From: an endosymbiont 'TC1' of Trimyema compressum
GTDB taxonomy: Bacteria > Bacillota > TC1
Reading direction: 5' to 3'
Assembly: GCF_001584725.1 (NCBI RefSeq)
Contig: NZ_CP014606.1
Coordinates: 1,331,501 to 1,395,500 of the forward strand
DNA: 64,000 nucleotides
Shown: positions 1 to 64,000 of the stretch, one piece after another
Layout of the letters: the number at the start of each line of letters is the position of its first letter
How positions within the stretch are numbered: the first letter of the stretch is position 1
Translations under genes and position numbers: made by a program
The notes under the pieces: model-generated
What the model was told of the DNA's origin: nothing
Database searches by the model: none
Seen by the model: the letters and a program-made list of their open reading frames with translations, nothing else

Positions 1-54
1 ATAGCATAATTTCATTTAACAATATAATAGAAAGCAAAGAAATGAGGAAACAAA

Positions 55-504
55 ATGAATAATATATTAGCATTTCCTGATAGAATAGCATTTCGCACTT
101 GGTTGGATTGATGGTCAAATACAAAATCTTGGTAATAAAACCTAAAAGAAATATTTCTCTATACGCCGAAAAAATAGTAAGTGGTCGGAAAAAACAAGTC
201 TTTGGTTGAGTAGCTTGAACAACAAGGGAAAATGACCGATTGGGGCAGAGCAAAAATTGAGGAAGCAAAGAAAAACGGGCAATGGGACAAACTAAAAGCG
301 ACACCAGTTATAGATGAACAAATAGCATTCTTATCTGATTTATTGAAAGAACATGAACCATCCTATACAAATTTTTTGACCATGTCTCCATCTGTAAAAA
401 AGACTTATACACGAGCATACTATGATGCGAAAACCGATGCTGAACGCATCCGTCGCGTAGCTTGGATAATTGAAAGATTAAATAAGAATTTGAAACCAAT
501 GTAG
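55..504 (+). pseudogene. YdeI/OmpD-associated family protein, degraded
   Basis: An ATG at 55 opens a reading frame starting MNNILAFPDRIAFRTWLD that hits a stop at 109. A second frame then gives WIDGQIQNLG, a third gives RRKNSKWSEKNKSLVE followed by a stop, and from 232 an open frame runs 90 codons (MTDWGRAKIEEAKKNGQWD to the stop at 504). Together these match the order of segments in YdeI/OmpD-associated (bacteriocin-protection type) proteins: FPD, FGWIDGQ, KKNSKWSxxNK, then GLAKIExAKxNGxWD and a C-terminal helical tail. The stretch between FRTWL and WIDGQ is missing and there are frame changes and stops, so I call it a relic. The 90-residue tail could still be translated from ATG 232, but it lacks the N-terminal half of the family. 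Confidence 0.75.
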
Positions 505-705
505 AAATGCTCTACTTGAAAATATGTATTTTGAAAACGCTAAGCTAACTATAGATTTTTTCAAAAATGAATTGCAACAGATTAAATTTCAGAACCATGA
601 AAAAAGAAGGCGATTTAAAGGCTGAGAGAAATAAAAGTCAATTAATTAAACTATATAAAATCAGTTGAGCTCTGTTTTAACAATATGGCAACTTAATCTA
701 ACTAT
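505..705. other. Intergenic, no gene recognised
   Basis: About 200 bases between the YdeI relic and the terminator of the BMP lipoprotein gene. Only short, non-conserved frames are present and I see no promoter or RNA structure that I can defend. Confidence 0.5.
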
Positions 706-746
706 AAAAAAGCTGGTAGACATAATTTTTTGTGTCTACCAGCTTT
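706..746 (-). terminator. Rho-independent terminator of the BMP lipoprotein gene
   Basis: A 14-bp stem (AAAGCTGGTAGACA with its complement) closes a short AT loop. Read on the minus strand it is followed by a run of T. It lies just beyond the stop of the lipoprotein gene at 801. Confidence 0.85.
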
Positions 747-800
747 ATACCATTTCACCTAATGTTAACAGTTTTTCAATTCATTATTAAGATGTAAAGT

Positions 801-1790
801 TTATAGTTTAATATATTTCATAACATCTAGTTTTCCGTCTTTAATTTCCTTAACAGCTTTTTCAACTGCTTCTTTTGCTACAGGCTTAACTTTGTCTTCT
901 AAAGCTGGATTGTAAGTAAATGTTACAATACCATCTTCAACACCTTTAAGGTAGTTTTTACCTTCAAATTTGCCTTCTTTTACTAATTCCACAGTTTGTA
1001 AAATTGCTGTAGCCATGTCAATATTAGCACAGGCAATTAAACTATCTTTATAGGCATCATACTCGGGTGCAATGGAACCAATAGCATAATGTCCTTTTTC
1101 CTTAGCTGCTTCATAACCGCCACGACCAGCGTGGTCAGCATCTACCATTACAATGTCAGCTCCTTGGTTAATTAGAGATAAAGATTGCTCTTTTAATTTA
1201 TTAGCATCGTCAAAGCTACCAGTCATTGCTGTTAATACTTGAACATCAGCTTTAGCATATTTAGCGCCAGCATCATAACCTAGAATATCGTTTTTAATTG
1301 GCGGAATTTCTTGCCCCCCAACACCTGCAACGACTCCAACATCACTCATATTAGCTGCAAAGATACCTTGTAAAAAACCTGATTGATAGCTGTTTTGAAT
1401 TGAACCTAAGTTTTTACCGTTCCCAATATCTGTGCTTGTAACAATAAATTTCACATTTGGAAATTCTTCTGCAACAATTTTAGCGCCATCAGTAAATTCA
1501 TATCCGTGTCCAATAACTACTTGACAATCTTCTTTAGCGTAATCTCTCAAAATCTTTTCATAGTCTGATGGTTGTGTATTTTCATTAAAAATAACTTCAG
1601 CTCCGAGTTGGCTTTTAATCTTCATTAATCCCTCGTAGGCTGTCTGACACCATCCGCCATCTGTTTTTGAGCCTGTAAATGCCATCCCAACTTTAAAATT
1701 GTCTCCACCAGCACTGCTACCTCCGCTGCAAGCAACTAATCCAATTGCTGCTAGAAACACAAAGCCTATTGCTAATAACCACTTCTTCAC
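801..1790 (-). CDS. BMP family (BmpA/PnrA/Med-like) substrate-binding lipoprotein
   Basis: Exported solute-binding lipoprotein of the basic membrane protein family, which usually delivers nucleosides to an ABC importer. The N terminus is KKW followed by a hydrophobic stretch and a lipobox ending IGLVAC, so lipidation at that Cys is expected. Family motifs follow, including KVGMAFTGSKTDGGW, FPNVKFIVTSTDIG, NSYQSGFLQGIFAANMS and a VDADHAGRGG segment. I place the start at a GTG at 1790, eight bases after AAAGGAG. An upstream in-frame ATG at 1817 would put the ribosome site inside the coding region. No ABC ATPase or permease gene is adjacent, so the partner transporter must be elsewhere or lost. 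Ligand is not predictable here; purine nucleosides are the usual guess. Confidence 0.88.
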   Translation of the reverse strand: MKKWLLAIGFVFLAAIGLVACSGGSSAGGDNFKVGMAFTGSKTDGGWCQTAYEGLMKIKSQLGAEVIFNENTQPSDYEKILRDYAKEDCQVVIGHGYEFTDGAKIVAEEFPNVKFIVTSTDIGNGKNLGSIQNSYQSGFLQGIFAANMSDVGVVAGVGGQEIPPIKNDILGYDAGAKYAKADVQVLTAMTGSFDDANKLKEQSLSLINQGADIVMVDADHAGRGGYEAAKEKGHYAIGSIAPEYDAYKDSLIACANIDMATAILQTVELVKEGKFEGKNYLKGVEDGIVTFTYNPALEDKVKPVAKEAVEKAVKEIKDGKLDVMKYIKL

Positions 1791-2036
1791 ATTAACCACT
1801 CCTTTTACATTGTTCATTCTAGGTACTTTTATTAAAGCTCACTATTCATTCCCCTCTCCTTGTACTGTGCTCCTCCTTGAATATTTAGGGATTATTTAAA
1901 TATTGAAAACCTTTTCAACATCATTCACAAAGAATTTGTTCGTTATATAAAAAATTAATGAATTATAGTTTAATAGTCCGTTTCTTTTATTAATAAGATT
2001 ATATCACAAAATCCAAACATGTACATAGTAAAACTA

Positions 2037-2072
2037 AAAAAGCATTCCTTTTATTTAAAGAAATGCTTTTTA
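2037..2072 (-). terminator. Terminator downstream of the 122-residue membrane protein gene
   Basis: The AAAAAGCATT and AATGCTTTTT arms form a hairpin ending in T on the minus strand, 13 bases beyond the stop of the gene at 2085. Confidence 0.75.
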
Positions 2073-2084
2073 AATCAGAAAAAT

Positions 2085-2453
2085 TTATTTATTATGTTGC
2101 TCTCTATAATCTAAAAACAACATAATTTCCGCTACTGCTAAAAGTAAATTATTAATGTTTAAAAACCAAAAAATAGGAAAAGAGCCAATTATAGCTGCCC
2201 TAATTATACCAGAAAAAATACCTACAATTAATAAAATTTCAATAATTGTAAAAGATTTTTCTGTTCTAATTAAATAGGCTGAAACAATACCTGTAATTGA
2301 TATTATAATCAATAAAACCATAGCAATAATGCCAATTAAACGACTAGCATTAGGAATACCCCCTGCAAAGAAATAGGTAATAAAATAATAAATTAATGCC
2401 CAGACGCCAGATAAACTACTACACATCAGAGCCAGTTTCTTCTTTCCACTCAT
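2085..2453 (-). CDS. Small multi-pass membrane protein, function unknown
   Basis: 122 residues with about four hydrophobic segments (roughly 10-32, 40-62, 70-90 and 95-113) and a charged tail ending DYREQHNK. I do not recognise a family. It lies 25 bases downstream of uppP on the same strand and is followed by a terminator, so it is probably the last gene of the metG-tatD-uppP transcript. The open frame and a reasonable ribosome site (AGGAGAGT upstream) support it as real. Confidence 0.6.
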   Translation of the reverse strand: MSGKKKLALMCSSLSGVWALIYYFITYFFAGGIPNASRLIGIIAMVLLIIISITGIVSAYLIRTEKSFTIIEILLIVGIFSGIIRAAIIGSFPIFWFLNINNLLLAVAEIMLFLDYREQHNK

Positions 2454-2478
2454 TTTCTACACTCTCCTCTATTATTAA

Positions 2479-3291
2479 CTAAACAATAATTCCTGTAGCT
2501 ACCAAAACAAGCACAATTATACCTATAATAATTCTATAATAAACAAACCCTTTAAAGGAATGCTTCCCCAAAAACTTTAAAAAAGCACCTACAATAATAT
2601 AAGCCACAACAAAGACTACAATAAAACCAACAATTAAAGCAATCCACTCTGAGCCATTAGCGATTTGAATGTCTTTTAATTCTAATACAGTTGCGCCTAG
2701 CATAGTGGGCATAGCCAAGAAAAAAGAAAACTCAGCTGCTGTTCTGCTGTTGAGTCCTGAGAACAAACCACCTGTAATAGTGGAACCTGAACGACTCATA
2801 CCAGGCAACATTGCCAACACTTGAAAAAGTCCTACTTTTAAAGCATCAATAGGTTTTATTTTATCTAAAGAGTCTTTATTACTTTTGCCTTTCATTACTC
2901 GTTCTCCTACATAAAGAAGAATGGCGCCAACAATAATAAAGACACCTACAATCTCCGGTCTAAATAATGATTTAAAGAAATCTTTTAATAAAAATCCTAA
3001 AATCATTGACGGGATAAAGGCTACAATCACATTAATCCAAAGACTCCTTCCCCAAGGATTGCCACCACCTAAGTTTTTAAAAGAATTAATAATTTTATGT
3101 CTATAGTAAATGACAACAGCAAGAATTGCACCCAATTGAATTATGATTTCAAAACTATCTGCAAAGGCTCCTTTAAAATCTATAATACTACCAAAAATAA
3201 TTAAATGCCCTGTTGAAGAAATTGGTAAAAACTCTGTAACACCTTCAACAATACCCATTACGATAGCTTTTAAAATTAGTATAAAATCCAT
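2479..3291 (-). CDS. uppP: Undecaprenyl-diphosphatase (UppP/BacA)
   Basis: Integral membrane phosphatase that recycles undecaprenyl pyrophosphate to the monophosphate lipid carrier for peptidoglycan and other wall polymers; over-production is linked to bacitracin resistance. The 270-residue length is typical. Both family signatures are present: GVTEFLPISSTGHL near residues 17-30 with the catalytic Glu, and LPGMSRSGSTITGG near 160-175 with the catalytic Arg. There are about eight hydrophobic spans. It starts 12 bases after tatD in the same direction and probably shares its transcript. Confidence 0.95.
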   Translation of the reverse strand: MDFILILKAIVMGIVEGVTEFLPISSTGHLIIFGSIIDFKGAFADSFEIIIQLGAILAVVIYYRHKIINSFKNLGGGNPWGRSLWINVIVAFIPSMILGFLLKDFFKSLFRPEIVGVFIIVGAILLYVGERVMKGKSNKDSLDKIKPIDALKVGLFQVLAMLPGMSRSGSTITGGLFSGLNSRTAAEFSFFLAMPTMLGATVLELKDIQIANGSEWIALIVGFIVVFVVAYIIVGAFLKFLGKHSFKGFVYYRIIIGIIVLVLVATGIIV

Positions 3292-3302
3292 CTCTCACCT
3301 CT

Positions 3303-4064
3303 CTAAATTTTAAATAATCTCTTTGTATTTTCTATAGTCTTTATTTCAACAAACCCTCTTTCCAAACCTAAAATAGCACTAATCTTATTTAGAATATAGG
3401 CTACAAACATGGGTTCATTTGTTTTTTCTCTAAATGGATGAGGCGTTAAATAAGGACAATCCGTTTCGATTAATAACTTATCTAAAGGTACCACTTTAAC
3501 AACTTCTAAAGGCACTCTAGCATTCTTAAAAGTAACAGGACCTGCAATAGAAATATAGAATCCTAACTTATTAATACAAGTCAATGCAAACTCTGGAGAA
3601 CCTGAAAAACAATGCATTACACCTTCTAAACCCTGGCCATACTCTAAGAGAATTTCCAGTGTATCCTCAGTGGCATCTCTCGTATGAACAACAACAGGCA
3701 AACCAAGATTTCTAGCAAGATTTAACTGCGCAATAAATACTTTTTGTTGCTCAGTTTTATCTATATTATCATAGTGATAATCTAATCCAATTTCGCCAAT
3801 TCCAACAATTTTCTTTTTAGAAGCAAGATTAATAAGTTTTTGTTCAACAGCTTCATTATAGGTGTTGCTATCATGAGGATGAACACCTACTACAGCATAA
3901 CAGGTTTCAAAATCCCCAGCTATTTTAGCAGCTAAAATACTGGATTCTAAATCATAGCCAGGTACGATTATTTCATTCACCCCAGCTTCACTAGCTCTAT
4001 TTAGTACATCCTTAATAATTGGATATAGACGTGGATCATTTAAATGGGCATGTGAATCAATCAT
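3303..4064 (-). CDS. tatD: TatD family metal-dependent hydrolase
   Basis: Two-metal TIM-barrel nuclease of the TatD/YcfH family, acting as a 3'-5' DNase or deoxyribonuclease. Visible metal-site motifs are MIDSHAHLND at the start, GEIGLDYHY, VVHTRDA, HCFSGS and ETDCPYLTPHP. The length of 253 residues is normal. Its ATG overlaps the metG stop by one base (TAATG), indicating translational coupling; metG-tatD adjacency is conserved in Bacillota. Confidence 0.93.
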   Translation of the reverse strand: MIDSHAHLNDPRLYPIIKDVLNRASEAGVNEIIVPGYDLESSILAAKIAGDFETCYAVVGVHPHDSNTYNEAVEQKLINLASKKKIVGIGEIGLDYHYDNIDKTEQQKVFIAQLNLARNLGLPVVVHTRDATEDTLEILLEYGQGLEGVMHCFSGSPEFALTCINKLGFYISIAGPVTFKNARVPLEVVKVVPLDKLLIETDCPYLTPHPFREKTNEPMFVAYILNKISAILGLERGFVEIKTIENTKRLFKI

Positions 4065-6001
4065 TAACCTACAGATGCCCCTTTCTCAATATCCCCATCA
4101 ACTTTTATTAATGATAAGGTTTCTTTCCCTTTAGCAGCTAAAAGCATTCCTTCAGATAATATGCCTTTTAATTTTGCAGGTTTTAAATTAGTAACGACAA
4201 CTATTTTCATATTTAAAATAGACTCTGGTGTATAATGGGGAGCAATCCCTGCTACAATTGTTCTAACAGTTTCTGCTCCTACATCTACTTGAAGCTTTAA
4301 AAGACGATCCGCTTTTTCAACTTTCTCAGCCGCTATAACTTCTCCAACCTTTAACTGGCATTTAAAAAAGTCATCAATCGAGATTAAATTATCTTTTTTC
4401 TCAGTTGCTACCTTTTCAGTTTTTTTAGGTTTGTCTGCTTTAGCTTCAGTTATATCTAAAGTTTTTAAATCAATTCTCGGGAAAAGAGGATTTCCTTTAG
4501 CAACCTTATAGCCACTAGGTCCCCGTCCAAAAACAGCATTATCAAAACGATACCATTGTTCATCTCCTAAGCCTAATTGCTTTTTAACATTTTCTTTTGT
4601 CTCAACTAAAACAGGGGATAATAATATGGTACTGATTCTAATTACTTCTGTTAAATTATATAAAATCGTACCAATTCTATCAAAATTTTCTGCCTTAGCT
4701 AATTGCCAAGGTGCAACTTCTTCAATATATTTATTGGCTCTTACAATTAATTTAAATACAGTTTGTAAAGCTGAACCTATTTCAAAATTATCCATTTTAG
4801 TTTCATAATCGCTTACTACATGTTGTGCCAATGATTCTAACACCTTATCTATCGGCTCTACTGTTATCTTTTCAGGTACAATGCCATCAAAATACTTATC
4901 AATCATCGAAATGGTCCTACTGATTAAATTACCATAATCATTAGCTAAATCATTGTTAATTCGCGTTACAAGTGCTTCCTCAGAATAATAAAAATCGGTG
5001 CCATTAAAAGGCAGCTCTCTCACTAAGAAATAGCGTAAACTATCACTGCCATATTTTTCAATTAAGGTAAATGGATCAATTACATTGCCCTTTGATTTTG
5101 ACATTTTCCCACCTTCTAGTAATAGCCAACCATGACCAAATACTGTTGTAGGCAATTTAATATATGCAGCCATTAAAATAATTGGCCAAATAATTGTATG
5201 AAAACGAATAATGTCTTTTCCTACTACATGGACAATTTCATTATTGTTAACCCAAAATTTTTCATATAAAGGTCCATCATGTAAATAGTCTAATGCTGTA
5301 ATATAGTTTGTTAGGGCATCAAACCAAACATAAACTACATGCCCTTTATCTATTGTAATAGGAATACCCCAATCAAAAGTAGTTCTTGAAATTGATAAAT
5401 CATCTAGTCCTTGCTTAATAAAATTAATCATTTCATTTCTTCTTGATTCAGGTTGTATAAATTCTTTATGGGCATCAATATGAGCCAGTAAACGGTCTGC
5501 ATATTTGCTCATCTTAAAGAAATAACTTTCTTCTTTTACTATTTCAACAGCCTTGCCACAGTCTGGACAAAGACCACCTTCTGCTTGATGTTCTGTAAAA
5601 AATGCTTCACAAGATATACAATACAGACCTTCGTACTCAGACTTATAAATATCACCCTGATCATAAATCTTTTGAAAAATAGCTTGAACAGTATCATAAT
5701 GACGCTTTTCTGTTGTTCTTAAAAAATCATCATTACTGATATTCATTTTTTTCCATAAACGCTTAAAGGAAGCAATGATCATATCTGTATATTCAATTGG
5801 CTTCATAGCTTTTTCAGCTGCTGCTCTCTCTATTTTTTGACCATGTTCATCTGATCCAGTTAGGAAATAAACATCATATCCCATCATTTTTTTATACCTT
5901 GCTAATGTGTCTGTCATCGATGTTGTTAGTGCGTGACCAATATGTAATTGAGCGCTAGGATAATAAATTGGGGTTGTAATGTAAAATGTTTTTTCATTCA
6001 T
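4064..6001 (-). CDS. metG: Methionyl-tRNA synthetase
   Basis: Charges initiator and elongator tRNA-Met. The 645-residue protein has the class I HIGH motif in the form QLHIGHALT near residue 19, a zinc-binding insert with paired cysteines (CISCEAFF and CPDCGK), the KMSKSKG loop near residue 300 and a C-terminal EMAP/tRNA-binding OB domain (FFKCQLKVGEVIAAEKVEKA onward). Domain order and length match the Bacillota dimeric enzyme. I saw no T-box leader in the 25 bases between it and the rsmI relic, so it probably depends on an upstream promoter. No frameshift over 1.9 kb. Confidence 0.97.
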   Translation of the reverse strand: MNEKTFYITTPIYYPSAQLHIGHALTTSMTDTLARYKKMMGYDVYFLTGSDEHGQKIERAAAEKAMKPIEYTDMIIASFKRLWKKMNISNDDFLRTTEKRHYDTVQAIFQKIYDQGDIYKSEYEGLYCISCEAFFTEHQAEGGLCPDCGKAVEIVKEESYFFKMSKYADRLLAHIDAHKEFIQPESRRNEMINFIKQGLDDLSISRTTFDWGIPITIDKGHVVYVWFDALTNYITALDYLHDGPLYEKFWVNNNEIVHVVGKDIIRFHTIIWPIILMAAYIKLPTTVFGHGWLLLEGGKMSKSKGNVIDPFTLIEKYGSDSLRYFLVRELPFNGTDFYYSEEALVTRINNDLANDYGNLISRTISMIDKYFDGIVPEKITVEPIDKVLESLAQHVVSDYETKMDNFEIGSALQTVFKLIVRANKYIEEVAPWQLAKAENFDRIGTILYNLTEVIRISTILLSPVLVETKENVKKQLGLGDEQWYRFDNAVFGRGPSGYKVAKGNPLFPRIDLKTLDITEAKADKPKKTEKVATEKKDNLISIDDFFKCQLKVGEVIAAEKVEKADRLLKLQVDVGAETVRTIVAGIAPHYTPESILNMKIVVVTNLKPAKLKGILSEGMLLAAKGKETLSLIKVDGDIEKGASVG

Positions 6002-6025
6002 CTGAAAATGCCTCCTTTTTTAATA

Positions 6026-6886
6026 TTATATAATCATAAAACTGATTTTTTTAATGGATAATATATTACAAACTTCCTTTATTGCCTCTTTACGCTTCAT
6101 ACCAAAAGACTCTGATTTTAATTATAATTCATATGCCACCTCTAAATCAACTGGGGCTATTTCATTTTTACCTCCAGCAACATATAAAGCCATTTCTCCC
6201 CTTGGTTTTTTAAAGTACTCCAAATTAACAATTCCTATATCGTTCCTCTTTTAACTTCTTCAAATTTCTTAGTTAGTTCACGAACTAGAGCACCTTTTCT
6301 ATTGCCAATTACTTTTAGGATTGTCTCTAAATCCTCAGAAAGATTATGAGGTGTTACATAGAAAATCAAAGTACTGTCTATTAAAGCAAGTTCTTTTAAA
6401 AATTGCTGCCTATCCTTATTACTATCTATTCTTTGGTAAAAACCTGCAAAATAAAAAGTAGCTGTATTTAAACCAGAAATAACCAAACCACTTATACCAG
6501 CAACTTGGCCCTGGAATAATCTGGGGGGCTCAATACCTCCCTTAATAGCTTCCTTAATAGCTTCCTTAATAGCTTCCTTAATAGCTTCCTTAATTATTAT
6601 TTCCCCTGGATCACTAATACCTGGTAACCCAGCATCAGAAATAATGGCTATTTTGCACCTTCTAATACTCGTTTAATTATACTCTGGCATTTTTTCTTTT
6701 TCATTATATTTATGATAGCTTATTAATGGTTTTTATATTAAAATGATTGAGAATCTTAATACCTTCACGAGTATCTTCACAAGCAATAACATCCATTTCT
6801 CCTAAAACCCTTATAGCCCTTAAAGTTATATCCTCTAAATTACCGATAGGTGTTCCAACAATATAAAGACCACCTTCTGTTATCAT
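6026..6886 (-). pseudogene. rsmI: 16S rRNA 2'-O-ribose C1402 methyltransferase RsmI, broken
   Basis: RsmI normally methylates the ribose of C1402 in 16S rRNA. The start at 6886 overlaps the stop of the upstream methyltransferase gene (ATGA) and encodes [19 protein letters not shown] and IACEDTR, both diagnostic of the SAM-binding domain. The frame stops after NKLS. A later segment in another frame reads IISDAGLPGISDPGE, then a 12-bp repeat encoding EAIK units, then FYVTPHNLSEDLETIL and VRELTKKFEEV, then EMALYVAGGK, a stop, and a C-terminal tail (KRKEAIKEVCNILSIKK) ending at 6026. At least two frame changes and an internal stop make it non-functional. Loss is notable because the neighbouring translation genes are intact. 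Confidence 0.88.
6541..6594. repeat. 12-bp tandem repeat inside the rsmI relic
   Basis: Four exact head-to-tail copies of CTTAATAGCTTC with degenerate partial copies on both sides. On the minus strand it encodes repeated EAIK units in the place where intact RsmI has a single short helix before its PxPGPSA-type motif. It looks like slippage expansion in a gene no longer under selection. Confidence 0.9.
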
Positions 6887-7629
6887 TTTATTTCGCCTCT
6901 TTCAAACAATTCTTTAGCTTCTCTACTATAAATATTGAATTCATCATAAAGTATAAATGGAGCTAAACAAGTCATGCCACCCCTATAACCTTTTTTTGCA
7001 GCAACCATTATCATAGTACTTTTTTTATGAATAAATGAATGAATGCACTTTAAAACTACTGGCTTTAACTTATATTTTTCAAGCTGAAAACATAATTCCC
7101 CCAGTCGATTACTAGGATATATTACATAGAACAAGCCTTTGCTTTTTAATAAAAAATGAGCCTTTTTAATTAAGGCTTCCATTGTATTTTTCACTTCATG
7201 TCTGGCAATTGCAATTTCCTCAACTGGAGATAAAAAGCCCTCCTCTTTTTTAAAAAAAGGAGGATTTGCAATAACTAAATCATAGGTATCTTTGTTTTTC
7301 AGATTATTCACATCATCAAAATACAGATCGCCTTTAATTTCATTTAATTTATAATTTTCTTTTGTAAGGTAATATAAATCCTCTTGAATTTCGACACCAT
7401 CAATAATCCAATGGGGGTATTTTTTATGCAGCAGAAGAGGAATAATCCCAGAGCCAGTTCCAATATCTAATGCACAAACCTCTCTTTTTTCATAGTTTAC
7501 AAACCCACTGATTAACAGAGCATCTACACTAAAACGATACCCTTCTTCCCATTGATAAATATGCTCTGAGTAGTTAATAGTCTCAAGATATTTTTTCCTA
7601 GTCATTAGTGAAGCCATCTGTCCTTCCAA
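6883..7629 (-). CDS. tRNA1(Val) (adenine-N6)-methyltransferase-like protein (TrmN6/YfiC family)
   Basis: SAM-dependent N6-adenine methyltransferase of the TrmN6 (COG4123) family. Motif I is [15 protein letters not shown] around residue 53, an acidic strand IDGVEIQED follows, and the catalytic N-P-P-F motif appears as [13 protein letters not shown] near 118, with [11 protein letters not shown] later. Length of 248 fits. The product starts inside the 3' end of yabA (overlap about 30 bases; an internal start at [10 protein letters not shown] is possible) and ends in an ATGA overlap with rsmI. Position between yabA and rsmI is the conserved yabB slot of Bacillus. Confidence 0.88.
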
Positions 7630-7879
7630 TTACATTTAAGCAAAAAAGGCAATCTTCATCCCTCATTTGTCCAAATGACTCATGACAAATGTGAAACCCC
7701 TGCTCATATAATTTAATTAAATTACCTGTGCTTTTGGATTTTTCATCTTTCTTTAAATAAGTACTAAGCTGCTCATTCTTCTGCTCTAAAACCTCCACTT
7801 GTCTTTTTAAAGCTTCAATTTCATTTTGAAATTCCAAAACTTTTTCTAGCAAGGCATTAATTTGACTCGATATTTTCAT
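7598..7879 (-). CDS. yabA: Replication initiation control protein YabA family
   Basis: 93 residues: an N-terminal leucine-rich coiled coil (residues about 5-50) and a C-terminal zinc-binding module with His and Cys ligands in GFHICHESFGQM and DEDCLFCLNV. In Bacillus YabA tetramerises through the coil and binds DnaA and DnaN to restrain initiation. It is slightly shorter than Bacillus YabA. Its ATG lies within the end of ricT, the order seen in Bacillus (yaaT-yabA). Confidence 0.9.
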   Translation of the reverse strand: MKISSQINALLEKVLEFQNEIEALKRQVEVLEQKNEQLSTYLKKDEKSKSTGNLIKLYEQGFHICHESFGQMRDEDCLFCLNVIGRTDGFTND

Positions 7880-8753
7880 CCAATAATTCCTCTTTAACTA
7901 CTTCTCTAACATCATCTTCAGTTACAACTACTTCTTCATAGCCTGCTGGTTCAAATTTAATTTCATCTAAATTAAATTTAGCAAAACCACCGTCTTCAAA
8001 TGTTACTGTAACACTATTTTTAAATAGGTGATTCTTTAATACGCGACCCCTTCCATTAGGCGTTCCAATAAATGAGCCCTCCTTTGGAAACATTGCTCTG
8101 AGTTCAGTATAGCCTTCATCTTCATACTTTAAGCAACACATTAATCGACCACAAACTCCTGAAATTTTAGTTGGATTTAAAGATAAATTTTGATTTTTAG
8201 CCATTTTAATAGAAACTGCTTCAAGCTCTCCTAAAAATGAGCAACAACAAAGCTTTCTGCCACAACAACCATAGCCACAAAGTACTTTAGCCTCATCTCT
8301 AACACCTACTTGTCTCAACTCAATTCTAGTTCTAAAAACACTTGCTAAATCCTTAACTAATTCCCTAAAGTCTACTCGGCCATCTGCTGTAAAATAAAAA
8401 ATGGCTCTGCCTCTATCAAATGTATATTCAACATCTAAAAGCTTCATAGGTAAATTATGCTTTTTAATTTTCTCAACACAAATAGCGTAGGCTTCCTTTT
8501 CGCCTTTTTTATTATTTAATACTTTCTTTTCATCTTTTTCGTCAGCTATCTTCAAAATAGGCTTTAAAGGCAACACTAAATCTATCTCAGGCACATTATC
8601 TTTTTTTAAGACTACCGTACCATATCCAAGACCTCTCGCAGTCTCTACAATTACATGATTATCTAATTCTATATCTAAATTATTTGGATTAAAATAATAT
8701 ATTTTTCCCGCTTTTTTAAAACGAACACCTGCAACATCATATGTTTTTGCCAT
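7857..8753 (-). CDS. ricT: PSP1/RicT (YaaT) family regulatory protein
   Basis: Member of the PSP1 domain family. In Bacillus RicT (YaaT) works with RicA and RicF in an Fe-S complex that modulates RNase Y and supports the phosphorelay. The diagnostic cysteine cluster is clear: CGYGCCGRKLCCCSFLGE then GVCGRLMCCLKYE in the middle of the protein. Length of 298 is typical. It begins 4 bases after holB and overlaps yabA by 23 bases, so it is translationally coupled. Confidence 0.92.
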   Translation of the reverse strand: MAKTYDVAGVRFKKAGKIYYFNPNNLDIELDNHVIVETARGLGYGTVVLKKDNVPEIDLVLPLKPILKIADEKDEKKVLNNKKGEKEAYAICVEKIKKHNLPMKLLDVEYTFDRGRAIFYFTADGRVDFRELVKDLASVFRTRIELRQVGVRDEAKVLCGYGCCGRKLCCCSFLGELEAVSIKMAKNQNLSLNPTKISGVCGRLMCCLKYEDEGYTELRAMFPKEGSFIGTPNGRGRVLKNHLFKNSVTVTFEDGGFAKFNLDEIKFEPAGYEEVVVTEDDVREVVKEELLDENIESN

Positions 8754-8756
8754 GTT

Positions 8757-9644
8757 TTACACCTCCTTCATATTTTCCATTATTTTTAAAAAGCCATATT
8801 CCAAAGCATGTTTTTCATTAATATAACCATTTATTTTTCTCTGAATCTCCTCAAAGGACTTTATCATAACTTCAAAAACCTGAGCTTTTTCACGGTTATT
8901 AAAATTGAGAATATATTGCTGATTACTTTCCTTTTCATAATAGCTTAAGAGCGCTTTCAAATATGGCTTTTTTGCCAAATTCTCACATTCCTTAAAAATA
9001 GCTGGCAAATTTTTAGATTGTAATAATTTATAAAAGTCTGGAAACAATAATACATCCTCATCTCCATATTCCAGAAGTACTTTAATTTCATCGATTGTTC
9101 CTAAACTGCCAAAAGGTATTTTTTCATACCCTTGTTTTGCAAATATATCTTTTATTGTTTTTTCAGATAATGGGTTAAAATAATATTTTTCCATTCTTGA
9201 AAATAGAGTAGGCAAAATTTTATCAGGTTCACTTACGGTCATTACAAAAACAGTACCTGGGTTAGGCTCCTCTAAAGTCTTTAAAAGAGCATTGCTACTT
9301 TCCTCTGTCATTCGTTCTCCATTTTCAATAAAGATAACCCGATATGAACCTTCATAAGTTGTCATATAGCTTTCTTCAATAAGCCCTCGTACATCCCCTA
9401 TTTTAAGCTTATCTCCAGAATCATAAAAGGCCATAAAATCACCAAAAGTTCCAGCATCAAAACGCCCTTCTTTTTCAGTATCACCTGAACATAATAATTC
9501 TTTAGCAAATGCTAAAGCAGTCAATTTTTTACCGATACCTTTTTTACCTACAAACAAGTAAGCATGATTGAAACGCTTATTGGCTAAAGCTCTTTGTAGT
9601 AAACGAACTGTATTGTCTTGATCTTTTATTGCTTCTAACTTCAT
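8757..9644 (-). CDS. holB: DNA polymerase III subunit delta' (HolB)
   Basis: Clamp-loader subunit. AAA+ features include a Walker A-like loop GKKGIGKKLTALAFA near residue 33, an ESSNALLKTLEEPNPGTVF stretch typical of delta'/gamma subunits (sensor 1 region) and SRMEKYYF. The four-cysteine zinc module common in delta' is not evident; only one Cys (LLCSG) remains. Its start overlaps the tmk stop by four bases. Part of the conserved tmk-holB-ricT-yabA unit. Confidence 0.92.
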   Translation of the reverse strand: MKLEAIKDQDNTVRLLQRALANKRFNHAYLFVGKKGIGKKLTALAFAKELLCSGDTEKEGRFDAGTFGDFMAFYDSGDKLKIGDVRGLIEESYMTTYEGSYRVIFIENGERMTEESSNALLKTLEEPNPGTVFVMTVSEPDKILPTLFSRMEKYYFNPLSEKTIKDIFAKQGYEKIPFGSLGTIDEIKVLLEYGDEDVLLFPDFYKLLQSKNLPAIFKECENLAKKPYLKALLSYYEKESNQQYILNFNNREKAQVFEVMIKSFEEIQRKINGYINEKHALEYGFLKIMENMKEV

Positions 9645-10255
9645 AGGCTAATCTGCTCCAAAAATTTTTCAATAATCAATCTGTTGATGTCGGTTTCTGT
9701 TAAACGGCCATTAATTGAAAAAACACGTTTAGGCTCCCGTCTCATAATTTCCAAATAACCCTCTCGAACATCTGCCAAAAAATGGATGCCTGCTTTTTCC
9801 ATACGATCCATTTTTTTTCTGTTTAAACGCTCTTCAATAATCGATAATGGGGTATCTAAAAAGAATGTTATTTCCGGTTTTGAATTTAAAATAAACTCCT
9901 GATTCATTTCAATCATTTTATCTATGCCCAATTTCCTGCCAGCCCCTTGATAGGCTATAGTAGAATCATAAAAACGATCACTAATAACAATTTTCCCCTC
10001 TTTTAAAGCAGGCAGAATAATTTTATGGTAATGCTCATTTCTAGCAGCACAATATAAATACACTTCAGTCATGGGATTAATGGGGTCATGAATATGTAGC
10101 AATAAGTTGCGAATGGCTTCTGCAAACTTAGTGCCCCCTGGTTCTCTTGTTAATAAAACACTATGTCCTTTGTTTTCTAAAAATTCTTTTAAGAGTTGCG
10201 CCTGAGTTGTTTTTCCAGATCCATCAACACCTTCAAATGTAATAAACAAGATCAA
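9641..10255 (-). CDS. tmk: Thymidylate kinase
   Basis: Phosphorylates dTMP to dTDP. The P-loop is FEGVDGSGKTTQAQLL at residues 7-22, followed by the DR(Y/F) motif in ISDRFYDSTIAYQGAGR and a LID-like arginine segment. At 204 residues it has the standard length. It is the first intact gene of the replication/translation cluster reading leftward. The EamA relic precedes it after a 120-base gap with no clear terminator. Confidence 0.95.
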   Translation of the reverse strand: MILFITFEGVDGSGKTTQAQLLKEFLENKGHSVLLTREPGGTKFAEAIRNLLLHIHDPINPMTEVYLYCAARNEHYHKIILPALKEGKIVISDRFYDSTIAYQGAGRKLGIDKMIEMNQEFILNSKPEITFFLDTPLSIIEERLNRKKMDRMEKAGIHFLADVREGYLEIMRREPKRVFSINGRLTETDINRLIIEKFLEQISL

Positions 10256-10376
10256 TTCCTCCCACTATTAAATCCATTTAATTAAAATTGGTAAAGGTTG
10301 CCATAAGCTTTCTGGATTTTTGCCAACCCTTGCCTTTTATTATAGCATTTTTGCTATTTCAAAACAAAATATTTCT

Positions 10377-11264
10377 TCAACCTTCAAGGCTTACATAGGA
10401 TTTATCCGACTTAGCAATTAAGAAACTTGCCACTAGAATAAAAAGAAAGCCTGCAATTTGTAAAGGCATCAATCTTTCATTTAAAACAATTGCCGCTAAA
10501 ACCAATCCAATCACTGGTTCTGTATTAGCAAAAATCATAACTTCCCCTGCTTCTAAATATTTCATGCTTTTCATGAAAAAATAATTGCCAACGCCATATA
10601 TTAACAACAAATTCATATCCTGACCTAATATAATTCCCCAATCATAGAAGGGAAATGCAGGTGCAATTGCTAATGTTGCAATTAAAATATAAAAAAGTTA
10701 ACATTCCAACTGTCATATTTCCTACTGAGTTTTTTTACCCATTACACTAAAAACAGCATACATAATCCCTGAACCAATACCAAATAAAAAGCCCACTAAA
10801 TTAAAAGAGAAACTCTACTTCCAACTGCACCAACTGCTACGGATACCGTTCCTACTATTACTAAAATAACTGCAATAAGCTTAGCTCTTGTTATTTTTTC
10901 TTTCAAATAAAAATGAGCAATTAAAACAGTAAATGCTGGATCAGTGTACATGTAAATAACACCTTGACTGGGCTCCTAAAATATTATAGCTATTAATTAA
11001 CGTAAGGGCAAAAAGAGTGCCTCCAACTACACCAAACACAATCCATTGGGGCAAATCTTTTTTATCAAAATGAAGCTTTCTTCTTAAAACAATAACAATA
11101 ACAGTTACTGTTACTAATCCTGCTAAAAGTTTTATACCTGTCATTATAACAGGCGCTACACCTGCAACAAGTACAGACCTTGCTAGGACACTTTGGAGTC
11201 CATAAACAAATGTAGCAATCATCACAAATGCAAATCCTTTTAATCGATTTTTATTAGTAGCCAT
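10377..11264 (-). pseudogene. EamA/DMT family exporter, frameshifted
   Basis: The N-terminal piece (10941-11264) begins MATNKNRLKGFAFVMIATFVYG and the C-terminal piece (10377-10616) carries EAGEVMIFANTEPVIGLV and LNERLMPLQIAGF, which are the characteristic second-repeat motifs of DMT exporters. The middle 300 bases keep recognisable membrane segments in other frames (for example KLIAVILVIVGTVSVAVGAV) with stops between. Expected intact length is close to 295 codons, the same as the span, so this is damage by small indels rather than large deletion. It sits 24 bases downstream of the decarboxylase gene. Confidence 0.85.
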
Positions 11265-11287
11265 TATTACACCATCCCTATCTTTTC

Positions 11288-12580
11288 TTATTTTATCACC
11301 ATAATTTTGTCTTCAGATAATTGATGATTACCATGAAATGCACCTTTATTTAAAAGAATATTTTCAATAATACTAGCATCTATTATTTCCCCTGGCACTA
11401 ATAAAGGTATTCCAGGAGGATAAGGCGTATAAAATTCACCACTTATTCTGCCAATAGAAGTCTCCAGGTCAACCAATATTTTACTTTCATAAAAAGCTTC
11501 TCCTGGTAATAGACAAATCTTAGGAATATGGATAGATGATTCATTTTTAGAAAATGAATCATCTAAATGCCATATTTCACTTACTTGAGAAAACACTTCC
11601 AAACAGTATTCATACATCCAAGGCTCATCATAAATTGTCAGAATGCCTAAAAGATAATGGTTCCCTTCAACCTCATAAAAAATACCTTTTTGCTTTAAAT
11701 AGCTAACTAATTTATTACCTTCAATATATTGATTATATTCTATGAGTAACTTTGAAATATCATCTGTTTTAATTACTCGAAATCCCTTTATTTGATTAAT
11801 TGAATCCTTAAAATTTTTCATAGCTTCATTTTTTTTCTCTAAATTACACTTATCTAAATCATCTAGTGATGTCTCTACCGAAAGAATATGAGGAAAAGAT
11901 GGGCTAGTAGTCTGGTAAAAAGGTAAATATTTTTCTATCTTCCTATTCTTTGTTAACAAAACTGATGTTTGATTAAGACCCCCTAATGTTTTATGAAATG
12001 AAAAAACTTTAAACTCAATCCAACGGTTCCAAGTCAAACCCATAAAATGCAAATGGCTACCATGAGCACCATCTAAAATAGTTTTTTCACAACCTAAAAG
12101 CACCTTTAGATTTTCATAATTTTCCATAAAACCTTCATATGTAGGTGTACAAAAAACAAAAACATCCCCTTTGCCTATTTGCAATTCATAGCCCTCTGAC
12201 TTAGGCGGACATAAGTAGCCCTCAGAGTTAATATGAGGCTCTAAGTAAACAGGTTGATGATTATTTTGAATTAAGCCATAATAAATAGATTGATGACTAC
12301 ACCTCGGCAAAACTACTTTTTTTTCTTTACCGCAATTCATTAATGTAGCCATTAACAGACCAGTTGAGCCATTAGTTCCAATATAAGCATTAGACTCTCC
12401 ATAGGATATGCTTAAACGAGAGAGTAGTCCTTTAATACTACTCTCTGGCATTAACAAGTCATCAGTATCTGATAATTCAGTAACATCATAAACAGATTTA
12501 CAGCCTTTATGTCCTGGCATATGAAAAGATACTTTTTCATTTTCACTGTGATTTTTTAGCATTTCTTTAACAGTAATCAT
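11288..12580 (-). CDS. Orn/Lys/Arg decarboxylase family PLP enzyme (YaaO-like)
   Basis: PLP-dependent fold-type I enzyme of the Orn/Lys/Arg decarboxylase major domain family. Motifs include VSFHMPGHKG near residue 18, NGSTGLLMA, FCTPTYEG, LDGAHGSHL (PLP-binding Asp) and SFHKTLGGLNQTSVL with the PLP lysine, then a C-terminal domain with PYPPGIPLLVPGE. At 430 residues it is the short form, like Bacillus YaaO, which lies upstream of tmk in the same order. Substrate (arginine or lysine) is not resolved. Its ATG overlaps the preceding gene's stop (ATGA). Confidence 0.88.
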   Translation of the reverse strand: MITVKEMLKNHSENEKVSFHMPGHKGCKSVYDVTELSDTDDLLMPESSIKGLLSRLSISYGESNAYIGTNGSTGLLMATLMNCGKEKKVVLPRCSHQSIYYGLIQNNHQPVYLEPHINSEGYLCPPKSEGYELQIGKGDVFVFCTPTYEGFMENYENLKVLLGCEKTILDGAHGSHLHFMGLTWNRWIEFKVFSFHKTLGGLNQTSVLLTKNRKIEKYLPFYQTTSPSFPHILSVETSLDDLDKCNLEKKNEAMKNFKDSINQIKGFRVIKTDDISKLLIEYNQYIEGNKLVSYLKQKGIFYEVEGNHYLLGILTIYDEPWMYEYCLEVFSQVSEIWHLDDSFSKNESSIHIPKICLLPGEAFYESKILVDLETSIGRISGEFYTPYPPGIPLLVPGEIIDASIIENILLNKGAFHGNHQLSEDKIMVIK

Positions 12581-13758
12581 TTTACTTTTGACAAGCCTTT
12601 CTCTAAATCACTTATTAAATCTTCACAATCTTCAAATCCAATAGACAACCTAATTAATGAATAATCTATACCAAATAGCGCTCTTTCTTCTCGACTATAA
12701 CCTCTATGAGTCATTCTCATAGGATGTTCAACTAGGGATTCCACATCCCCTAAGCTAACTGCTAACTTAAATAAATCTAATGATTCCACTAATTGAATCG
12801 CTTGACATTCATTTTCATTTATAAGAAAGGAAACCATTCCTCCAAAGTTACTCATTTGTTTTTTTGCCAGCTCATAATCTTTAAAAGATTCTAATCCTGG
12901 ATAAAAAACTTTCTTCACTGCTTTGTGCTGCTCTAAAAATTTTGCAATTGTCATAGCCGTTTTAGAATGTGCTTCCATTCTAAGACCTAATGTTTTTAAC
13001 CCTCTATTAAATAACCATCCATTAAAAGGGCTCATAACTGTTCCAAAATGGCACATATATTCAAAACGAATTCTACTATCCTGTTCTTTATCTTTGCAGA
13101 CAACAACGCCACCTAAAGCATCTCCATGTCCGCCAATATACTTAGTACAACTGTGAACTACAAAATCTGCCCCCTGATTTAATGGTCTTTGTAGAAAAGG
13201 AGTAGCAAATGTATTATCTACAACAATTAAAACATTTTCCCCAACTAATTCCCTGATTCTTTCAATAGAAATTATATCAAGAGTGGGATTACAAGGGGTT
13301 TCAAAATAAATAACTTTCACCGATTCGTCTAAGGCTTGCTTTACAGCTTTCTCGTCCTTTAAATTTATAAATACCCCTTCAATTCCATAGTCCAGTAATG
13401 TCTTTTTTATTAACTCATAACTACTACCATATAAAATTGAATGGGCAATCATTTTATCACCACTTTTTAGCAAAGAAAATAAAAGAGTGGCAATAGCCCC
13501 CATTCCTGAAGCAAAAGCAATACTAGAGCTCCCTTCTTCAAGTAATGTCATCCGTTCCTCAAATGCATCTAAAACAGGGTTTCTACCTCGGGTGTAAACA
13601 TAATCGTTAGACTGACAAGTAAAGGCTGCTTCAGCCTCTTCTATGGAATTAAAATAGAAAGCAGAAGATAATTGAAGAGGCTCAGCAACCCCTTTTTTAT
13701 AACTATAATCTTCACCATTTTTACCATTTATAGCAATTGTTTTTTTCCCCATAATCAC
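12577..13758 (-). CDS. Cys/Met metabolism PLP enzyme (methionine gamma-lyase/cystathionine lyase type)
   Basis: 393-residue trans-sulfuration family enzyme. Visible signatures are YTRGRNPVLDAFEERM, FASGMGAIATLL, VDNTFATPFLQRP (PLP Asp) and VVHSCTKYIGGHGDALGG with the PLP lysine, and LVEHPMRMTHRGYS near the end. Sequence features are close to methionine gamma-lyases but cystathionine gamma-lyase or O-acetylhomoserine sulfhydrylase activity cannot be excluded from reading alone. Translationally coupled to the decarboxylase gene. The start could be the second Met two codons in (MGKKTIAING). Confidence 0.87.
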   Translation of the reverse strand: MIMGKKTIAINGKNGEDYSYKKGVAEPLQLSSAFYFNSIEEAEAAFTCQSNDYVYTRGRNPVLDAFEERMTLLEEGSSSIAFASGMGAIATLLFSLLKSGDKMIAHSILYGSSYELIKKTLLDYGIEGVFINLKDEKAVKQALDESVKVIYFETPCNPTLDIISIERIRELVGENVLIVVDNTFATPFLQRPLNQGADFVVHSCTKYIGGHGDALGGVVVCKDKEQDSRIRFEYMCHFGTVMSPFNGWLFNRGLKTLGLRMEAHSKTAMTIAKFLEQHKAVKKVFYPGLESFKDYELAKKQMSNFGGMVSFLINENECQAIQLVESLDLFKLAVSLGDVESLVEHPMRMTHRGYSREERALFGIDYSLIRLSIGFEDCEDLISDLEKGLSKVK

Positions 13759-13824
13759 CCTCTCCTTCTTCTAAAACTATCGTTTTATTATATCAATAAT
13801 AAAGGCCGCCTACAATGACTATAT

Positions 13825-15345
13825 TTAATTTAGAATATCGTTCTTATCAGGAATTATTTTATGTTCCCCTCTACCTCTTGGGTGAATAAAAGGATTTACT
13901 TCTTCAGCCTTAAAGTGAACTGGTTCTTTTAAATTTTTATGGGCCTTCTTATCATGAAAAAAAATAAATAACAAAAGGCAATATTAATGTAATTAAAAAA
14001 CTAATAATAAGCAAAAGCTGATACCTAAAATAGCTATCTTGATTGATGCTTGATGGTGGAAAGAAAGAAATTATAAAAGCAAAAACAGAAGTAATAAATC
14101 CTGCTGAAGCAACAATAATCTTTCATAAAATACCCCCTCTAATATGGTATGCTCTTTTTAAAGTCTTCTTTTTAAAAATAAGAACAAAATAGCCAATATA
14201 AAAAAGTAAATAGGCCATAAATAAATTACTACGGTTAAAGAAATCGCCACAATAAATGATAAATTATTACCCCCCCACCCCCTAATGTTAGGACTGCTGC
14301 CCAAATTGTAACAACAATGCCCTGAACAATAATTAAGGGAATAGGCACATTTTTCTTATTTGCTTTTCTAAAAATAGGTGGCAATAAAACTTGCTGAGCG
14401 GCTGTATATATACCTCTTGCAGGACCAACAATCCAACCACTAACCTCAGCAATTACACCTAGAGAAATCAGCACAGCCATAATTCGTACTAACCAACCAA
14501 ACTGTGCACCATAATGCAAGAAAAACACCTCTAACGCCTATAATATTCCTGGCCCAAAGGGTAATTGTGCCTGTGGTATAACAGCAGCAATAGATAGCCC
14601 CCCAATTGCATTAATAATAATAGCTATAATCACTAACATCAACATGACCAGTGGATATTTTTTCTGGGGATTGTCTAATTCATTAATGTAAGATGCAGGA
14701 GCCTCTACGCCCATATAAGACAAAATAAAAGAAATAAACACAACTAAAGTACCTGGATTTTTAAAGTCAGGCAACCAAGCATCTGACCCAATAGGTGTCT
14801 GTATTGGATTTCCGCCGGCTATGTAAGCAACTGATAAAATAAATAAAACCAATGCAGGTATAGCGATTCCCAAAATCAAACCAATTTTTGAGATAAGTTC
14901 TGTTCTCTTAGTACCCCCCCTAGCTGGGAAATAGTAAGACTCCAAAATATAATTAAAATTCCAATTAATTTAAAAACAGGATTCGTAGTAATTGCAGCAG
15001 GCAAATTCACAGCATAGCTTAACGCTCCTAAAATAAAATACAACATTGTTACAAATCCTACTGTTATCTGAAACCATTGAAAAAATAGCAGCAAAGCCAA
15101 ACCGTTCTCCTAAAGTATTACTCACCCAAGCAAAAACCCCCTTCTTCCCAACCTTCAACAGTGGCCATTTCAGCTGAACACAAGGCAGTTGGCAAAAACC
15201 AAAGTATGCCCCCTGCTAAAAGAAAGAAAAGAAGAGCTACTCCAGATGTAGCAAATACTGGATATTCATAAACATCCATAACCATTGTAATAGTTATGGC
15301 AAAAAATCCAAATTTAGTTAATTTTCTAAGATTCTCCTTAATCAT
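13825..15345 (-). pseudogene. APC-superfamily amino acid antiporter (GadC/glutamate-GABA antiporter type), multiply frameshifted
   Basis: Pieces in order: [19 protein letters not shown] and [17 protein letters not shown] (15118-15345); [35 protein letters not shown] (14876-15100); a large block with FISFILSYMGVEAPASYINE (14538-14945); LGVIAEVSGWIVGPARG (14235-14528); and a C-terminal tail FNPFIHPRGRGEHKI-like ending at 13825. These match the GadC/YjeM branch of APC transporters. Frame changes coincide with C runs at 14271-14282 and 14911-14918 and at other sites. The start lies 2 bases beyond the stop of the upstream membrane-protein gene. Confidence 0.85.
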
Positions 15346-15346
15346 T

Positions 15347-16853
15347 TCACACGCCTTTCTGAGCAGTTTGGGTTACTATATCTGTTAATATATCCATATT
15401 TTCAGCTGTAAGCAAGCCCTCAATAAGAGGTCTTTCCGCTTCCTTTTCTAAATAACGTTTCCCGTAATCTAAGCCTTTTGAAACAATATTTGTTAAAGAT
15501 CCCTTATTGAAAAAACAGATAACTAAAGGCCAAAATACTACAGGTAACCTGCCATTATAGCTAGTAAGCCAATCAACACTCTCCTTTGAAAGTATATAAG
15601 ACTCAGAAATAAAATCACAAATCTTTTTGTTATTATTGCAATATTCATTGAGAATAAAATTCAGCCTCTGAGACTCCTTGCTTTGTCTTTCTCTAATCTT
15701 CTTATGGCGGGAAACTACCATTAAATCAGTTTCAATATCTAGATTCATTATTTTTACGTACTCCTCATATTCATTGTTAATCCAACGAATCAAACGAGCC
15801 ATATCACAATAATGAACAAACCCCTTCACAGCTTTACATGCTTTTAGAAGAATTCTTTCAGATTCCTTAAAACCCCCATCTCTTACTTTAATTATTTCAA
15901 AATTATCAATTTCACTTAATTTCGCCAGCACTTTACTACTTATTCTAGAATCAATAATAATATATGCTTTTTTATAGGATTTTGAGATGCGTTTAATACT
16001 CTTCTTAAATAGATGAAACTGCAGAATTTCTGAACTATCTACCTTGGTAATCAAAGTTAGTTTTTCTCTACCATGGTCTTTCTTAAAAACTAAAAAATCT
16101 TGGAAAATTGTATTTGAGCATCGATCAAGTGCAATAAAAACTGTTACCGCAAGGGTTGCAATAAGATAATTACTACCGTCAATTCCAATTAAATCATTAT
16201 AACCCCAGTATAGATAAATAGTCAGTATAAAAAATATGCAATAATTCGTCTTGCATTTCTTTCTTCAATTTTATTAGATGCAAAGTAAAGCCATAAAAAA
16301 GAAATAAAAGGAATGAATGTAATTAATAAGTATGTAGATAATTGAGGATTAATTACCTTAAAAGATAGTGTAACTAATTATAAAAATGAAATAAAGAACA
16401 AAATTTGAGGCATAATCCTCAAGCCTATAAAAACTCTGCTTAAAAAATACTTTGTCATTGAAAATCGTTCTAAGGGCTCAAATTTTCTATTAAACCACAT
16501 TCTTACAAATATTGCTTCATCAAGCCATCTTTCAATTTCCCTTATAAGTTTATTTACAAATAAAATTAAAAAAGAAAATATAAAAGAGTTGACTACAAAA
16601 AGAGTTGCATTTTGAACTTTAATTTAAAAAGAATAGAAAAATTAGAAATAAATACAACGAATAATGTAAACATAAATAACATATAAATAGGTACTAAAAT
16701 ATTAACAGCATTATACTGGCTGTCCTTTTTAGAATTTCTCTTAATAAATCCTGATAACTGTCTTGCTAAAATTTCTGGCAAAGAGTCTTTACCAATGACA
16801 ATAGGAAGCACTAATGTCACCAGCCAAAGAATCATAATAAAATAAATCATCAA
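15347..16853 (-). pseudogene. Large membrane protein with cytoplasmic C-terminal domain, unrecognised, frameshifted
   Basis: The N-terminal piece (16593-16853) has three hydrophobic segments. After a frame change the next part (SFIFSFLILFVNKLIREIE, RMWFNRKFEPLERFSMTKY) contains another span. A TAA interrupts the region near 16380. After further membrane segments a long open stretch (about 16160 to 15347) reads VFKKDHGREKLTLITKVDSS, then a soluble domain with SYKKAYIIIDSRISSK, GFVHYCDMARLIRWINN and a C-terminal [18 protein letters not shown] do not recognise the family. The 235-residue open portion should not be read as a complete protein, since its frame continues upstream into membrane segments. 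Confidence 0.6.
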
Positions 16854-16877
16854 TAACCATCCAATCTAAAATTGACT

Positions 16878-17355
16878 TTACCCCATTATTTTGGCAATCC
16901 ACTTTTTTAAAACTGCAACGGCTTCATTCTCTAGCGCCTTATATGGTCCCTCCACTTTAATAGTTTTTCACCACAAGCCAATAAATCATCACTATGAAAA
17001 GCTATGCCACCTGGCAAAATATTCATAACATCTTTTTTCCGCTACTACATATTTTATAGTGCCTAGGTTAAGCCCAATAAACTGCCCCAATAAACATACA
17101 ACACGGTTCTACACTAGCATACAAAGTATAGTTCCACAGTTCTTCAGGAGTGTATTTCATAGAGGCTTTACGAATTAGAGTAATGGCATCATAAGCTGTT
17201 CTATCTTTAATTTCAAAAACCATATTGCCTTGTTCCATAACAATATCACCTTCTTGATTGACTAACAAACAACCAAAAGCATCATTACCCTTATTAAAAG
17301 CCTCTTATGATATTTCAATGGCTCTTTTTAAATAGTAAATATCATCTTTTCTCAT
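16878..17355 (-). pseudogene. Nucleoside (guanine/cytidine-type) deaminase, broken
   Basis: A good ribosome site (GGAGGAAAG) precedes MRKDDIYYLKRAIEIS, then a TAA, then EAFNKGNDAFGCLLVNQEGD. The zinc-site motif survives as LYASVEPCCMFIGAVYWA (PCxxC), but the HAE motif that supplies the zinc His and catalytic Glu has become TAYDAIT. A frame change after GLNLGTIKYVVAE and stops follow, with a tail KALENEAVAVLKKWIAKIMG ending at 16878. Both the stop and the lost HAE indicate a dead gene. Related intact proteins are guanine deaminases or tRNA/cytosine deaminases. Confidence 0.85.
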
Positions 17356-17375
17356 TCTACTTTCCTCCAATCATT

Positions 17376-18145
17376 TTATAAATAGACTAATGCATCTTTA
17401 CAATTACACCTTTGATTGTCCAATAAACCCTCTTTAAAAATTTCCATAAATAACTTTGTTAACGCCTTTTTTTCTCATTAACTGTATTTAAAATATCTGT
17501 AGCAGAGGCTTCTTCAACCACCATGCCTGTACACCAATTTGTAACAATACCAACAGCGCCATAACATAATCCAGCTTCCTTTGCTAAAACAACTTCAGGG
17601 ACACTGGTCATTCCTACTACATGACCACCAATCTGATGATAAAATCTGATTTCAGCACTGGTTTCAAAACGCGGTCCCTCAGTACATACATATATGCCTT
17701 CACCTGCAATATTAATATTTTTTTCGTTACTTTTTTTCTGCAAAATTAAACGCATACCTTGACAGTAAGGTTCTTGCATAGATACATGGGCCACGCCATT
17801 TTCCCCTTCAAAAAATGTTGACGGTCTATTTTTAGTCATATCAATAAAGTCATTAATAAGTACTAAATCTCCAATTTTAAATTTCTCAGTCATCGAACCC
17901 ACTGCTGCTGTAGTCAATACTTTAGAAACCCCTAATTCTTTCAAAGCCCAAATATTCCCTCTATAATTTACCAAATGAGGCGGTTTATTATGGGTTTTAC
18001 CATGTCTAGGTAAAAATACAAAGGAAGCTCCTTCTTCTTCAATTAAATATACAAAAACCTCTCCATAAGGTGTTTTTATACATTTTTCACAACTAGAAGA
18101 AAACCCTCCATAAACTCCTGTGCCACCAACTATTGCATATTTCAT
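17376..18145 (-). pseudogene. mtnP: S-methyl-5'-thioadenosine phosphorylase, C-terminal frameshift
   Basis: Phosphorolyses methylthioadenosine to adenine and methylthioribose-1-phosphate. Family motifs are present: YAIVGGTGVY at the start, FLPRHGKTHNKPPHLVNYR, TTAAVGSM, CTEGPRFETSAEIRFY and VGMTSVPEVVLAKEAGLCY. The frame ends early at 17459 in EKKRR; adding one A to the seven-A run just upstream restores KKALTKLFMEIFKEGLLDN and a stop at 17376. The lost part is the last C-terminal helix, so partial activity is possible. Its ATG overlaps the mtnA stop (TAATG). Confidence 0.88.
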
Positions 18146-19169
18146 TATTCGTATTTCTCCTTTTGAATGGATATTTTAAAAGGTTTCTTTAAAATTCCCT
18201 TTTCTGTTATAACGCCCGTTATATTCTCATTAGGGGTTACATCAAAAGAGGGATTAAAAACTGAAATACCGTCAGGCGCAATCTTTATACCTTCAATTTC
18301 TGTTACTTCTTTTCTATCGCTATATTCAATTTCAATTTCAGCACCTGTTTCTATTTCATAATCAATTGTCGAAGTTGGTGCTGCAATATAGAACGGAATA
18401 CTAAATGTTTTTGCTAAGACAAATAATCCATAGGTACCTATTTTATTTGCAGTATCACCATTTAAAGCAATTCGATCTGCTCCAACAATAATTAAATCAA
18501 TATAACCTGCTCTCATTAATATGGCTGCTCCCGAATCTGGTATTAAAGTACTAGGAATCCCTGCTTCTACTAATTCAAACGCTGTCAATCGCCCTCCTTG
18601 TAGTCGCGGTCTTGTTTCATCTGCATAAACCTGTTTGATTTTTCCCAATTCATAGGCCTTTTTAATAACACCTAAAGCTGTGCCATAGCCTCCTGTAGCC
18701 AATTGCACCTGTATTGCAATGGGTTAAAATTGTGGCTGCTTCTGGCACAATCCGACTACCAATTTCAGCCATCTTCTTATTCATTTCTATGTCTTCAGCA
18801 TGAATCCTTTCACTTTCCCTTCTCAAAGCATCTGCTACCTCCTCAAAAGTTTCGTCCTGATATTTTAATAAGACACCCTTCATTCTTAATACAGCCCACT
18901 CCAAATTAACAGCAGTGGGTCGAGCTTCAATTAAGGCTTTCTCACAGTCTTCCATTGCTGCCATGGATTTTAATTCTAAAAAACCTAAATTAATACCCAT
19001 ATGCAGCAGTAATACCAATTGCTGGTGCGCCTCTTACTACCATATCTTTTATAGCGAATATTACTCCTTTATAGTTTTTACAGGAAAAATATTTTATCGT
19101 TTTAGGAATAGTTCTTTGATCTATTAGTGACAATGCATCCCCTATTAATTTAATACTATACCAAGCCAT
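18145..19169 (-). pseudogene. mtnA: S-methyl-5-thioribose-1-phosphate isomerase, two frameshifts
   Basis: Isomerises methylthioribose-1-P to methylthioribulose-1-P. The start at 19169 reads MAWYSIKLIGDALSLIDQRT and reaches VVRGAPAIGITAAYG, the catalytic-site signature, before a frame change near 19000. The middle (18662-19018) carries HAEDIEMNKKM and ILTHCNTG, then a second change at [19 protein letters not shown]. The C-terminal piece (18145-18708) has [18 protein letters not shown] and [20 protein letters not shown], all canonical. Total span matches the usual 340-350 residues. Small indels have split an otherwise complete gene. Confidence 0.92.
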
Positions 19170-19365
19170 TCATAATCCCTCCATTTTCTCTCTGTTTATC
19201 ATATCATTTTTAATTTCTTTCAACAATATTGATATTCCATAGGAAATTTATAAAAAACTTTGATTTGCTCTTTCTTTCCCTTAATAGAGTAGTTACTAAT
19301 CCTTATTTTTGCTATAATTTAAGGTAAGACAAACTATAAAATCAGATTACAAGGAGATGTATTAG

Positions 19366-20547
19366 ATGATCGAAAACTTAATGTTAAAGTCCATTAAAGA
19401 CTTGCACATTATTTCCGGATTTGAAATGAAACAGAAAGCTAAAAAATATGAAGATGAAGGACACCCTGTTATTCATCTAGAATTAGGGGAACCTGATTTT
19501 GATACCCCTAAAAATATAAGAGATGCAGCTACAAAAGCTATTAATGAAGGAAAAACCCATTATGCCGCAGCTTTAGGTATGCCTGCATTTAGAGAAACCA
19601 TAGCAAACTATATCAGAAAACAAAAGAATATACCTTCTGTTACTGCTAATAATATTGTAGTAACACCAGGTGCAAAACCCATTTTATTCTATACTTTTCT
19701 TTCTTTTGTTAAACCTGGTGATGAAGTTATTATTCCAAGCCCAGGCTTTTCAAATTATCAAGTTATGGCGGATATGCAACAAGCAAAAACTGTTAATCTA
19801 AAAGGAACAGAAGAAAATGGATTTAGAGTAAAAGCTAAAGGTTTATTTCCACTTGTTAACGAAAAAACTAAACTGTTAATTTTAAGTTCCCCTAATAATC
19901 CAACAGGTGCCTTAATTGAAAAAGAAGAAATGGCTAAAATGGCGGAATTCTTAAAAGATAAAAATATTGTTATTTTATCTGACGAAATATATGATCGTTT
20001 ATGTTTTGACGGAAAGAAGCCTATTTCAATTGCCTCTTTCCCTAGTATGGCAGAAAAAACAATAATTGTTGATGGTTTTTCTAAATCTTATGCCATGACT
20101 GGCTGGCGCTTAGGCTACGGGGTCATGCCAGAAGCAATTGCAAAAGAAATTAACCCCCTTGTTGTTATTAGTAATTCCTGCACAGCAACCTTTACCCAAA
20201 TTGCTGGCATAGAAGCTTATAGCGGACCGCAACAAGCCGTTGAAGATATGAAAGCAGTTTTTGAAAGAAGACGAAATTTATTAGTTAAGGGTTTAAATCA
20301 GTTACCTGGTGTATCTTGTCCAATGCCTGATGGTGCATTTTATGCCTTTCCTAACTTTAAATCCTATGGCATGACTAGCGATGAAATGTGTCAGTATCTA
20401 CTAGAAACTGCCTATATTACTACTTTATCAGGTAGCACATTCGGGGTTGATTTAGATGGCTATATTCGTCTGTCATATGCAACAGATGAATCTATATTAG
20501 AAGAAGCTCTTAATCGTTTAGAAACAGCATTAAAAAAATTAAGATAG
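19366..20547 (+). CDS. Class I/II aminotransferase (aspartate aminotransferase-like)
   Basis: PLP enzyme of 393 residues. Motifs: LELGEPDFDTP near residue 38, KTHYAAALGMPAFRE, SSPNNPTGAL, LSDEIYDRLCF (PLP Asp/Tyr) and VDGFSKSYAMTGWRLGYG with the PLP lysine, then RLSYATDESILEEAL. A strong AAGGAGATG lies before the ATG at 19366. It is transcribed divergently from mtnA-mtnP and is followed within 20 bases by a hydroxyacid dehydrogenase relic and a class II aldolase relic. It is the only intact gene of this group. Amino donor/acceptor specificity cannot be read off; a 2-oxoacid aminotransferase is the safe call. Confidence 0.92.
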   Translation: MIENLMLKSIKDLHIISGFEMKQKAKKYEDEGHPVIHLELGEPDFDTPKNIRDAATKAINEGKTHYAAALGMPAFRETIANYIRKQKNIPSVTANNIVVTPGAKPILFYTFLSFVKPGDEVIIPSPGFSNYQVMADMQQAKTVNLKGTEENGFRVKAKGLFPLVNEKTKLLILSSPNNPTGALIEKEEMAKMAEFLKDKNIVILSDEIYDRLCFDGKKPISIASFPSMAEKTIIVDGFSKSYAMTGWRLGYGVMPEAIAKEINPLVVISNSCTATFTQIAGIEAYSGPQQAVEDMKAVFERRRNLLVKGLNQLPGVSCPMPDGAFYAFPNFKSYGMTSDEMCQYLLETAYITTLSGSTFGVDLDGYIRLSYATDESILEEALNRLETALKKLR

Positions 20548-20564
20548 GATAGGTGTTAATAGGA

Positions 20565-21271
20565 ATGAAACAAAAAGTTTGTGTTACTAGACCCATAATT
20601 GAAGATGGCATAGACCTTTTAAAAGATTATTTTGATGTAACTGTTAATCCAGAAGAAAAAGATTTATCAAAAGAAGATTTTTTAAAAAATATTAAAGGCT
20701 ATGATGGTGTTCTCTGCATGTTAACAAGCCCAATAAATCATGAAACATTTGAGGCTGCCCCTTCTGTCAAAGTTTTTTGCAAATTATGCTGTTGGTTTTA
20801 AAATAAATATTCTCTACAGCAGCCCTTCAAGAAAACCACAATTTGAAGTAGTTTCTAATGGTAAACACGTCTCTTTAGAAACCCTTATGAAAGAGTCCAG
20901 ATTTTGTAGTTATTCCACTGCCCTTACTCAGAAACAACTCATCATCTGGTTGGTAAAAAAGAGCTTAGCCTGATGAAACCGATGTCTGTTTTAGTAAATA
21001 CAGCTCGAGGGCCAATTGTAGATGAAAAAGCATTATACCATGTTTTAAAAGAAAGAAAAATATTTGGCGCTGGATTAGATGTTTATGAAAAAGAACCAAT
21101 AATGTATCCTGGTCTTAAAAATTTAGAAAATACCGTTCTCTGCCCTCATATTAGCAGTAGTACTTTTGAAAGTAGAAAAACATGGCTATCTTAGCTGCCA
21201 AGAGCATTATTGATATTCTCATTTCCAAAAAAGCACCAGATAATTGCTTAAATAAAGAGGTTGTAAAATAA
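20565..21271 (+). pseudogene. D-2-hydroxyacid dehydrogenase (glyoxylate/phosphoglycerate dehydrogenase type), internal deletion
   Basis: The N-terminal domain is readable from ATG 20565 (KVCVTRPIIEDGIDLLKDYF, YDGVLCMLTSPIN). A frame change occurs at SVKVF/ANYAVGF, and the next segment jumps to NILYSSPSRKPQFE. In intact enzymes these flank about 75 residues holding the GxGxxG NAD-binding turn, so the coenzyme site has been deleted. The rest follows in other frames: LIGKKELSLMKPMSVLVNTARGPIVDE with the catalytic Arg, GLDVYEKEP and CPHISSSTFESR with the catalytic His. Ends at 21271, five bases before the next gene. Confidence 0.9.
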
Positions 21272-21275
21272 AATT

Positions 21276-21939
21276 ATGTTATTAAAAGAAGAAAGAGAGC
21301 AAATTGTATATTATGAAAAAAACTGATTACAGCCAACCTAACAAAAGGCGCTGGCGGGAAACTTAAGTATCTATAATGAAAAAGAAGGTTTAATGGCAAT
21401 AAAACCCTCTGGCATGGATTATATGGATATTACACCTGAGGATGTAGTTGTTATGGACTTTGAAGGTAATATTCTAGAAAGCAAAAGGAAACCTTCAAGT
21501 GAATATCTGCTCCATAAAATCTTCTATGAGCATAGAAAAGATATTAAAAGTGTTGTGTCCATACACACTCAACGTATGCTACAACACTTTCCTGTTTGCA
21601 GTGGGATTTACCTGCAATTCATTACTTAATGGCCTTCAGTGGACAAGATAGAGTCCGCTGTACCCCCCCCTTTTTTTTTATGTACCATTTGGTTCCAAAG
21701 AGCTCTCAGAACTAGCTTATCATTTTATGGAAAATAGCTATGCTGTACTTTTGGGTAGCCATGGTCTTTTAACTGCAGGGCCTACTATTGATTACGCCTT
21801 TAGTGCTACCGAAGAAATAGAGTTCTGTTCTGAGCTTTACTACAGGGCCCAGCAATTAGGAAAACCGAATATACTATCTAAAGAAGAAATAGATATTACA
21901 ATTAGTCAATTCTCAACCTATGGACAAAAAGTTAAGTAG
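21276..21939 (+). pseudogene. Class II aldolase (L-fuculose-phosphate aldolase/Ald2 type), frameshifted
   Basis: Starts MLLKEEREQIVYYEKN. Recognisable blocks are LTKGAGGNLSIYNEKEGLMAIKPSG (substrate phosphate site), DYMDITPEDVVVMDFEGN, SEYLLHKIFYEHRKDIKSVVSIHTQ (the metal-binding HxH region, here HTQ), then PAIHYL-like sequence in another frame, a C-then-T homopolymer near 21662-21678, and YAVLLGSHGLLTAGPTIDYAF with AxEEIEFCSELYYRAQQLG. Several frame changes. In clusters with mtnP and mtnA such aldolases cleave methylthioribulose-1-P (DHAP shunt); that role is inferred from context. Confidence 0.87.
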
Positions 21940-21969
21940 TACTTATTAGTTCAATCAATATTAAACAAA

Positions 21970-22006
21970 TAAAAACCACCTGAAATTAACCTCAGGTGGT
22001 TTTATA
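21970..22006. terminator. Bidirectional terminator between convergent units
   Basis: The 12-bp stem AAAACCACCTGA/TCAGGTGGTTTT with a short loop lies between the aldolase relic (plus) and the PH-domain gene (minus). Confidence 0.88.
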
Positions 22007-22022
22007 TATAAATATAAATTCT

Positions 22023-22400
22023 TTAACCAATAATATATTCTGATAATATTTTCTCGACTTCATGGATATCCAGCTTTTTATTAAATTGCTTAATTAAAGG
22101 GTCTCTGGCACTGCCAATATAAATTTTTAATTCAGCATCTGTATCAAGTGAACCTGCAGTGCTGATTGCATAGTGACTAATGCTCTTATAGGGGATTGAG
22201 TGATACTCTTCTCTTTTTCCTGTCATTCCTTGTACATCAATAATAATAACGCGCTTATTCGTAAATACAAAAAAATCTCGTGTTAGTTGGTATCCTCTAT
22301 GAATTTTTTCACACTCACATAAAAAAACACCGATTTTTTCTTGTACTTCTTCCAAAGTCATTTCAGAAGCAACGCCCATAATTCCATCAAATAAACCCAT
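22023..22400 (-). CDS. Bacterial PH-domain protein (bPH_1 family)
   Basis: 125 residues predicted to fold as a single bacterial pleckstrin-homology domain: FFVFTNKRVIIIDVQGMTGKR, EYHSIPYKSISHYAI and a C-terminal helix (HEVEKILSEYI). Members often bind membranes or other proteins, but no function is assigned. It is followed by a terminator and preceded 3 bases away by a small membrane-protein gene, suggesting one transcript. Confidence 0.82.
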   Translation of the reverse strand: MGLFDGIMGVASEMTLEEVQEKIGVFLCECEKIHRGYQLTRDFFVFTNKRVIIIDVQGMTGKREEYHSIPYKSISHYAISTAGSLDTDAELKIYIGSARDPLIKQFNKKLDIHEVEKILSEYIIG

Positions 22401-22403
22401 TGA

Positions 22404-22619
22404 CTAGCCTCCTTTTTGATTCTTCTTTGCTATTTTAAAATTTCTTCTTCTTTTGAACCCCCCCCTCATTAAAAAGGATAATATTAAAAACATAACAATG
22501 AAGGAAAAAATAAACCAAACCACAATAACAATTATATCCTTGACTTCAAGTAAAGCACTAGGATAACCGAGCATTACGCGAACGCCATATCCTATGCTAA
22601 AAATTAATCCAAAAAACAC
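22404..22619 (-). CDS. Small two-span membrane protein, unknown
   Basis: 71 residues with hydrophobic segments near 1-18 and 27-50 and a basic tail (RGGFKRRRNFKIAKKNQ). The tail is read through a G run (C run on the plus strand near 22459), so the exact C terminus is sensitive to a length change there. No family recognised. It lies directly upstream of the PH-domain gene. Confidence 0.45.
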   Translation of the reverse strand: MFFGLIFSIGYGVRVMLGYPSALLEVKDIIVIVVWFIFSFIVMFLILSFLMRGGFKRRRNFKIAKKNQKGG

Positions 22620-22654
22620 TTGTTAATATACGAATAATTAAATTGCTTTTTCAC

Positions 22655-22867
22655 TTAATTCTTTTTGTGTTTTGCTAAATATCGAATATTTATAATGTAG
22701 AAATATGACCCAATTAAAATTGTTAAAATCAATTCAGACATATAGGTTCTAAAAGGAAATGATAAGACAACTCCCTTTATTATAACAGAAATAAAAGTGA
22801 GTATAAGTGTTATGTCAAGGACTCTTTTCCAGACAATTAACTCAATTTTTTCCTTTTGATTCTCCAT
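22655..22867 (-). CDS. Small two-span membrane protein, unknown
   Basis: 70 residues: a charged start (MENQKEKIELIVWKR), two hydrophobic spans near 15-35 and 42-60 and a basic end (AKHKKN). The start codon is at the stop of the CPBP relic, so the two were co-transcribed. No recognised family; possibly an accessory to the CPBP protein. Confidence 0.5.
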   Translation of the reverse strand: MENQKEKIELIVWKRVLDITLILTFISVIIKGVVLSFPFRTYMSELILTILIGSYFYIINIRYLAKHKKN

Positions 22868-23710
22868 TAAATACTCCTACGCAAATTCTTTTGGCCTTCT
22901 TTTATTTTTCTAATAATAAACACAATAAGTGAAACTACAAAAATAGGTAAACCAAATCCTAAAAATAGGTAATTGGTTATCTCTGAAACAGTTCCTCCCA
23001 AAGCATAGCCTAAAATAACAATAGTACTATTATACACCCCATGGAAAATAAAAGGAATCCAAATAGATTTCGTCTTATATACTAAATAAGCCAATACAAG
23101 ACCTAGACAAAACCCTACCATTCCTTGTAATAAATTAAGATGAATAAGTCCAAATAAAAGAGCTGATATTATTGCAGCAGACCAAAAAGAAAAACCTTTT
23201 TTCAATTCATGAAAAACTGCCCCCCCCGCATTATAATTTCTTCTGCTAATGGACCAATAATGCCAATAATAAGAATCCCAACAATAGGACCGCCCGTCGT
23301 TGCCAATGCGTTTATAGATTCTGCTGTTTCACTAGGCATTAGCTGGTTGAAAAAGGAATCAAAAATACCCTTAAAACCAGTGATTACACCCACCATTCCT
23401 AATGCCATGACTACTGTTATAATTGCATCGCCTAACTTAAATTTTTTCTAAAGCCTAATTCTGCAAAGGATAAATGCCTTAATTTTTGAGTCAATAAGAT
23501 TGTTCCAATCGTTAATAAAGATGCAATAAATAAAGCAGGTATCATCGACATCCCAAGTAATTGATCCACCATATCAAGGGGTGTTCCTTTACTTGTTGTA
23601 AAAAGTAATGGCAATAAAATTACCATTACAAGTATGCTAGCAATTAAGCTACAGATAAAATAGGCAACAACATACAACAAAGATATCCCAATTCTTTTCC
23701 ATTTTTCCAC
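22867..23710 (-). pseudogene. CPBP (CAAX/Abi) intramembrane metalloprotease, frameshifted twice
   Basis: Three consecutive frames form one protein of about 280 residues. The first (23432-23710) has two membrane spans and ends ELGFRKNLS. One more A in the six-A run near 23446 continues as FKLGDAIITVVMALG. The second (23202-23408) contains PLAEEIIMRG, catalytic motif 1. The frame is lost in a run of eight C (plus strand, 23220-23227). The third (22867-23205) contains FGLIHLN (motif 2) and FHGVYNST (motif 3). All catalytic residues are present if the two homopolymer changes are corrected, so this gene could be phase-variable or recently dead. Confidence 0.88.
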
Positions 23711-23727
23711 TTACTACACAACCCTTC

Positions 23728-24591
23728 CTAAAGTTCTTCAGCTAACGCCTCAATTTTCTTAAGACGATAATCGACAGCAGATTTTTTCAAATTCGGTGAT
23801 ACTAAAGAGCCTAACTCTGCTAGCGGTAAATAAGGGTGTTCAAGCCTTAAATAGGCAAGTTCTCTTAAATTTACAGGTATATTATCGAGTCCAATTTTCG
23901 CCTTAATTAGCTCTATAGCCCTTACTTGGCGACCTGCAGCCTCTATGGTTTTATCTAAATTAGCTAAATCCAGATTATTTCTTCTATTAACTATATTCTT
24001 CATTTCTTTGATAACTCGAGTTTCTTCAAATTCAAACATACCCGAATAAGCTCCAATAACTTTTAAAAAGTCACTAATCATTTCTCCATTTTTAACATAA
24101 AGAAAATAGTTTTGTTTACGGATAATCCCCTTTGGCTCAATTTTAAATGCCATTAGTTGTTCCTTAAGCATAATAAATATCGGAAATGTAGGGCACCTAA
24201 ATTCCAAATGATAACCTTTCTTAGGATTTGTGATAGAACCTCTAGCTAAAAAAGCTCCTCTTAAAAATGCCTTTTTATCATTTAATTCAGGAAATTTGTA
24301 ATTAAGATTAAAAAAAATTTCATCAGGCACATAAACAGCTATTCTATAAAAAACTTTTTTAAACTGCCCTTTATATTGAACTTTAAAGGCATATTTTTCT
24401 GGGAAAAATAATTTTAAAAGCATTATTAACTTTCTAGACACCCCTGTGTTATCAGTATAAAAAGTCACTAAATCAGGTCTTTCATATTCACCAATCATAT
24501 AGAAAAAGGAAAGAAGTTCAGCCTTTTTTTCAGATTCTTCTTCCCCGATTATTCCTGTTATCTGTTGTTTTAAGTCTTGGCTAAAAGACAT
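23728..24591 (-). CDS. whiA: DNA-binding protein WhiA
   Basis: WhiA combines a degenerate LAGLIDADG homing-endonuclease fold with a C-terminal helix-turn-helix; it influences cell division and chromosome segregation in Bacillus and sporulation in Streptomyces. The proper start is MSFSQDLKQQITGI at 24591 rather than the upstream ATG, because this gives the family N terminus and an 11-base overlap with rapZ. Supporting motifs: FLRGAFLARGSITNPKKGYHL and NRRNNLDLANLDKTIEAA, then the HTH (LPLAELGSLVSPNLKKSAVDYRL). Confidence 0.93.
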   Translation of the reverse strand: MSFSQDLKQQITGIIGEEESEKKAELLSFFYMIGEYERPDLVTFYTDNTGVSRKLIMLLKLFFPEKYAFKVQYKGQFKKVFYRIAVYVPDEIFFNLNYKFPELNDKKAFLRGAFLARGSITNPKKGYHLEFRCPTFPIFIMLKEQLMAFKIEPKGIIRKQNYFLYVKNGEMISDFLKVIGAYSGMFEFEETRVIKEMKNIVNRRNNLDLANLDKTIEAAGRQVRAIELIKAKIGLDNIPVNLRELAYLRLEHPYLPLAELGSLVSPNLKKSAVDYRLKKIEALAEEL

Positions 24592-25465
24592 TTTCCTGAT
24601 CTCCTTTACCATAGCGCCAGAGCTCTCTATGATATAGAAACTTTTTAATTCCCTCACCTTCAAGTTGCCTATTTAATGCTCTACTAATAGCAACAGAACG
24701 GTGTTGTCCACCAGTACAACCTACAGCAATTACTAATTGCCGTTTACCTTCTACTTTGTATTTAGGTATTAAAAATTCTAGCAAATCAATATACTTTTTT
24801 AAGAAAACCTGAGTTTCTTCAAAAGAGAGAACATAGTCTTCAACTTCTTGTTCTTCCCCAGTCAAAGGTCGCATATCTTCAATATAATAAGGGTTTGGTA
24901 AAAAACGAACATCAATTACTAAGTCTGCATCCATTGGCAACCCATATTTAAAGCCAAAAGAATATAGTGTAATGAGAAATTCAGGAATTTCAGTTTCTCG
25001 AATCATAAAGTCAATTATTCTTCTACACTGAGCAGTGGAAATATTTGTTGTGTCAATAATACGGTCTGCATTTTCTCGAACATCAGATAGAAGCTCTCGT
25101 TCTTTTTTAATTGCCGCAACAATATCTCCTTCTGTATCTTCAATTAATGGATGACGACGACGGGTTAATTTATAGTGGGTAACAATAGATCGATTAGCAG
25201 CTTCCATAAATATTACTTCATAATTAATTTCTTTTTCATCTAATGCTCGGATAGCTTCATTAAATTCTCCTAAGAATTTGCCTCCTCTTATATCAATGGC
25301 TACTGCAAGACGATCTAAATCATTATTTGTTTCAAATGCATCCACTAAAGATTGTAGTAAGTAAGGAGGAAAGTTATCAATACAAAAATAACCCACATCT
25401 TCTAAATAATTCATTACATGAGTTTTTCCAGCGCCACTTAAACCAGAAATAATAAATAATCTCAA
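24581..25465 (-). CDS. rapZ: RNase adapter / nucleotide-binding protein RapZ (YvcJ)
   Basis: 294-residue P-loop protein. Walker A is IISGLSGAGKTHVMNYLED at the N terminus, and the C-terminal domain carries GCTGGQHRSVAISRALNRQL, the conserved RapZ signature. In E. coli RapZ directs GlmY/GlmZ to RNase E; in Bacillus the homologue YvcJ hydrolyses GTP and affects competence. The usual intermediate gene yvcK is absent between rapZ and whiA here. Confidence 0.94.
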   Translation of the reverse strand: MRLFIISGLSGAGKTHVMNYLEDVGYFCIDNFPPYLLQSLVDAFETNNDLDRLAVAIDIRGGKFLGEFNEAIRALDEKEINYEVIFMEAANRSIVTHYKLTRRRHPLIEDTEGDIVAAIKKERELLSDVRENADRIIDTTNISTAQCRRIIDFMIRETEIPEFLITLYSFGFKYGLPMDADLVIDVRFLPNPYYIEDMRPLTGEEQEVEDYVLSFEETQVFLKKYIDLLEFLIPKYKVEGKRQLVIAVGCTGGQHRSVAISRALNRQLEGEGIKKFLYHRELWRYGKGDQENVF

Positions 25466-25480
25466 TGGTTTTTTTCCACT

Positions 25481-26209
25481 TTAAATCGTCCTTTCTTCTT
25501 TTCTAATTTTTAAAAACAATTCTAGCTGCTCTAAGGAGTTCGTTATAATTTTATCTTTTGGATAATTAACCGCTTCAAGCAAATTAGTTGATTGGTCAAT
25601 TTCTCCTACACTTAAATAAAAGTGAGAGTCGCTTCCAGCAGTAATATAGACACCTTTTTCTTTTGCAATTTCTAACATTTTTCTAGTATTAGGCGCACAA
25701 TTTTTTCTAACAGTTCCTTTTAGCGATGTATTATTCACCTCTAAAGCCACCTTATATTCCACAGCTCCATCGCATAAAGCCTCATAATCTAACTCAAATG
25801 TAGGATCATCTGGATGAGCAACTGCATCAATATAGCCCATAGCCATGGCATTAATAATAGCTTCAGTATTTTCTTTTTTATTTCTTGGCAAAATGCAAAT
25901 ACTGTGCAGAGCGCCTAATATATATTCAACTGAATTACTATATTCAAGAGGTAAATCCGTTCTACCCATATTATCTATAATATTGGCTTCAAAGCCATGT
26001 ACAATTCTAATATTGCCAACATAGTTAGGAACAGCAGAACTCATATTGACTACATGAAAAGGATCTTTAGGAACCCCAGGCATCGTTGGACCATGGTCAG
26101 TAATTCCAATTGCTGTCAATCCTCTAGCTTCTGCCTGATCTATATTTTCCTTTACTGTGCTGTAGGCATGTCCTGATAAAATAGTATGGGTATGTAAATC
26201 AATTTTCAT
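25481..26209 (-). CDS. PHP-domain phosphatase (YcdX-like)
   Basis: 242 residues with the metal-binding motifs of the PHP superfamily in order: DLHTHTILSGHAYST, ITDHGPTMPG, GFEANI, LGALHS, AVAHPDDPTFELDY, VALEVNNTS, then ITAGSDSHF. This set matches the YcdX-type trinuclear zinc phosphatases. It lies 15 bases downstream of rapZ... reading leftward it precedes rapZ in the transcript, an order seen in clostridia (uvrC, HAD, PHP, rapZ, whiA). Physiological substrate unknown. Confidence 0.88.
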   Translation of the reverse strand: MKIDLHTHTILSGHAYSTVKENIDQAEARGLTAIGITDHGPTMPGVPKDPFHVVNMSSAVPNYVGNIRIVHGFEANIIDNMGRTDLPLEYSNSVEYILGALHSICILPRNKKENTEAIINAMAMGYIDAVAHPDDPTFELDYEALCDGAVEYKVALEVNNTSLKGTVRKNCAPNTRKMLEIAKEKGVYITAGSDSHFYLSVGEIDQSTNLLEAVNYPKDKIITNSLEQLELFLKIRKEERTI

Positions 26210-26241
26210 CTGTTCACCAGCCTTCTTCCCAATTATATCAC

Positions 26242-27048
26242 CTAGAATAAAAATTGTGAAATAGCATAAGCTACCCCACTTTCATTATTGTCCTTAGTAA
26301 TAAAATAGCCTTTATCACGAAGACTCTCTATACCATTACCCATTAAAACAGGATACCCGACAGTCTCAAGCATTTCAGCATCATTTAAGTTATCACCTAC
26401 AGCCATCATCTCAGATGGATCAATACCTAAAGTCTCACCTAATTTTTCTAAAGCTTTTCCTTTATTGACATCTTTATGACCAATTTCTAAGAAGAAATCA
26501 AAAGATTTTGCGAAATAAATATCATCACCATAGAGTGCCGCTTCTTCTGTTAATAAAGAATTAACCTGCTCTGGAGAACCAATACCAACCATTTTTGTTA
26601 CTTCTCTTGGTTCTAAAAAAGATTCAATATTTTGGGTCTTAAGAAGAGTATAAGGGACTCTTGTATGTTCTGCATAATCTGCAATATAGGGATTACCTTC
26701 AATACTAAATAATGCATCATCAGTATAAATATTAGGTTGCAAACCATATTTTATTAACTTATTAAATATAATTAACTTATCTGATGATGGCAAACCTTGA
26801 TGATATAGCGTTTTACCATCATTTAATTCCCTTATCAAGGCCCCATTATATGTAATAATAGGCATTCTATCTTTAAATAAATAACCAAAATTTTTAGCAC
26901 TTCTGTACATTCTACCAGTACAAAGAATTACCTGTACACCTTGCCTAGTCGCCTTAGCAATAGATTCTTGAACCTCTTTAGTTACTGCCCCTTCATCAGT
27001 TAACATTGTGCCATCAATATCCAAGGCAATTAATTTAATTTTTCTCAT
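26242..27048 (-). CDS. Cof-type HAD-IIB family sugar-phosphatase-like hydrolase
   Basis: HAD hydrolase with motif I LIALDIDGTMLTDEG (nucleophile Asp in DxD), motif II ILCTGR, a C2B cap in the middle, the motif III lysine in NKGKAL and motif IV MAVGDNLNDAEML. The start chosen is [12 protein letters not shown] at 27048, overlapping the end of uvrC by 14 bases; an in-frame ATG at 27102 lies deeper inside uvrC and would add a non-homologous leader. Substrate class: phosphosugars or nucleotides, not resolvable. Confidence 0.9.
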   Translation of the reverse strand: MRKIKLIALDIDGTMLTDEGAVTKEVQESIAKATRQGVQVILCTGRMYRSAKNFGYLFKDRMPIITYNGALIRELNDGKTLYHQGLPSSDKLIIFNKLIKYGLQPNIYTDDALFSIEGNPYIADYAEHTRVPYTLLKTQNIESFLEPREVTKMVGIGSPEQVNSLLTEEAALYGDDIYFAKSFDFFLEIGHKDVNKGKALEKLGETLGIDPSEMMAVGDNLNDAEMLETVGYPVLMGNGIESLRDKGYFITKDNNESGVAYAISQFLF

Positions 27049-28852
27049 CTCCGATAATATCCTTAACCCTTTCTCCCAGTTGTTGGTTTCCAATAACTGC
27101 AACTATTTCTTCGACACTTGCTTTGCGAATACCGCTAACACTGCCAAAGGCTTGTAATAAATCTTTCTTCCTCTTTGGACCAACCCCTTCAATTTCATCA
27201 AAAATTGAAGCTGTCATTGAATCATCCCTTTGTTGTCTGTGAAAAGTAATAGCAAAACGGTGAGCTTCATCACGAATCCTCTGAACCAAATAGAAGCTTT
27301 CTGACTGCCTCGGTAAAACAATAGGATCCAATTCATCTTCCTTAAATAAAAGTTCTTCTCTTTTTGCTAAACCAAATGTTGCAACATGAGATAAACCCAA
27401 TTTTTTCAATATTTTTCGAGCACTTGATAGCTGACCTTTGCCACCATCAATAACAAGTAAATCAGGTAAAATATTAAACCCTTCTTTATCCTTCCCAAAA
27501 TTTTTAAATCTTCTTTCGAGGACTTCTTCCATAGATTTAAAATCATCAGGACCATCAACTGTTCTAATTTTAAACTTTCTATACTGTCCTTTATCAGGTA
27601 CCCCATCAGTAAAAACAACCATACTAGCCACTGTGTGACTGCCTTGAATATGGCTAATATCATAACATTCTATTCGCTTTGGAATTTTTTGTAATTTTAA
27701 AAAGTTTTTTAAACCCTCAAGACTCTGTTTTCTTTTTTCTTCTTCACGTTTTTTAAGAGCCTTCTTTTGCTCATAGTTTTCTTTAGCATTATCATATGCC
27801 AATCGAATCAAAGCTTTTTTCTCACCTTTTTGAGGCACTACTAAATCCGCTTTTTTCTTTCTTTTTATAGAAAAAAGGTGCTCTAAATTTTCCATGCCCT
27901 CTATTTTAAATGGCAATAAAATTTCTCTTGGCACTAAATGTCCATAATAATACTGTTCTAAAAAAGCCTTTAAAACATCTTCTTTAGCCTCTCCTTTTAA
28001 GTGATCGAGAAAATAGCTTTCTTTATCAATAACTTTACCTTCTCTTATAAAGAATATGACTGCACTTGTAACGCCAGCACCTTCATAAAAGCCAATAACA
28101 TCCCTACTATTTAAATCCTTTACATCCATACGTTGAGTTTCAATTACTCTATTAATTGCATTTACCTGATCTCTAATTTTAGCCGCTTTCTCAAAAGCCA
28201 TTTCTTCAGAGGCTTTTTTCATTTCAACTTTCAAATGCCTTAACAGACTTTTTTCTTTGCCAGTCAAAAATAATACCACATCATTAATAATTTCCGCATA
28301 TTCTTTTTCAGATATATAGCCTACACAAGGTGCAAAGCAACGTTTAATTTGATAATTTAAACAGGGTCTAAAACGATGCTTCAATTCATGATCAGAACAA
28401 CTTCTCAAGGTAAAAACAGATTCAATAATTTTAATGACTTCCCGCATATTTGTCGTATTGGTGTAAGGACCAAAATAAAGAGCACTGTCTTTTTTACGGC
28501 GCCTAACAACTTCAAGTCTTGGAAAAGGGTGGTCCGTCCTTATTTTCAAATAAGGATAATTTTTATCATCCCTCAGTAAAATATTATATTTTGGCTTCTT
28601 TTCCTTAATTAAATTACACTCTAAAACAAGGGCTTCTAATTCACTTTCAGTTACAGTAAACCTAAAGTCTCTAATTTGCTTTACTAAGGCTTCTGTTTTA
28701 GCATCTTTTTTACCTTTAAAATAACTAGAAACTCTATTCTTTAAATTAATAGACTTACCTACATAAATAACTTTACCATTTTCATCTAGCATTTCATAAA
28801 CACCAGAAGATTTAGGTAATAGATTTAACTTATTTTGAATTTTGTCCTCCAT
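27035..28852 (-). CDS. uvrC: Excinuclease ABC subunit C
   Basis: Makes the dual incisions in nucleotide excision repair. The 605-residue protein has the GIY-YIG domain ([19 protein letters not shown] at residues 15-33), the [18 protein letters not shown] cysteine region, the UvrB-interacting helix pair ([13 protein letters not shown]), the RNase H-like endonuclease domain ([19 protein letters not shown]) and tandem HhH motifs at the end ([18 protein letters not shown]). It overlaps uvrA by 23 bases, indicating coupling. No frame interruptions. Confidence 0.97.
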
Positions 28853-31679
28853 AAGGACTGCCTCCTAAGACTTTCTTTAAATACTGCCCTGTATAAGACC
28901 CTTTTACTTCTGCCACTTCCTCTGGTGTTCCAGAAGCAATTAAGAGTCCACCTCCCGTACCACCTTCTGGTCCTAAATCCAAAATATAGTCTGCAGTTTT
29001 AATAACATCTAAATTATGTTCAATAACCACTATAGTATTTCCACCATCTGTTAAGCGCTGTAATACATGAAGTAATTTTTCAATATCAAAAAAATGTAAC
29101 CCAGTAGTTGGCTCATCTAAAATGTACATGGTTTTCCCTGTACTTCTTTTAGATAATTCTGAAGCCAATTTAATTCTCTGTGCTTCACCACCAGATAAGG
29201 TCGTTGCAGGTTGTCCCATTTGCACATAAGATAAACCTACTTCTATTAGGGTTTCCAGTTTCTTTTTAATCCTTGGTAGATTTCCAAAGAAATAGTAAGC
29301 CTCTTCAATGGTCATATTTAGAATATCTGCAATACTTTTGCCTCTGTATTTAATATCTAAAGTCTCCCGATTGTATCTTTCTCCGCCACAGACTTCACAA
29401 GGTACATAAACATCAGGTAAAAAGTGCATTTCAATTTTTATAATCCCATCACCTTGACAATTTTCACAACGGCCTCCTTTAACATTAAAACTAAAACGGC
29501 CTGCCTTGTAACCCCTAGCTTTAGCCTCTTTTGTGGAAGCAAATAATTCCCTAATTAAATCAAAAGTTCCTGTATAAGTAGCTGGATTTGAGCGTGGTGT
29601 TCTACCGATTGGAGATTGGTCAATATTAATTATTTTATCAATATGTTCAATGCCTTCAATACTAGTATGCAACCCTGCTCTTTCTTTTCTTCTATTCAGC
29701 GTTTTGCCTAAGCTTTTATATAAAATATCATTAATCAAAGTACTTTTACCACTGCCAGAAACACCTGTAACACAAGTCATTGTTCCAAGAGGAATAGAGA
29801 CATCAATTTTTCGCAGATTATTTTCCCGGGCTCCTTTAATCGTAATATATTCATCTCTTCCTTTTCGTCTCTCAACAGGTACTTCAATTTTTCTTTTTCC
29901 TGACAAGTATTCCCCTGTTATCGAGCCCTTTGTTTTAGCAACCTTTTCCGGTGTCCCAAGGGCTACAATTTCTCCACCTTGTTTACCTGCTCGCGGTCCA
30001 ATATCAACGAGAACATCTGATGCCCACATGGTTTCCTCATCATGCTCAACAATTATAAGTGTATTACCAATATCTCTTAAATGCATTAATGCTTCAATTA
30101 ATTTAGTATTATCTCTCTGGTGTAAACCAATACTAGGTTCATCAAGAATATAGAGAACCCCTACAAGCCCTGAACCTATTTGGGTTGCTAATCGAATACG
30201 CTGAGCCTCTCCACCTGACAATGTAGTGGCACTTCTATTCAATGTTAAATAGTTTAAGCCTACATTATTTAGAAATGTTAATCGTGATTTAATCTCCTTT
30301 AAAATTTGATAAGCAATTTTTTCATTTCGCGAGCTTAATTCTAAAGTATTAAAAAATGTTAAAGCATCTTCAATGGAAAAAGCAATTAATTCAGCAATAT
30401 TTTTATTATCAACATAAATAGAAAGTGCTTCCTTTCTTAAACGCTGGCCTTGACAGACTTCACAGTCTTTAATCTCCATATAGCCTTCAATTTCTTGGCG
30501 AATGCCTTCACTGTTGGTTTCCCTGTAGCGACGACGCAATTTAGGAATAATCCCTTCAAATGGCTTTGTAAAAGTCCACCCTCTACCTGACTGAGGTTTA
30601 TACTCGAATGTTATTTTTTCTTTAGTACCATTTAAGATAGCTTCTCTAGCTTTTTTAGGAATTTTTTCAAAAGGTTCATCTAGACTAAAACCAAAATGAT
30701 TTGCTAACCTCTTTAAAAAAGCAGGATAATATTCACTGCTTTTAGAATTCCATGGTCCAACATTAATAGCCCCTTCATTAATTGATAGCTTGGGATCAGG
30801 AATAATCAGCTCCTCTGCAAAGTTTTGTTTAAAACCAAGTCCAGTACACTCTGGACAACTACCAAAAGGACTATTAAAAGAAAAGAGGCGAGGCTCTACT
30901 TCCTCAATAGTTGCACCGCATTCTAAACATACAAAATTTTCACTAAAAAGCATCTCTTCTCCATCTACAATAGATACAAGAGCAATACCTTCTCCTAATT
31001 TTAAAGCAATTTCAAAGGAGTCGGCAAGACGCCTTTCAAGTCCCTCTTTAATAATTAATCTATCAATAACAGCTTCAATTGTGTGTTTTTTATTTTTATC
31101 TAAAACAATAGGTTCTGATGTTTCCATCATTTCTCCATCAACACGCACTCTTACGTATCCATCTTTTTTTAATTTTTCAAATAGCTTTATATACTCTCCT
31201 TTTCGACCTCGAACTAAAGGAGCCAAAATCATTAATTTTGTTCCCTCTTCTAAAGCCATCACTTTATCTACCATTTGAGAAATAGTTTGTTTGCTTATTT
31301 TTGCACCGCAATTGGGACAGAACACATCACCAATACGTGCATATAATAAACGAAGATAATCGTAAATCTCTGTTACTGTACCCACTGTTGAGCGGGGATT
31401 TCTACTTCCCTGTTTTTGATCAATTGAAATAGCTGGTGACAATCCTTCAATAGATTCAATATCAGGCTTTTCCATCTGTCCTAAAAATTGTCTTGCATAA
31501 GAAGACAAAGACTCTACATAACGTCTTTGTCCTTCTGCATATATTGTATCAAAGGCTAAAGATGTTTTCCCTGACCCTGATACGCCTGTCATTACAATCA
31601 TTTTGTCTCGAGGTAATTCTATATCTATATTTTTTAAATTATTTTCTTTAGCGCCTTTAATAATAATTTTGTCTTTCAT
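28830..31679 (-). CDS. uvrA: Excinuclease ABC subunit A
   Basis: DNA damage-recognition ATPase, 949 residues. Two ABC modules are visible: Walker [20 protein letters not shown] and a second [17 protein letters not shown]; signature motifs [19 protein letters not shown] and [16 protein letters not shown]; Walker [15 protein letters not shown] and [14 protein letters not shown]. Three zinc modules are present ([13 protein letters not shown] near the insertion domain, CENCQGDG with CEVCGGERY). Full-length and uninterrupted over 2.85 kb, which is a useful control when judging frameshifts elsewhere in the window. Confidence 0.98.
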
Positions 31680-31817
31680 AATTAGTTTATGCTACTCCCA
31701 TTCTGTTTATATTCTACCTCTATTTTAGCATATTTCAGCTCTTTTCTCTAGAAATTGAGAGGCATTTATGATATGCTTATGGAATAAAATGGTATGTTTA
31801 TGTTCGGAGGAATTATT

Positions 31818-33083
31818 ATGATAAAAGAAATGTTACCTTCTATCGCCTATAGTATTTTGCAAATCTATATGATAATAGTTACCAGTTATTTTGTCGTAAC
31901 TGGCATTCTAGGTTTTAGGAAACCAAAACAATTGCCTAATGTGGAACCAAACAAAAGGTTCCTTATTCTTGTGCCTGCACATAATGAGGCATCTGTTATT
32001 GGAGGAATTGCGGAAAACTTAAAGCACCTTGATTATCCAGATGAACTTTATGATGCTATTATTATTGCAGATGGCTGTACAGATGATACAGCAACTATTG
32101 TAAGAAAAATCGGACTAAAAGCACTTGAGCATACTTACTTACCTGGAGAACACAAAGGAAAACCTTATGCAATCCGCTATGCATTAGAGCAAATTAGCGA
32201 TTATGAAGCCCGTTATGATGGGGTCTGTATTTGTGATGCTGATAACTTAGTATCATTAAACTTCCTAAAAGAAATGAATAAACATCTTTCTGCAGGACAG
32301 CAACTAGTACAATGTTACTTAGATACAAAAAACCCAATGGGCAACTGGGTATCATTATCCTTTGCAACTAACTTCTACTATATGAATCGTTCTTGCCAAT
32401 TAGCTAGAACCCACTGGAAACTAGGTGCTTCTCTTGGCGGAACCGGCTTTTGTATTGGAACTAAACTTCTTAAAAAGATTGGCTGGACTGCCAACTCATT
32501 AACAGAAGACTTAGAATTCCAAATTCAAACAGTACTAGGTGGCGAAAAAGCCCATTGGTGTCACACCGCTAGAGTCTATGATGAAAAACCAACATCTTTT
32601 AAAGCGTCATGTGAACAAAGAAGCCGTTGGGCTAGAGGACATTGGGAATTAATTTTCAAATTTGCTCCATCTCTATTAGTTAAAGCCATTAAAGAAAGAA
32701 GCATTATTGCCTTAGATACTCTTTTTTATAGCTTAAATCCACTCCATATGTTAGTAGGTGGAATTATGATGGTTTTTGGAGCAATAGCGCTTGCAGTAGG
32801 TTATCCTCTAAACAGTTTAATTCCCATTCACCCTATGATTCGGAATATTCTAATGATAATACCATATATTTTAATTGTTTTTTCAATTCTAAAGGATGTA
32901 CAAAAACCAAAACTTAAGTTGCTAGGTGCTATTGCAATGCCAATTTTCAACTTAACTTATATTCCAATTGTTTTTTGGGCATTACTCACAAGAAAAAACA
33001 GAATATGGAAAAGAACAGAACATTCAAAAAACATTGCTTTAGATTTAGAATTAGATGCAATTAAAGTCAAAAATAAAAACTAA
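31818..33083 (+). CDS. Family 2 glycosyltransferase, membrane-embedded (processive type)
   Basis: Start at ATG 31818, seven bases after GGAGGA; the ATG at 31794 lacks such a site. One N-terminal span (AYSILQIYMIIVTSYFVVTG), then a GT-A domain with PAHNEASVIGG, IIADGCTDDT, CICDADNLV (DxD), LTEDLEFQ (TED) and QRSRWARGHW (QxxRW), followed by three or four C-terminal membrane spans. This domain order resembles hyaluronan/chitin/poly-GlcNAc synthases and the beta-glycosyltransferases that extrude polysaccharide. Product unknown. It stands alone, divergent from uvrA and followed by a terminator. Confidence 0.9.
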   Translation: MIKEMLPSIAYSILQIYMIIVTSYFVVTGILGFRKPKQLPNVEPNKRFLILVPAHNEASVIGGIAENLKHLDYPDELYDAIIIADGCTDDTATIVRKIGLKALEHTYLPGEHKGKPYAIRYALEQISDYEARYDGVCICDADNLVSLNFLKEMNKHLSAGQQLVQCYLDTKNPMGNWVSLSFATNFYYMNRSCQLARTHWKLGASLGGTGFCIGTKLLKKIGWTANSLTEDLEFQIQTVLGGEKAHWCHTARVYDEKPTSFKASCEQRSRWARGHWELIFKFAPSLLVKAIKERSIIALDTLFYSLNPLHMLVGGIMMVFGAIALAVGYPLNSLIPIHPMIRNILMIIPYILIVFSILKDVQKPKLKLLGAIAMPIFNLTYIPIVFWALLTRKNRIWKRTEHSKNIALDLELDAIKVKNKN

Positions 33084-33127
33084 AAAATTTTCAAATAAAG
33101 GCAAAGGCATTAAAAAGTTAAGAATCA

Positions 33128-33155
33128 AGCACTCACTGTGAGTGCTTTTTTTATT
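33128..33155 (+). terminator. Terminator of the glycosyltransferase gene
   Basis: AAGCACTCACTGTGAGTGCTT hairpin directly followed by seven or more T on the plus strand. Confidence 0.92.
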
Positions 33156-33316
33156 ACAAAATACAAGAAAATAACAGCGCCTCTATGGCATCTACAGATA
33201 CGGCAAATGTAATAGAAAATAAATGTATCTAAAATGCGAAAGAGACTCTCATGTTTTATTTAACAAAACCTATATTGGCTATGCCTATTGTATTATGTAG
33301 CCAGGGGGAATACTTT

Positions 33317-34151
33317 ATGAAAAGTAAAATTCAAGCCGCACTAATAAATTTGATTTATAACTGTTTTGCATCAGTTGCCTACGCCATCTTAATTATAGAT
33401 ACTATTAATTTTTTCCATATTTTCAAGGGGGTAATAATCTCAATGCAATTCTTGTTAGCTCCTTTATTGTCTGGGGTATGTTTTTCATTACCTTAACAGG
33501 AGCTAAAAACACCAGTATCTTAAATATCATTGGCACTACCGGCAAGCTTTTGCCTTAGGTGTTTTTATTGTATTCATGTTAACTATTTTAAAGCCTCTGC
33601 ATTTTTACAGATTTTGGGGATGTAAAAGACAGCATTGCTTTAAATGCAACCTTAATCGGTTTTCTAGTTACACTGTTACTCTATGCAATTGTATCCTTAC
33701 TCCCTCTTGGCATCTAGCACTAGCCATTATTATGCTTGATAAATTGGGAGCCTAGGGTGAAATCTTGATGTTAGTAACAGCTATCGTTGTTCAGCTTATT
33801 TTACTACTCTCCTACTTTGCTACTTAATCTCCGCCCTATATTTATTACAAATTATTGTTCATAAACAGTATCCATAAAAATATTTACTAATAAAACAAAT
33901 CCATTAATAACGGTAATTTTAGGTAGTCTATATGATATCTGGCTTATTTTTGCAGCAGGTATTAAATTACATGATTATAGCTTGTATTGTCTATACTATC
34001 GGTATCCACATTATATTATTGCCAGTAAATAAAACAACCCCAAAAACCTATTTTTAATTCTTATGAAAAAGTTTTTGTTGCTCTCATTATTATTGCTGCT
34101 ATTGCTAATCTATTTTATACGATTGCCAATGGTTCTTCATTGGTTAAATAA
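33317..34151 (+). pseudogene. APC/APA-type amino acid permease, heavily degraded
   Basis: A ribosome site (AGGGGGA) precedes MKSKIQAALINLIYNCFAS at 33317. Successive hydrophobic blocks in different frames read GAKNTSILNIIGT, GVFIVFMLTI, LNATLIGFLVTLLLYAIVSLL, a LIMLDKLG-like segment, LISALYLLQIIVHKQYP and a C-terminal YEKVFVALIIIAAIANLFY ending at 34151. The pattern (NTS...K...LF; ALYLLQI..) resembles arginine/ornithine-type APC antiporters. There are many frame changes and stops, and the span (about 835 bases) is much shorter than a complete permease gene (about 1.4 kb), so deletions have also occurred. Confidence 0.65.
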
Positions 34152-34161
34152 ATAAAAAAAG

Positions 34162-34192
34162 AAAAGGGGTATGATTAAATCATACCCCTTTT
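34162..34192. terminator. Bidirectional terminator
   Basis: Near-perfect inverted repeat GAAAAGGGGTATGAT/ATCATACCCCTTTTC between the permease relic and the LytTR/DUF3021 relic. Confidence 0.85.
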
Positions 34193-34804
34193 CTTGAATT
34201 TTTTACACCTTCATTAAGATTCTTAATTTTGTGCTTCCAATAAAAATATTGAATAAACCAAATCGCAATATAAAACAGTAAAAAAATAACTAAATATATT
34301 GCAATGGAAATGGCCTTAGTAGAAAGCCATCCTGCCCATAAACTAACTGGTAAGAAATTACTATCATAAGCGTGAAGTGAACAATTGTCTGTTTCAATAA
34401 ACTCCATTCATCTATTGTAAAAATAACAGGAATGGCTCCAAATAAAAAGCCAATACCCATACTCGCTATATAGGAAATGGTTAATATTTCAATAGCCCCA
34501 AGAGAAGAAGACAGCTTTACGAAACCCCTTCCCTTAACCAATATTTCCAACTCATAAAAACGCTGCTTTACTTTAAAAATACCTTTTTCAGTCTTAGCAA
34601 ATACTTTTTCTCCTCACAATAAAAATAATAAATGTCTTTATAATTTAACAAAAACACTTTATTGTCTCTATGACCAAAAATTTTATGATTGCCTTCACCA
34701 TTTAAAGAAGCAATAGCACGGCTTACTTCTTCTGTTACCTCTTCTGTATAAATAACTGCATAAGGTGGTACAGCATCTTCCTTAATTTTTACACTAACCT
34801 CCAT
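34180..34804 (-). pseudogene. LytTR DNA-binding regulator joined by deletion to a DUF3021 membrane protein, both broken
   Basis: The first part (34568-34804) is the start of a stand-alone LytTR regulator: MEVSVKIKEDAVPPYAVIYT and IFLLNYKDIYYFYCEEKK. It frameshifts and resumes as KVKQRFYELEILVKGRGFVKLSSS, then without a gap runs into membrane segments (SYIASMGIGFLFGAIPVIFT, SLLKQTIVHFTLM) typical of DUF3021, whose C-terminal half (LWAGWLSTKAISIAIYLVIF, IWFIQYFYWKHKIKNLNEGV) is in a third frame. In Bacillota, LytTR and DUF3021 genes are normally separate neighbours. The fusion here appears to result from a deletion of the 3' end of one and 5' end of the other. Confidence 0.78.
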
Positions 34805-34856
34805 GGATAGTCCTCCTCACTCAACACATATGTTCTATATAAAAGAATACACAAAA

Positions 34857-34915
34857 ACAACCCTTTATACAATTGAAATGAGACCATCGGTTCATTTCAG
34901 AGGATAAAAGGTTGT
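34857..34915 (-). terminator. Nested-hairpin terminator after recQ
   Basis: An outer stem pairs ACAACCTTTTAT with ATAAAGGGTTGT around an inner GAAATGA/TCATTTC hairpin; the minus strand continues in a T run. It begins 6 bases beyond the recQ stop. Confidence 0.75.
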
Positions 34916-34920
34916 AAAAA

Positions 34921-36447
34921 TTAATGTTCTTCTTTTTTAATAATATAAATTGGTTCTTTTTCTTTTAATGCAGTAATAGCTTTTGGCAAAAGAGCTAATG
35001 CATTGTTTTTGTCTTGTTTCAAATACCCCCCTATAAGTAGTTCATCAATTAACAAACGAATTTCTTTATCAGTAACTTTTTTCATTAAACCAAATACAGA
35101 TAATTTATTTAAACCATTTTCTTTTATCTTCTTAATATTCTTACCTTTTAAAACATCAATTAAAATAGCTTGGCTATATTGTTTTTTCAAATAATATGCT
35201 GCTGATAATATTTTTTGAGCCTCCGTGGTTTTATCTACTTTAGGGAATTTACTTCTGCAATTACCACAGTTACCACAAGGTTCTATAGGTTCATTAAAAT
35301 GATTTAAAATAAAAGCACGATAACAACGCTTTGTATGGACATAAGAAACCATTTCTTTAATCCATTCCTCTTTCTCCTTTAGGCGCCACCGAAAATAAGC
35401 TCTTTGCTTTGATAAAAAATTTTGAATAGGTACATCTTTTGGTCCAAAAAGTAAAATACATTCACTTTCTTTTCCATCTCTGCCTGCTCTGCCAATTTCT
35501 TGGTAGTAGGCTTCCATACTACTAGGCATATTATAGTGAATTACATAGCGAATATCCTCTTTATCCATACCCATTCCAAAAGCATTAGTAGCAATTAAAA
35601 CATCATACTCATTGTTAAAAAAAGCAGCTTGAACTTCAGTCCGTTCCCACTTCTTTAAACCAGCATGGTAACCACCAGCTGCAATACCTTTTTTTACTAA
35701 TTTCTCTGTTATTTTTTCTACATCGTTTCGGGTACTACAATAAACTAACCCCCTATAACCTTTATCTTTAATTAAAACATACTTAAGAACCCATTTTGTT
35801 TTATCTTCATACAATTTTACATCCATAAATAAATTTGGACGATCAAAAGAAGTTTTAAACAAAACAGGGTCTTCAAGTCCTAACGAACTATATATCTCTT
35901 CTAAGACATTGTCATTTGCTGTTGCCGTAAAAGCAGAAAGAATAGGTTTTTTTGGCATTTTTGCTAATACTTTTCCAATTTTCTTATACTTGGGTCTGAA
36001 ATCATGACCCCACTGAGATACACAATGAGCTTCATCAATGGCAATATGGTCAATAGGCAATGTTTTTAATAATGGATTAAAGTCTTCTGAAAACAACTTT
36101 TCGGGAGATAAGTAGACTACTTTGTACTTTTCTGCCTCTATTTCTTCTAAAGCAATTCTCATTTGTTTAGGTGTCAAGTGACTGGTAATAGCAATCGTTG
36201 GTATTCCTCTTTCATTTAAAACACTTACTTGGTCTTCAATTAATGCTACTAAAGGGGAAAGCACTAAAGTCATATTAGGAAAAAAAATACTGGGCAATTG
36301 AAAACATAGGGATTTACCTGTTCCTGTAGGTAAAATCCCTATTACATCTTTTCCTTCTAAAATTGTTTTTATAATATCTTCTTGAGGTCCTCTAAAAGCA
36401 TCATAACCAAAATACGCTTTTAGAGCTCCTCTTAATTCTTCTGTCAC
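34921..36447 (-). CDS. recQ: ATP-dependent DNA helicase RecQ family
   Basis: 3'-5' DNA helicase. Motifs: FRGPQEDII, Walker A GILPTGTGKSLCFQLP, DEAH box IAIDEAHCVSQWGHDFRPKY (with the RecQ aromatic loop), SAFTATA, ATNAFGMGMDKEDIRYVIH and QEIGRAGRDG. The zinc domain cysteines (KRCYRAFILNHFNE, PCGNCGNCRSK) and a winged helix follow; no HRDC domain, so this is the short RecQ type. I favour a GTG start at 36447, ten bases after GGGAGAG and beyond the stop of the ATPase gene; an ATG at 36489 overlapping the upstream gene is the alternative. Co-transcribed with the ATPase-like gene. Confidence 0.93.
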   Translation of the reverse strand: MTEELRGALKAYFGYDAFRGPQEDIIKTILEGKDVIGILPTGTGKSLCFQLPSIFFPNMTLVLSPLVALIEDQVSVLNERGIPTIAITSHLTPKQMRIALEEIEAEKYKVVYLSPEKLFSEDFNPLLKTLPIDHIAIDEAHCVSQWGHDFRPKYKKIGKVLAKMPKKPILSAFTATANDNVLEEIYSSLGLEDPVLFKTSFDRPNLFMDVKLYEDKTKWVLKYVLIKDKGYRGLVYCSTRNDVEKITEKLVKKGIAAGGYHAGLKKWERTEVQAAFFNNEYDVLIATNAFGMGMDKEDIRYVIHYNMPSSMEAYYQEIGRAGRDGKESECILLFGPKDVPIQNFLSKQRAYFRWRLKEKEEWIKEMVSYVHTKRCYRAFILNHFNEPIEPCGNCGNCRSKFPKVDKTTEAQKILSAAYYLKKQYSQAILIDVLKGKNIKKIKENGLNKLSVFGLMKKVTDKEIRLLIDELLIGGYLKQDKNNALALLPKAITALKEKEPIYIIKKEEH

Positions 36448-36454
36448 TTGATTT

Positions 36455-38578
36455 TTACTCTCCCTTTTTAGTGAAGAAACTTCTAACACTTTGTGATATT
36501 CTAAAGCAATTTAAAATAGTTAATAAAGAAATAGCCAAATCAATTAAAATTGCTATCAACATGACACCTGTTCCAACATAAGCAAACATTGCAGTTAAAA
36601 TAATCACAACTTTTGTGATTAAGCTAATTACAATATTTTGTTTAATCACAGAATATGTTCTTTTTCCTAATGAAACACTTTCATAAACTAAATTTAAATC
36701 CTCTTGAAGCAATACTACATCAGCAATACTGGTTACTTTATCTAAACTCCCTCTTAAATAGGCAAAGCTTACATCAGAGGCTACCATTACGGGTCCATCA
36801 CTAATGGTATCTCCAATAAATCCTACTGTTTTACCTTTTAAACGAATCTGTTCTTTTCTAACTTTTTCAACTTTCTCCTCAATATTTAAATCGCCATAAA
36901 TATTTCTGACTTTTAAATCTGCTAAAGCTGAACGAGCACCCATAGGCGTCTCTCCTGTTAAAACAGCAACACGATTCACCTTTAGTTTTTTTAAGTTTTC
37001 GATTACTTGAGCTCCTTCTTCTTTTACCTCTTCACTTAATTGAATAGCGCCGACATACTCCCCGTCAACTGCAACATGGGTCAAAGAGCCCTCTTCATCT
37101 AAATAAACATCAATATCATTATCATATAGAAAAGATTCACTTCCTGTTAAAATAACTTTATTATCATAAACAGCTACTGTTCCTTTTCCTCTTTCTTCTG
37201 TATATTCTGTTAATAAATTTTCATCAACCTTTCCATCACCAGCTTCAAAAGCTTCTTCAATGGCTTGGCCAATAGGATGATTGGATCTGTACTCTCCTAC
37301 TGCTGCATATGATAAAAGATCATCTTCTTTAGTGTTTTTGTATGGAATCACATTCTCAACTTTATATACACCTGTTGTTAAAATTCCTGTTTTCGTAAAA
37401 AATAGTGTTTTAATTTTTCCTAAGGCATCAATGGATCCAACTTCTTTAATAATTAAACCTATTTTCTTACCTAAGCCTAAAGCATAATTATAAGCAATTG
37501 GTGTTGAAAGCAGCATAGCCCACGGGCAAGAAACTGCTAAAATAACCAGTCCTTTATAAATAAAAGATTTATCTAAAAATGGCATACCTGTAATTAATGG
37601 CCCTAAAAATACAACAAGCAATGCTAAAATAGCAATTATGATTAAATACCATCTACCAATTTTCTCAATAGTTTTAGAAAACACAGATTTTTTAGCCATA
37701 GCTTCTTTGATTTTTAAAATCAATGTATTAACAGTTCCTTCATTATAAGGTTTTGTCACAGCAATATGTAATGGTTTTTCAGTATTAATGCCACCGCTTT
37801 CCACTGAACTACCTGGTTCAGCAAACATAAAATAACTTTCATTGGAAACAGGACTCATATCAACATTAGACTCCCCTTCAACAATCATGCCATCTAAAGG
37901 AATAACTTCACCAGGTCTAATTAAGATAGTATCCCCAACTTGAATTTCTTTTAACGGTATTGGAAAAACCAATGAGTTAGTCACTTTATAAGCAGTGGTA
38001 GCTTCTTTATGCAATGTTTCTGATACATCTCTTTCAGTAATTAAGGCCGCTTTCCAGCTTAGAAAATCAGCCGCTAAATAAAGCAACATAACTAACATTG
38101 CCTCAATATAATAGCTAAGGGCAAAGGCTCCAACAACAGCTAAAAATATTAGTAAATTCTCATCTAAATGCTTCTTTTTAAAAATACCAATATATACTTT
38201 TCTAATTAATACTTTACCACTTAAAATTAATCCAAATAAGTAGCCAATCCATTGAAAGGCTGCTGGTACAAAATAATAAGTTAATACATAGAAAATCAAA
38301 CCAATACCACATAGTATTAGATTCAAACGGTTAGCTTTTTCAGTTTTAATACCTTCTTTATCCACTATTTTAATTGGTTCCTGGCCATTTAAAAGAATTG
38401 TTGCTATTTCTCTTTCAATAAATAGTTCATCAGCATCCTTATCATAAGATACTTTAATCTTTCCTTGGAAACTGCTATAACTGGCTTTTAATACATCCGG
38501 CAATCGTTGAATTTCATCAACAGCTCTTAAAACAACTTCTTTATTCCCTTTGTAGTCTATATAATAACTTTTTACCAT
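36455..38578 (-). CDS. P1B-type ATPase homologue with altered catalytic motifs (pseudo-ATPase)
   Basis: 707 residues with heavy-metal P-type ATPase architecture: an N-terminal HMA-like domain without CxxC (residues 1-70), paired spans at about 85-130 and 140-175, an actuator domain (VGDTILIRPGEVIPLDG at 214-230), spans 307-365 with SCPWA in place of CPC, a P/N-domain region, and final spans 645-692. The key catalytic residues differ: the phosphorylation motif DKTGT is FTKTGI (Asp replaced by Thr395), the actuator TGES is SNES (245-248), and GDGxND is GDTISD (589-594). The N-domain HP pair (SNHPIGQAI, 434-435) remains. The reading frame is uninterrupted. A phosphoenzyme cycle is therefore unlikely; a binding, regulatory or scaffold role is inferred. 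Its start overlaps the upstream gene by seven bases. Confidence 0.9.
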   Translation of the reverse strand: MVKSYYIDYKGNKEVVLRAVDEIQRLPDVLKASYSSFQGKIKVSYDKDADELFIEREIATILLNGQEPIKIVDKEGIKTEKANRLNLILCGIGLIFYVLTYYFVPAAFQWIGYLFGLILSGKVLIRKVYIGIFKKKHLDENLLIFLAVVGAFALSYYIEAMLVMLLYLAADFLSWKAALITERDVSETLHKEATTAYKVTNSLVFPIPLKEIQVGDTILIRPGEVIPLDGMIVEGESNVDMSPVSNESYFMFAEPGSSVESGGINTEKPLHIAVTKPYNEGTVNTLILKIKEAMAKKSVFSKTIEKIGRWYLIIIAILALLVVFLGPLITGMPFLDKSFIYKGLVILAVSCPWAMLLSTPIAYNYALGLGKKIGLIIKEVGSIDALGKIKTLFFTKTGILTTGVYKVENVIPYKNTKEDDLLSYAAVGEYRSNHPIGQAIEEAFEAGDGKVDENLLTEYTEERGKGTVAVYDNKVILTGSESFLYDNDIDVYLDEEGSLTHVAVDGEYVGAIQLSEEVKEEGAQVIENLKKLKVNRVAVLTGETPMGARSALADLKVRNIYGDLNIEEKVEKVRKEQIRLKGKTVGFIGDTISDGPVMVASDVSFAYLRGSLDKVTSIADVVLLQEDLNLVYESVSLGKRTYSVIKQNIVISLITKVVIILTAMFAYVGTGVMLIAILIDLAISLLTILNCFRISQSVRSFFTKKGE

Positions 38579-39864
38579 TTGTCTGACTCCTTATTATTTT
38601 CTAACAAAAATGGAATCATCACTCCATTTTGTAATCTCGAATCATTAATTTCCAATGTGGTTTTTTCAAGTTGTGCTCCCGTACTAATATCATACACACA
38701 AACAACACTCGTATTCTCCGGACCTTCATAGGCACCTAAAATGCTTCCAATAATAATAAATATTTCATTTAAAAAGTTTTCTCTAGCCTCTTCGTTTTTA
38801 GTTTTTTGTTCATAGGCCTGATGAAAAGCATACATTTTACCTTTTTCAATTAAAACATCTTTTAATTGATATTCTTTTTTCTCAACAGTATTAGGAACAA
38901 TATCAATAGTTTTTGTAATTACTAGATTTTGATCATATTGATAATCTTTTCCAGTAATTGAATGTTTATTGTTTTTCATTATGGTACTAATGTGAAAATT
39001 CAAATCATCTACTGCAACTCTATTAAAAATCTCATCTGCCACTATATTTTCTTTCTTTATTTCTGACATAGTCGTTAAATTATAAAACAATACTGTTTCA
39101 ATATCTTTATTATTATAGGCTAAAGATAAAATATTATCTTTAATTGCTAAACGTTTAGGTGAAGGCTCATTTTTACCTTCAATTGGCATAATAGCTTCAT
39201 TAATTTTTTCTCCTGTATTTAAATCAAAACCTTCGATTACATATTGATTATCCTTGAGATTTTTTCCTACAATTAAGTAAAGGACATTATCATAAATAAA
39301 ACCGCTGTCAATCCACTGACCCTTTGTTACATAATCTCTAGTTTCACCATCTGTTCCCTTTTTAACAGAGACTTTTAATTCTTCCGACTCAATAGATTCT
39401 TCCTTATAAAAATCCTTATCAATATTATTTGTAATCAATATTGCATAATCACCTGAAATTGATGTGTAGCCAGCTTTAGAGTTTTCCAATAAAGAAGTTC
39501 TTCCCATATCAAAACTCTCAATTTTACCTTGTTGAGTAATCAAAGTATTATTTTTTTGTTCTGGATTGCTCAAGAGAATATTTTTTTCAAATTTGGATAA
39601 ATAACCTTTATCCGACATGCCTTGAGTCAAAAAAAGTTTTTCAACTTGTTTTCCATTTTCACCAAAAACGATACCATAGGCATCATAATTTCTAATATTG
39701 CTATAAACTATACAGTATTTACCACTGCTTAAAGACCCAAACTCTCCTTTACTTATTGAGGCCTGAAGCTGGTTTCCCCCAAAGATACCCATAGCAATAA
39801 AAAGAATAATGAAAACTAAACTAATTTTAATAATTTTTTTTGTTTCATTCATCTTTTCAAACAT
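38572..39864 (-). CDS. Membrane-anchored extracytoplasmic protein, probable beta-rich fold, unknown
   Basis: 430 residues. A single N-terminal hydrophobic segment (residues about 12-32, IIKISLVFIILFIAMGIFGG) without a clear lipobox suggests an uncleaved anchor or signal peptide, with the remainder outside. The rest is rich in short strand-turn repeats (for example SGFIYDNVLYLIVGKN, FDLNTGEKINEAIMPIEG, VVCVYDISTGAQLEKTTLEI) reminiscent of beta-propeller/PQQ-like blades. I do not recognise a family. It overlaps the ATPase-like gene by seven bases, so the two are translationally coupled and probably act together. Confidence 0.75.
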   Translation of the reverse strand: MFEKMNETKKIIKISLVFIILFIAMGIFGGNQLQASISKGEFGSLSSGKYCIVYSNIRNYDAYGIVFGENGKQVEKLFLTQGMSDKGYLSKFEKNILLSNPEQKNNTLITQQGKIESFDMGRTSLLENSKAGYTSISGDYAILITNNIDKDFYKEESIESEELKVSVKKGTDGETRDYVTKGQWIDSGFIYDNVLYLIVGKNLKDNQYVIEGFDLNTGEKINEAIMPIEGKNEPSPKRLAIKDNILSLAYNNKDIETVLFYNLTTMSEIKKENIVADEIFNRVAVDDLNFHISTIMKNNKHSITGKDYQYDQNLVITKTIDIVPNTVEKKEYQLKDVLIEKGKMYAFHQAYEQKTKNEEARENFLNEIFIIIGSILGAYEGPENTSVVCVYDISTGAQLEKTTLEINDSRLQNGVMIPFLLENNKESDKW

Positions 39865-39953
39865 ATGTTGATTATATCAAATATGAAAAGAGATATAAAG
39901 ACTTTGAATATAAAATATGATATAATGGCAGCTATACAAGGAGGGTCTTGGTC

Positions 39954-40841
39954 ATGGATTACAAAAATGTCATGCTTATTTATAATAGAGAAGCTGGATC
40001 AAATAAAATTGAAAGCGTTCTCCCTCAAATGGTGTTAGCCTATCAAAAAAAAGGATTCTTAATGATTCCTTTTTGTTTAAATATATCTTCAAAAGAAGAC
40101 ATTTTACCTTTATTAAAAAACAATAATTATGCAAAAATCATTATCTCTGGTGGAGATGGTTCAATTAACTCCATTATTTCATTTCTTCTTAGAATTGAAA
40201 TATTTGTTCCTATTGGCATTCTGCCAGCTGGCACTTGTAATGACCTAGCCAATAGTTTAGGTTTACCTAAAAACATTAAAAAAGCCAGTATGATTCCTTT
40301 AAAAAACAAAACTCTACCTATCGATATAGGCAGAGTCAATAATTCTCACTATTTTTTCAGTAGTCTGGCAGGAGGCTATTTTACAGAAATGTCCTATAAG
40401 ACACCGACTGCTGCTAAAAAAAACTTAAAGCAATTTGCTTATTATTTTAAAACAGCTACTCAATTTTCTAGTTTTAAACCATTTAGCCTTAAAGCAACAA
40501 TCGATGGTCAAGTTATTGAAAAAGATGTGCTTATGTTTGCTTTTAGTACTGGCACTCAAATAGCAGGATTTAAAAACATAATACACGATGCTTCCCTAAA
40601 TGATGGAAAACTAGATCTCTTCCTAATAAAAGTTTGTTCCTACTTTGAATTACCAGCAATTCTATTCAACATAATGGCTGGTCAATTCACTGAAAGTAAG
40701 TATGTGACTCATTTTCAAGGAGAATCCTTTCATTTAGAAGGCGCTACTGATGTGCCAATTGTATTTGATGGTGATAAAGGCATAAGTCTTCCACTTACTG
40801 TCGAGGTAATAAAAGAAAAAATCTCTTTATTTATCCCTTAA
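39954..40841 (+). CDS. Diacylglycerol kinase-like lipid kinase (YegS/BmrU family)
   Basis: 295-residue DAGK catalytic-domain protein. N-terminal MLIYNREAGSNK, then the nucleotide-binding IIISGGDGSINSIISFL, GILPAGTCNDLANSLGLP, PIDIGRVNNSHYFFSSLAGG, and C-terminal NDGKLDLFLIK with VPIVFDGDKG. These are the conserved YegS/DgkB motifs. The ATG at 39954 has GGAGGG eight bases upstream; a TTG at 39948 is too close. Lipid substrate (diacylglycerol, sphingosine-like or phosphatidylglycerol) is not determined. Confidence 0.9.
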   Translation: MDYKNVMLIYNREAGSNKIESVLPQMVLAYQKKGFLMIPFCLNISSKEDILPLLKNNNYAKIIISGGDGSINSIISFLLRIEIFVPIGILPAGTCNDLANSLGLPKNIKKASMIPLKNKTLPIDIGRVNNSHYFFSSLAGGYFTEMSYKTPTAAKKNLKQFAYYFKTATQFSSFKPFSLKATIDGQVIEKDVLMFAFSTGTQIAGFKNIIHDASLNDGKLDLFLIKVCSYFELPAILFNIMAGQFTESKYVTHFQGESFHLEGATDVPIVFDGDKGISLPLTVEVIKEKISLFIP

Positions 40842-40843
40842 AT

Positions 40844-41358
40844 TTATTTTGCCAATAGCTTAAATGGTTTTAAAATAATGGTGGCAACAAGACTGCTTGC
40901 AAATACCTGAATACTATTGGTCAATAAGCCAATTAAAGGTGTTATTAAGCTACCATATAAAACAGCTTCAAAAAGGTAATATCCAGGAACTACGGTAATT
41001 AACCCAACAATAAAAGCTCCTAAGAAAAATTGAAAGGCAGTACCTTTACTTAATTTTCTGCTATATAAATAAGCAAACAATAAGCTTTGCAAACTATGAA
41101 TAATTAAACTGGCAATACTATAACGAGCAGCACCAACAACTAAATCAGCAATTGCTGTTCCAATCCCCCTACTAAAAATCCTCCCAAAGGACCTAAAATA
41201 GCTCCTAAATATATAAAAGCATCTCCCAAATGAATATAGGCTCCTGGTGGAAAAGGTATGGGAAATCGTAGTATCATAATTGATACTACGATTAAAGCTA
41301 TTAGTGTTCCAAAAACCGCCATATTCTTAATTGAAATTTTTTTCATTCTTTTTCCCAC
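40844..41358 (-). pseudogene. ECF transporter S component, single frameshift
   Basis: Vitamin-binding membrane subunit of an energy-coupling factor transporter. The first part (41140-41358) reads KNMAVFGTLIALIVVSIMIL, FPPGAYIHLGDAFIYLGAI and GGFLVGG; the frame is lost in a run of five G. One additional G continues as GIGTAIADLVVGAARY and then the second part (40844-41092) with GYYLFEAVLYG. The corrected length (about 170 residues with six spans) is normal for S components (HmpT/PanT-like). Substrate not predicted. Convergent with the lipid kinase gene, 2 bases apart. Confidence 0.8.
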
Positions 41359-41473
41359 TTTCTATTAACTTACATTAGTCAGTATAGCATATACCGCAAG
41401 TATTCTAAAAGATAGTTATCTTTAAAAGTCTTTATTTTTTCATAAATAAATGCTAGAATATACTAGGCTATGT

Positions 41474-41571
41474 GGAGGCGGATTAGCTCTGGTGGGCTCC
41501 ACGGACTTCAAATCCGCTGTGGGGGTGGCGGCCCCATCCCTGGTAGGTTCGATTCCTACCCGCTCCCGCCA
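41474..41571 (+). tRNA. selC: tRNA-Sec (selenocysteine, anticodon TCA)
   Basis: 98-nt tRNA with the bacterial selC hallmarks: eight-base acceptor arm, five-base D stem (AGCTC/GGGCT with loop TGGT), anticodon loop CTTCAAA giving TCA at 41508-41510, a long variable arm (TGGGG/CCCCA), a T arm GTAGG-TTCGATT-CCTAC and an encoded G-CCA end. The acceptor pairs GGAGGCGG with CCGCTCCC, which leaves an A3 x C70 mismatch next to a G4-U69 wobble. Selenoprotein synthesis is therefore expected or was recently present, although no SECIS or selenoprotein gene is evident in this window. Confidence 0.95.
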
Positions 41572-41572
41572 A

Positions 41573-41611
41573 AAAAGAACCTATAAACTAGATGTTTATA
41601 GGTTCTTTTTA
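41573..41611. terminator. Terminator after tRNA-Sec (bidirectional)
   Basis: A 16-bp perfect stem (AAAAGAACCTATAAAC and its complement) followed by T on the plus strand; on the minus strand it can also end the flavodoxin-like gene. Confidence 0.9.
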
Positions 41612-41615
41612 ATAG

Positions 41616-42167
41616 CTAAATAACTTTCCACAAGTCTTTAATTTCAGCCATTAAAATATCATTTTCCATTATATCAACCTTATCTCGAGTAGCAATATCT
41701 TTACTGAACATTAAATTCCAATTTAAGAACCTACAGATGCACTCAAACTGCTCTCTAATTATCCGATACTGAGGATTATCTACTTCACTTGCCCCTACCG
41801 TAATTAAACCAATATTCTTTACCATTTTCTTATTAAAGTAGATTTCTTCTTTAGAATAGAATTTATCAATAACCATTTTTAGTTGAGCTGTAATACCCCA
41901 CCAATACACAGGGGAACCCAGAATAAGTGTATCTGCTTCAAATATTTTCTCTTGTAAGAAAATACCGTCATCTGCCACAACACAAGTTCCGCCATTTCTT
42001 CTACAGCCATCACAATTATGACAGGCGCTTAACTTCATTTTTGATATATCATAAAAATCAATTTCCGCATCATTCTTATTTAAACTAATACTTTCTTCCA
42101 ATAAACTTAAGGCTCTTTTAGTAGTCCCTTTCATTCTTGGACTTCCATTTAATATAAGTAATTTCAT
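41616..42167 (-). CDS. Flavodoxin-like NADPH-dependent FMN reductase / iron-sulfur flavoprotein
   Basis: 183 residues with a flavodoxin-like fold: LILNGSPRMKGTTKRAL (phosphate loop for FMN), then a cysteine cluster LSACHNCDGCRRNGGTCVVADDG resembling the compact Fe-S motif of clostridial and methanogen iron-sulfur flavoproteins, LILGSPVYWWGITAQLKMVIDKF (second FMN loop) and GLITVGASE. Probably an anaerobic electron-transfer or oxidative-stress reductase. Single-gene unit between two terminators. Confidence 0.88.
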   Translation of the reverse strand: MKLLILNGSPRMKGTTKRALSLLEESISLNKNDAEIDFYDISKMKLSACHNCDGCRRNGGTCVVADDGIFLQEKIFEADTLILGSPVYWWGITAQLKMVIDKFYSKEEIYFNKKMVKNIGLITVGASEVDNPQYRIIREQFECICRFLNWNLMFSKDIATRDKVDIMENDILMAEIKDLWKVI

Positions 42168-42200
42168 TTTATCCTCCTCATTACTATTTAATTCTAAACA

Positions 42201-42235
42201 AAAGTCTGTTTCAAATATATTGAAACAGACTTTAA
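42201..42235 (-). terminator. Terminator after ssb
   Basis: AAAGTCTGTTTCA/TGAAACAGACTTT stem with an AT loop, ending in T on the minus strand, 15 bases beyond ssb. Confidence 0.85.
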
Positions 42236-42249
42236 ATTACTACTACTCT

Positions 42250-42663
42250 CTAAAACGGAATATCGTCATCTTCTAGGTTCTGAGGTGTAAATGGATCACT
42301 AGTTGTTGAAGCATTATTGTTTCCTCCACCACCTACGCCTTTATCTCCCCAGTCTAAGAATACAACTCGAGTTGCTTGAATATCTGTAGTATATACTTTT
42401 TGTCCATCTTTTTCATAACTGCCAGTACGGATACTGCCTTCTACTGCAACTAATCTGCCTTTAGCCAAATTATTTGCACATAACTCTGCTTGTTTATCCC
42501 AAGTGACAATTCTGATAAAGTCTGCTTGGCTTTCACCTGTTTCTTTATCTTTAAACCCTCTGTCAACAGCCAATGTAAAGTTTGCAACCGCTTTACCATT
42601 TGGTGTATAACGCAATTCTGGATCTCTGACTAAACGACCGATTAAAATAACTTTATTAAGCAT
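42250..42663 (-). CDS. ssb: Single-stranded DNA-binding protein
   Basis: 137 residues. OB fold with MLNKVILIGRLVRDPELRYTPNGKAVANFTLAV, FIRIVTWDKQAELC, LVAVEGSIRTGSY and the acidic tip EDDDIPF used to bind partner proteins. Downstream of the DUF951 gene by four bases. A linker of Gly/Asn (GGGGNNNAST) precedes the tip. Confidence 0.96.
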   Translation of the reverse strand: MLNKVILIGRLVRDPELRYTPNGKAVANFTLAVDRGFKDKETGESQADFIRIVTWDKQAELCANNLAKGRLVAVEGSIRTGSYEKDGQKVYTTDIQATRVVFLDWGDKGVGGGGNNNASTTSDPFTPQNLEDDDIPF

Positions 42664-42667
42664 ACTT

Positions 42668-42850
42668 TCACTCCTTATTCCTAAGTATTTTTTTCACACT
42701 TTTTTCAAATTTCTGGCGGGATAACATAACAGAATGCTTGCATTGAGTACACTCAATTCTAAAATCAATTCCTTCTCGAAGGATTTTCCATTCATTGCAA
42801 CCACAGGGATGTTTTTTCTTCATCGTCACTATCATGCCTTTTCTATACAT
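42668..42850 (-). CDS. DUF951 family small zinc-ribbon-like protein
   Basis: 60 residues: GMIVTMKKKHPCGCNEWKIL then DFRIECTQCKHSVMLSRQKFEK. The CGC and CxxC pairs suggest a zinc site; family members are short and lie near ssb/rpsF in many Bacillota. Function unknown. Confidence 0.88.
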   Translation of the reverse strand: MYRKGMIVTMKKKHPCGCNEWKILREGIDFRIECTQCKHSVMLSRQKFEKSVKKILRNKE

Positions 42851-42892
42851 TCTATTAATCGCCTCCTAGTCATATTGTACCCTATTTTCCCC

Positions 42893-43596
42893 CTATTCGT
42901 CTAGTCCTGTTATCTGACCCAAACAAATACGACAAGGCCTAAATCCCTTTTCTCTGGCTGTTTTCTTTCGCCAAGATTCTTTATAGCCATTTTTCAAATA
43001 AAAACAATTACTGTCCAAATTATAAACCTGCTTATAATCGTATGCTTTTTCTTGAGCATCTACAACATAAACTAGTTTATCTTCACCTTCTTTTGCCTTA
43101 TTCTGATTGCCAAGTAACTCTAAACAATCATCAATAATACTACTCTGCCAGTATCTGTTCCGCGAATTAAGCCAGTCCCCGTAAAAATAGGATAAGAAAA
43201 CTCATGCTTAAAAGAATGCGTGCTTTCTCCCTCTAATTTTAAGCTCAATGTTTTCCAAATGCCATAATTATTAAATCTAAAATCACGCTTTAAAACACTG
43301 TCTAATACTGTCTAATGTTGGCGCACTTCTATTTTTAAAATATTCTTCTGCTTTTACTTTTTCCCCCTTAGTTACATCCATAAAATCAAAATCAGAAAAA
43401 AGATCCTCATACAAAGTCTTTTCTTCATACCAGCGATGACTAGTTTCTCTTAAAGTAAATGAGCTACTATCAACGCTATTAAATTGACTAAAGAAAAAAT
43501 ACATAGCTTTATTATTATAAAGAAGAATATAAATAAACTAGGAAATAGAATAGCCCCTTCAATAGTAGCGCTTCCTCGTTCCCTTTTAAAGTCCAT
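42893..43596 (-). pseudogene. TadE-like pseudopilin with extended C-terminal domain, frameshifted
   Basis: Starts MDFKRERGSATIEGAILFPS followed by a hydrophobic helix, the class III (prepilin-type) signal expected for TadE/TadF. The frame shifts after IIIKLCIF and resumes FFSQFNSVDSSSFTLRETSHRWY (43283-43504). The C-terminal part, in another frame, has NLDSNCFYLKNGYKESWRKK and GFRPCRICLGQITG, a Cys-containing extension seen in clostridial Tad clusters. It starts within the end of the Flp-like gene. Confidence 0.75.
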
Positions 43597-43782
43597 GAGG
43601 CACATTATTTTGACCATTCATAACCTGCTCTTCTGCTCCTTTAATTAAAAAATTATACCATTCCACTAAAATATATCGAAAAGCAAAACCTAAAGCAGCA
43701 ATTATTAATAAAATAATAACCACTTCAATGGTTTCAATACCTCGTTCTTTCTGCAAAAACTTTTAAATTTATTGACTAACAA
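43586..43782 (-). pseudogene. Flp1-like type IVb pilin, frameshifted near the start
   Basis: A TTG start after AAAGGAG gives MLVNKFKSF; one extra T in the following five-T run would continue LQKERGIETIEVVIILLIIA, the Flp1-like prepilin signature (G-x-x-T-x-E plus hydrophobic helix), ending NGQNNVPHGL at 43586. About 64 residues when corrected. Alternatively a downstream TTG in the right frame could start translation at LQKERG, which would need checking. Confidence 0.7.
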
Positions 43783-43795
43783 TAGTGACTCCTTT

Positions 43796-44155
43796 CTATT
43801 CTCCTAATATCATAAACAGACTTGGACCTACTGTTAAAATAGTAATTGCTAAAAAAATACACATCATAGGAAAAACCATTTTAGCAGATGCTTCCTCACC
43901 TTGTTTTTTATAGTTTCTTTCTTTATTCGCCAAGCGTCTTCCATTAAAGTATCTAAATACGTAATACTTTCCGTTCCAAACTGAAGCTGAGCAATAAAAA
44001 AATTCATTAAATGGGTCATCTCCTTTTCATTAACAGCTTGAGCAACTTCAAGAAAAACTCTTTCCCTATTCTTGCCCTGTTTAATTTTTAAAAGAGCTTC
44101 CTTAAGTATTAATAAATAATAGTCAGTAATTTGGCCTTCAAAATACTTTTACGCA
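43796..44155 (-). pseudogene. TadC, C-terminal remnant
   Basis: Type II secretion F-domain sequence: LKEALLKIKQGKNRERVFLEVAQ, HLMNFFIAQLQFGTESITYL and, after a frame change, KKQGEEASAKMVFPMMCIFL and ILTVGPSLFMILGE at the end. The N-terminal half of TadC is absent, with the TadB relic directly upstream, so a deletion probably joined them. Confidence 0.75.
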
Positions 44156-44993
44156 CTATTTTCTAATGTTACACCAGCTCCCAAATATATTTTTAAATGA
44201 TTTAGAAATTGAGGATATACTTTTAAAAAATGAATTTTTCTTTTTTTTAATAATACTTTTCATATGAATGTACTCATACCGATAAATGAAGGCAGTTACA
44301 CTAAAGGCTATTAGAAAATACAGTTGACCTGAAAACTGGCTGGTTAAAAATACAATCATTTCAGGATAAAGATTTTTCAAAATTAATAAGAGAATAAATG
44401 GCATGCCTCGTAGTATCTTCAGCTCTAGGTTTTGTTTTGCCAATACTACTTCTATTTCACCTTCAATTTCTATACGATCACTAATAATTTGACTTGTTTT
44501 TTTAATAAGATTAATGAAATCCCCTACTTTAATGCGTGCGATTCCAATCATATCAATAAAGCCTGCTAACCAATCAAAAGGATATAACTGAGTTAATTCA
44601 AATAAGCCACTTTCAATAGGTTTGCCCAATCCATAATAATAAAGACACTTTTTTAAATAAGGGCTCAGCAAGCCATCCTCGCCATGAATATTTTCTAAAT
44701 CTTGAAGACTTCTCTTCAAACTATTCTCCATAGATTTTCCTGTTCCCAAATGACTACTGAACACATAAAGAAAATCCTGAAATTCTAATGTGAATTTTTC
44801 TACTGCCCTCTTTCTCTTATGCTCCCTAAAAACCCCACAAACTCCTTGAGAAAAAGCTACAAAATAAAGAAAATACAAAGGCTTCAGTTAAAAGATAAAA
44901 ATAAAAAAAGAAAACACAACTGAGAAACAGAAAAAACAGCCCCTCTTTCCTACTGTTTATCTTAATAATGTTAACTAAAATATTTTTGATCAT
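44156..44993 (-). pseudogene. TadB pilus assembly membrane protein, frameshifted
   Basis: The ATG at 44993 lies in the last codons of the tadA relic and reads MIKNILVNIIKINSRKEGLFF with membrane segments. A frame change near 44870 leads to the long open portion (44156-44878) with FQDFLYVFSSHLGTGKSMENS, GKPIESGLFELTQLYPFDW and GDFINLIKKTSQIISDR, typical T2SF/TadB features, then two membrane spans and a basic tail. Confidence 0.78.
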
Positions 44994-46163
44994 CGCTCCC
45001 TCCATATAAGCTAATTTTTTCCCGCTCTCTTAAAGCACCTACTTTTACTAATTCACCTACCCTGTTTCGCTCATACAAATTATGAAGTGTTAACCTATTA
45101 CTCTGTTTACTTATCTCAGCAATTGAAAGAACTTTTCGTTTACCGGCCCATCTACCTAAATGAATTACAATATCAATTGTATTTCGAATTAGAGGAACTG
45201 CCACAGACTCCGATAAGGCATTGCCTGTTAAAATCATAGTTATCAGCCTCATTAACATATCCTTAGCACTTGTTAGCATGACCCCGTTGACAAAGAAGCC
45301 CTCATGACCTGTATTCATAGCTGTTAACATATGGAATGCCTCTCCACCTCTGGCTTTCTCCTACAATAATTCTATCAGGTCGCATCCGCAGAGATGTTTT
45401 TATTAAATCAGCAATACTAATTCCTCCTTTGCCCTCTAGATTATTGCTCCTTGCCTCCATTGAGATTAAGTTTTCAAGTCCCATTAATTTTAATTCTGCT
45501 GAATCTTCAATAGTAATCACCCTTTCCTTAGGAGATATAAAGGTTGCTAATAAATTTAAAAATGTAGTTTTTCCTGAGCTAGTGCCACCGCTAATGAAAA
45601 TATTATATTTACAGGCAACTAAATGTTTTAATAATTCTAATACTTCTTCCGTTATAGAACCAAAGCGAACTAAATCGTCACCTTTTAAGAATTCTTTTGA
45701 AAATTTTCTAATAGTAAGAATAGGCCCCTCCTAGGGAAGCTGGAGGTAAAACCACATTGATTCTAGAGCCATCATTTAGCCTCGCATCCACAATAGGTGT
45801 AGATTCATTAACAACACGATTTACCTTACCCACCATGTTTTGAATAATATGCAAGATCCGTTCTTCTGATTCAAAGGTATTCTCACACTTAAATAAAAGT
45901 CCTCCTTTCTCATAAAAAATTGCTCTATGCCCATTAACCATTATTTCATTAATTGAATCATCTTTTAAAAGCGGTGTCAGAATATCATAACTACAAATGC
46001 TATTGTAAATACTCTCAACAAGCTGATTTCTCTCCTTAAAAGAACTAGAATACTTTTCATTATAGGTAAATACTTCTTCAATAATAAGTTCTCTAATTTC
46101 CCTATTATTAAGGACTTTACCTTCAATAATTTCTAAAACTTTTTGCTTAATTTCTTTTTCCAT
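44971..46163 (-). pseudogene. TadA/CpaF pilus ATPase, frameshifted
   Basis: Secretion ATPase that powers Tad pilus assembly. N-terminal part: DDSINEIMVNGHRAIFYEKG and STPIVDARLNDGSRINVVLPP. After a frame change the core reads IFISGGTSSGKTTFLNLLA (Walker A), ITIEDSAEL and SLRMRPDRIIVGE; a second change after GE leads to RGGEAFHMLTAMNTGHEG and the C-terminal domain. The histidine-box stretch that follows MNTGHEG normally reads STGHANS, but here it is FFVNGVMLTS, so substitutions as well as indels have accumulated. Confidence 0.88.
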
Positions 46164-46727
46164 AAATGATATGTTTTACTCCTTTCCTGAACTAATAATT
46201 GATCCAGTCCTTCAATAATCAATTCTTCATTTAATGAAACTAATTCAAGATGCTTTCCTCCAATGCCATTTTTTAAGTATTCAAATCCCCAATCCTCTTC
46301 TTCCATAGTTTTAGTGCTAATATAATAAATGTTTTTAAATAGATTAAAATAAAACATAGAAGTTTTAACACTTTATAAATCCAATACTAAGTATTGAAAA
46401 TCTATTTTTTCCAGAGCTTCCTTTAATATAGTAATATGACTGGCTTTAAAAAAATCTAAGTCAGCAAAATTGAGAGGGCCTTCAACGTAATAAAAACCAT
46501 AGTGATGGTGATAGGATAATAGAGAAGGGTCAATATTCTCATTGGATTCTAAATAATGAAGTAGTTTAGATAAACCGCCTTTCTGATTAATGGGGTATGC
46601 TTTTCCATGTGGAAAAAATGGATTAAAAGTAAGAAAACAGATTTTTTCGTAAGTTTCCTAAAATACTACTGATAAAATAATTAAAAAAACTTGCAGGTCC
46701 TGGATAATCAAAAGAAAAACCTCCCAT
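46133..46727 (-). pseudogene. CpaE/TadZ-like pilus protein, frameshifted
   Basis: ATG 46727 opens MGGFSFDYPGPASFFNYFI; other frames give KICFLTFNPFFPHGKAYPIN, GGLSKLLHYLESNENIDPSL, YYVEGPLNFADLDFF and DFQYLVLDL, then a TAA and SVKTSMFYFNLFKNIYYIST, KHLELVSLNEELIIEGLDQLL. The order (glsdlLyyl... P..np.Dl... yD.iilDl) matches clostridial CpaE-like MinD/ParA ATPases that localise Tad machinery. Confidence 0.65.
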
Positions 46728-46730
46728 AAT

Positions 46731-47029
46731 TTACAGTCCTTCACTTTTCCAGTTATCCCATTTAGCTATCGTAAGAATTGCCTTTAATAAACTATCTTTT
46801 TTTGATATATAAAAATGCCTTCTTCATGAGCACTATCAGTTAATTAAATAATTTTTTCAAAGTTCAATCCCTCCTTGTCTGATTTTAAAACAACTAAAAA
46901 TGTTCTTTTAAAGAATAGTTCATTCTCTACTAATGAAAATCTTACACCATCAATATTCTCTATCAAAAAACTTTCTCCAATTGCAACAAGATAGAGATTT
47001 TCTCCTAAATAAAAGCCAATTTCAATCAT
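46731..47029 (-). pseudogene. Small protein at the head of the Tad cluster, unrecognised, frameshifted
   Basis: MIEIGFYLGENLYLVAIGES to EGLNFEKII (46844-47029) with a continuation in another frame, EEGIFIYQKKDSLLKAILTI, AKWDNWKSEGL ending 46731. About 95 residues if joined. Family not recognised; its position suggests a Tad-associated function. Confidence 0.5.
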
Positions 47030-47141
47030 TTCCTCTGACCTCCTATAGTTCTTTCACTTCTTTTAATATCAATCTCCTTTTTTTACACTCCTTTTACATT
47101 TCCTCTCTATATAGAAATATAAAGGAGGTCGATTAACGACT

Positions 47142-47986
47142 ATGATTAAAATTATTGGACAAAAAAATAAAATTACCCCTCTAATAAACTGCTGTAACTT
47201 ACTTGGGTATTCATACACTTTAGATAAAACAGCAACAGCACAAGGAATTTTCCTCTACAGTAATGAATCTACGCCCTTACTGCCTTTTACTTATTGTTAT
47301 CTGATTAGTGAAAATCCTATCTTTAAAAATAATCTCAACCCAAATATTTTCTATACAGAAAATATTAACAGCCCTCTCTTCCCTAGTCTTTTTGCAACTC
47401 ATTTTTCTAACCAACAAAAAGAAGCCTTTAAAAAAGTGACTCTTTACAAGGAAGAAAAAACATTACCCTACTTTATGATTAAAGAAAATATTGTAAACTT
47501 TTATTATCCACAAAACAAACTTATTCTCCACACCCTTTCAAATGAAATCAGTAGCCTATCCATAGCAAAATATATTGCTGATTATTATGCAAAAAAACAA
47601 TATAAAATTCATCTTTATTCTTCCACAACCACATCATTCCAAAAGAAAAACATTAAAATTATACCTCAGATTAATAATCTAATTACAATTTATACAAAAA
47701 AGCACCTCCATATTATCGATGCAAAAAAGCCTCCCCTATCTTCTTTTTTTGAAGATAGCAAAAGACTCTTACTAATTCATAATAATATAGATGAAATAGA
47801 CTGGTTGAAAAATAATCTAGGTAATCTCAATCATACTGCCTTGCTGTTTATTAAATTCACCGTTCTAAAAAAGCTATCCTAAAAAAGCAATTTAAAGAAG
47901 TACCAATTTTTCATATTAACAAAACAAACTCTATTCCCAAAACTTTATGGAATTGGATAGGTAAAAATTTAGATCATGATTTCTAA
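47142..47986 (+). pseudogene. Unknown protein divergent from the Tad cluster, 3' frameshift
   Basis: An AAGGAGG ribosome site precedes MIKIIGQKNKITPLINCCNL at 47142. The 246-residue frame stops at 47882 in FTVLKKLS. The six-A run there, read in the next frame, continues KKAILKKQFKEVPIFHINKT to NLDHDF at 47986, so the intact protein was about 280 residues. No recognised domain; it has a Tad-proximal position, is rich in Asn/Lys/Ile and shows no membrane segment. Could be a lost surface- or regulation-associated protein. Confidence 0.6.
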
Positions 47987-48028
47987 AAAGGAGTTGCTGG
48001 AAACATGAAAACCAGCAACTCCTTTACG
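47985..48028. terminator. Bidirectional terminator
   Basis: A 14-bp perfect stem AAAGGAGTTGCTGG/CCAGCAACTCCTTT. The minus strand copy ends in TTTTT. Confidence 0.85.
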
Positions 48029-48100
48029 AGCATTTTTATTGATATATGCCCTTTATGTGTCTATTGTAGTTAAATATTAAAAAAAGTCAACAAAATACCT

Positions 48101-48132
48101 AAAAAAGTCATGGTAGACCATGACTTTTTTTA
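48101..48132 (-). terminator. Terminator of the NifX-like unit
   Basis: AAAAAAGTCATGGT/ACCATGACTTTTTT stem with a three-base loop, 14 bases beyond the NifX-like stop. The A and T tracts make it usable in both directions. Confidence 0.9.
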
Positions 48133-48145
48133 ACATTAATATAAC

Positions 48146-48480
48146 TTACTCTTCCTCATAAACAGGTAAACTATCAATCAAAAAAAGCTCTCAAATTTTC
48201 TTCAACTGAATCACTGACTGTTTTAAAAATTTTAATATTTGCTTTATTAAATATTGACCTTGAATTTTCCCTGCATAATGGCGTTAATAACACATTCGCT
48301 TTATTATCTACAATTAACTTTGCTGATAAAACACCAATATCTCCTTCTGATGAACGCTTAACATTTTCTACCGTCTCTCTTACTGGTTTTAGTATCATAT
48401 AATAAGAAATTGGTTGTGCGACCAAAGGTAGAAGCTATTTTACCTTTCTTTGAATCATCAACAGGAATTGCAATAATCAT
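48146..48480 (-). pseudogene. NifB/NifX-family (dinitrogenase iron-molybdenum cofactor-like) protein, frameshifted
   Basis: AGGAGGA precedes MIIAIPVDDSKKGKIASTFG, then FLLYDTKTS; after a frame change EGDIGVLSAKLIVDNKANVL and LLTPLCRENSRSIFNKANIK, IFKTVSDSVEENLRAFF. A further T-run change restores LIDSLPVYEEE ending at 48146. The domain is a small Fe-S/FeMo-cluster binding fold found in many anaerobes outside nitrogen fixation. It follows the DUF134 gene, the usual partner order. Confidence 0.85.
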
Positions 48481-48500
48481 ATTAAATCCTCCTCTTAATC

Positions 48501-48854
48501 TTACTTCATATTTAAACGGTGTTTTTCGCATCCGCCACAGCGACATGATTTCTTTTTGCCACCGCAAAGGCTATATTGTCCACCCTCAATAAATAATGGG
48601 ATACCATTAACTAAAGCATTGGCAATTTTTTTTCTAGCATCATTATAAATTCTCTGAACAGTTGTACGGGCTATACCCATTTGATTGGCACACTCTTGTT
48701 GCATTAGTCCTTCTAAATCAATTAATCGAATTGTTTCATATTCATCAACAGTAATTATTTGCCTTAAATTTTCATCTGTAGAAATATCGAGAGGCCCAAA
48801 CCGTCTTGCTTTAGGCATGCAACAAACATTTCTTCTTATAATAGGTCTGGACAT
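48501..48854 (-). CDS. DUF134 family putative HTH regulator
   Basis: 117 residues: MSRPIIRRNVCCMPKARRFGPL, then the conserved VDEYETIRLIDLEGLMQQE and an HTH AKxMGIARTTVQRIYNDARKK, plus a Cys-rich tail (SLCGGKKKSCRCGGCEKH) that probably binds metal or an Fe-S cluster. Usually adjacent to NifX/Mrp-type Fe-S proteins and likely their regulator. The promoter upstream is consensus-like. Confidence 0.92.
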   Translation of the reverse strand: MSRPIIRRNVCCMPKARRFGPLDISTDENLRQIITVDEYETIRLIDLEGLMQQECANQMGIARTTVQRIYNDARKKIANALVNGIPLFIEGGQYSLCGGKKKSCRCGGCEKHRLNMK

Positions 48855-48922
48855 AAAGACACTTCCTTTAATTGTTAATAGCTTTCTTCTTTAGTTATTG
48901 ACATATTTCCATTGCTCCTTTC

Positions 48923-48951
48923 ATTATAAGTATGTGAAATGAAAATGTCAA
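48923..48951 (-). promoter_or_regulatory. Sigma-A type promoter for the DUF134 gene
   Basis: On the minus strand TTGACA, a 17-base spacer, then TATAAT: an exact consensus match. An inverted ATTGACAT/ATGTCAAT pair flanks the region (48897-48904 and 48944-48951), which might serve as an operator for the DUF134 product. Confidence 0.8.
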
Positions 48952-48990
48952 TGCTCCAAGAAATGCCACTGTTTTAAATTGAAATTACTC

Positions 48991-49573
48991 TTACTTTTCT
49001 GCTTCAAGCTCTTCTTCAAGGACTCTTTCCATTAATTTTTGATTATCGTTAACTGTAGCCTCCATATACGCATCAGCCATAGAATCTATCTTAAGCTATA
49101 GCCATGGTTAGTTGCAATTTCCCGTATCAGTTCTCTTAAGGCTCTTCCATTTCCTTCTCGAAAAGGATGAATATGATTAAGATCTAATACTAAAGAAGCC
49201 AGCTTTTTAATAAATTCAGGCTTATCCATCTTGATATTACTCTGTAGTTCATCAATTTTTTGTCTATAGAATACAATGCATTGTTAATAGCACTTGAAGG
49301 CAAAAAATTAGTTTCTCCCTTTGACAAGTCCACACGTCTAACCTTACCTGCCCATTCATAAACGTCACTAAAAATTTGTTCATGAATTTCAAAAAGCCTT
49401 CTCGAAGAATTTACAAAAGGTACTTTCCTTCTCCTTAAGTTCAACATATGCCTCATTGCAATTTTATGTTCAACTTCTATAAGAAGCTTCTGATCTTCAA
49501 TTCCTAATTTATTTTTCATAACTTGCTTTTCATTATCAAAATATATCTTATCTTCTTTATAACTATAAAGCAT
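48991..49573 (-). pseudogene. Fic-family AMP transferase toxin, frameshifted
   Basis: Class I Fic protein. The N-terminal part (49190-49573) reads KLGIEDQKLLIEVEHKIAMR, FEIHEQIFSDVYEWAGKVR and SKGETNFLPSSAI. After a frame change the active site is intact in another frame: LDLNHIHPFREGNGRALREL (motif HPFxEGNGRxxR). A further change follows NHGYSLR before a C-terminal tail ending EEELEAEK at 48991. As it stands the catalytic loop would not be translated in frame. Confidence 0.88.
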
Positions 49574-49745
49574 TTTTCATCTCAATCAAAGTAGCAATAG
49601 AAATTTTATCGTGGTAAAAATCCACTAGTATTTGTACAGATTCTGTTGTCGGTACAAAGCCTTCTAAAGCAGCACTTGAAATAACTGCTTTAAAATCATC
49701 ATAATCCTCTTGGTTACTCATTTTAACACCATATAATTCTAACAT
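49563..49745 (-). CDS. Fic antitoxin (VbhA-like)
   Basis: 60 residues from ATG 49745 (after GGGGAG). The inhibitory motif (S/T)xxxE(G/N) appears as SAALEG inside VISSAALEGFVPTTESV, followed by a helical region. It precedes and overlaps the fic gene by about 11 bases. This is the arrangement of class I Fic inhibitors, where the Glu blocks the ATP gamma-phosphate site. The antitoxin frame is open although its toxin is broken. Confidence 0.87.
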   Translation of the reverse strand: MLELYGVKMSNQEDYDDFKAVISSAALEGFVPTTESVQILVDFYHDKISIATLIEMKNAL

Positions 49746-49837
49746 AAATTCTCCCCACAATTAAAATATTCCTACCTTAATTATACCATATTTTCAGTGT
49801 TTTTGTCTTATGTTAACATATTATTTATGACAATATA

Positions 49838-49882
49838 GCAAAACAGTTTCAAGATTTTACACTTGAAACTGTTTTGTTTTTT
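49838..49882. terminator. Terminator after the MoeA/MogA-like gene
   Basis: AAAACAGTTTCAAG/CTTGAAACTGTTTT stem, overlapping the stop region of the gene at 49881. Confidence 0.8.
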
Positions 49883-50852
49883 ATAATAAGCCTCCGTGGG
49901 CTAATGAAGCAATATAGTCTTTGGTAATTTTTTCTTTTGCTAATAGAAGGGGTAATACTATATCAAATACAGAAGGGCCACCTCTTAATAAACCAGCAGG
50001 CAAGCCAATAACAGGCGTATCTTGGCGGTATGCAACCATAAACATTGCGCCTGGAAGAACTGGTGAGCCATAAGCTATAACCTCCATATCATCTCTTTCA
50101 AGAATAACTTCTTTTGTTATATCGTTAGCATCTACAGACATCCCCCCAGTTAATAAAATAATATCAAATTTATTCTTTAAAAAAGAATCAAGAGCATCTT
50201 TAACTTCTTCTTTATTATCTGGCAGAATCAATTGTTCTGCAATATGAGAACCATAAGGCTTTACTTTACTATCAACATAGGGATAGAAGGCATCTTTAAT
50301 TCTCCCAGAATATATTTCAGTCCCTGTAGTAATTAAACCAATTTTCATTTGATGAAAAGGTTTAATACTAACTAAAGGTTGACTGAGCAATACTAATCCT
50401 TCATCTATAATAGATTCTTCAATTTCTAGTGGTGTTACCCCAAAAACTGCAATTTTATCCCCTTTTTTTACAGCAGAATAATTTCTTTTAGCAGAAACCA
50501 TTAAGCCATCAATTAAATTAATAGTTTTTAAACGTTCAATATCAATAATTAATAAACCATCTTTTTTTGCTGTTACAAAAACTTTACCTTCTTTTGGTTC
50601 ACCAACTGCTAAATGAGATCCTATCCCTCTAATACCCAGAGAGTGAGCACCTTCATTTTCATGAATCAAAGAAGAGTTTTCATCTAAAATAAAGATTTCA
50701 TATTTCCCCATATTTTTTAATGTTTCAACATCATCAATTGTAATAATATGGCCTTTAGGAAAAATAGTTTTGGTGTCACTGCCAGGAGTAATACCTGTTA
50801 ACTCATGACTAATTTTTTCCCCAATAGCATCCTCTACAGAAAAAATTTTCAT
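49881..50852 (-). CDS. Molybdopterin-binding domain protein (MoeA/MogA-like)
   Basis: About 323 residues starting MKIFSVEDAIGEKISHELTG (ATG 50852; an upstream GTG/ATG at 50870 overlaps the previous gene). The C-terminal half has the MoCF/MogA fold: KIGLITTGTEIYSGRIKDAF, DIILLTGGMSVDANDITKEV and SPVLPGAMFMVAYRQDTPVI, then GLPAGLLRGGPSVFDIVLP. N-terminal part resembles MoeA domain III loosely. Probably handles Mo-/W-pterin substrates or has been re-used; no other moa/moe gene is nearby. It follows the transglutaminase-like gene by a few bases. Confidence 0.85.
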   Translation of the reverse strand: MKIFSVEDAIGEKISHELTGITPGSDTKTIFPKGHIITIDDVETLKNMGKYEIFILDENSSLIHENEGAHSLGIRGIGSHLAVGEPKEGKVFVTAKKDGLLIIDIERLKTINLIDGLMVSAKRNYSAVKKGDKIAVFGVTPLEIEESIIDEGLVLLSQPLVSIKPFHQMKIGLITTGTEIYSGRIKDAFYPYVDSKVKPYGSHIAEQLILPDNKEEVKDALDSFLKNKFDIILLTGGMSVDANDITKEVILERDDMEVIAYGSPVLPGAMFMVAYRQDTPVIGLPAGLLRGGPSVFDIVLPLLLAKEKITKDYIASLAHGGLL

Positions 50853-50859
50853 TTGCCAC

Positions 50860-52605
50860 CTACTTCTCATTCAATAGTTCAATATAGTCTTCTTTAACCA
50901 ATCTTACTTTCTTCTGACTTTTAAATGAATACTCTTTTCCTGCTACATTAACAAATACAAATTCAGCTTCTTTTTCTTTTGCTATAGAAGACTCAAGTCC
51001 TCTATTAAATGCTACATCGAAAAGAGCAATTGCCTTTTCCAAGCCATCACCTGTTTTAAAATTCCAAACTTCATCAGGTTGAGCCAACCTATCTTCACTG
51101 TAAATTGAGTCCTCATCCATTCCAATTAAAAGCTCATAAACTTCTGAGATTTCAAGTATATTAGTCTCCTCAACTGTAACAGGATTTCTTTCAATAGCGG
51201 CTTTCATAAATGGTAGGGCATCGCCATTATTTATATCCCTATAGGCCATAAATGCTAATGCTGCCATTTCATTACTATTTCTTTTTGCTTTTAAGTAATT
51301 AATAACTGCTTCTCTAGTTTCTAAACCAGCTAAAACAACAGGTTCTGTTTGAACCCATTGTTTATCGGCACTTGGTAGTTTAGGTGTTGTTTTACAAAAT
51401 AGTAAGAGTTCCTTTAGTAAACCTGTTATTCGGCTACAAGTATTTTCAGTCAATTGCTCAAGCAATTCGGGTTGCTGCATAAACTCTTCAATAGTAAAAT
51501 GACTTTTACCAAATAGTTTTCCCACTTCCTTTAGGCTAACACGACCCTCAATAGGCTCCGTGTAATATTCCATTGAATCAATTTCATCTAAAAGCTTTCC
51601 CTGGGTATTTGAACCTATTAAATAGGGGCTTCCATGTTCATAAGGAAATACTTTTTCAGCTTCAATATAAAGAGTCTTTCCACCTTTTTGATGTTCAAAT
51701 TGAAAACAGACTTGCCTAAAGCTAGCATTTCTTAAGAAACTTGCAATAGCGCCATAATCTACTCCACTCTCTAAATAAGCTTCTAGCTTTTCAGAAAACC
51801 TTTTATAGGTCTCCTTTGGCATTGTAGCTTCATCATAAATTCGATGAATATAACCCTCATTATTAGAAATAAAAGTAATTTGCTCATTTTCAATTGCTCG
51901 GCGGGCTTTCATAGAAATTTCAGTACCATTAAACCACATATTGTAAGTTACAATTCTTCTATTATTAGTAATTACACCTGTGCCTATTGTCAAGAAGTTT
52001 TGAGAATGTAAAGGGGTTGCAATCATAAAGATGTCTTCTAATGGAAAACCACCTACAATAAATAAGGCTGCATGATAAAGTGTTGAAAAAGAGACACACT
52101 CACCAGCACCTTTTGTATAACCATCTCTTCTATAGAAGGAGCCCATAGACTCAACAGTCTCCGTTTTCCAATAAGGAATCGTATCTGTAGTGTATTTATC
52201 AAGACCAAAATGCTTTCTAATATCCATATCAAAATAGTACTTATCACCTTCATAGCCAAACAAAGCATTACTTTGAGATAAGGTATCTAAATCAACAAAG
52301 TCTTTAAAACGATTTAATTCTTTATCTTTTGTTGTTAATCCCCAAGTATCTAAATCTAAGTTAAAATCATAATTATTCATAATATATTGCTTAATTCGTT
52401 GCAATTTTTTGTTGGTATTCATTTTTTCAATACCAGCAAGCCATGGATCCTCTTTCCACTTCCAAACAACTGGCGACATAATATTGGCCAAAACTAAAGA
52501 AAACATTAGTTCTGGGAAAATAAATATCTCCATATCAGAAAGACTGACTGCTGAAGAATATTTTTCTAAAGAGGCTTCATTTTTTTTATCTAACATTGGC
52601 TTCAC
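50860..52605 (-). CDS. Large protein with a transglutaminase-like segment, otherwise unrecognised
   Basis: 581 residues, no signal peptide. Residues 165-205 contain GAGECVSFSTLYHAALFIVG and TPLHSQNFLTIGTG, then YNMWFNGTEISMKARR. The Cys170, His200 and Asn222/Asp-position spacing is like a transglutaminase/papain-type catalytic set, as in proteins that sense or cleave peptides. C-terminal third (INYLKAKRNSNEMAALAF, AIERNPVTVEETNILEISEV) looks like alpha-helical repeats. The rest has no family match that I recognise. Its stop lies just before the start of the MoeA-like gene, so they are co-transcribed. Confidence 0.75.
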   Translation of the reverse strand: MKPMLDKKNEASLEKYSSAVSLSDMEIFIFPELMFSLVLANIMSPVVWKWKEDPWLAGIEKMNTNKKLQRIKQYIMNNYDFNLDLDTWGLTTKDKELNRFKDFVDLDTLSQSNALFGYEGDKYYFDMDIRKHFGLDKYTTDTIPYWKTETVESMGSFYRRDGYTKGAGECVSFSTLYHAALFIVGGFPLEDIFMIATPLHSQNFLTIGTGVITNNRRIVTYNMWFNGTEISMKARRAIENEQITFISNNEGYIHRIYDEATMPKETYKRFSEKLEAYLESGVDYGAIASFLRNASFRQVCFQFEHQKGGKTLYIEAEKVFPYEHGSPYLIGSNTQGKLLDEIDSMEYYTEPIEGRVSLKEVGKLFGKSHFTIEEFMQQPELLEQLTENTCSRITGLLKELLLFCKTTPKLPSADKQWVQTEPVVLAGLETREAVINYLKAKRNSNEMAALAFMAYRDINNGDALPFMKAAIERNPVTVEETNILEISEVYELLIGMDEDSIYSEDRLAQPDEVWNFKTGDGLEKAIALFDVAFNRGLESSIAKEKEAEFVFVNVAGKEYSFKSQKKVRLVKEDYIELLNEK

Positions 52606-52747
52606 TCCATAACTATAAGATTGATTTTTATAATACTCTTTATATTATAACTTAAATCAAATGGATATCCAACCATTTTCCTTGTATTTAAATAATCTCT
52701 TTATCTTCATTATTTTAAAGAAACATTCCATCCTCTCCCCTACTTCA
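52606..52747. other. Intergenic between divergent genes, upstream of the small peptide gene
   Basis: About 140 bases separating the transglutaminase-like gene (minus) from the small peptide promoter (plus). AT-rich, no coding frame of note. Confidence 0.5.
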
Positions 52748-52775
52748 TTGTAACTCCACTTTAGGACTGTATACT
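52748..52775 (+). promoter_or_regulatory. Promoter of the 40-residue peptide gene
   Basis: TTGTAA at 52748-52753, a 16-base spacer, then TATACT at 52770-52775, about 35 bases before the start codon. Close to the sigma-A consensus. Confidence 0.65.
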
Positions 52776-52809
52776 AATACTTAGCAAATAATGAAAGGAG
52801 ATGATAATC

Positions 52810-52932
52810 ATGAAAAAAGAATTACCCTTTTTAATCGCTTTTTTACAAATACTATTCAATAGATACATTCCCTTTAAATATAAATACACACTGTTTTTCA
52901 AGAAACCATTTCTTAAAAAAGCAGTTCAATAA
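52810..52932 (+). CDS. 40-residue cationic, hydrophobic peptide, unknown
   Basis: MKKELPFLIAFLQILFNRYI followed by PFKYKYTLFFKKPFLKKAVQ and a stop. A very strong ribosome site AAAGGAGATGA sits eight bases before the ATG, with a promoter upstream and a terminator downstream, so it is a complete single-gene unit. The peptide has an N-terminal amphipathic hydrophobic helix (4-21) and eight Lys/Arg in the second half, without Cys. Such a profile fits a small membrane peptide, toxin or bacteriocin-like peptide, but none is proven. It was missed by length-based gene calling. Confidence 0.65.
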   Translation: MKKELPFLIAFLQILFNRYIPFKYKYTLFFKKPFLKKAVQ

Positions 52933-52943
52933 AAAATTACCTC

Positions 52944-52973
52944 AAATTTTGTTAATATAATTTGTTAATATAA
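52944..52973 (+). repeat. Short direct repeat
   Basis: Two tandem copies of TTTGTTAATATAA directly after the peptide gene. AT-rich; significance unknown. Confidence 0.7.
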
Positions 52974-53000
52974 ATAACCACTTTTCATTTTACTTCCTCT

Positions 53001-53040
53001 AAGAAGTCATCACCTTCACCAAGTAATGACTTCTTTTTTA
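53001..53040 (+). terminator. Terminator of the small peptide gene
   Basis: AAGAAGTCAT/ATGACTTCTT stem followed by TTTTTTA on the plus strand. Confidence 0.88.
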
Positions 53041-53189
53041 TGATTACGCTAAAATACATTCTAAACTCGACTGTACTTCTTACTCTCTCTATAGTATTCT
53101 TGTATACTTATACTCAAGAAGAAACTTAAACAATAACAAACATTAAGTTTTGTTTATAATAAAATTCACACATTTCATTTTACTTTCCA

Positions 53190-53224
53190 AAGGAACCATT
53201 ATCTAGTATAGATAATGGTTCCTT
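53190..53224 (+). promoter_or_regulatory. Hairpin in the fba upstream region
   Basis: A perfect 13-bp stem (GGAACCATTATCT and complement) 70 bases before the fba ATG. It lacks a U run (TTCCCTTT follows), so it may be a weak terminator or a leader structure rather than a true terminator. The preceding TTTCATTTTACTT also appears before the terminator at 53001. Confidence 0.45.
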
Positions 53225-53292
53225 CCCTTTGCTATAAAACAGCAAATTTGATACAATTAGGACAGAATAAAATCACAAAAGGAGTGTTTAAT

Positions 53293-54222
53293 ATGCCTTT
53301 AGTTAATACAAGAGAAATGTTTAAAAAAGCTTATGCTGGCGGCTATGCTATCGGTGCTTTCAATGTAAATAATATGGAGATTATCCAAGGTATTACGGAA
53401 GCTGCAAAAGAAGAAAATGCACCACTTATCATACAAGTATCTGCAGGTGCCAGAAAATATGCAAATCACACTTATTTAGTAAAATTAGTTGAAGCAGCAC
53501 TAATTGAAATAAACTTACCAATTGCGCTACACTTAGATCACGGTGATTCTTTTGAGCTCTGTAAATCCTGCATTGATGGTGGATTTACATCTGTAATGAT
53601 TGATGGTTCTCACCTTTCATTTGAAGAAAACATTGCCCTTACACGCCGTGTTGTAGAGTATGCTAAAGATAAAAATGTTACAGTGGAGGGAGAGCTAGGT
53701 CGTCTTGCTGGTATTGAAGATGATATTAAAGTTACAGATGAAGATGCTACCTATACTCACCCCGATGAAGTAGAAGAATTTGTGGAAAGAACAGGAGTTG
53801 ATTCCCTAGCTATTGCAATTGGAACAAGCCATGGTGCCTATAAATTCAAAGGAGAAGCAAAACTCCGTTTTGATATTTTAGAAGAAATTGGTAAACGTCT
53901 ACCAAATTACCCAATTGTATTACATGGTGCTTCTTCTGTTATTCCAGCTTATGTGGAAAAAATCAATCAATATGGTGGTACCTTAGGTAATGCTAAAGGC
54001 GTTCCTGAAGAAATGCTTAGAAAAGCAGCTCAAATGTCAGTATGCAAAATTAATATCGACTCAGACTTACGTCTTGCAATGACTGCAGAAATTCGTGAAG
54101 CATTGGCAAAAGATACGAGTAACTTTGACCCAAGAAAATACTTATCCCCTGCAAGAGCAGCAATTAAGGAAGTTGTAAAACATAAATTGGTTCATGTTTT
54201 AGTATGCAATGGAAAGGCTTAA
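53293..54222 (+). CDS. fba: Fructose-bisphosphate aldolase, class II
   Basis: Zinc-dependent aldolase of glycolysis and gluconeogenesis; about 309 residues. Start at ATG 53293 after AAAGGAG; the frame opens further upstream but without a ribosome site. Motifs: MPLVNTREMFKKAYAGGYAI, ALHLDHGDSFELCKSCIDGG (zinc His and catalytic Asp), VEGELGRLAG, AIGTSHGAYKF (His), VLHGASSVIP and INIDSDLRLAMT. Followed by a HAD relic 2 bases later, forming an fba-HAD-NUDIX operon. Confidence 0.96.
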   Translation: MPLVNTREMFKKAYAGGYAIGAFNVNNMEIIQGITEAAKEENAPLIIQVSAGARKYANHTYLVKLVEAALIEINLPIALHLDHGDSFELCKSCIDGGFTSVMIDGSHLSFEENIALTRRVVEYAKDKNVTVEGELGRLAGIEDDIKVTDEDATYTHPDEVEEFVERTGVDSLAIAIGTSHGAYKFKGEAKLRFDILEEIGKRLPNYPIVLHGASSVIPAYVEKINQYGGTLGNAKGVPEEMLRKAAQMSVCKINIDSDLRLAMTAEIREALAKDTSNFDPRKYLSPARAAIKEVVKHKLVHVLVCNGKA

Positions 54223-54224
54223 AA

Positions 54225-54944
54225 ATGGAAATTAAAGAGATTTTATTTGATAAAGATGGTATCCTGCTTATTTTTGAGAAAACCTGGAGACCTATTGCAA
54301 TTAAAGTAATTAATCAAATAATGGCCCACTATCATCTCCCTGAGTCTTCTCGAAAACCTCTATCAGAAAATATAGGGTTATTGCCAGATATGATTCATAT
54401 GGATAGCTCACTATTAGCTGGTACTAATGCCAATGTAGCCAATGATATGCTTAAAGAATTAGGCTGGTTAAATAGAGACGACTTTATTACTGTTTCCACC
54501 TTCTATTTTAATACCATTGCTAAAGAGGCTCCCTTTCATGCTATTGAACATGTTGAAGACCTTTTAAAAACACTAAAAAATTGCCATTGGTCTTTCAACA
54601 GCAGACTCCTTAGAAAATGCTACTGTATTCCTTGAAAAAACAGGCTTAGCACCTTATTTTGGCTATATTGGTGCAGATAATGGCATTATTAATCCAAAAA
54701 ACCAGCGCCAGACTATATTAATGTATTCTGTGAAAAATTTAAGTTCCAACCAAATGAAGTAGCTGTTGTAGGTAATACAATGACAGACATTACTTTTGGC
54801 AAAAATAGTCAGGCTGGCCCTACAATTGGGGTATTAACAGGAACCGGCACCAAAGAAATTCTTGAAAATGAAGCTACCCTAGTTATTAAAAGTGTTAACA
54901 ATATTATTCAAGATAATGGTACCTTAGTTTGGGAGACTTTATAA
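54225..54944 (+). pseudogene. HAD-superfamily phosphatase (phosphoglycolate phosphatase-like), frameshifted
   Basis: Begins MEIKEILFDKDGILLIFEKT (DxDG motif I), continues to FHAIEHVEDLLKTLKN, then shifts frame; downstream frames give IAIGLSTADSLENATVFLEK (motif II region), GYIGADNGIINPK with a further change, and EVAVVGNTMTDITFGKNSQA (motif IV) to LVWETL ending 54944. Two or three indels. The DxD second Asp is present (DKD). Confidence 0.85.
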
Positions 54945-55456
54945 TGGAAATGATAAAAGATAAAATAATTTATAAGGGCTGGCTCACTTTAAAAGAGCGA
55001 CTCTTAAATAAAAGACGCTATGAAATTCTTGTCAAAAAAGATGCAGTTGCTGCTTTAGCGGAAGATAAAGAGGAGCGGATTTTATTAGTGAAACAATTTC
55101 GCCCAGCTCTTTTAAGAGAAACATGGGAAATCCCTGCTGGGGTTATGGATAAAGCAGGTTTAGATGAAAAAGCTATTGTTATTGAAGAATTATCAGAAGA
55201 AGCTAACTTAGAAGTTGCTGAAAATCAACTGGATTTTTTAATTTCTTTTATGCCAGAAATGGGTATTTCAAATAGTAAAATCCATCTCTATTACACAAAA
55301 ATTAATTATACTGGAACAGATAAAACGATAACAGATGATTTAGATGTAACAGCTATTAAATGGTTTAGTCATAAAGACTTAGAGGAAGAAATTGCTCAAG
55401 GCAACCTCCTGGATATCAAAACCCTTTTAGCTTACTATTATATTAAAAATAAATAA
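54944..55456 (+). CDS. NUDIX hydrolase (ADP-ribose pyrophosphatase-like) with unusual Nudix box
   Basis: 171 residues from ATG 54944, which overlaps the HAD stop (TAATG). N-terminal DKIIYKGWLTLKERLLNKRR, then VKQFRPALLRETWEIPAGVM and the Nudix region DEKAIVIEELSEEANLEV. In the canonical box (GX5EX7REUXEEXGU) the Arg is replaced by Glu, the first Glu by Leu and the Gly by Asn, while the catalytic EE pair is kept. The frame is intact. Either a divergent active enzyme or one beginning to decay. Confidence 0.82.
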   Translation: MEMIKDKIIYKGWLTLKERLLNKRRYEILVKKDAVAALAEDKEERILLVKQFRPALLRETWEIPAGVMDKAGLDEKAIVIEELSEEANLEVAENQLDFLISFMPEMGISNSKIHLYYTKINYTGTDKTITDDLDVTAIKWFSHKDLEEEIAQGNLLDIKTLLAYYYIKNK

Positions 55457-55468
55457 TCTGAAAATCAA

Positions 55469-55506
55469 CAAAAAAGGATTAAACAATAATGTTTAATCCT
55501 TTTTTA
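55469..55506. terminator. Bidirectional terminator between NUDIX and permease genes
   Basis: AAAAAAGGATTAAAC/GTTTAATCCTTTTTT, a 15-bp perfect stem with a six-base loop and A/T tracts on either side. Confidence 0.93.
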
Positions 55507-55508
55507 TA

Positions 55509-56813
55509 CTAATCTTTTTGGATAGTTTCTGTTTCTTTAGTGGGCTGTTCTTTATTGCAATCTCTTCCGAATAAAGTTTTAAAATTAAGTATAATATTTA
55601 ATAACATACCTGATAGGGCTCCAATTACAATTCCAGAATGTCCAAAAATTTGTATAAACCAGTCTGGGAATTGATTATAAAATCCTGGAACAATTGATGA
55701 ACCATCACCTAAGCCAACTGCAACCGCTAAAATAAGGGTATTCTTATTATCGTTTAAGTCAACATCTTTAAGCATATTAATACCCGATACAATAACCATT
55801 GAAAACATCACAACCATGTCTCCTCCAAATACAGGTTTGGGAATAATAGTTGCTAGGGCTGCAAATTTAGGTAAAAGCCCTAAAATAATAAAAATAATAC
55901 CTGCTGTACTGACTACAAATCTTGATGTTACTTTTGTCATTGTCAATAATCCCATATTATGAGCAAATGTAGTATATGGGAAAGCATTAAAAATACCACC
56001 TAGGGTTGTAGCAATCCCCTCTGCTCTTAATCCCTTTACAACATCTTTCGTATCAACTTTTGTAGAACAAATTTCAGATACTGCTATAAATATGCCTGAA
56101 GATTCAATCATAATAACTAAGGCTACAATAATCATTGTTATGATACTTGAAAATTCAAACTTTGGCAGACCAAAATAAAATGGTTGAACAATACTAAACC
56201 ATGCCGCATCTGCTACAGGAGTAAAATCGACTAAGCCTATAAAAGCCGCTACTATAGCACCCATAATAATAGCAAAAAGTATTGATAATGTTTGTAGAAA
56301 ACCTTTAAAGTATTTGTTAAAAACAACAACAACGGCAACTACAATAACAGCTAAAAGAACAGATATAGGCTCTGCTCCACCTTCATGTCCATTTACAATA
56401 TTGTTAAAACCTACAGGAACAAGTGTTATTCCTACAATAATTGCAATAGCACCAATTAATACTTTAGGCAAAAGCTTAATTAGTTTGCCAAAGAGTGGGG
56501 CAATCAACAACATGAATATACCTGCAGCGATTACAGATCCAAACATAGTCTGAATCCCTCCTTGCTTGGCTATTCCAATTAATGGTCCAACACTCATAAA
56601 GGCTACACCTAATGTGACGGGCAAACGGATACCAACATATTTTGTCAAACCAAATGACTGGATAAAAGTGGCAATACCACAGATAAATAAATCTGCTGCA
56701 ACAATAATTGCAATTTCAGTACCGGATAAACCAATGGCATTGCCAATTACAAGGGGAACAGCAATGGCACCTGCATACATTGCTAAAACATGTTGTAATC
56801 CTAAAGGTATCAT
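55509..56813 (-). CDS. NCS2-family purine (xanthine/uracil) permease, N-terminal frameshift likely
   Basis: 434 residues with about 12-14 membrane spans. Motifs of the xanthine/uric acid branch: IPLGLQHVLAMYAGAIAVPL, the substrate-site QSFGLTKYVGIRLPVTLGVA, MIESSGIFIAVSE, GLRAEGIATTLGGIFNAFPY (the NCS2 signature region) and GDMVVMFSMVIVSGI. The natural start seems to be an ATG at 56856 (MDRSRVDEKISMKEN) behind AAAGGGAGATG, but that frame is shifted relative to MIPLGLQHV. Initiation at 56813 would lack a well-spaced ribosome site, so expression may be impaired. Confidence 0.88.
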   Translation of the reverse strand: MIPLGLQHVLAMYAGAIAVPLVIGNAIGLSGTEIAIIVAADLFICGIATFIQSFGLTKYVGIRLPVTLGVAFMSVGPLIGIAKQGGIQTMFGSVIAAGIFMLLIAPLFGKLIKLLPKVLIGAIAIIVGITLVPVGFNNIVNGHEGGAEPISVLLAVIVVAVVVVFNKYFKGFLQTLSILFAIIMGAIVAAFIGLVDFTPVADAAWFSIVQPFYFGLPKFEFSSIITMIIVALVIMIESSGIFIAVSEICSTKVDTKDVVKGLRAEGIATTLGGIFNAFPYTTFAHNMGLLTMTKVTSRFVVSTAGIIFIILGLLPKFAALATIIPKPVFGGDMVVMFSMVIVSGINMLKDVDLNDNKNTLILAVAVGLGDGSSIVPGFYNQFPDWFIQIFGHSGIVIGALSGMLLNIILNFKTLFGRDCNKEQPTKETETIQKD

Positions 56814-56895
56814 TTTCCTTCATAGAAATTTTCTCATCGACTCTACTACGATCCATTTCACATCTCCCTTTCATATTAAATTTCACACAATAAAA

Positions 56896-56921
56896 GCACG
56901 CATCCAGCCCTGAATACGTGC
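56896..56921 (-). promoter_or_regulatory. 5' leader hairpin of the permease gene
   Basis: GCACGTAT/ATGCGTGC hairpin on the minus strand, 40 bases before the permease start, beginning just downstream of a TATAAT -10 box (plus-strand region 56923-56930). The ten-base palindrome-like GCGTATACAA (56936-56945) lies in the promoter spacer and resembles GntR-type TTGTATACAA operators. No purine riboswitch fold (the P1-P2-P3 core with CAUAUA and ACUAUG-type strands) could be drawn. Confidence 0.5.
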
Positions 56922-56994
56922 CATTATATATGCAAATTGTATACGCTTACATTATATTAAAATATTTTTACTAAAAACCATCTCTTTTAGTCTA

Positions 56995-57654
56995 TTAAAT
57001 ACCCTTTAACATAAAAATTGAAATAACCCCTAAAGCATTCGTAATCATATGTAAAATAATGGGTAACCAGATTGTTTTCGTGCGATAGTAGGACCAAGCA
57101 AAAATCCCACCCATAAACAAATAAGGAATGACATTTAAATAATCGCCTCCCATAATAACATGGGCTAAACCAAATACAAGCACACTAATAAAAACACTTC
57201 TCAAGCGAAATCCTGCTAACTTAAAAATAACAAATCTAAAAATAATTTCTTCCACAAAAGGCCCAAAAATAATGACATCAATAACCATAATTAAGGGTAC
57301 TGTTGTCAAAAGTGTTTCAGCAACCTGTTGATTTTGACTAACTCCTGCTCCAATAGCCATTGTTAACACATTTGCCAATATAGAACAACCATAAAATACA
57401 ATTAGCCACAAGAAAAGACGTTTGTATGTTTTTTTCTGAACAAAAATCTGCCATTCCTTCTTTAAAGATGTTCTAAAATAATAAGCATAGAATATAAAAA
57501 GTAAAAAGGAACTAACAACCTGTAAAAAAACATTCCACTGTAAATAACTTACTTCATCAAGTTTCAAATAATGCACTAATCCAATAATAACTATATTCAC
57601 TAATAAAAAAGAGGCAATATAAACCAGTAATGCCACTATGCTTTTCTTTTTCAT
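56995..57654 (-). CDS. CPBP family intramembrane metalloprotease
   Basis: 219 residues, about six membrane spans. Motif 1 PFVEEIIFRFVIFK (EExxxR), motif 2 FGLAHVI (FxxxH), motif 3 PIILHMITNALG (HxxxN). Intact, unlike the paralogue at 22867-23710. CPBP proteins process prenylated or peptide substrates and sometimes confer immunity to bacteriocins; no bacteriocin cluster is evident beside it. Confidence 0.92.
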   Translation of the reverse strand: MKKKSIVALLVYIASFLLVNIVIIGLVHYLKLDEVSYLQWNVFLQVVSSFLLFIFYAYYFRTSLKKEWQIFVQKKTYKRLFLWLIVFYGCSILANVLTMAIGAGVSQNQQVAETLLTTVPLIMVIDVIIFGPFVEEIIFRFVIFKLAGFRLRSVFISVLVFGLAHVIMGGDYLNVIPYLFMGGIFAWSYYRTKTIWLPIILHMITNALGVISIFMLKGI

Positions 57655-57678
57655 AACCCACTCCCTTAAATTGCTTAT

Positions 57679-57708
57679 AAAAAAAGGTGGAGCTTACTCC
57701 ACCTTTTA
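57679..57708 (-). terminator. Terminator after rpsI
   Basis: AAAAGGTGGAG/CTCCACCTTTT hairpin with a run of T on the minus strand, 7 bases after the rpsI stop. Confidence 0.92.
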
Positions 57709-57714
57709 GATTGA

Positions 57715-58110
57715 TTAACGTTTTGAGAACTGTGATGCTTTTCTGGCTTTTTTCAAACCGTATTTTTTTCTCTCTTTCATACGTGGGTCTCTTGTTAAGA
57801 AACCTTCCCTTTTAAGAGCAGGTCTTAAAGTAGCCTCTGCCTCAATAAGCGCTCTGGAAATACCGTGACGAATTGCCCCTGCTTGACCAGAAACACCGCC
57901 TCCGTTTGTTTTAGCGATTACATCGTATTTATCTAAAGTTTCTGTTACAACCAATGGTTGTTTAACAATCATTACTAAAATATCTTGATTTAAATACTCT
58001 TTAACTTCTCTGTTGTTAATAGTAATTTGTCCATTTCCAGGTACTAAATATACTCTAGCAACAGCATTTTTTCTTCTGCCCGTACCGTAATAACGTACTT
58101 GTTCCACCAT
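57715..58110 (-). CDS. rpsI: Small ribosomal subunit protein uS9
   Basis: 131 residues; [21 protein letters not shown] at the start, [19 protein letters not shown] in the middle and the basic C-terminal [16 protein letters not shown] that reaches the P-site tRNA. The normal partner of rplM, 11 bases downstream. Confidence 0.98.
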
Positions 58111-58121
58111 GACTAAACCTC

Positions 58122-58556
58122 CTATCCTTTAATTTCTAAAACTTCAGGCTTCTGTGCTTGGTGTGGATGTTCACTACCTGCGTACACATGAAGTTTAGCC
58201 AATACTTGTCTACCTAATTTATTATGAGCAACCATGCCTTTAACTGCTATTTCAACAATTCTTTCAGGATGTTTCTCCATCATATCTTTATAGCATATTG
58301 TTTTTAAATTGCCAGTATAACCAGTATGTCTTCTATATAGTTTTTGATTTTCTTTATTACCTGTTAAAGCAACTTTTTCTGCATTAATTACAATTACGTA
58401 ATCTCCTGTATCTAAGTGTGGTGTAAACTCAGGTTTATGTTTTCCTCTTAATACAGAAGCGATTTCACTAGCTAGACGACCTGATCTTTTACCATCAGCG
58501 TCTACAACATACCATTTTCTATTAATAGAATCTGGTTTTGCCATATATGTTTTCAT
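58122..58556 (-). CDS. rplM: Large ribosomal subunit protein uL13
   Basis: 144 residues; [71 protein letters not shown]. Start at 58556 after AAGGAGG. Confidence 0.98.
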
Positions 58557-58983
58557 AGGAATCCTCCTTATTTGTTGTTTTCGTTATTCTTGTTTCTATA
58601 AAAACCTTAGAAGCGGGGCTCTTGCTTTCAAAATCTTTACAAAATGCACTACTAATTATATCTAAGATAGTAGTTAAAGTCAATAAAATAGTAGGTAATT
58701 GGTTCCTTTCAATGTTTTTCCGTTGTTGTTTTCTTTGAAAAATATGCCTCACCAATAATAGAGGGTGATAAAATAACATTCTTGGTCCCGCATATCTCAT
58801 TACTTTACCCATTACTTGTTTTTTATCTTTGCTATAGCATTGGGTACTACATTTACTACAAAACACGTCTTCTTCTATGTTAGGACAGCATTCTGCCCTA
58901 ACATCAGAATACGCCATAAGCTCTTTACACTCAGGACACACCCTCTCAGATTCATGATTCTTTTTGCAGTATAAAGTAATCAT
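58522..58983 (-). CDS. YgbA-family (nitrous oxide-stimulated promoter) protein, ends uncertain
   Basis: The 153-residue frame begins [20 protein letters not shown] and continues [60 protein letters not shown], matching PF11756 YgbA with its paired Cys motifs (CPEC, CSKC). The family is about 105-120 residues and the remaining C-terminal 50 residues here read through the rplM promoter and leader, so the natural stop has probably been lost by a frame change. Just upstream, MNKKAQKAN sits in another frame. YgbA in enteric bacteria is nitric-oxide induced and relates to Fe-S/iron recovery. Confidence 0.75.
58557..58648 (-). promoter_or_regulatory. rplM 5' leader, candidate L13 autoregulatory structure
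   Basis: About 90 bases of leader between the promoter and rplM. It contains GAAAGCAAGAGCCCCGCTTC which can form a short AAGC/GCTT stem with a purine-rich loop. Bacillota commonly carry an L13 leader here that lets L13 repress its own operon. I could not verify the full consensus fold. Confidence 0.45.
58655..58683 (-). promoter_or_regulatory. rplM-rpsI promoter
   Basis: Minus strand TTGACT, 17-base spacer, TATAAT. It lies within the 3' part of the YgbA-like frame, which suggests that the extreme C-terminal codons of that frame are not part of the real protein. Confidence 0.8.
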
Positions 58984-59041
58984 TTCATTTACAATTTGCT
59001 TTTTGTGCTTTCTTATTCATTTTAGAATTACCTACAAACTC

Positions 59042-59063
59042 AAGGTTAGTATATGCTAACCTT
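59042..59063 (-). promoter_or_regulatory. Inverted repeat upstream of the YgbA-like gene
   Basis: Eight-base perfect arms AAGGTTAG/CTAACCTT separated by six bases, directly upstream of the gene. Could be an operator for a stress regulator (the family is often under NO/iron control) or a weak terminator; the following sequence lacks a clear T run on the minus strand. Confidence 0.4.
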
Positions 59064-59114
59064 ATTCTTAATTGTAAATGAGAAGCTATAACTAGTCAAT
59101 TGCTATAACAATAA

Positions 59115-59148
59115 AAAAGGATTTGCATCATTATAGATGCAAATCCCT
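59115..59148 (-). terminator. Terminator after the HTH/PBP regulator relic
   Basis: GGATTTGCATC/GATGCAAATCC stem; the minus strand continues with TTTTTT. Confidence 0.85.
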
Positions 59149-59169
59149 ATTATTTCTTTTATGTTGTAG

Positions 59170-60090
59170 CTATTCCCCCCCCATTTCTGAAACATCATAG
59201 CAACCTAATCCTTCTATTTCCTTTTTAAAGGCATCAGACTGAATAATCTCAATAGCTTTTTGGAATAATGGCTTTGAAAGATCTTCTTTTTTTATAATTA
59301 AATCATAAGCTTCTGTTTGGAGAGGCACAAAGTCTATTTCAGCTACCTGAAGAGCTGCTTTTTCATTACCTAAACCAACAATCGCCATCTCCCATGGCAA
59401 TAGCACTGGCTACAGCTAGATGAGATGTTCTTTCTCTGTCATAGCCTTCAATAGTGATCCCTAACACACCTAATTTTCTCAAATGCTCATCTAGCAGTAC
59501 CCGAGTACCACTACCTTTTTCTCTATTGATAATTCTTAACTGTTTATCTAAAATATCTTTTACTGAATGTATATTGTGAGGATTACCTTTTTTACATAAA
59601 ATCCTTGTTTCCTTTTGACTAAACGAAAGATAACAGCTGGTATCCCTGGTAACAATCGAAGAACATAAGGTTCATTGTAGGCTCCTGTATCGCCATCCCA
59701 TAAATGAAGCAGTGCTAAAAAAACTTACCTCGTTATTGTAAAGGGCATACAACCCATTATAGCTACCTACCATAAGCTCGTAACACCTGAGTCTCCCCAC
59801 CGTCGTGAAAGATGACTGGAAAGACTATCTAAAATTACATCTTGACCACAAATTACAAAACCCTGCTGAATAACTTTTTCCTCTTCAACAGTTTCAGCTA
59901 TACCATCAATAGATATTTTCTTATAGCGTGCCAACTCTTCTGGCTCTACTCTGAATTTATTGCCAACGCGATAAGCTTTCAGCTCACCTCGTTTAATTAA
60001 TTCATAAACTGTATTTTTGGCAATTTGCAAGCTGTCTGCAACTTCTTGAGGTTTTAAAGATTGATTTTTATCTCCCACTGTCACCATCAT
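59170..60090 (-). pseudogene. HTH (MerR/excisionase-like)-PBP-domain transcriptional regulator, frameshifted
   Basis: The N-terminal part (59767-60090) has an HTH: LKPQEVADSLQIAKNTVYEL, KRGELKAYRVGNKFRVEPEE. The C-terminal PBP-like domain survives in pieces: RIINREKGSGTRVLLDEHLR, YDRERTSHLAVASAIAMG, then after a frame change VGLGNEKAALQVAEIDFVPL and YDLIIKKEDL ending EMGGE at 59170. Related to one-component regulators with a PBP_like (molybdate/tungstate-associated) sensor domain. A C run at 59175-59181 lies near the 3' end. At least three interruptions. Confidence 0.82.
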
Positions 60091-60099
60091 CCTTCCTTA

Positions 60100-60975
60100 T
60101 TATTCAAATATATGAACCTTTTTTTTATGGGGTTCCGCAAAGAAATGTCCTAGTATTTTTTCAAAAGCAACCCCTTCTTTATTAAAACTCTGATTCTGAT
60201 AGGTACCTTTTGCAGCTTCTTCTACAAAAGCTGTCGCCTTATCCATAGCTACATCTAAACCTTCACCCATAATAATGCTTCCAGTTAAAACACTGGCATA
60301 CATATCTCCTGTTCCAGGGTAAATTTCAGGCACATAGTCAATCGGAGCATGAAAAAATAAGTCTTCTTCATTATCATACCCTAAATTTCCATGACTATCT
60401 TCAGGTAAAGAAACACCAGTCACAACAACTTTATGAGGACCTAATTCAGCAAGCTCTTTTAGTAACCCTTTTGCCTCTTTATGAGAATAAACTTTATTTT
60501 CATAAGGCTTTTGTAGTAAAAAACAGGCTTCAGTCATATTCGGTGTAATTACATCTGCCTTTTTAACTAAAGAAAGCATAGCTCTGCCCATTTCTTCTGT
60601 ATAGGTGACATAGAGTTTTCCTTCATCTCCCATAACAGGGTCAACTACAATTAGCTGCTCCTTTTTAGTCTTAAAATCATCCATAAACTGAGAAACAATC
60701 TCAATTTGTTCATAAGAACCTAAAAAGCCTGTGTAAATACAAGAAAATTCTAAAGCCATCTCTTGCCAATGGCGAATAAAATCTTTCATATATGGTGTAA
60801 AATCTAAAAAGGAAAAATCCCCTAACCCATCAGAATGGCTACTTAATATCGCTGTAGGTAAAGGACATACTTGTATTCCCATAACTGATAAAATAGAAAT
60901 GGCAGTTGTTAAAGAACATCTGCCAAACCCTGACAAATCATGAATAGCTGCTACTCGAGGTATTAATCCATTCAT
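60100..60975 (-). CDS. Pyridoxal/pyridoxamine kinase (PdxK/PdxY-like)
   Basis: 291-residue ribokinase-fold kinase. MNGLIPRVAAIHDLSGFGRC at the start, PLPTAILSSHSDGLGDFSF, VVDPVMGDEGKLYVTYTEEM, ITPNMTEACFLL and the anion-hole motif PGTGDMYASVLTGSII. Phosphorylates vitamin B6 vitamers, consistent with the many PLP enzymes nearby. It follows argG in the same direction. Confidence 0.92.
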   Translation of the reverse strand: MNGLIPRVAAIHDLSGFGRCSLTTAISILSVMGIQVCPLPTAILSSHSDGLGDFSFLDFTPYMKDFIRHWQEMALEFSCIYTGFLGSYEQIEIVSQFMDDFKTKKEQLIVVDPVMGDEGKLYVTYTEEMGRAMLSLVKKADVITPNMTEACFLLQKPYENKVYSHKEAKGLLKELAELGPHKVVVTGVSLPEDSHGNLGYDNEEDLFFHAPIDYVPEIYPGTGDMYASVLTGSIIMGEGLDVAMDKATAFVEEAAKGTYQNQSFNKEGVAFEKILGHFFAEPHKKKVHIFE

Positions 60976-60995
60976 TACAACCCTTCTTTCAGCTC

Positions 60996-62192
60996 CTATT
61001 TTTTAAGCTTTAAGGCTCTCGTTTTCAATGGTAAACCAAAGCAATTAATAAAGCCTTCTGCATCTTTGTGATCATAAAGTTCTTCATCCATCGTAAATGA
61101 AGCAATATTAGTATCATAAAGTGAATATGGAGATTTGCTACCAGCTATAGTACAATTCCCTTTATAAAGTTTAATTTTAACAGTACCTGTTACTGTTTTT
61201 TGAGTATCATTAACAAAAGCATCTAAAGCTTCTCTTAACGGAGAAAACCATTGTCCATAATAAACTAACTCAGCATAGCGTTGAGATACTAATTGTTTAT
61301 AGTGATAGGTATCTCTATCTAAACATAAATATTCTAAATCATTATGAGCGGTGTAAAGAATTCGACCACCTGGATTTTCGTAAACGCCTCTAGATTTAAT
61401 ACCTACAAGACGGTTTTCTACTAAATCATCAATGCCAACACCATTTCTTGCACCCATTTCATTTAGTAGTGTTAATAATTCAACACTGCCCATTTTCTTG
61501 CCATCAATAGCTACAGGCATACCTTTTTCAAAATCAATAGTTACATATTCTGCTTTATCAGGTGCATCTTCTGGAGCCGTAACAATATGATAAAGCTCTT
61601 TTTGATGTTCATTCCAAGGATCTTCTAAGTCCATACCTTCATGACTTAAGTGCCAAATATTTCTATCCATACTGTATAGATTTTTCTTAGTTACTGGTAG
61701 TGGAATTCCTCTTTTTTCAGCATAGTCAATAGCTTCTTCACGAGATTTAATATCCCAAATCCTCCAAGGAGCAATAATCTTCATTTCTGGTGCTAATGCC
61801 ATTATCGTTAACTCAAAACGAACTTGGTCATTTCCTTTTCCAGTACAACCATGGCAAATAGCTTCTGCTCCTTCTGCTTTCGCAATTTCTACTAAACGCT
61901 TAGCAATACAAGGACGAGCAGTAGCTGTTCCTAATAAATATTTGGTTTCATATACTGCCCCTGCTTTTAATGTAGGGAATATATAGTTATCTACATAGTC
62001 TTGTGTTAGATTTTCAATATAAATCTTAGATGCTCCTGAAGCAATTGCTTTATCTCTTAATGGCTCAAGCTCTTCTCCTTGCCCAACATCTCCTGCTACA
62101 CAAATTACTTCATAACCATATGTTTCTTTCAACCATGCAATAATAATTGAAGTATCTAAACCGCCTGAATAGGCTAATACTACTTTTTTCAT
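60996..62192 (-). CDS. argG: Argininosuccinate synthase
   Basis: Joins citrulline and aspartate in arginine synthesis; 398 residues. [19 protein letters not shown] (PPi loop SGGxDTS), [46 protein letters not shown] and [18 protein letters not shown]. Downstream of argF by about 20 bases; no argH follows, the next gene is the kinase. Confidence 0.97.
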
Positions 62193-62213
62193 TTTAATTC
62201 CTCCCCGTTCTTT

Positions 62214-63164
62214 CTATAATAAATTAGCTAAAATAGCTTTTTGAGCATGTAGTCTATCTTCTGCTTCATCAAAGACAACTGAGTGTTTTCCTTCAATTAC
62301 ATCTTCTGTAATTTCTTCTCCTCTATGAGCTGGCAAACAATGCATCACAATTACATCTTTTGCAGCTTTTTTCAGAAGTTCTTCATTAATCTGATATTGG
62401 CTTAAATGTTTTTTTCTTTCAGACATTTCTTCTTCCTGTCCCATACTTGCCCAAACATCTGCATAAAGAACATCTGCTTGACTACTGGCAACATCAATAT
62501 CTGGAGTAACAATAATTTTTCCACCTGTATCTTTGGCAATACTTTTAGCAACCTGAACCCAGTTTTCTTCTGGTTCATAACCACCTGGAGAAGCAATTAC
62601 TATTTCCATACCCATTTTAGCACCACCAATCATTAGTGAATGTGCCATATTATTACCATCACCTATATAAGCCAGTTTCACACCCTTTAAATTATGTCCC
62701 TTATGTTCTCTAATTGTTTGTAAATCAGCTAAAACTTGACAAGGATGTAAAGCATCAGTCAAACCATTAATAATTGGAATAGAAGCATAAGTTGCTAATT
62801 CTTCAACATCATCATGACTGTAGGTACGAATCATAACGCCGTCTAAATAACGACTTAAAACCCGAGCCGTATCGCGAATCGGTTCTCCTCTACCCATTTG
62901 CAAATCAGTAGCTGATAAAAATAGGGGATAGCCACCTAGTTGGATCATGCCAACTTCAAAAGATACTCTAGTTCTAGTTGAGCTTTTTTGGAAAATTAGC
63001 CCTAATGTTTTTCCTTTTAATAGTTCATGAGGTTCTCCTTTTTTTACTTTACCTTTCAAATAATCAGCAAAATCTAAAAGGAAAACAATTTCTTCACTTG
63101 TGTAGTCTTTCAGGCTTAAAAAGTCTCTGCCTTTTAAAGAACCTGTCATTTCTAGTAAACTCAT
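62214..63164 (-). CDS. argF: Ornithine carbamoyltransferase
   Basis: 316 residues. LIFQKSSTRTRVSFEVGMIQ (carbamoyl-P STRTR site), HPCQVLADLQTI, IGDGNNMAHSLMIGGAKMGM and VMHCLPAHRGEEIT. The ATG directly follows the argD stop (TAAATG), indicating a coupled argD-argF-argG unit. Confidence 0.97.
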   Translation of the reverse strand: MSLLEMTGSLKGRDFLSLKDYTSEEIVFLLDFADYLKGKVKKGEPHELLKGKTLGLIFQKSSTRTRVSFEVGMIQLGGYPLFLSATDLQMGRGEPIRDTARVLSRYLDGVMIRTYSHDDVEELATYASIPIINGLTDALHPCQVLADLQTIREHKGHNLKGVKLAYIGDGNNMAHSLMIGGAKMGMEIVIASPGGYEPEENWVQVAKSIAKDTGGKIIVTPDIDVASSQADVLYADVWASMGQEEEMSERKKHLSQYQINEELLKKAAKDVIVMHCLPAHRGEEITEDVIEGKHSVVFDEAEDRLHAQKAILANLL

Positions 63165-64000
63165 TTAATTGCCCCTTTCCTCTAACAAATCATCTAATAA
63201 GAAAATTAATTTATCTATTTCTTCCTCTTCAATTGTCAAAGGCGGTAAGAAACGCATTGTATTACCTTTAGCTTGATTAATAATAATGCCTTTTTCATAG
63301 GCTTTTGCCACTAAATCAGAGCCATCATCAACTAAGGAAAAGCCAACCATTAAACCTCTGCCTTTTAATTCTAAAATAGATTCATGTTTTTGCTGTAAAG
63401 CAAATAGACCAGATGATAGATAAACACTTCTCTTTTTTATTGTATCCATAAATCCATCAGATAGCAATGTTTCAAGGACAACAATTCCTCCTCTACAAGC
63501 AACTGGATTGCCACCAAAAGTAGAACCGTGATCACCTGGTACAAAAGTTTCAGCAACTTCAGCTTTAGCTAAAATAGCACCTAATGGTAATCCCCCTCCT
63601 AGTGCTTTTGCACTGGTAAGAATATCGGGTTCGACACCAAGCCATTCATAAGCAAACAGGCTACCAGTACGACCTAATCCAGTCTGTATTTCATCAAAAA
63701 TCAAAAGCAGATTCTGTTCTTTACATAATTGGTTTAAATCCTTCATAAACCCTACAGTACAACTATTTAGTCCACCTTCTCCTTGAATAGGTTCTACTAA
63801 AATAGCGCACACATCTTCATTAACTAAGGCTTTTACACTTTCAATATCATTTAATATAGCATACTCAAAGCCTGTTGGTAATGGAGAGAAGTTGGTATGA
63901 AAACTGTCTTGTCCTGTTGCACTTACAGTAGCTAAAGTTCTGCCATGAAAAGACTCTTTAAAAGTTATAATCTTATTCTTCTCCTTACCATACTTGCCTT
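63165..64000 (-). CDS. argD: Acetylornithine aminotransferase, 5' end beyond the window
   Basis: The open frame runs from the stop at 63165 to the window edge, so the N-terminal third is missing here. From the right edge: FKESFHGRTLATVSATGQ, ILVEPIQGEGGLNSC, LLIFDEIQTGLGRTGSLFAY (PLP Asp), DILTSAKALGGGLPLGAILA (PLP lysine) and HGSTFGGNPVACRGGIVVLE. Class III aminotransferase of the arginine pathway; the ORF appears undamaged across the visible part. Confidence 0.95.
   Translation of the reverse strand, partial: GKYGKEKNKIITFKESFHGRTLATVSATGQDSFHTNFSPLPTGFEYAILNDIESVKALVNEDVCAILVEPIQGEGGLNSCTVGFMKDLNQLCKEQNLLLIFDEIQTGLGRTGSLFAYEWLGVEPDILTSAKALGGGLPLGAILAKAEVAETFVPGDHGSTFGGNPVACRGGIVVLETLLSDGFMDTIKKRSVYLSSGLFALQQKHESILELKGRGLMVGFSLVDDGSDLVAKAYEKGIIINQAKGNTMRFLPPLTIEEEEIDKLIFLLDDLLEERGN

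Follow-up and report, generated by a model that had tools for sequence, protein, structure and literature searches.

A conserved and very probably non-catalytic relative of P1B-ATPases encoded beside recQ in the Trimyema compressum endosymbiont TC1 and its sister genus

The window analysed here is a stretch of 64,000 nucleotides from the genome of endosymbiont 'TC1' of Trimyema compressum (contig NZ_CP014606.1, positions 1,331,501 to 1,395,500). It carries an open reading frame of 707 codons, with an ATG start and no internal stops, whose product we call the pseudo-pump; it overlaps a 430-residue frame by 7 bp and leads into recQ with an overlap of 35 bp, both overlaps being real, as had been described. 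The features of the locus are given in Table 1. The best family of the pseudo-pump is TIGR01525, heavy metal translocating P-type ATPase (score 367 bits, cut-off 346 bits), with Pfam matches to E1-E2_ATPase and Hydrolase; the three orthologues from the sister genus that were tested scored 325-337 bits with TIGR01525, slightly under the NCBIfam cut-off. The structure was modelled with AlphaFold2 from an alignment of 20 sequences, canonical P1Bs among them, and the model (pLDDT 80) presented the whole P-type layout. Its best Foldseek match was ZntA (4umv, E 3e-38, TM 0.61/0.70), with canonical P1Bs present in the alignment behind the model. The frame, the profile and the fold thus bear out the original prediction of an intact gene with full membrane and domain layout. 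By descent and fold we place the protein in the P1B family, and by its residues it does not read as a working P1B pump.

Table 1. Features of the pseudo-pump locus and related loci. Positions are those of the window; entries beginning with L lie outside it.
Feature	Position	Strand	Remarks
recQ	34921..36489	-	overlaps pseudo-pump 3' end; adjacency conserved in 6/6 genomes
Pseudo-P1B-ATPase, 707 aa	36455..38578	-	HMA-like domain, TM helices, A, P and N domains
GDTISD for GDGxND, residues 589-594	36797..36814	-	position 590 is D/E/N in orthologues; TISD fixed
LTGE for LTGD, residues 540-543	36950..36961	-	E543 invariant in 6/6
TKTGI for DKTGT, residues 395-399	37382..37396	-	Thr395, invariant in 6/6, at the site of the phosphorylated Asp
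CPW for CPC, membrane, residues 351-353	37520..37528	-	[CS]PWAMLLSTPIA in 6/6
SNES for TGES, A domain, residues 245-248	37835..37846	-	SNE[SN] in 6/6 orthologues
HMA-like ferredoxin-fold domain, N-terminal, residues 1-74	38357..38578	-	AlphaFold2, hhalign, relatives' HMA sequences
Orphan 430-aa protein, N-terminal hydrophobic segment	38572..39864	-	between ancestral promoter and pseudo-pump, this genome only
Divergent promoter region	39865..39947	.	alignment, conserved in 6/6: CATTATAnCATATTT, AAAGTCTTTATAT, TTTGATATAAT
yegS/diacylglycerol-kinase-like gene, divergent	39948..40841	+	adjoins pseudo-pump in five sister genomes
ArsP-like permease half pairs	L036:13117-14135, L037:5590-6605, L038:5064-6083, L040:6605-7623		sister genus
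Canonical ZntA/CadA-like P1B pseudogene	L046:7337-9147	-	window's genome, C1 about 447.3-449.1 kb
ArsR-type neighbour of the broken canonical P1B	L046:9426-9782		window's genome; still open
P1B-ATPase with DKTNT for DKTGT, G006	L071:10245-12320	-	family f2
P1B-ATPase with DKTNT for DKTGT, G008	L074:2479-4545	+	family f2

The four motif changes put forward in the original prediction (DKTGT to TKTGI, TGES to SNES, GDGxND to GDTISD, and CPC to CPW) all read as claimed. The loss of TGES is partial, since T and G have changed but the catalytic Glu, E247, is still present. Two further losses were found in addition to these four: the change of LTGD to LTGE and an HMA-like domain without CxxC. The possibility, raised beforehand, that another alignment would place a DKTGT-like Asp nearby was discarded; at that position, where 30 relatives align without ambiguity, there is none. 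At the CPC site the second Cys is gone in all six proteins, and both are gone in 2 of the 6. The first Asp of GDGxND is a Mg ligand in P-type ATPases, and its variation among the orthologues would follow if the protein no longer depended on Mg-phosphoryl chemistry.

The N-terminal domain shows the order beta-alpha-beta-beta-alpha-beta in the AlphaFold2 model, and its alignment by hhalign to the HMA profile of the relatives gave an E value of 5e-5 with a probability of only 68. Aligned with the HMA sequences of relatives, its CxxC positions are occupied by N12 and V15; the CxxC of the N-terminal HMA domain is common, although not universal, among P1B-ATPases. Other residues are kept in all six proteins. 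These are, in the N domain, E429, H434, P435, G466, and G479, which from P1B structures we take to line the ATP pocket and which could be retained for folding; in the P domain, K396, T397, G398, the TG of LTGE, K569, and D594; and in the last membrane helix, K656 and D680. Despite its dead chemistry, the P domain is conserved more than any other domain of the pseudo-pump.

The class to which the genome belongs is represented by ten genomes in two families, six in f1 and four in f2. A full-length orthologue was found in each of the five sister-genus genomes, which belong to the same family f1, with 49-53% identity to the window copy, and all six proteins read SNE[SN], [CS]PW, TKTG[IV], LTGE, and G[DEN]TISD. 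The recurrence of the same substitutions, which it had been proposed to look for, is therefore complete in the sister genus, and because it is seen in five orthologues at this identity the motif changes are not due to chance. The pseudo-pump is absent from all four genomes of f2, and when 399 genomes of the phylum were searched by profile (E<=1e-115) none beyond the six gave one; a contig search for further copies returned only a distant canonical P1B. The DNA pattern F-T-K-T-G-[IVM]-[LF]-T matched the six pseudo-pump genomes and one more, G383. The match in G383 was rejected as a chance one, there being no P-type ATPase frame at that place.

In the tree the pseudo-pumps form one clade with support of 100, with a long stem (1.7 to 6 changes per column, by model) and short inner branches (0.03 to 0.8). 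The clade comprises one small family, six genomes in two genera, so that its conservation rests on few lineages, and a single origin in or before the ancestor of f1 would explain it most simply. Regarding this origin, AU tests compared two candidate sister groups, the canonical P1B of these genomes and the f2 P1Bs that read DKTNT, and preferred neither. Canonical P1Bs share 202 invariant columns, of which all six pseudo-pumps retain 65 and all six have lost 95; one identical replacement residue occupies 50 of these 95 across the six proteins, and the identical replacements include D395T, D543E, T245S, G246N, C353W, G591T, and N593S. Taken with the tree, this pattern suggests a constraint that changed, was fixed in an ancestor, and was then held.

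Selection was measured as dN/dS (Nei-Gojobori) in the closest sister-genus pairs, where dS is about 1. The values were 0.063-0.096 for the pseudo-pump, 0.066-0.070 for recQ, and 0.100-0.117 for the canonical P1B of those genomes; the pseudo-pump thus resembles recQ and lies below the canonical P1B. Purifying selection on the pseudo-pump is strong within the sister genus, and the ratio, proposed earlier as a check on the gene, lies far below 1 among these orthologues. Between the window copy and the sister genus dS is saturated (pS about 0.7, pN about 0.3). For the window's own branch we infer selection only from this pN against pS, from the open frame, from the six indels that separate the window copy from that of G001, all in frame and without any frameshift, and from the window copy's retention of 70% of the invariant columns of the sister genus. 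These observations point to a fixed, lineage-specific state of the pseudo-pump and not to decay.

The neighbourhood was compared in the six genomes. In the sister genus the order, read beyond recQ only where the retrieved DNA extended far enough, is yegS (divergent), pseudo-pump, recQ, an ArsR-type gene, two ArsP-like permease halves, an EamA-type gene, uvrA, and uvrC; the EamA-type gene is missing in G005, and in G001 a large extra gene intervenes and the ArsR-type gene is not called. The permease genes near the ArsR-type regulator are adjacent pairs of half size (about 159 and 179 aa). The window retains yegS, the pseudo-pump, recQ, uvrA, and at least part of uvrC, and near its recQ no recognisable trace of the ArsR/ArsP block was found. 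In the intergenic region on the yegS side, -10-like elements point both ways in the alignment of the six genomes; the -10-like TATAAT at 39876-39871 on the minus strand is, by a scan on its own, not above chance. The ATG of the 430-aa frame lies just 6 bases past this -10-like element, and a leaderless transcript or an internal start is possible.

The original prediction coupled the pseudo-pump to this membrane-anchored 430-residue protein as its partner, and this pairing does not hold. In the five sister genomes yegS abuts the pseudo-pump directly and the 430-aa gene is absent; the pairing occurs in none of the relatives, the conserved neighbours being the promoter with yegS on one side and, with a close or overlapping junction, recQ on the other. 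No homologue was found in 60 relatives nor in the remainder of the class, and no significant match in Pfam, NCBIfam, or PDB; a single-sequence structure model was uninformative (pLDDT 38). Because it is absent from every relative, the gene is either an insertion at this locus or one that evolves very fast, and not an ancestral partner, and it was rejected as a coupled partner of the pseudo-pump.

Considering these results, we hold with high confidence that the pseudo-pump is a conserved non-catalytic protein. The reading that we favour as a whole, by a slight lean, is that a heavy-metal P1B-ATPase would have lost phosphorylation and metal transport in an ancestor of family f1 and been fixed as a pseudo-pump, acting as a nucleotide-responsive regulator or scaffold. 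The protein would fold as a ZntA-like pump and its N domain would still bind nucleotide. Because Thr395 replaces Asp, phosphorylation would be barred, and hence there would be neither an E1-E2 cycle nor movement of metal. The A, N, and P domains would shift posture with the ligand and act on a putative partner. The proposal that the intact gene is kept for a non-catalytic job is thus strengthened by the shared substitutions and the low dN/dS, but its metal-sensor option is weakened because CPC and the HMA CxxC are lost. A nucleotide-binding regulator or scaffold fits the residues better than a metal sensor, although for this specific role we would put the chances slightly short of even. More tentative still is the idea of a receptor derived from a pump, a stand-alone bacterial pseudo-P-type ATPase in the membrane that would sense nucleotide level or a cation as its ligand through the frozen transport fold and signal through the A and P domains.

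Four other explanations were weighed. The membrane domain is complete, and K656, D680, and the PWAMLLSTPIA helix are invariant in the six proteins, as would suit a passive channel or leak, that is, a gated or ungated membrane pathway for an ion other than the soft metals. A simple channel, however, does not need the extensive conservation of the cytosolic A and P domains, and no ion-selective signature was seen, so that we consider it improbable. It is also rather unlikely that the pseudo-pump pairs, as a non-catalytic subunit or dominant regulator, with the canonical P1B of its own cell. Each of the five sister-genus genomes has a second, canonical P1B, next to which at least four of them carry an ArsR-type gene, and the ArsR-type gene and permease halves beyond recQ could be counted in favour of such a pairing; nevertheless, the canonical and pseudo-pump loci are adjacent in no genome, and the window's genome has a broken canonical pump yet an intact pseudo-pump. 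In that broken copy TGES, CPC, DKTG, and GDGIND are still readable, yet frame changes and stops divide it into five pieces, some of which breaks could be assembly errors; the P1B with good motifs is thus broken and the one with dead motifs is whole. The ArsR-type neighbour of the broken copy remains an open frame.

We doubt strongly that the pseudo-pump is an active transporter of a non-metal or a hard cation with altered chemistry, based on another nucleophile or on a phosphorylated Thr395. What defines a P-type ATPase is its Asp nucleophile, which counts against this option. Thr395, E543, and TISD are fixed and not drifting, and the greater part of the P domain is conserved, but at the first Asp of GDGxND the orthologues differ (D, E, or N), and TGES has lost its Gly and TGD its Asp as well. 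Finally, a relic whose open frame awaits its first frameshift would suit a genome that is decaying or indel-rich, where the canonical P1B is broken, long-ORF coverage is lower than at the sister pseudo-pump loci, and ArsR/ArsP are lost beside recQ, but this reading, scarcely credible here, is already contradicted at family level by the same substitutions in six species, the sister-genus dN/dS, and the absence of frameshifts against G001.

The reading of a fixed, non-catalytic regulator or scaffold matters beyond this locus. Pseudoenzymes are familiar among kinases and proteases; to our knowledge they are almost unknown among P-type ATPases, which are defined by a single phosphorylated Asp. A pseudo-pump that is family-wide, selected, and stand-alone is a natural test of the P-type scaffold without its cycle, and the profile-based label "heavy-metal translocating ATPase" would mislead for it. 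If the receptor idea were true, it would give the P-type ATPase superfamily a first class of bacterial pseudoenzymes.

By comparison with known systems, the pseudo-pump shares with the P1B-2 pumps ZntA/CadA (Zn/Cd/Pb exporters; TIGR01525/TIGR01512; 4umv) the full membrane and A, N, and P layout, the HP and GxG of the N domain, the Lys and Asp of the last helix, and an N-terminal HMA-like fold, and differs from them in having no DKTGT Asp, TGES, CPC, TGD, GDGxND, or HMA CxxC. The P1B-ATPases of f2 that read DKTNT are presumably active because the Asp, TGES (SGES in G006), CPC, GDGIND, and the HMA CxxC are all present. Their HMA domain falls in the same alignment frame as that of the pseudo-pump, and the G006 copy is next to uvrA at about 2 kb from recQ, a position like that of the pseudo-pump in f1; it is a possible positional relative. 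A stand-alone bacterial pseudo-P-type ATPase was not found in the open-access literature searched, which does not prove its absence, and a term search of a 2023 review of P-type ATPases (PMC10654040) yielded no passage on inactive members. The only comparable loss of motifs in the literature searched is that of Plasmodium guanylyl cyclase beta, which carries a degenerate P4-ATPase domain (PMC6592433). There too a P-type module was retained after most of its signature residues were lost (PMC6592433), but that module is eukaryotic, of the P4 class, and fused to a cyclase, whereas the pseudo-pump is a stand-alone bacterial protein of the P1B class.
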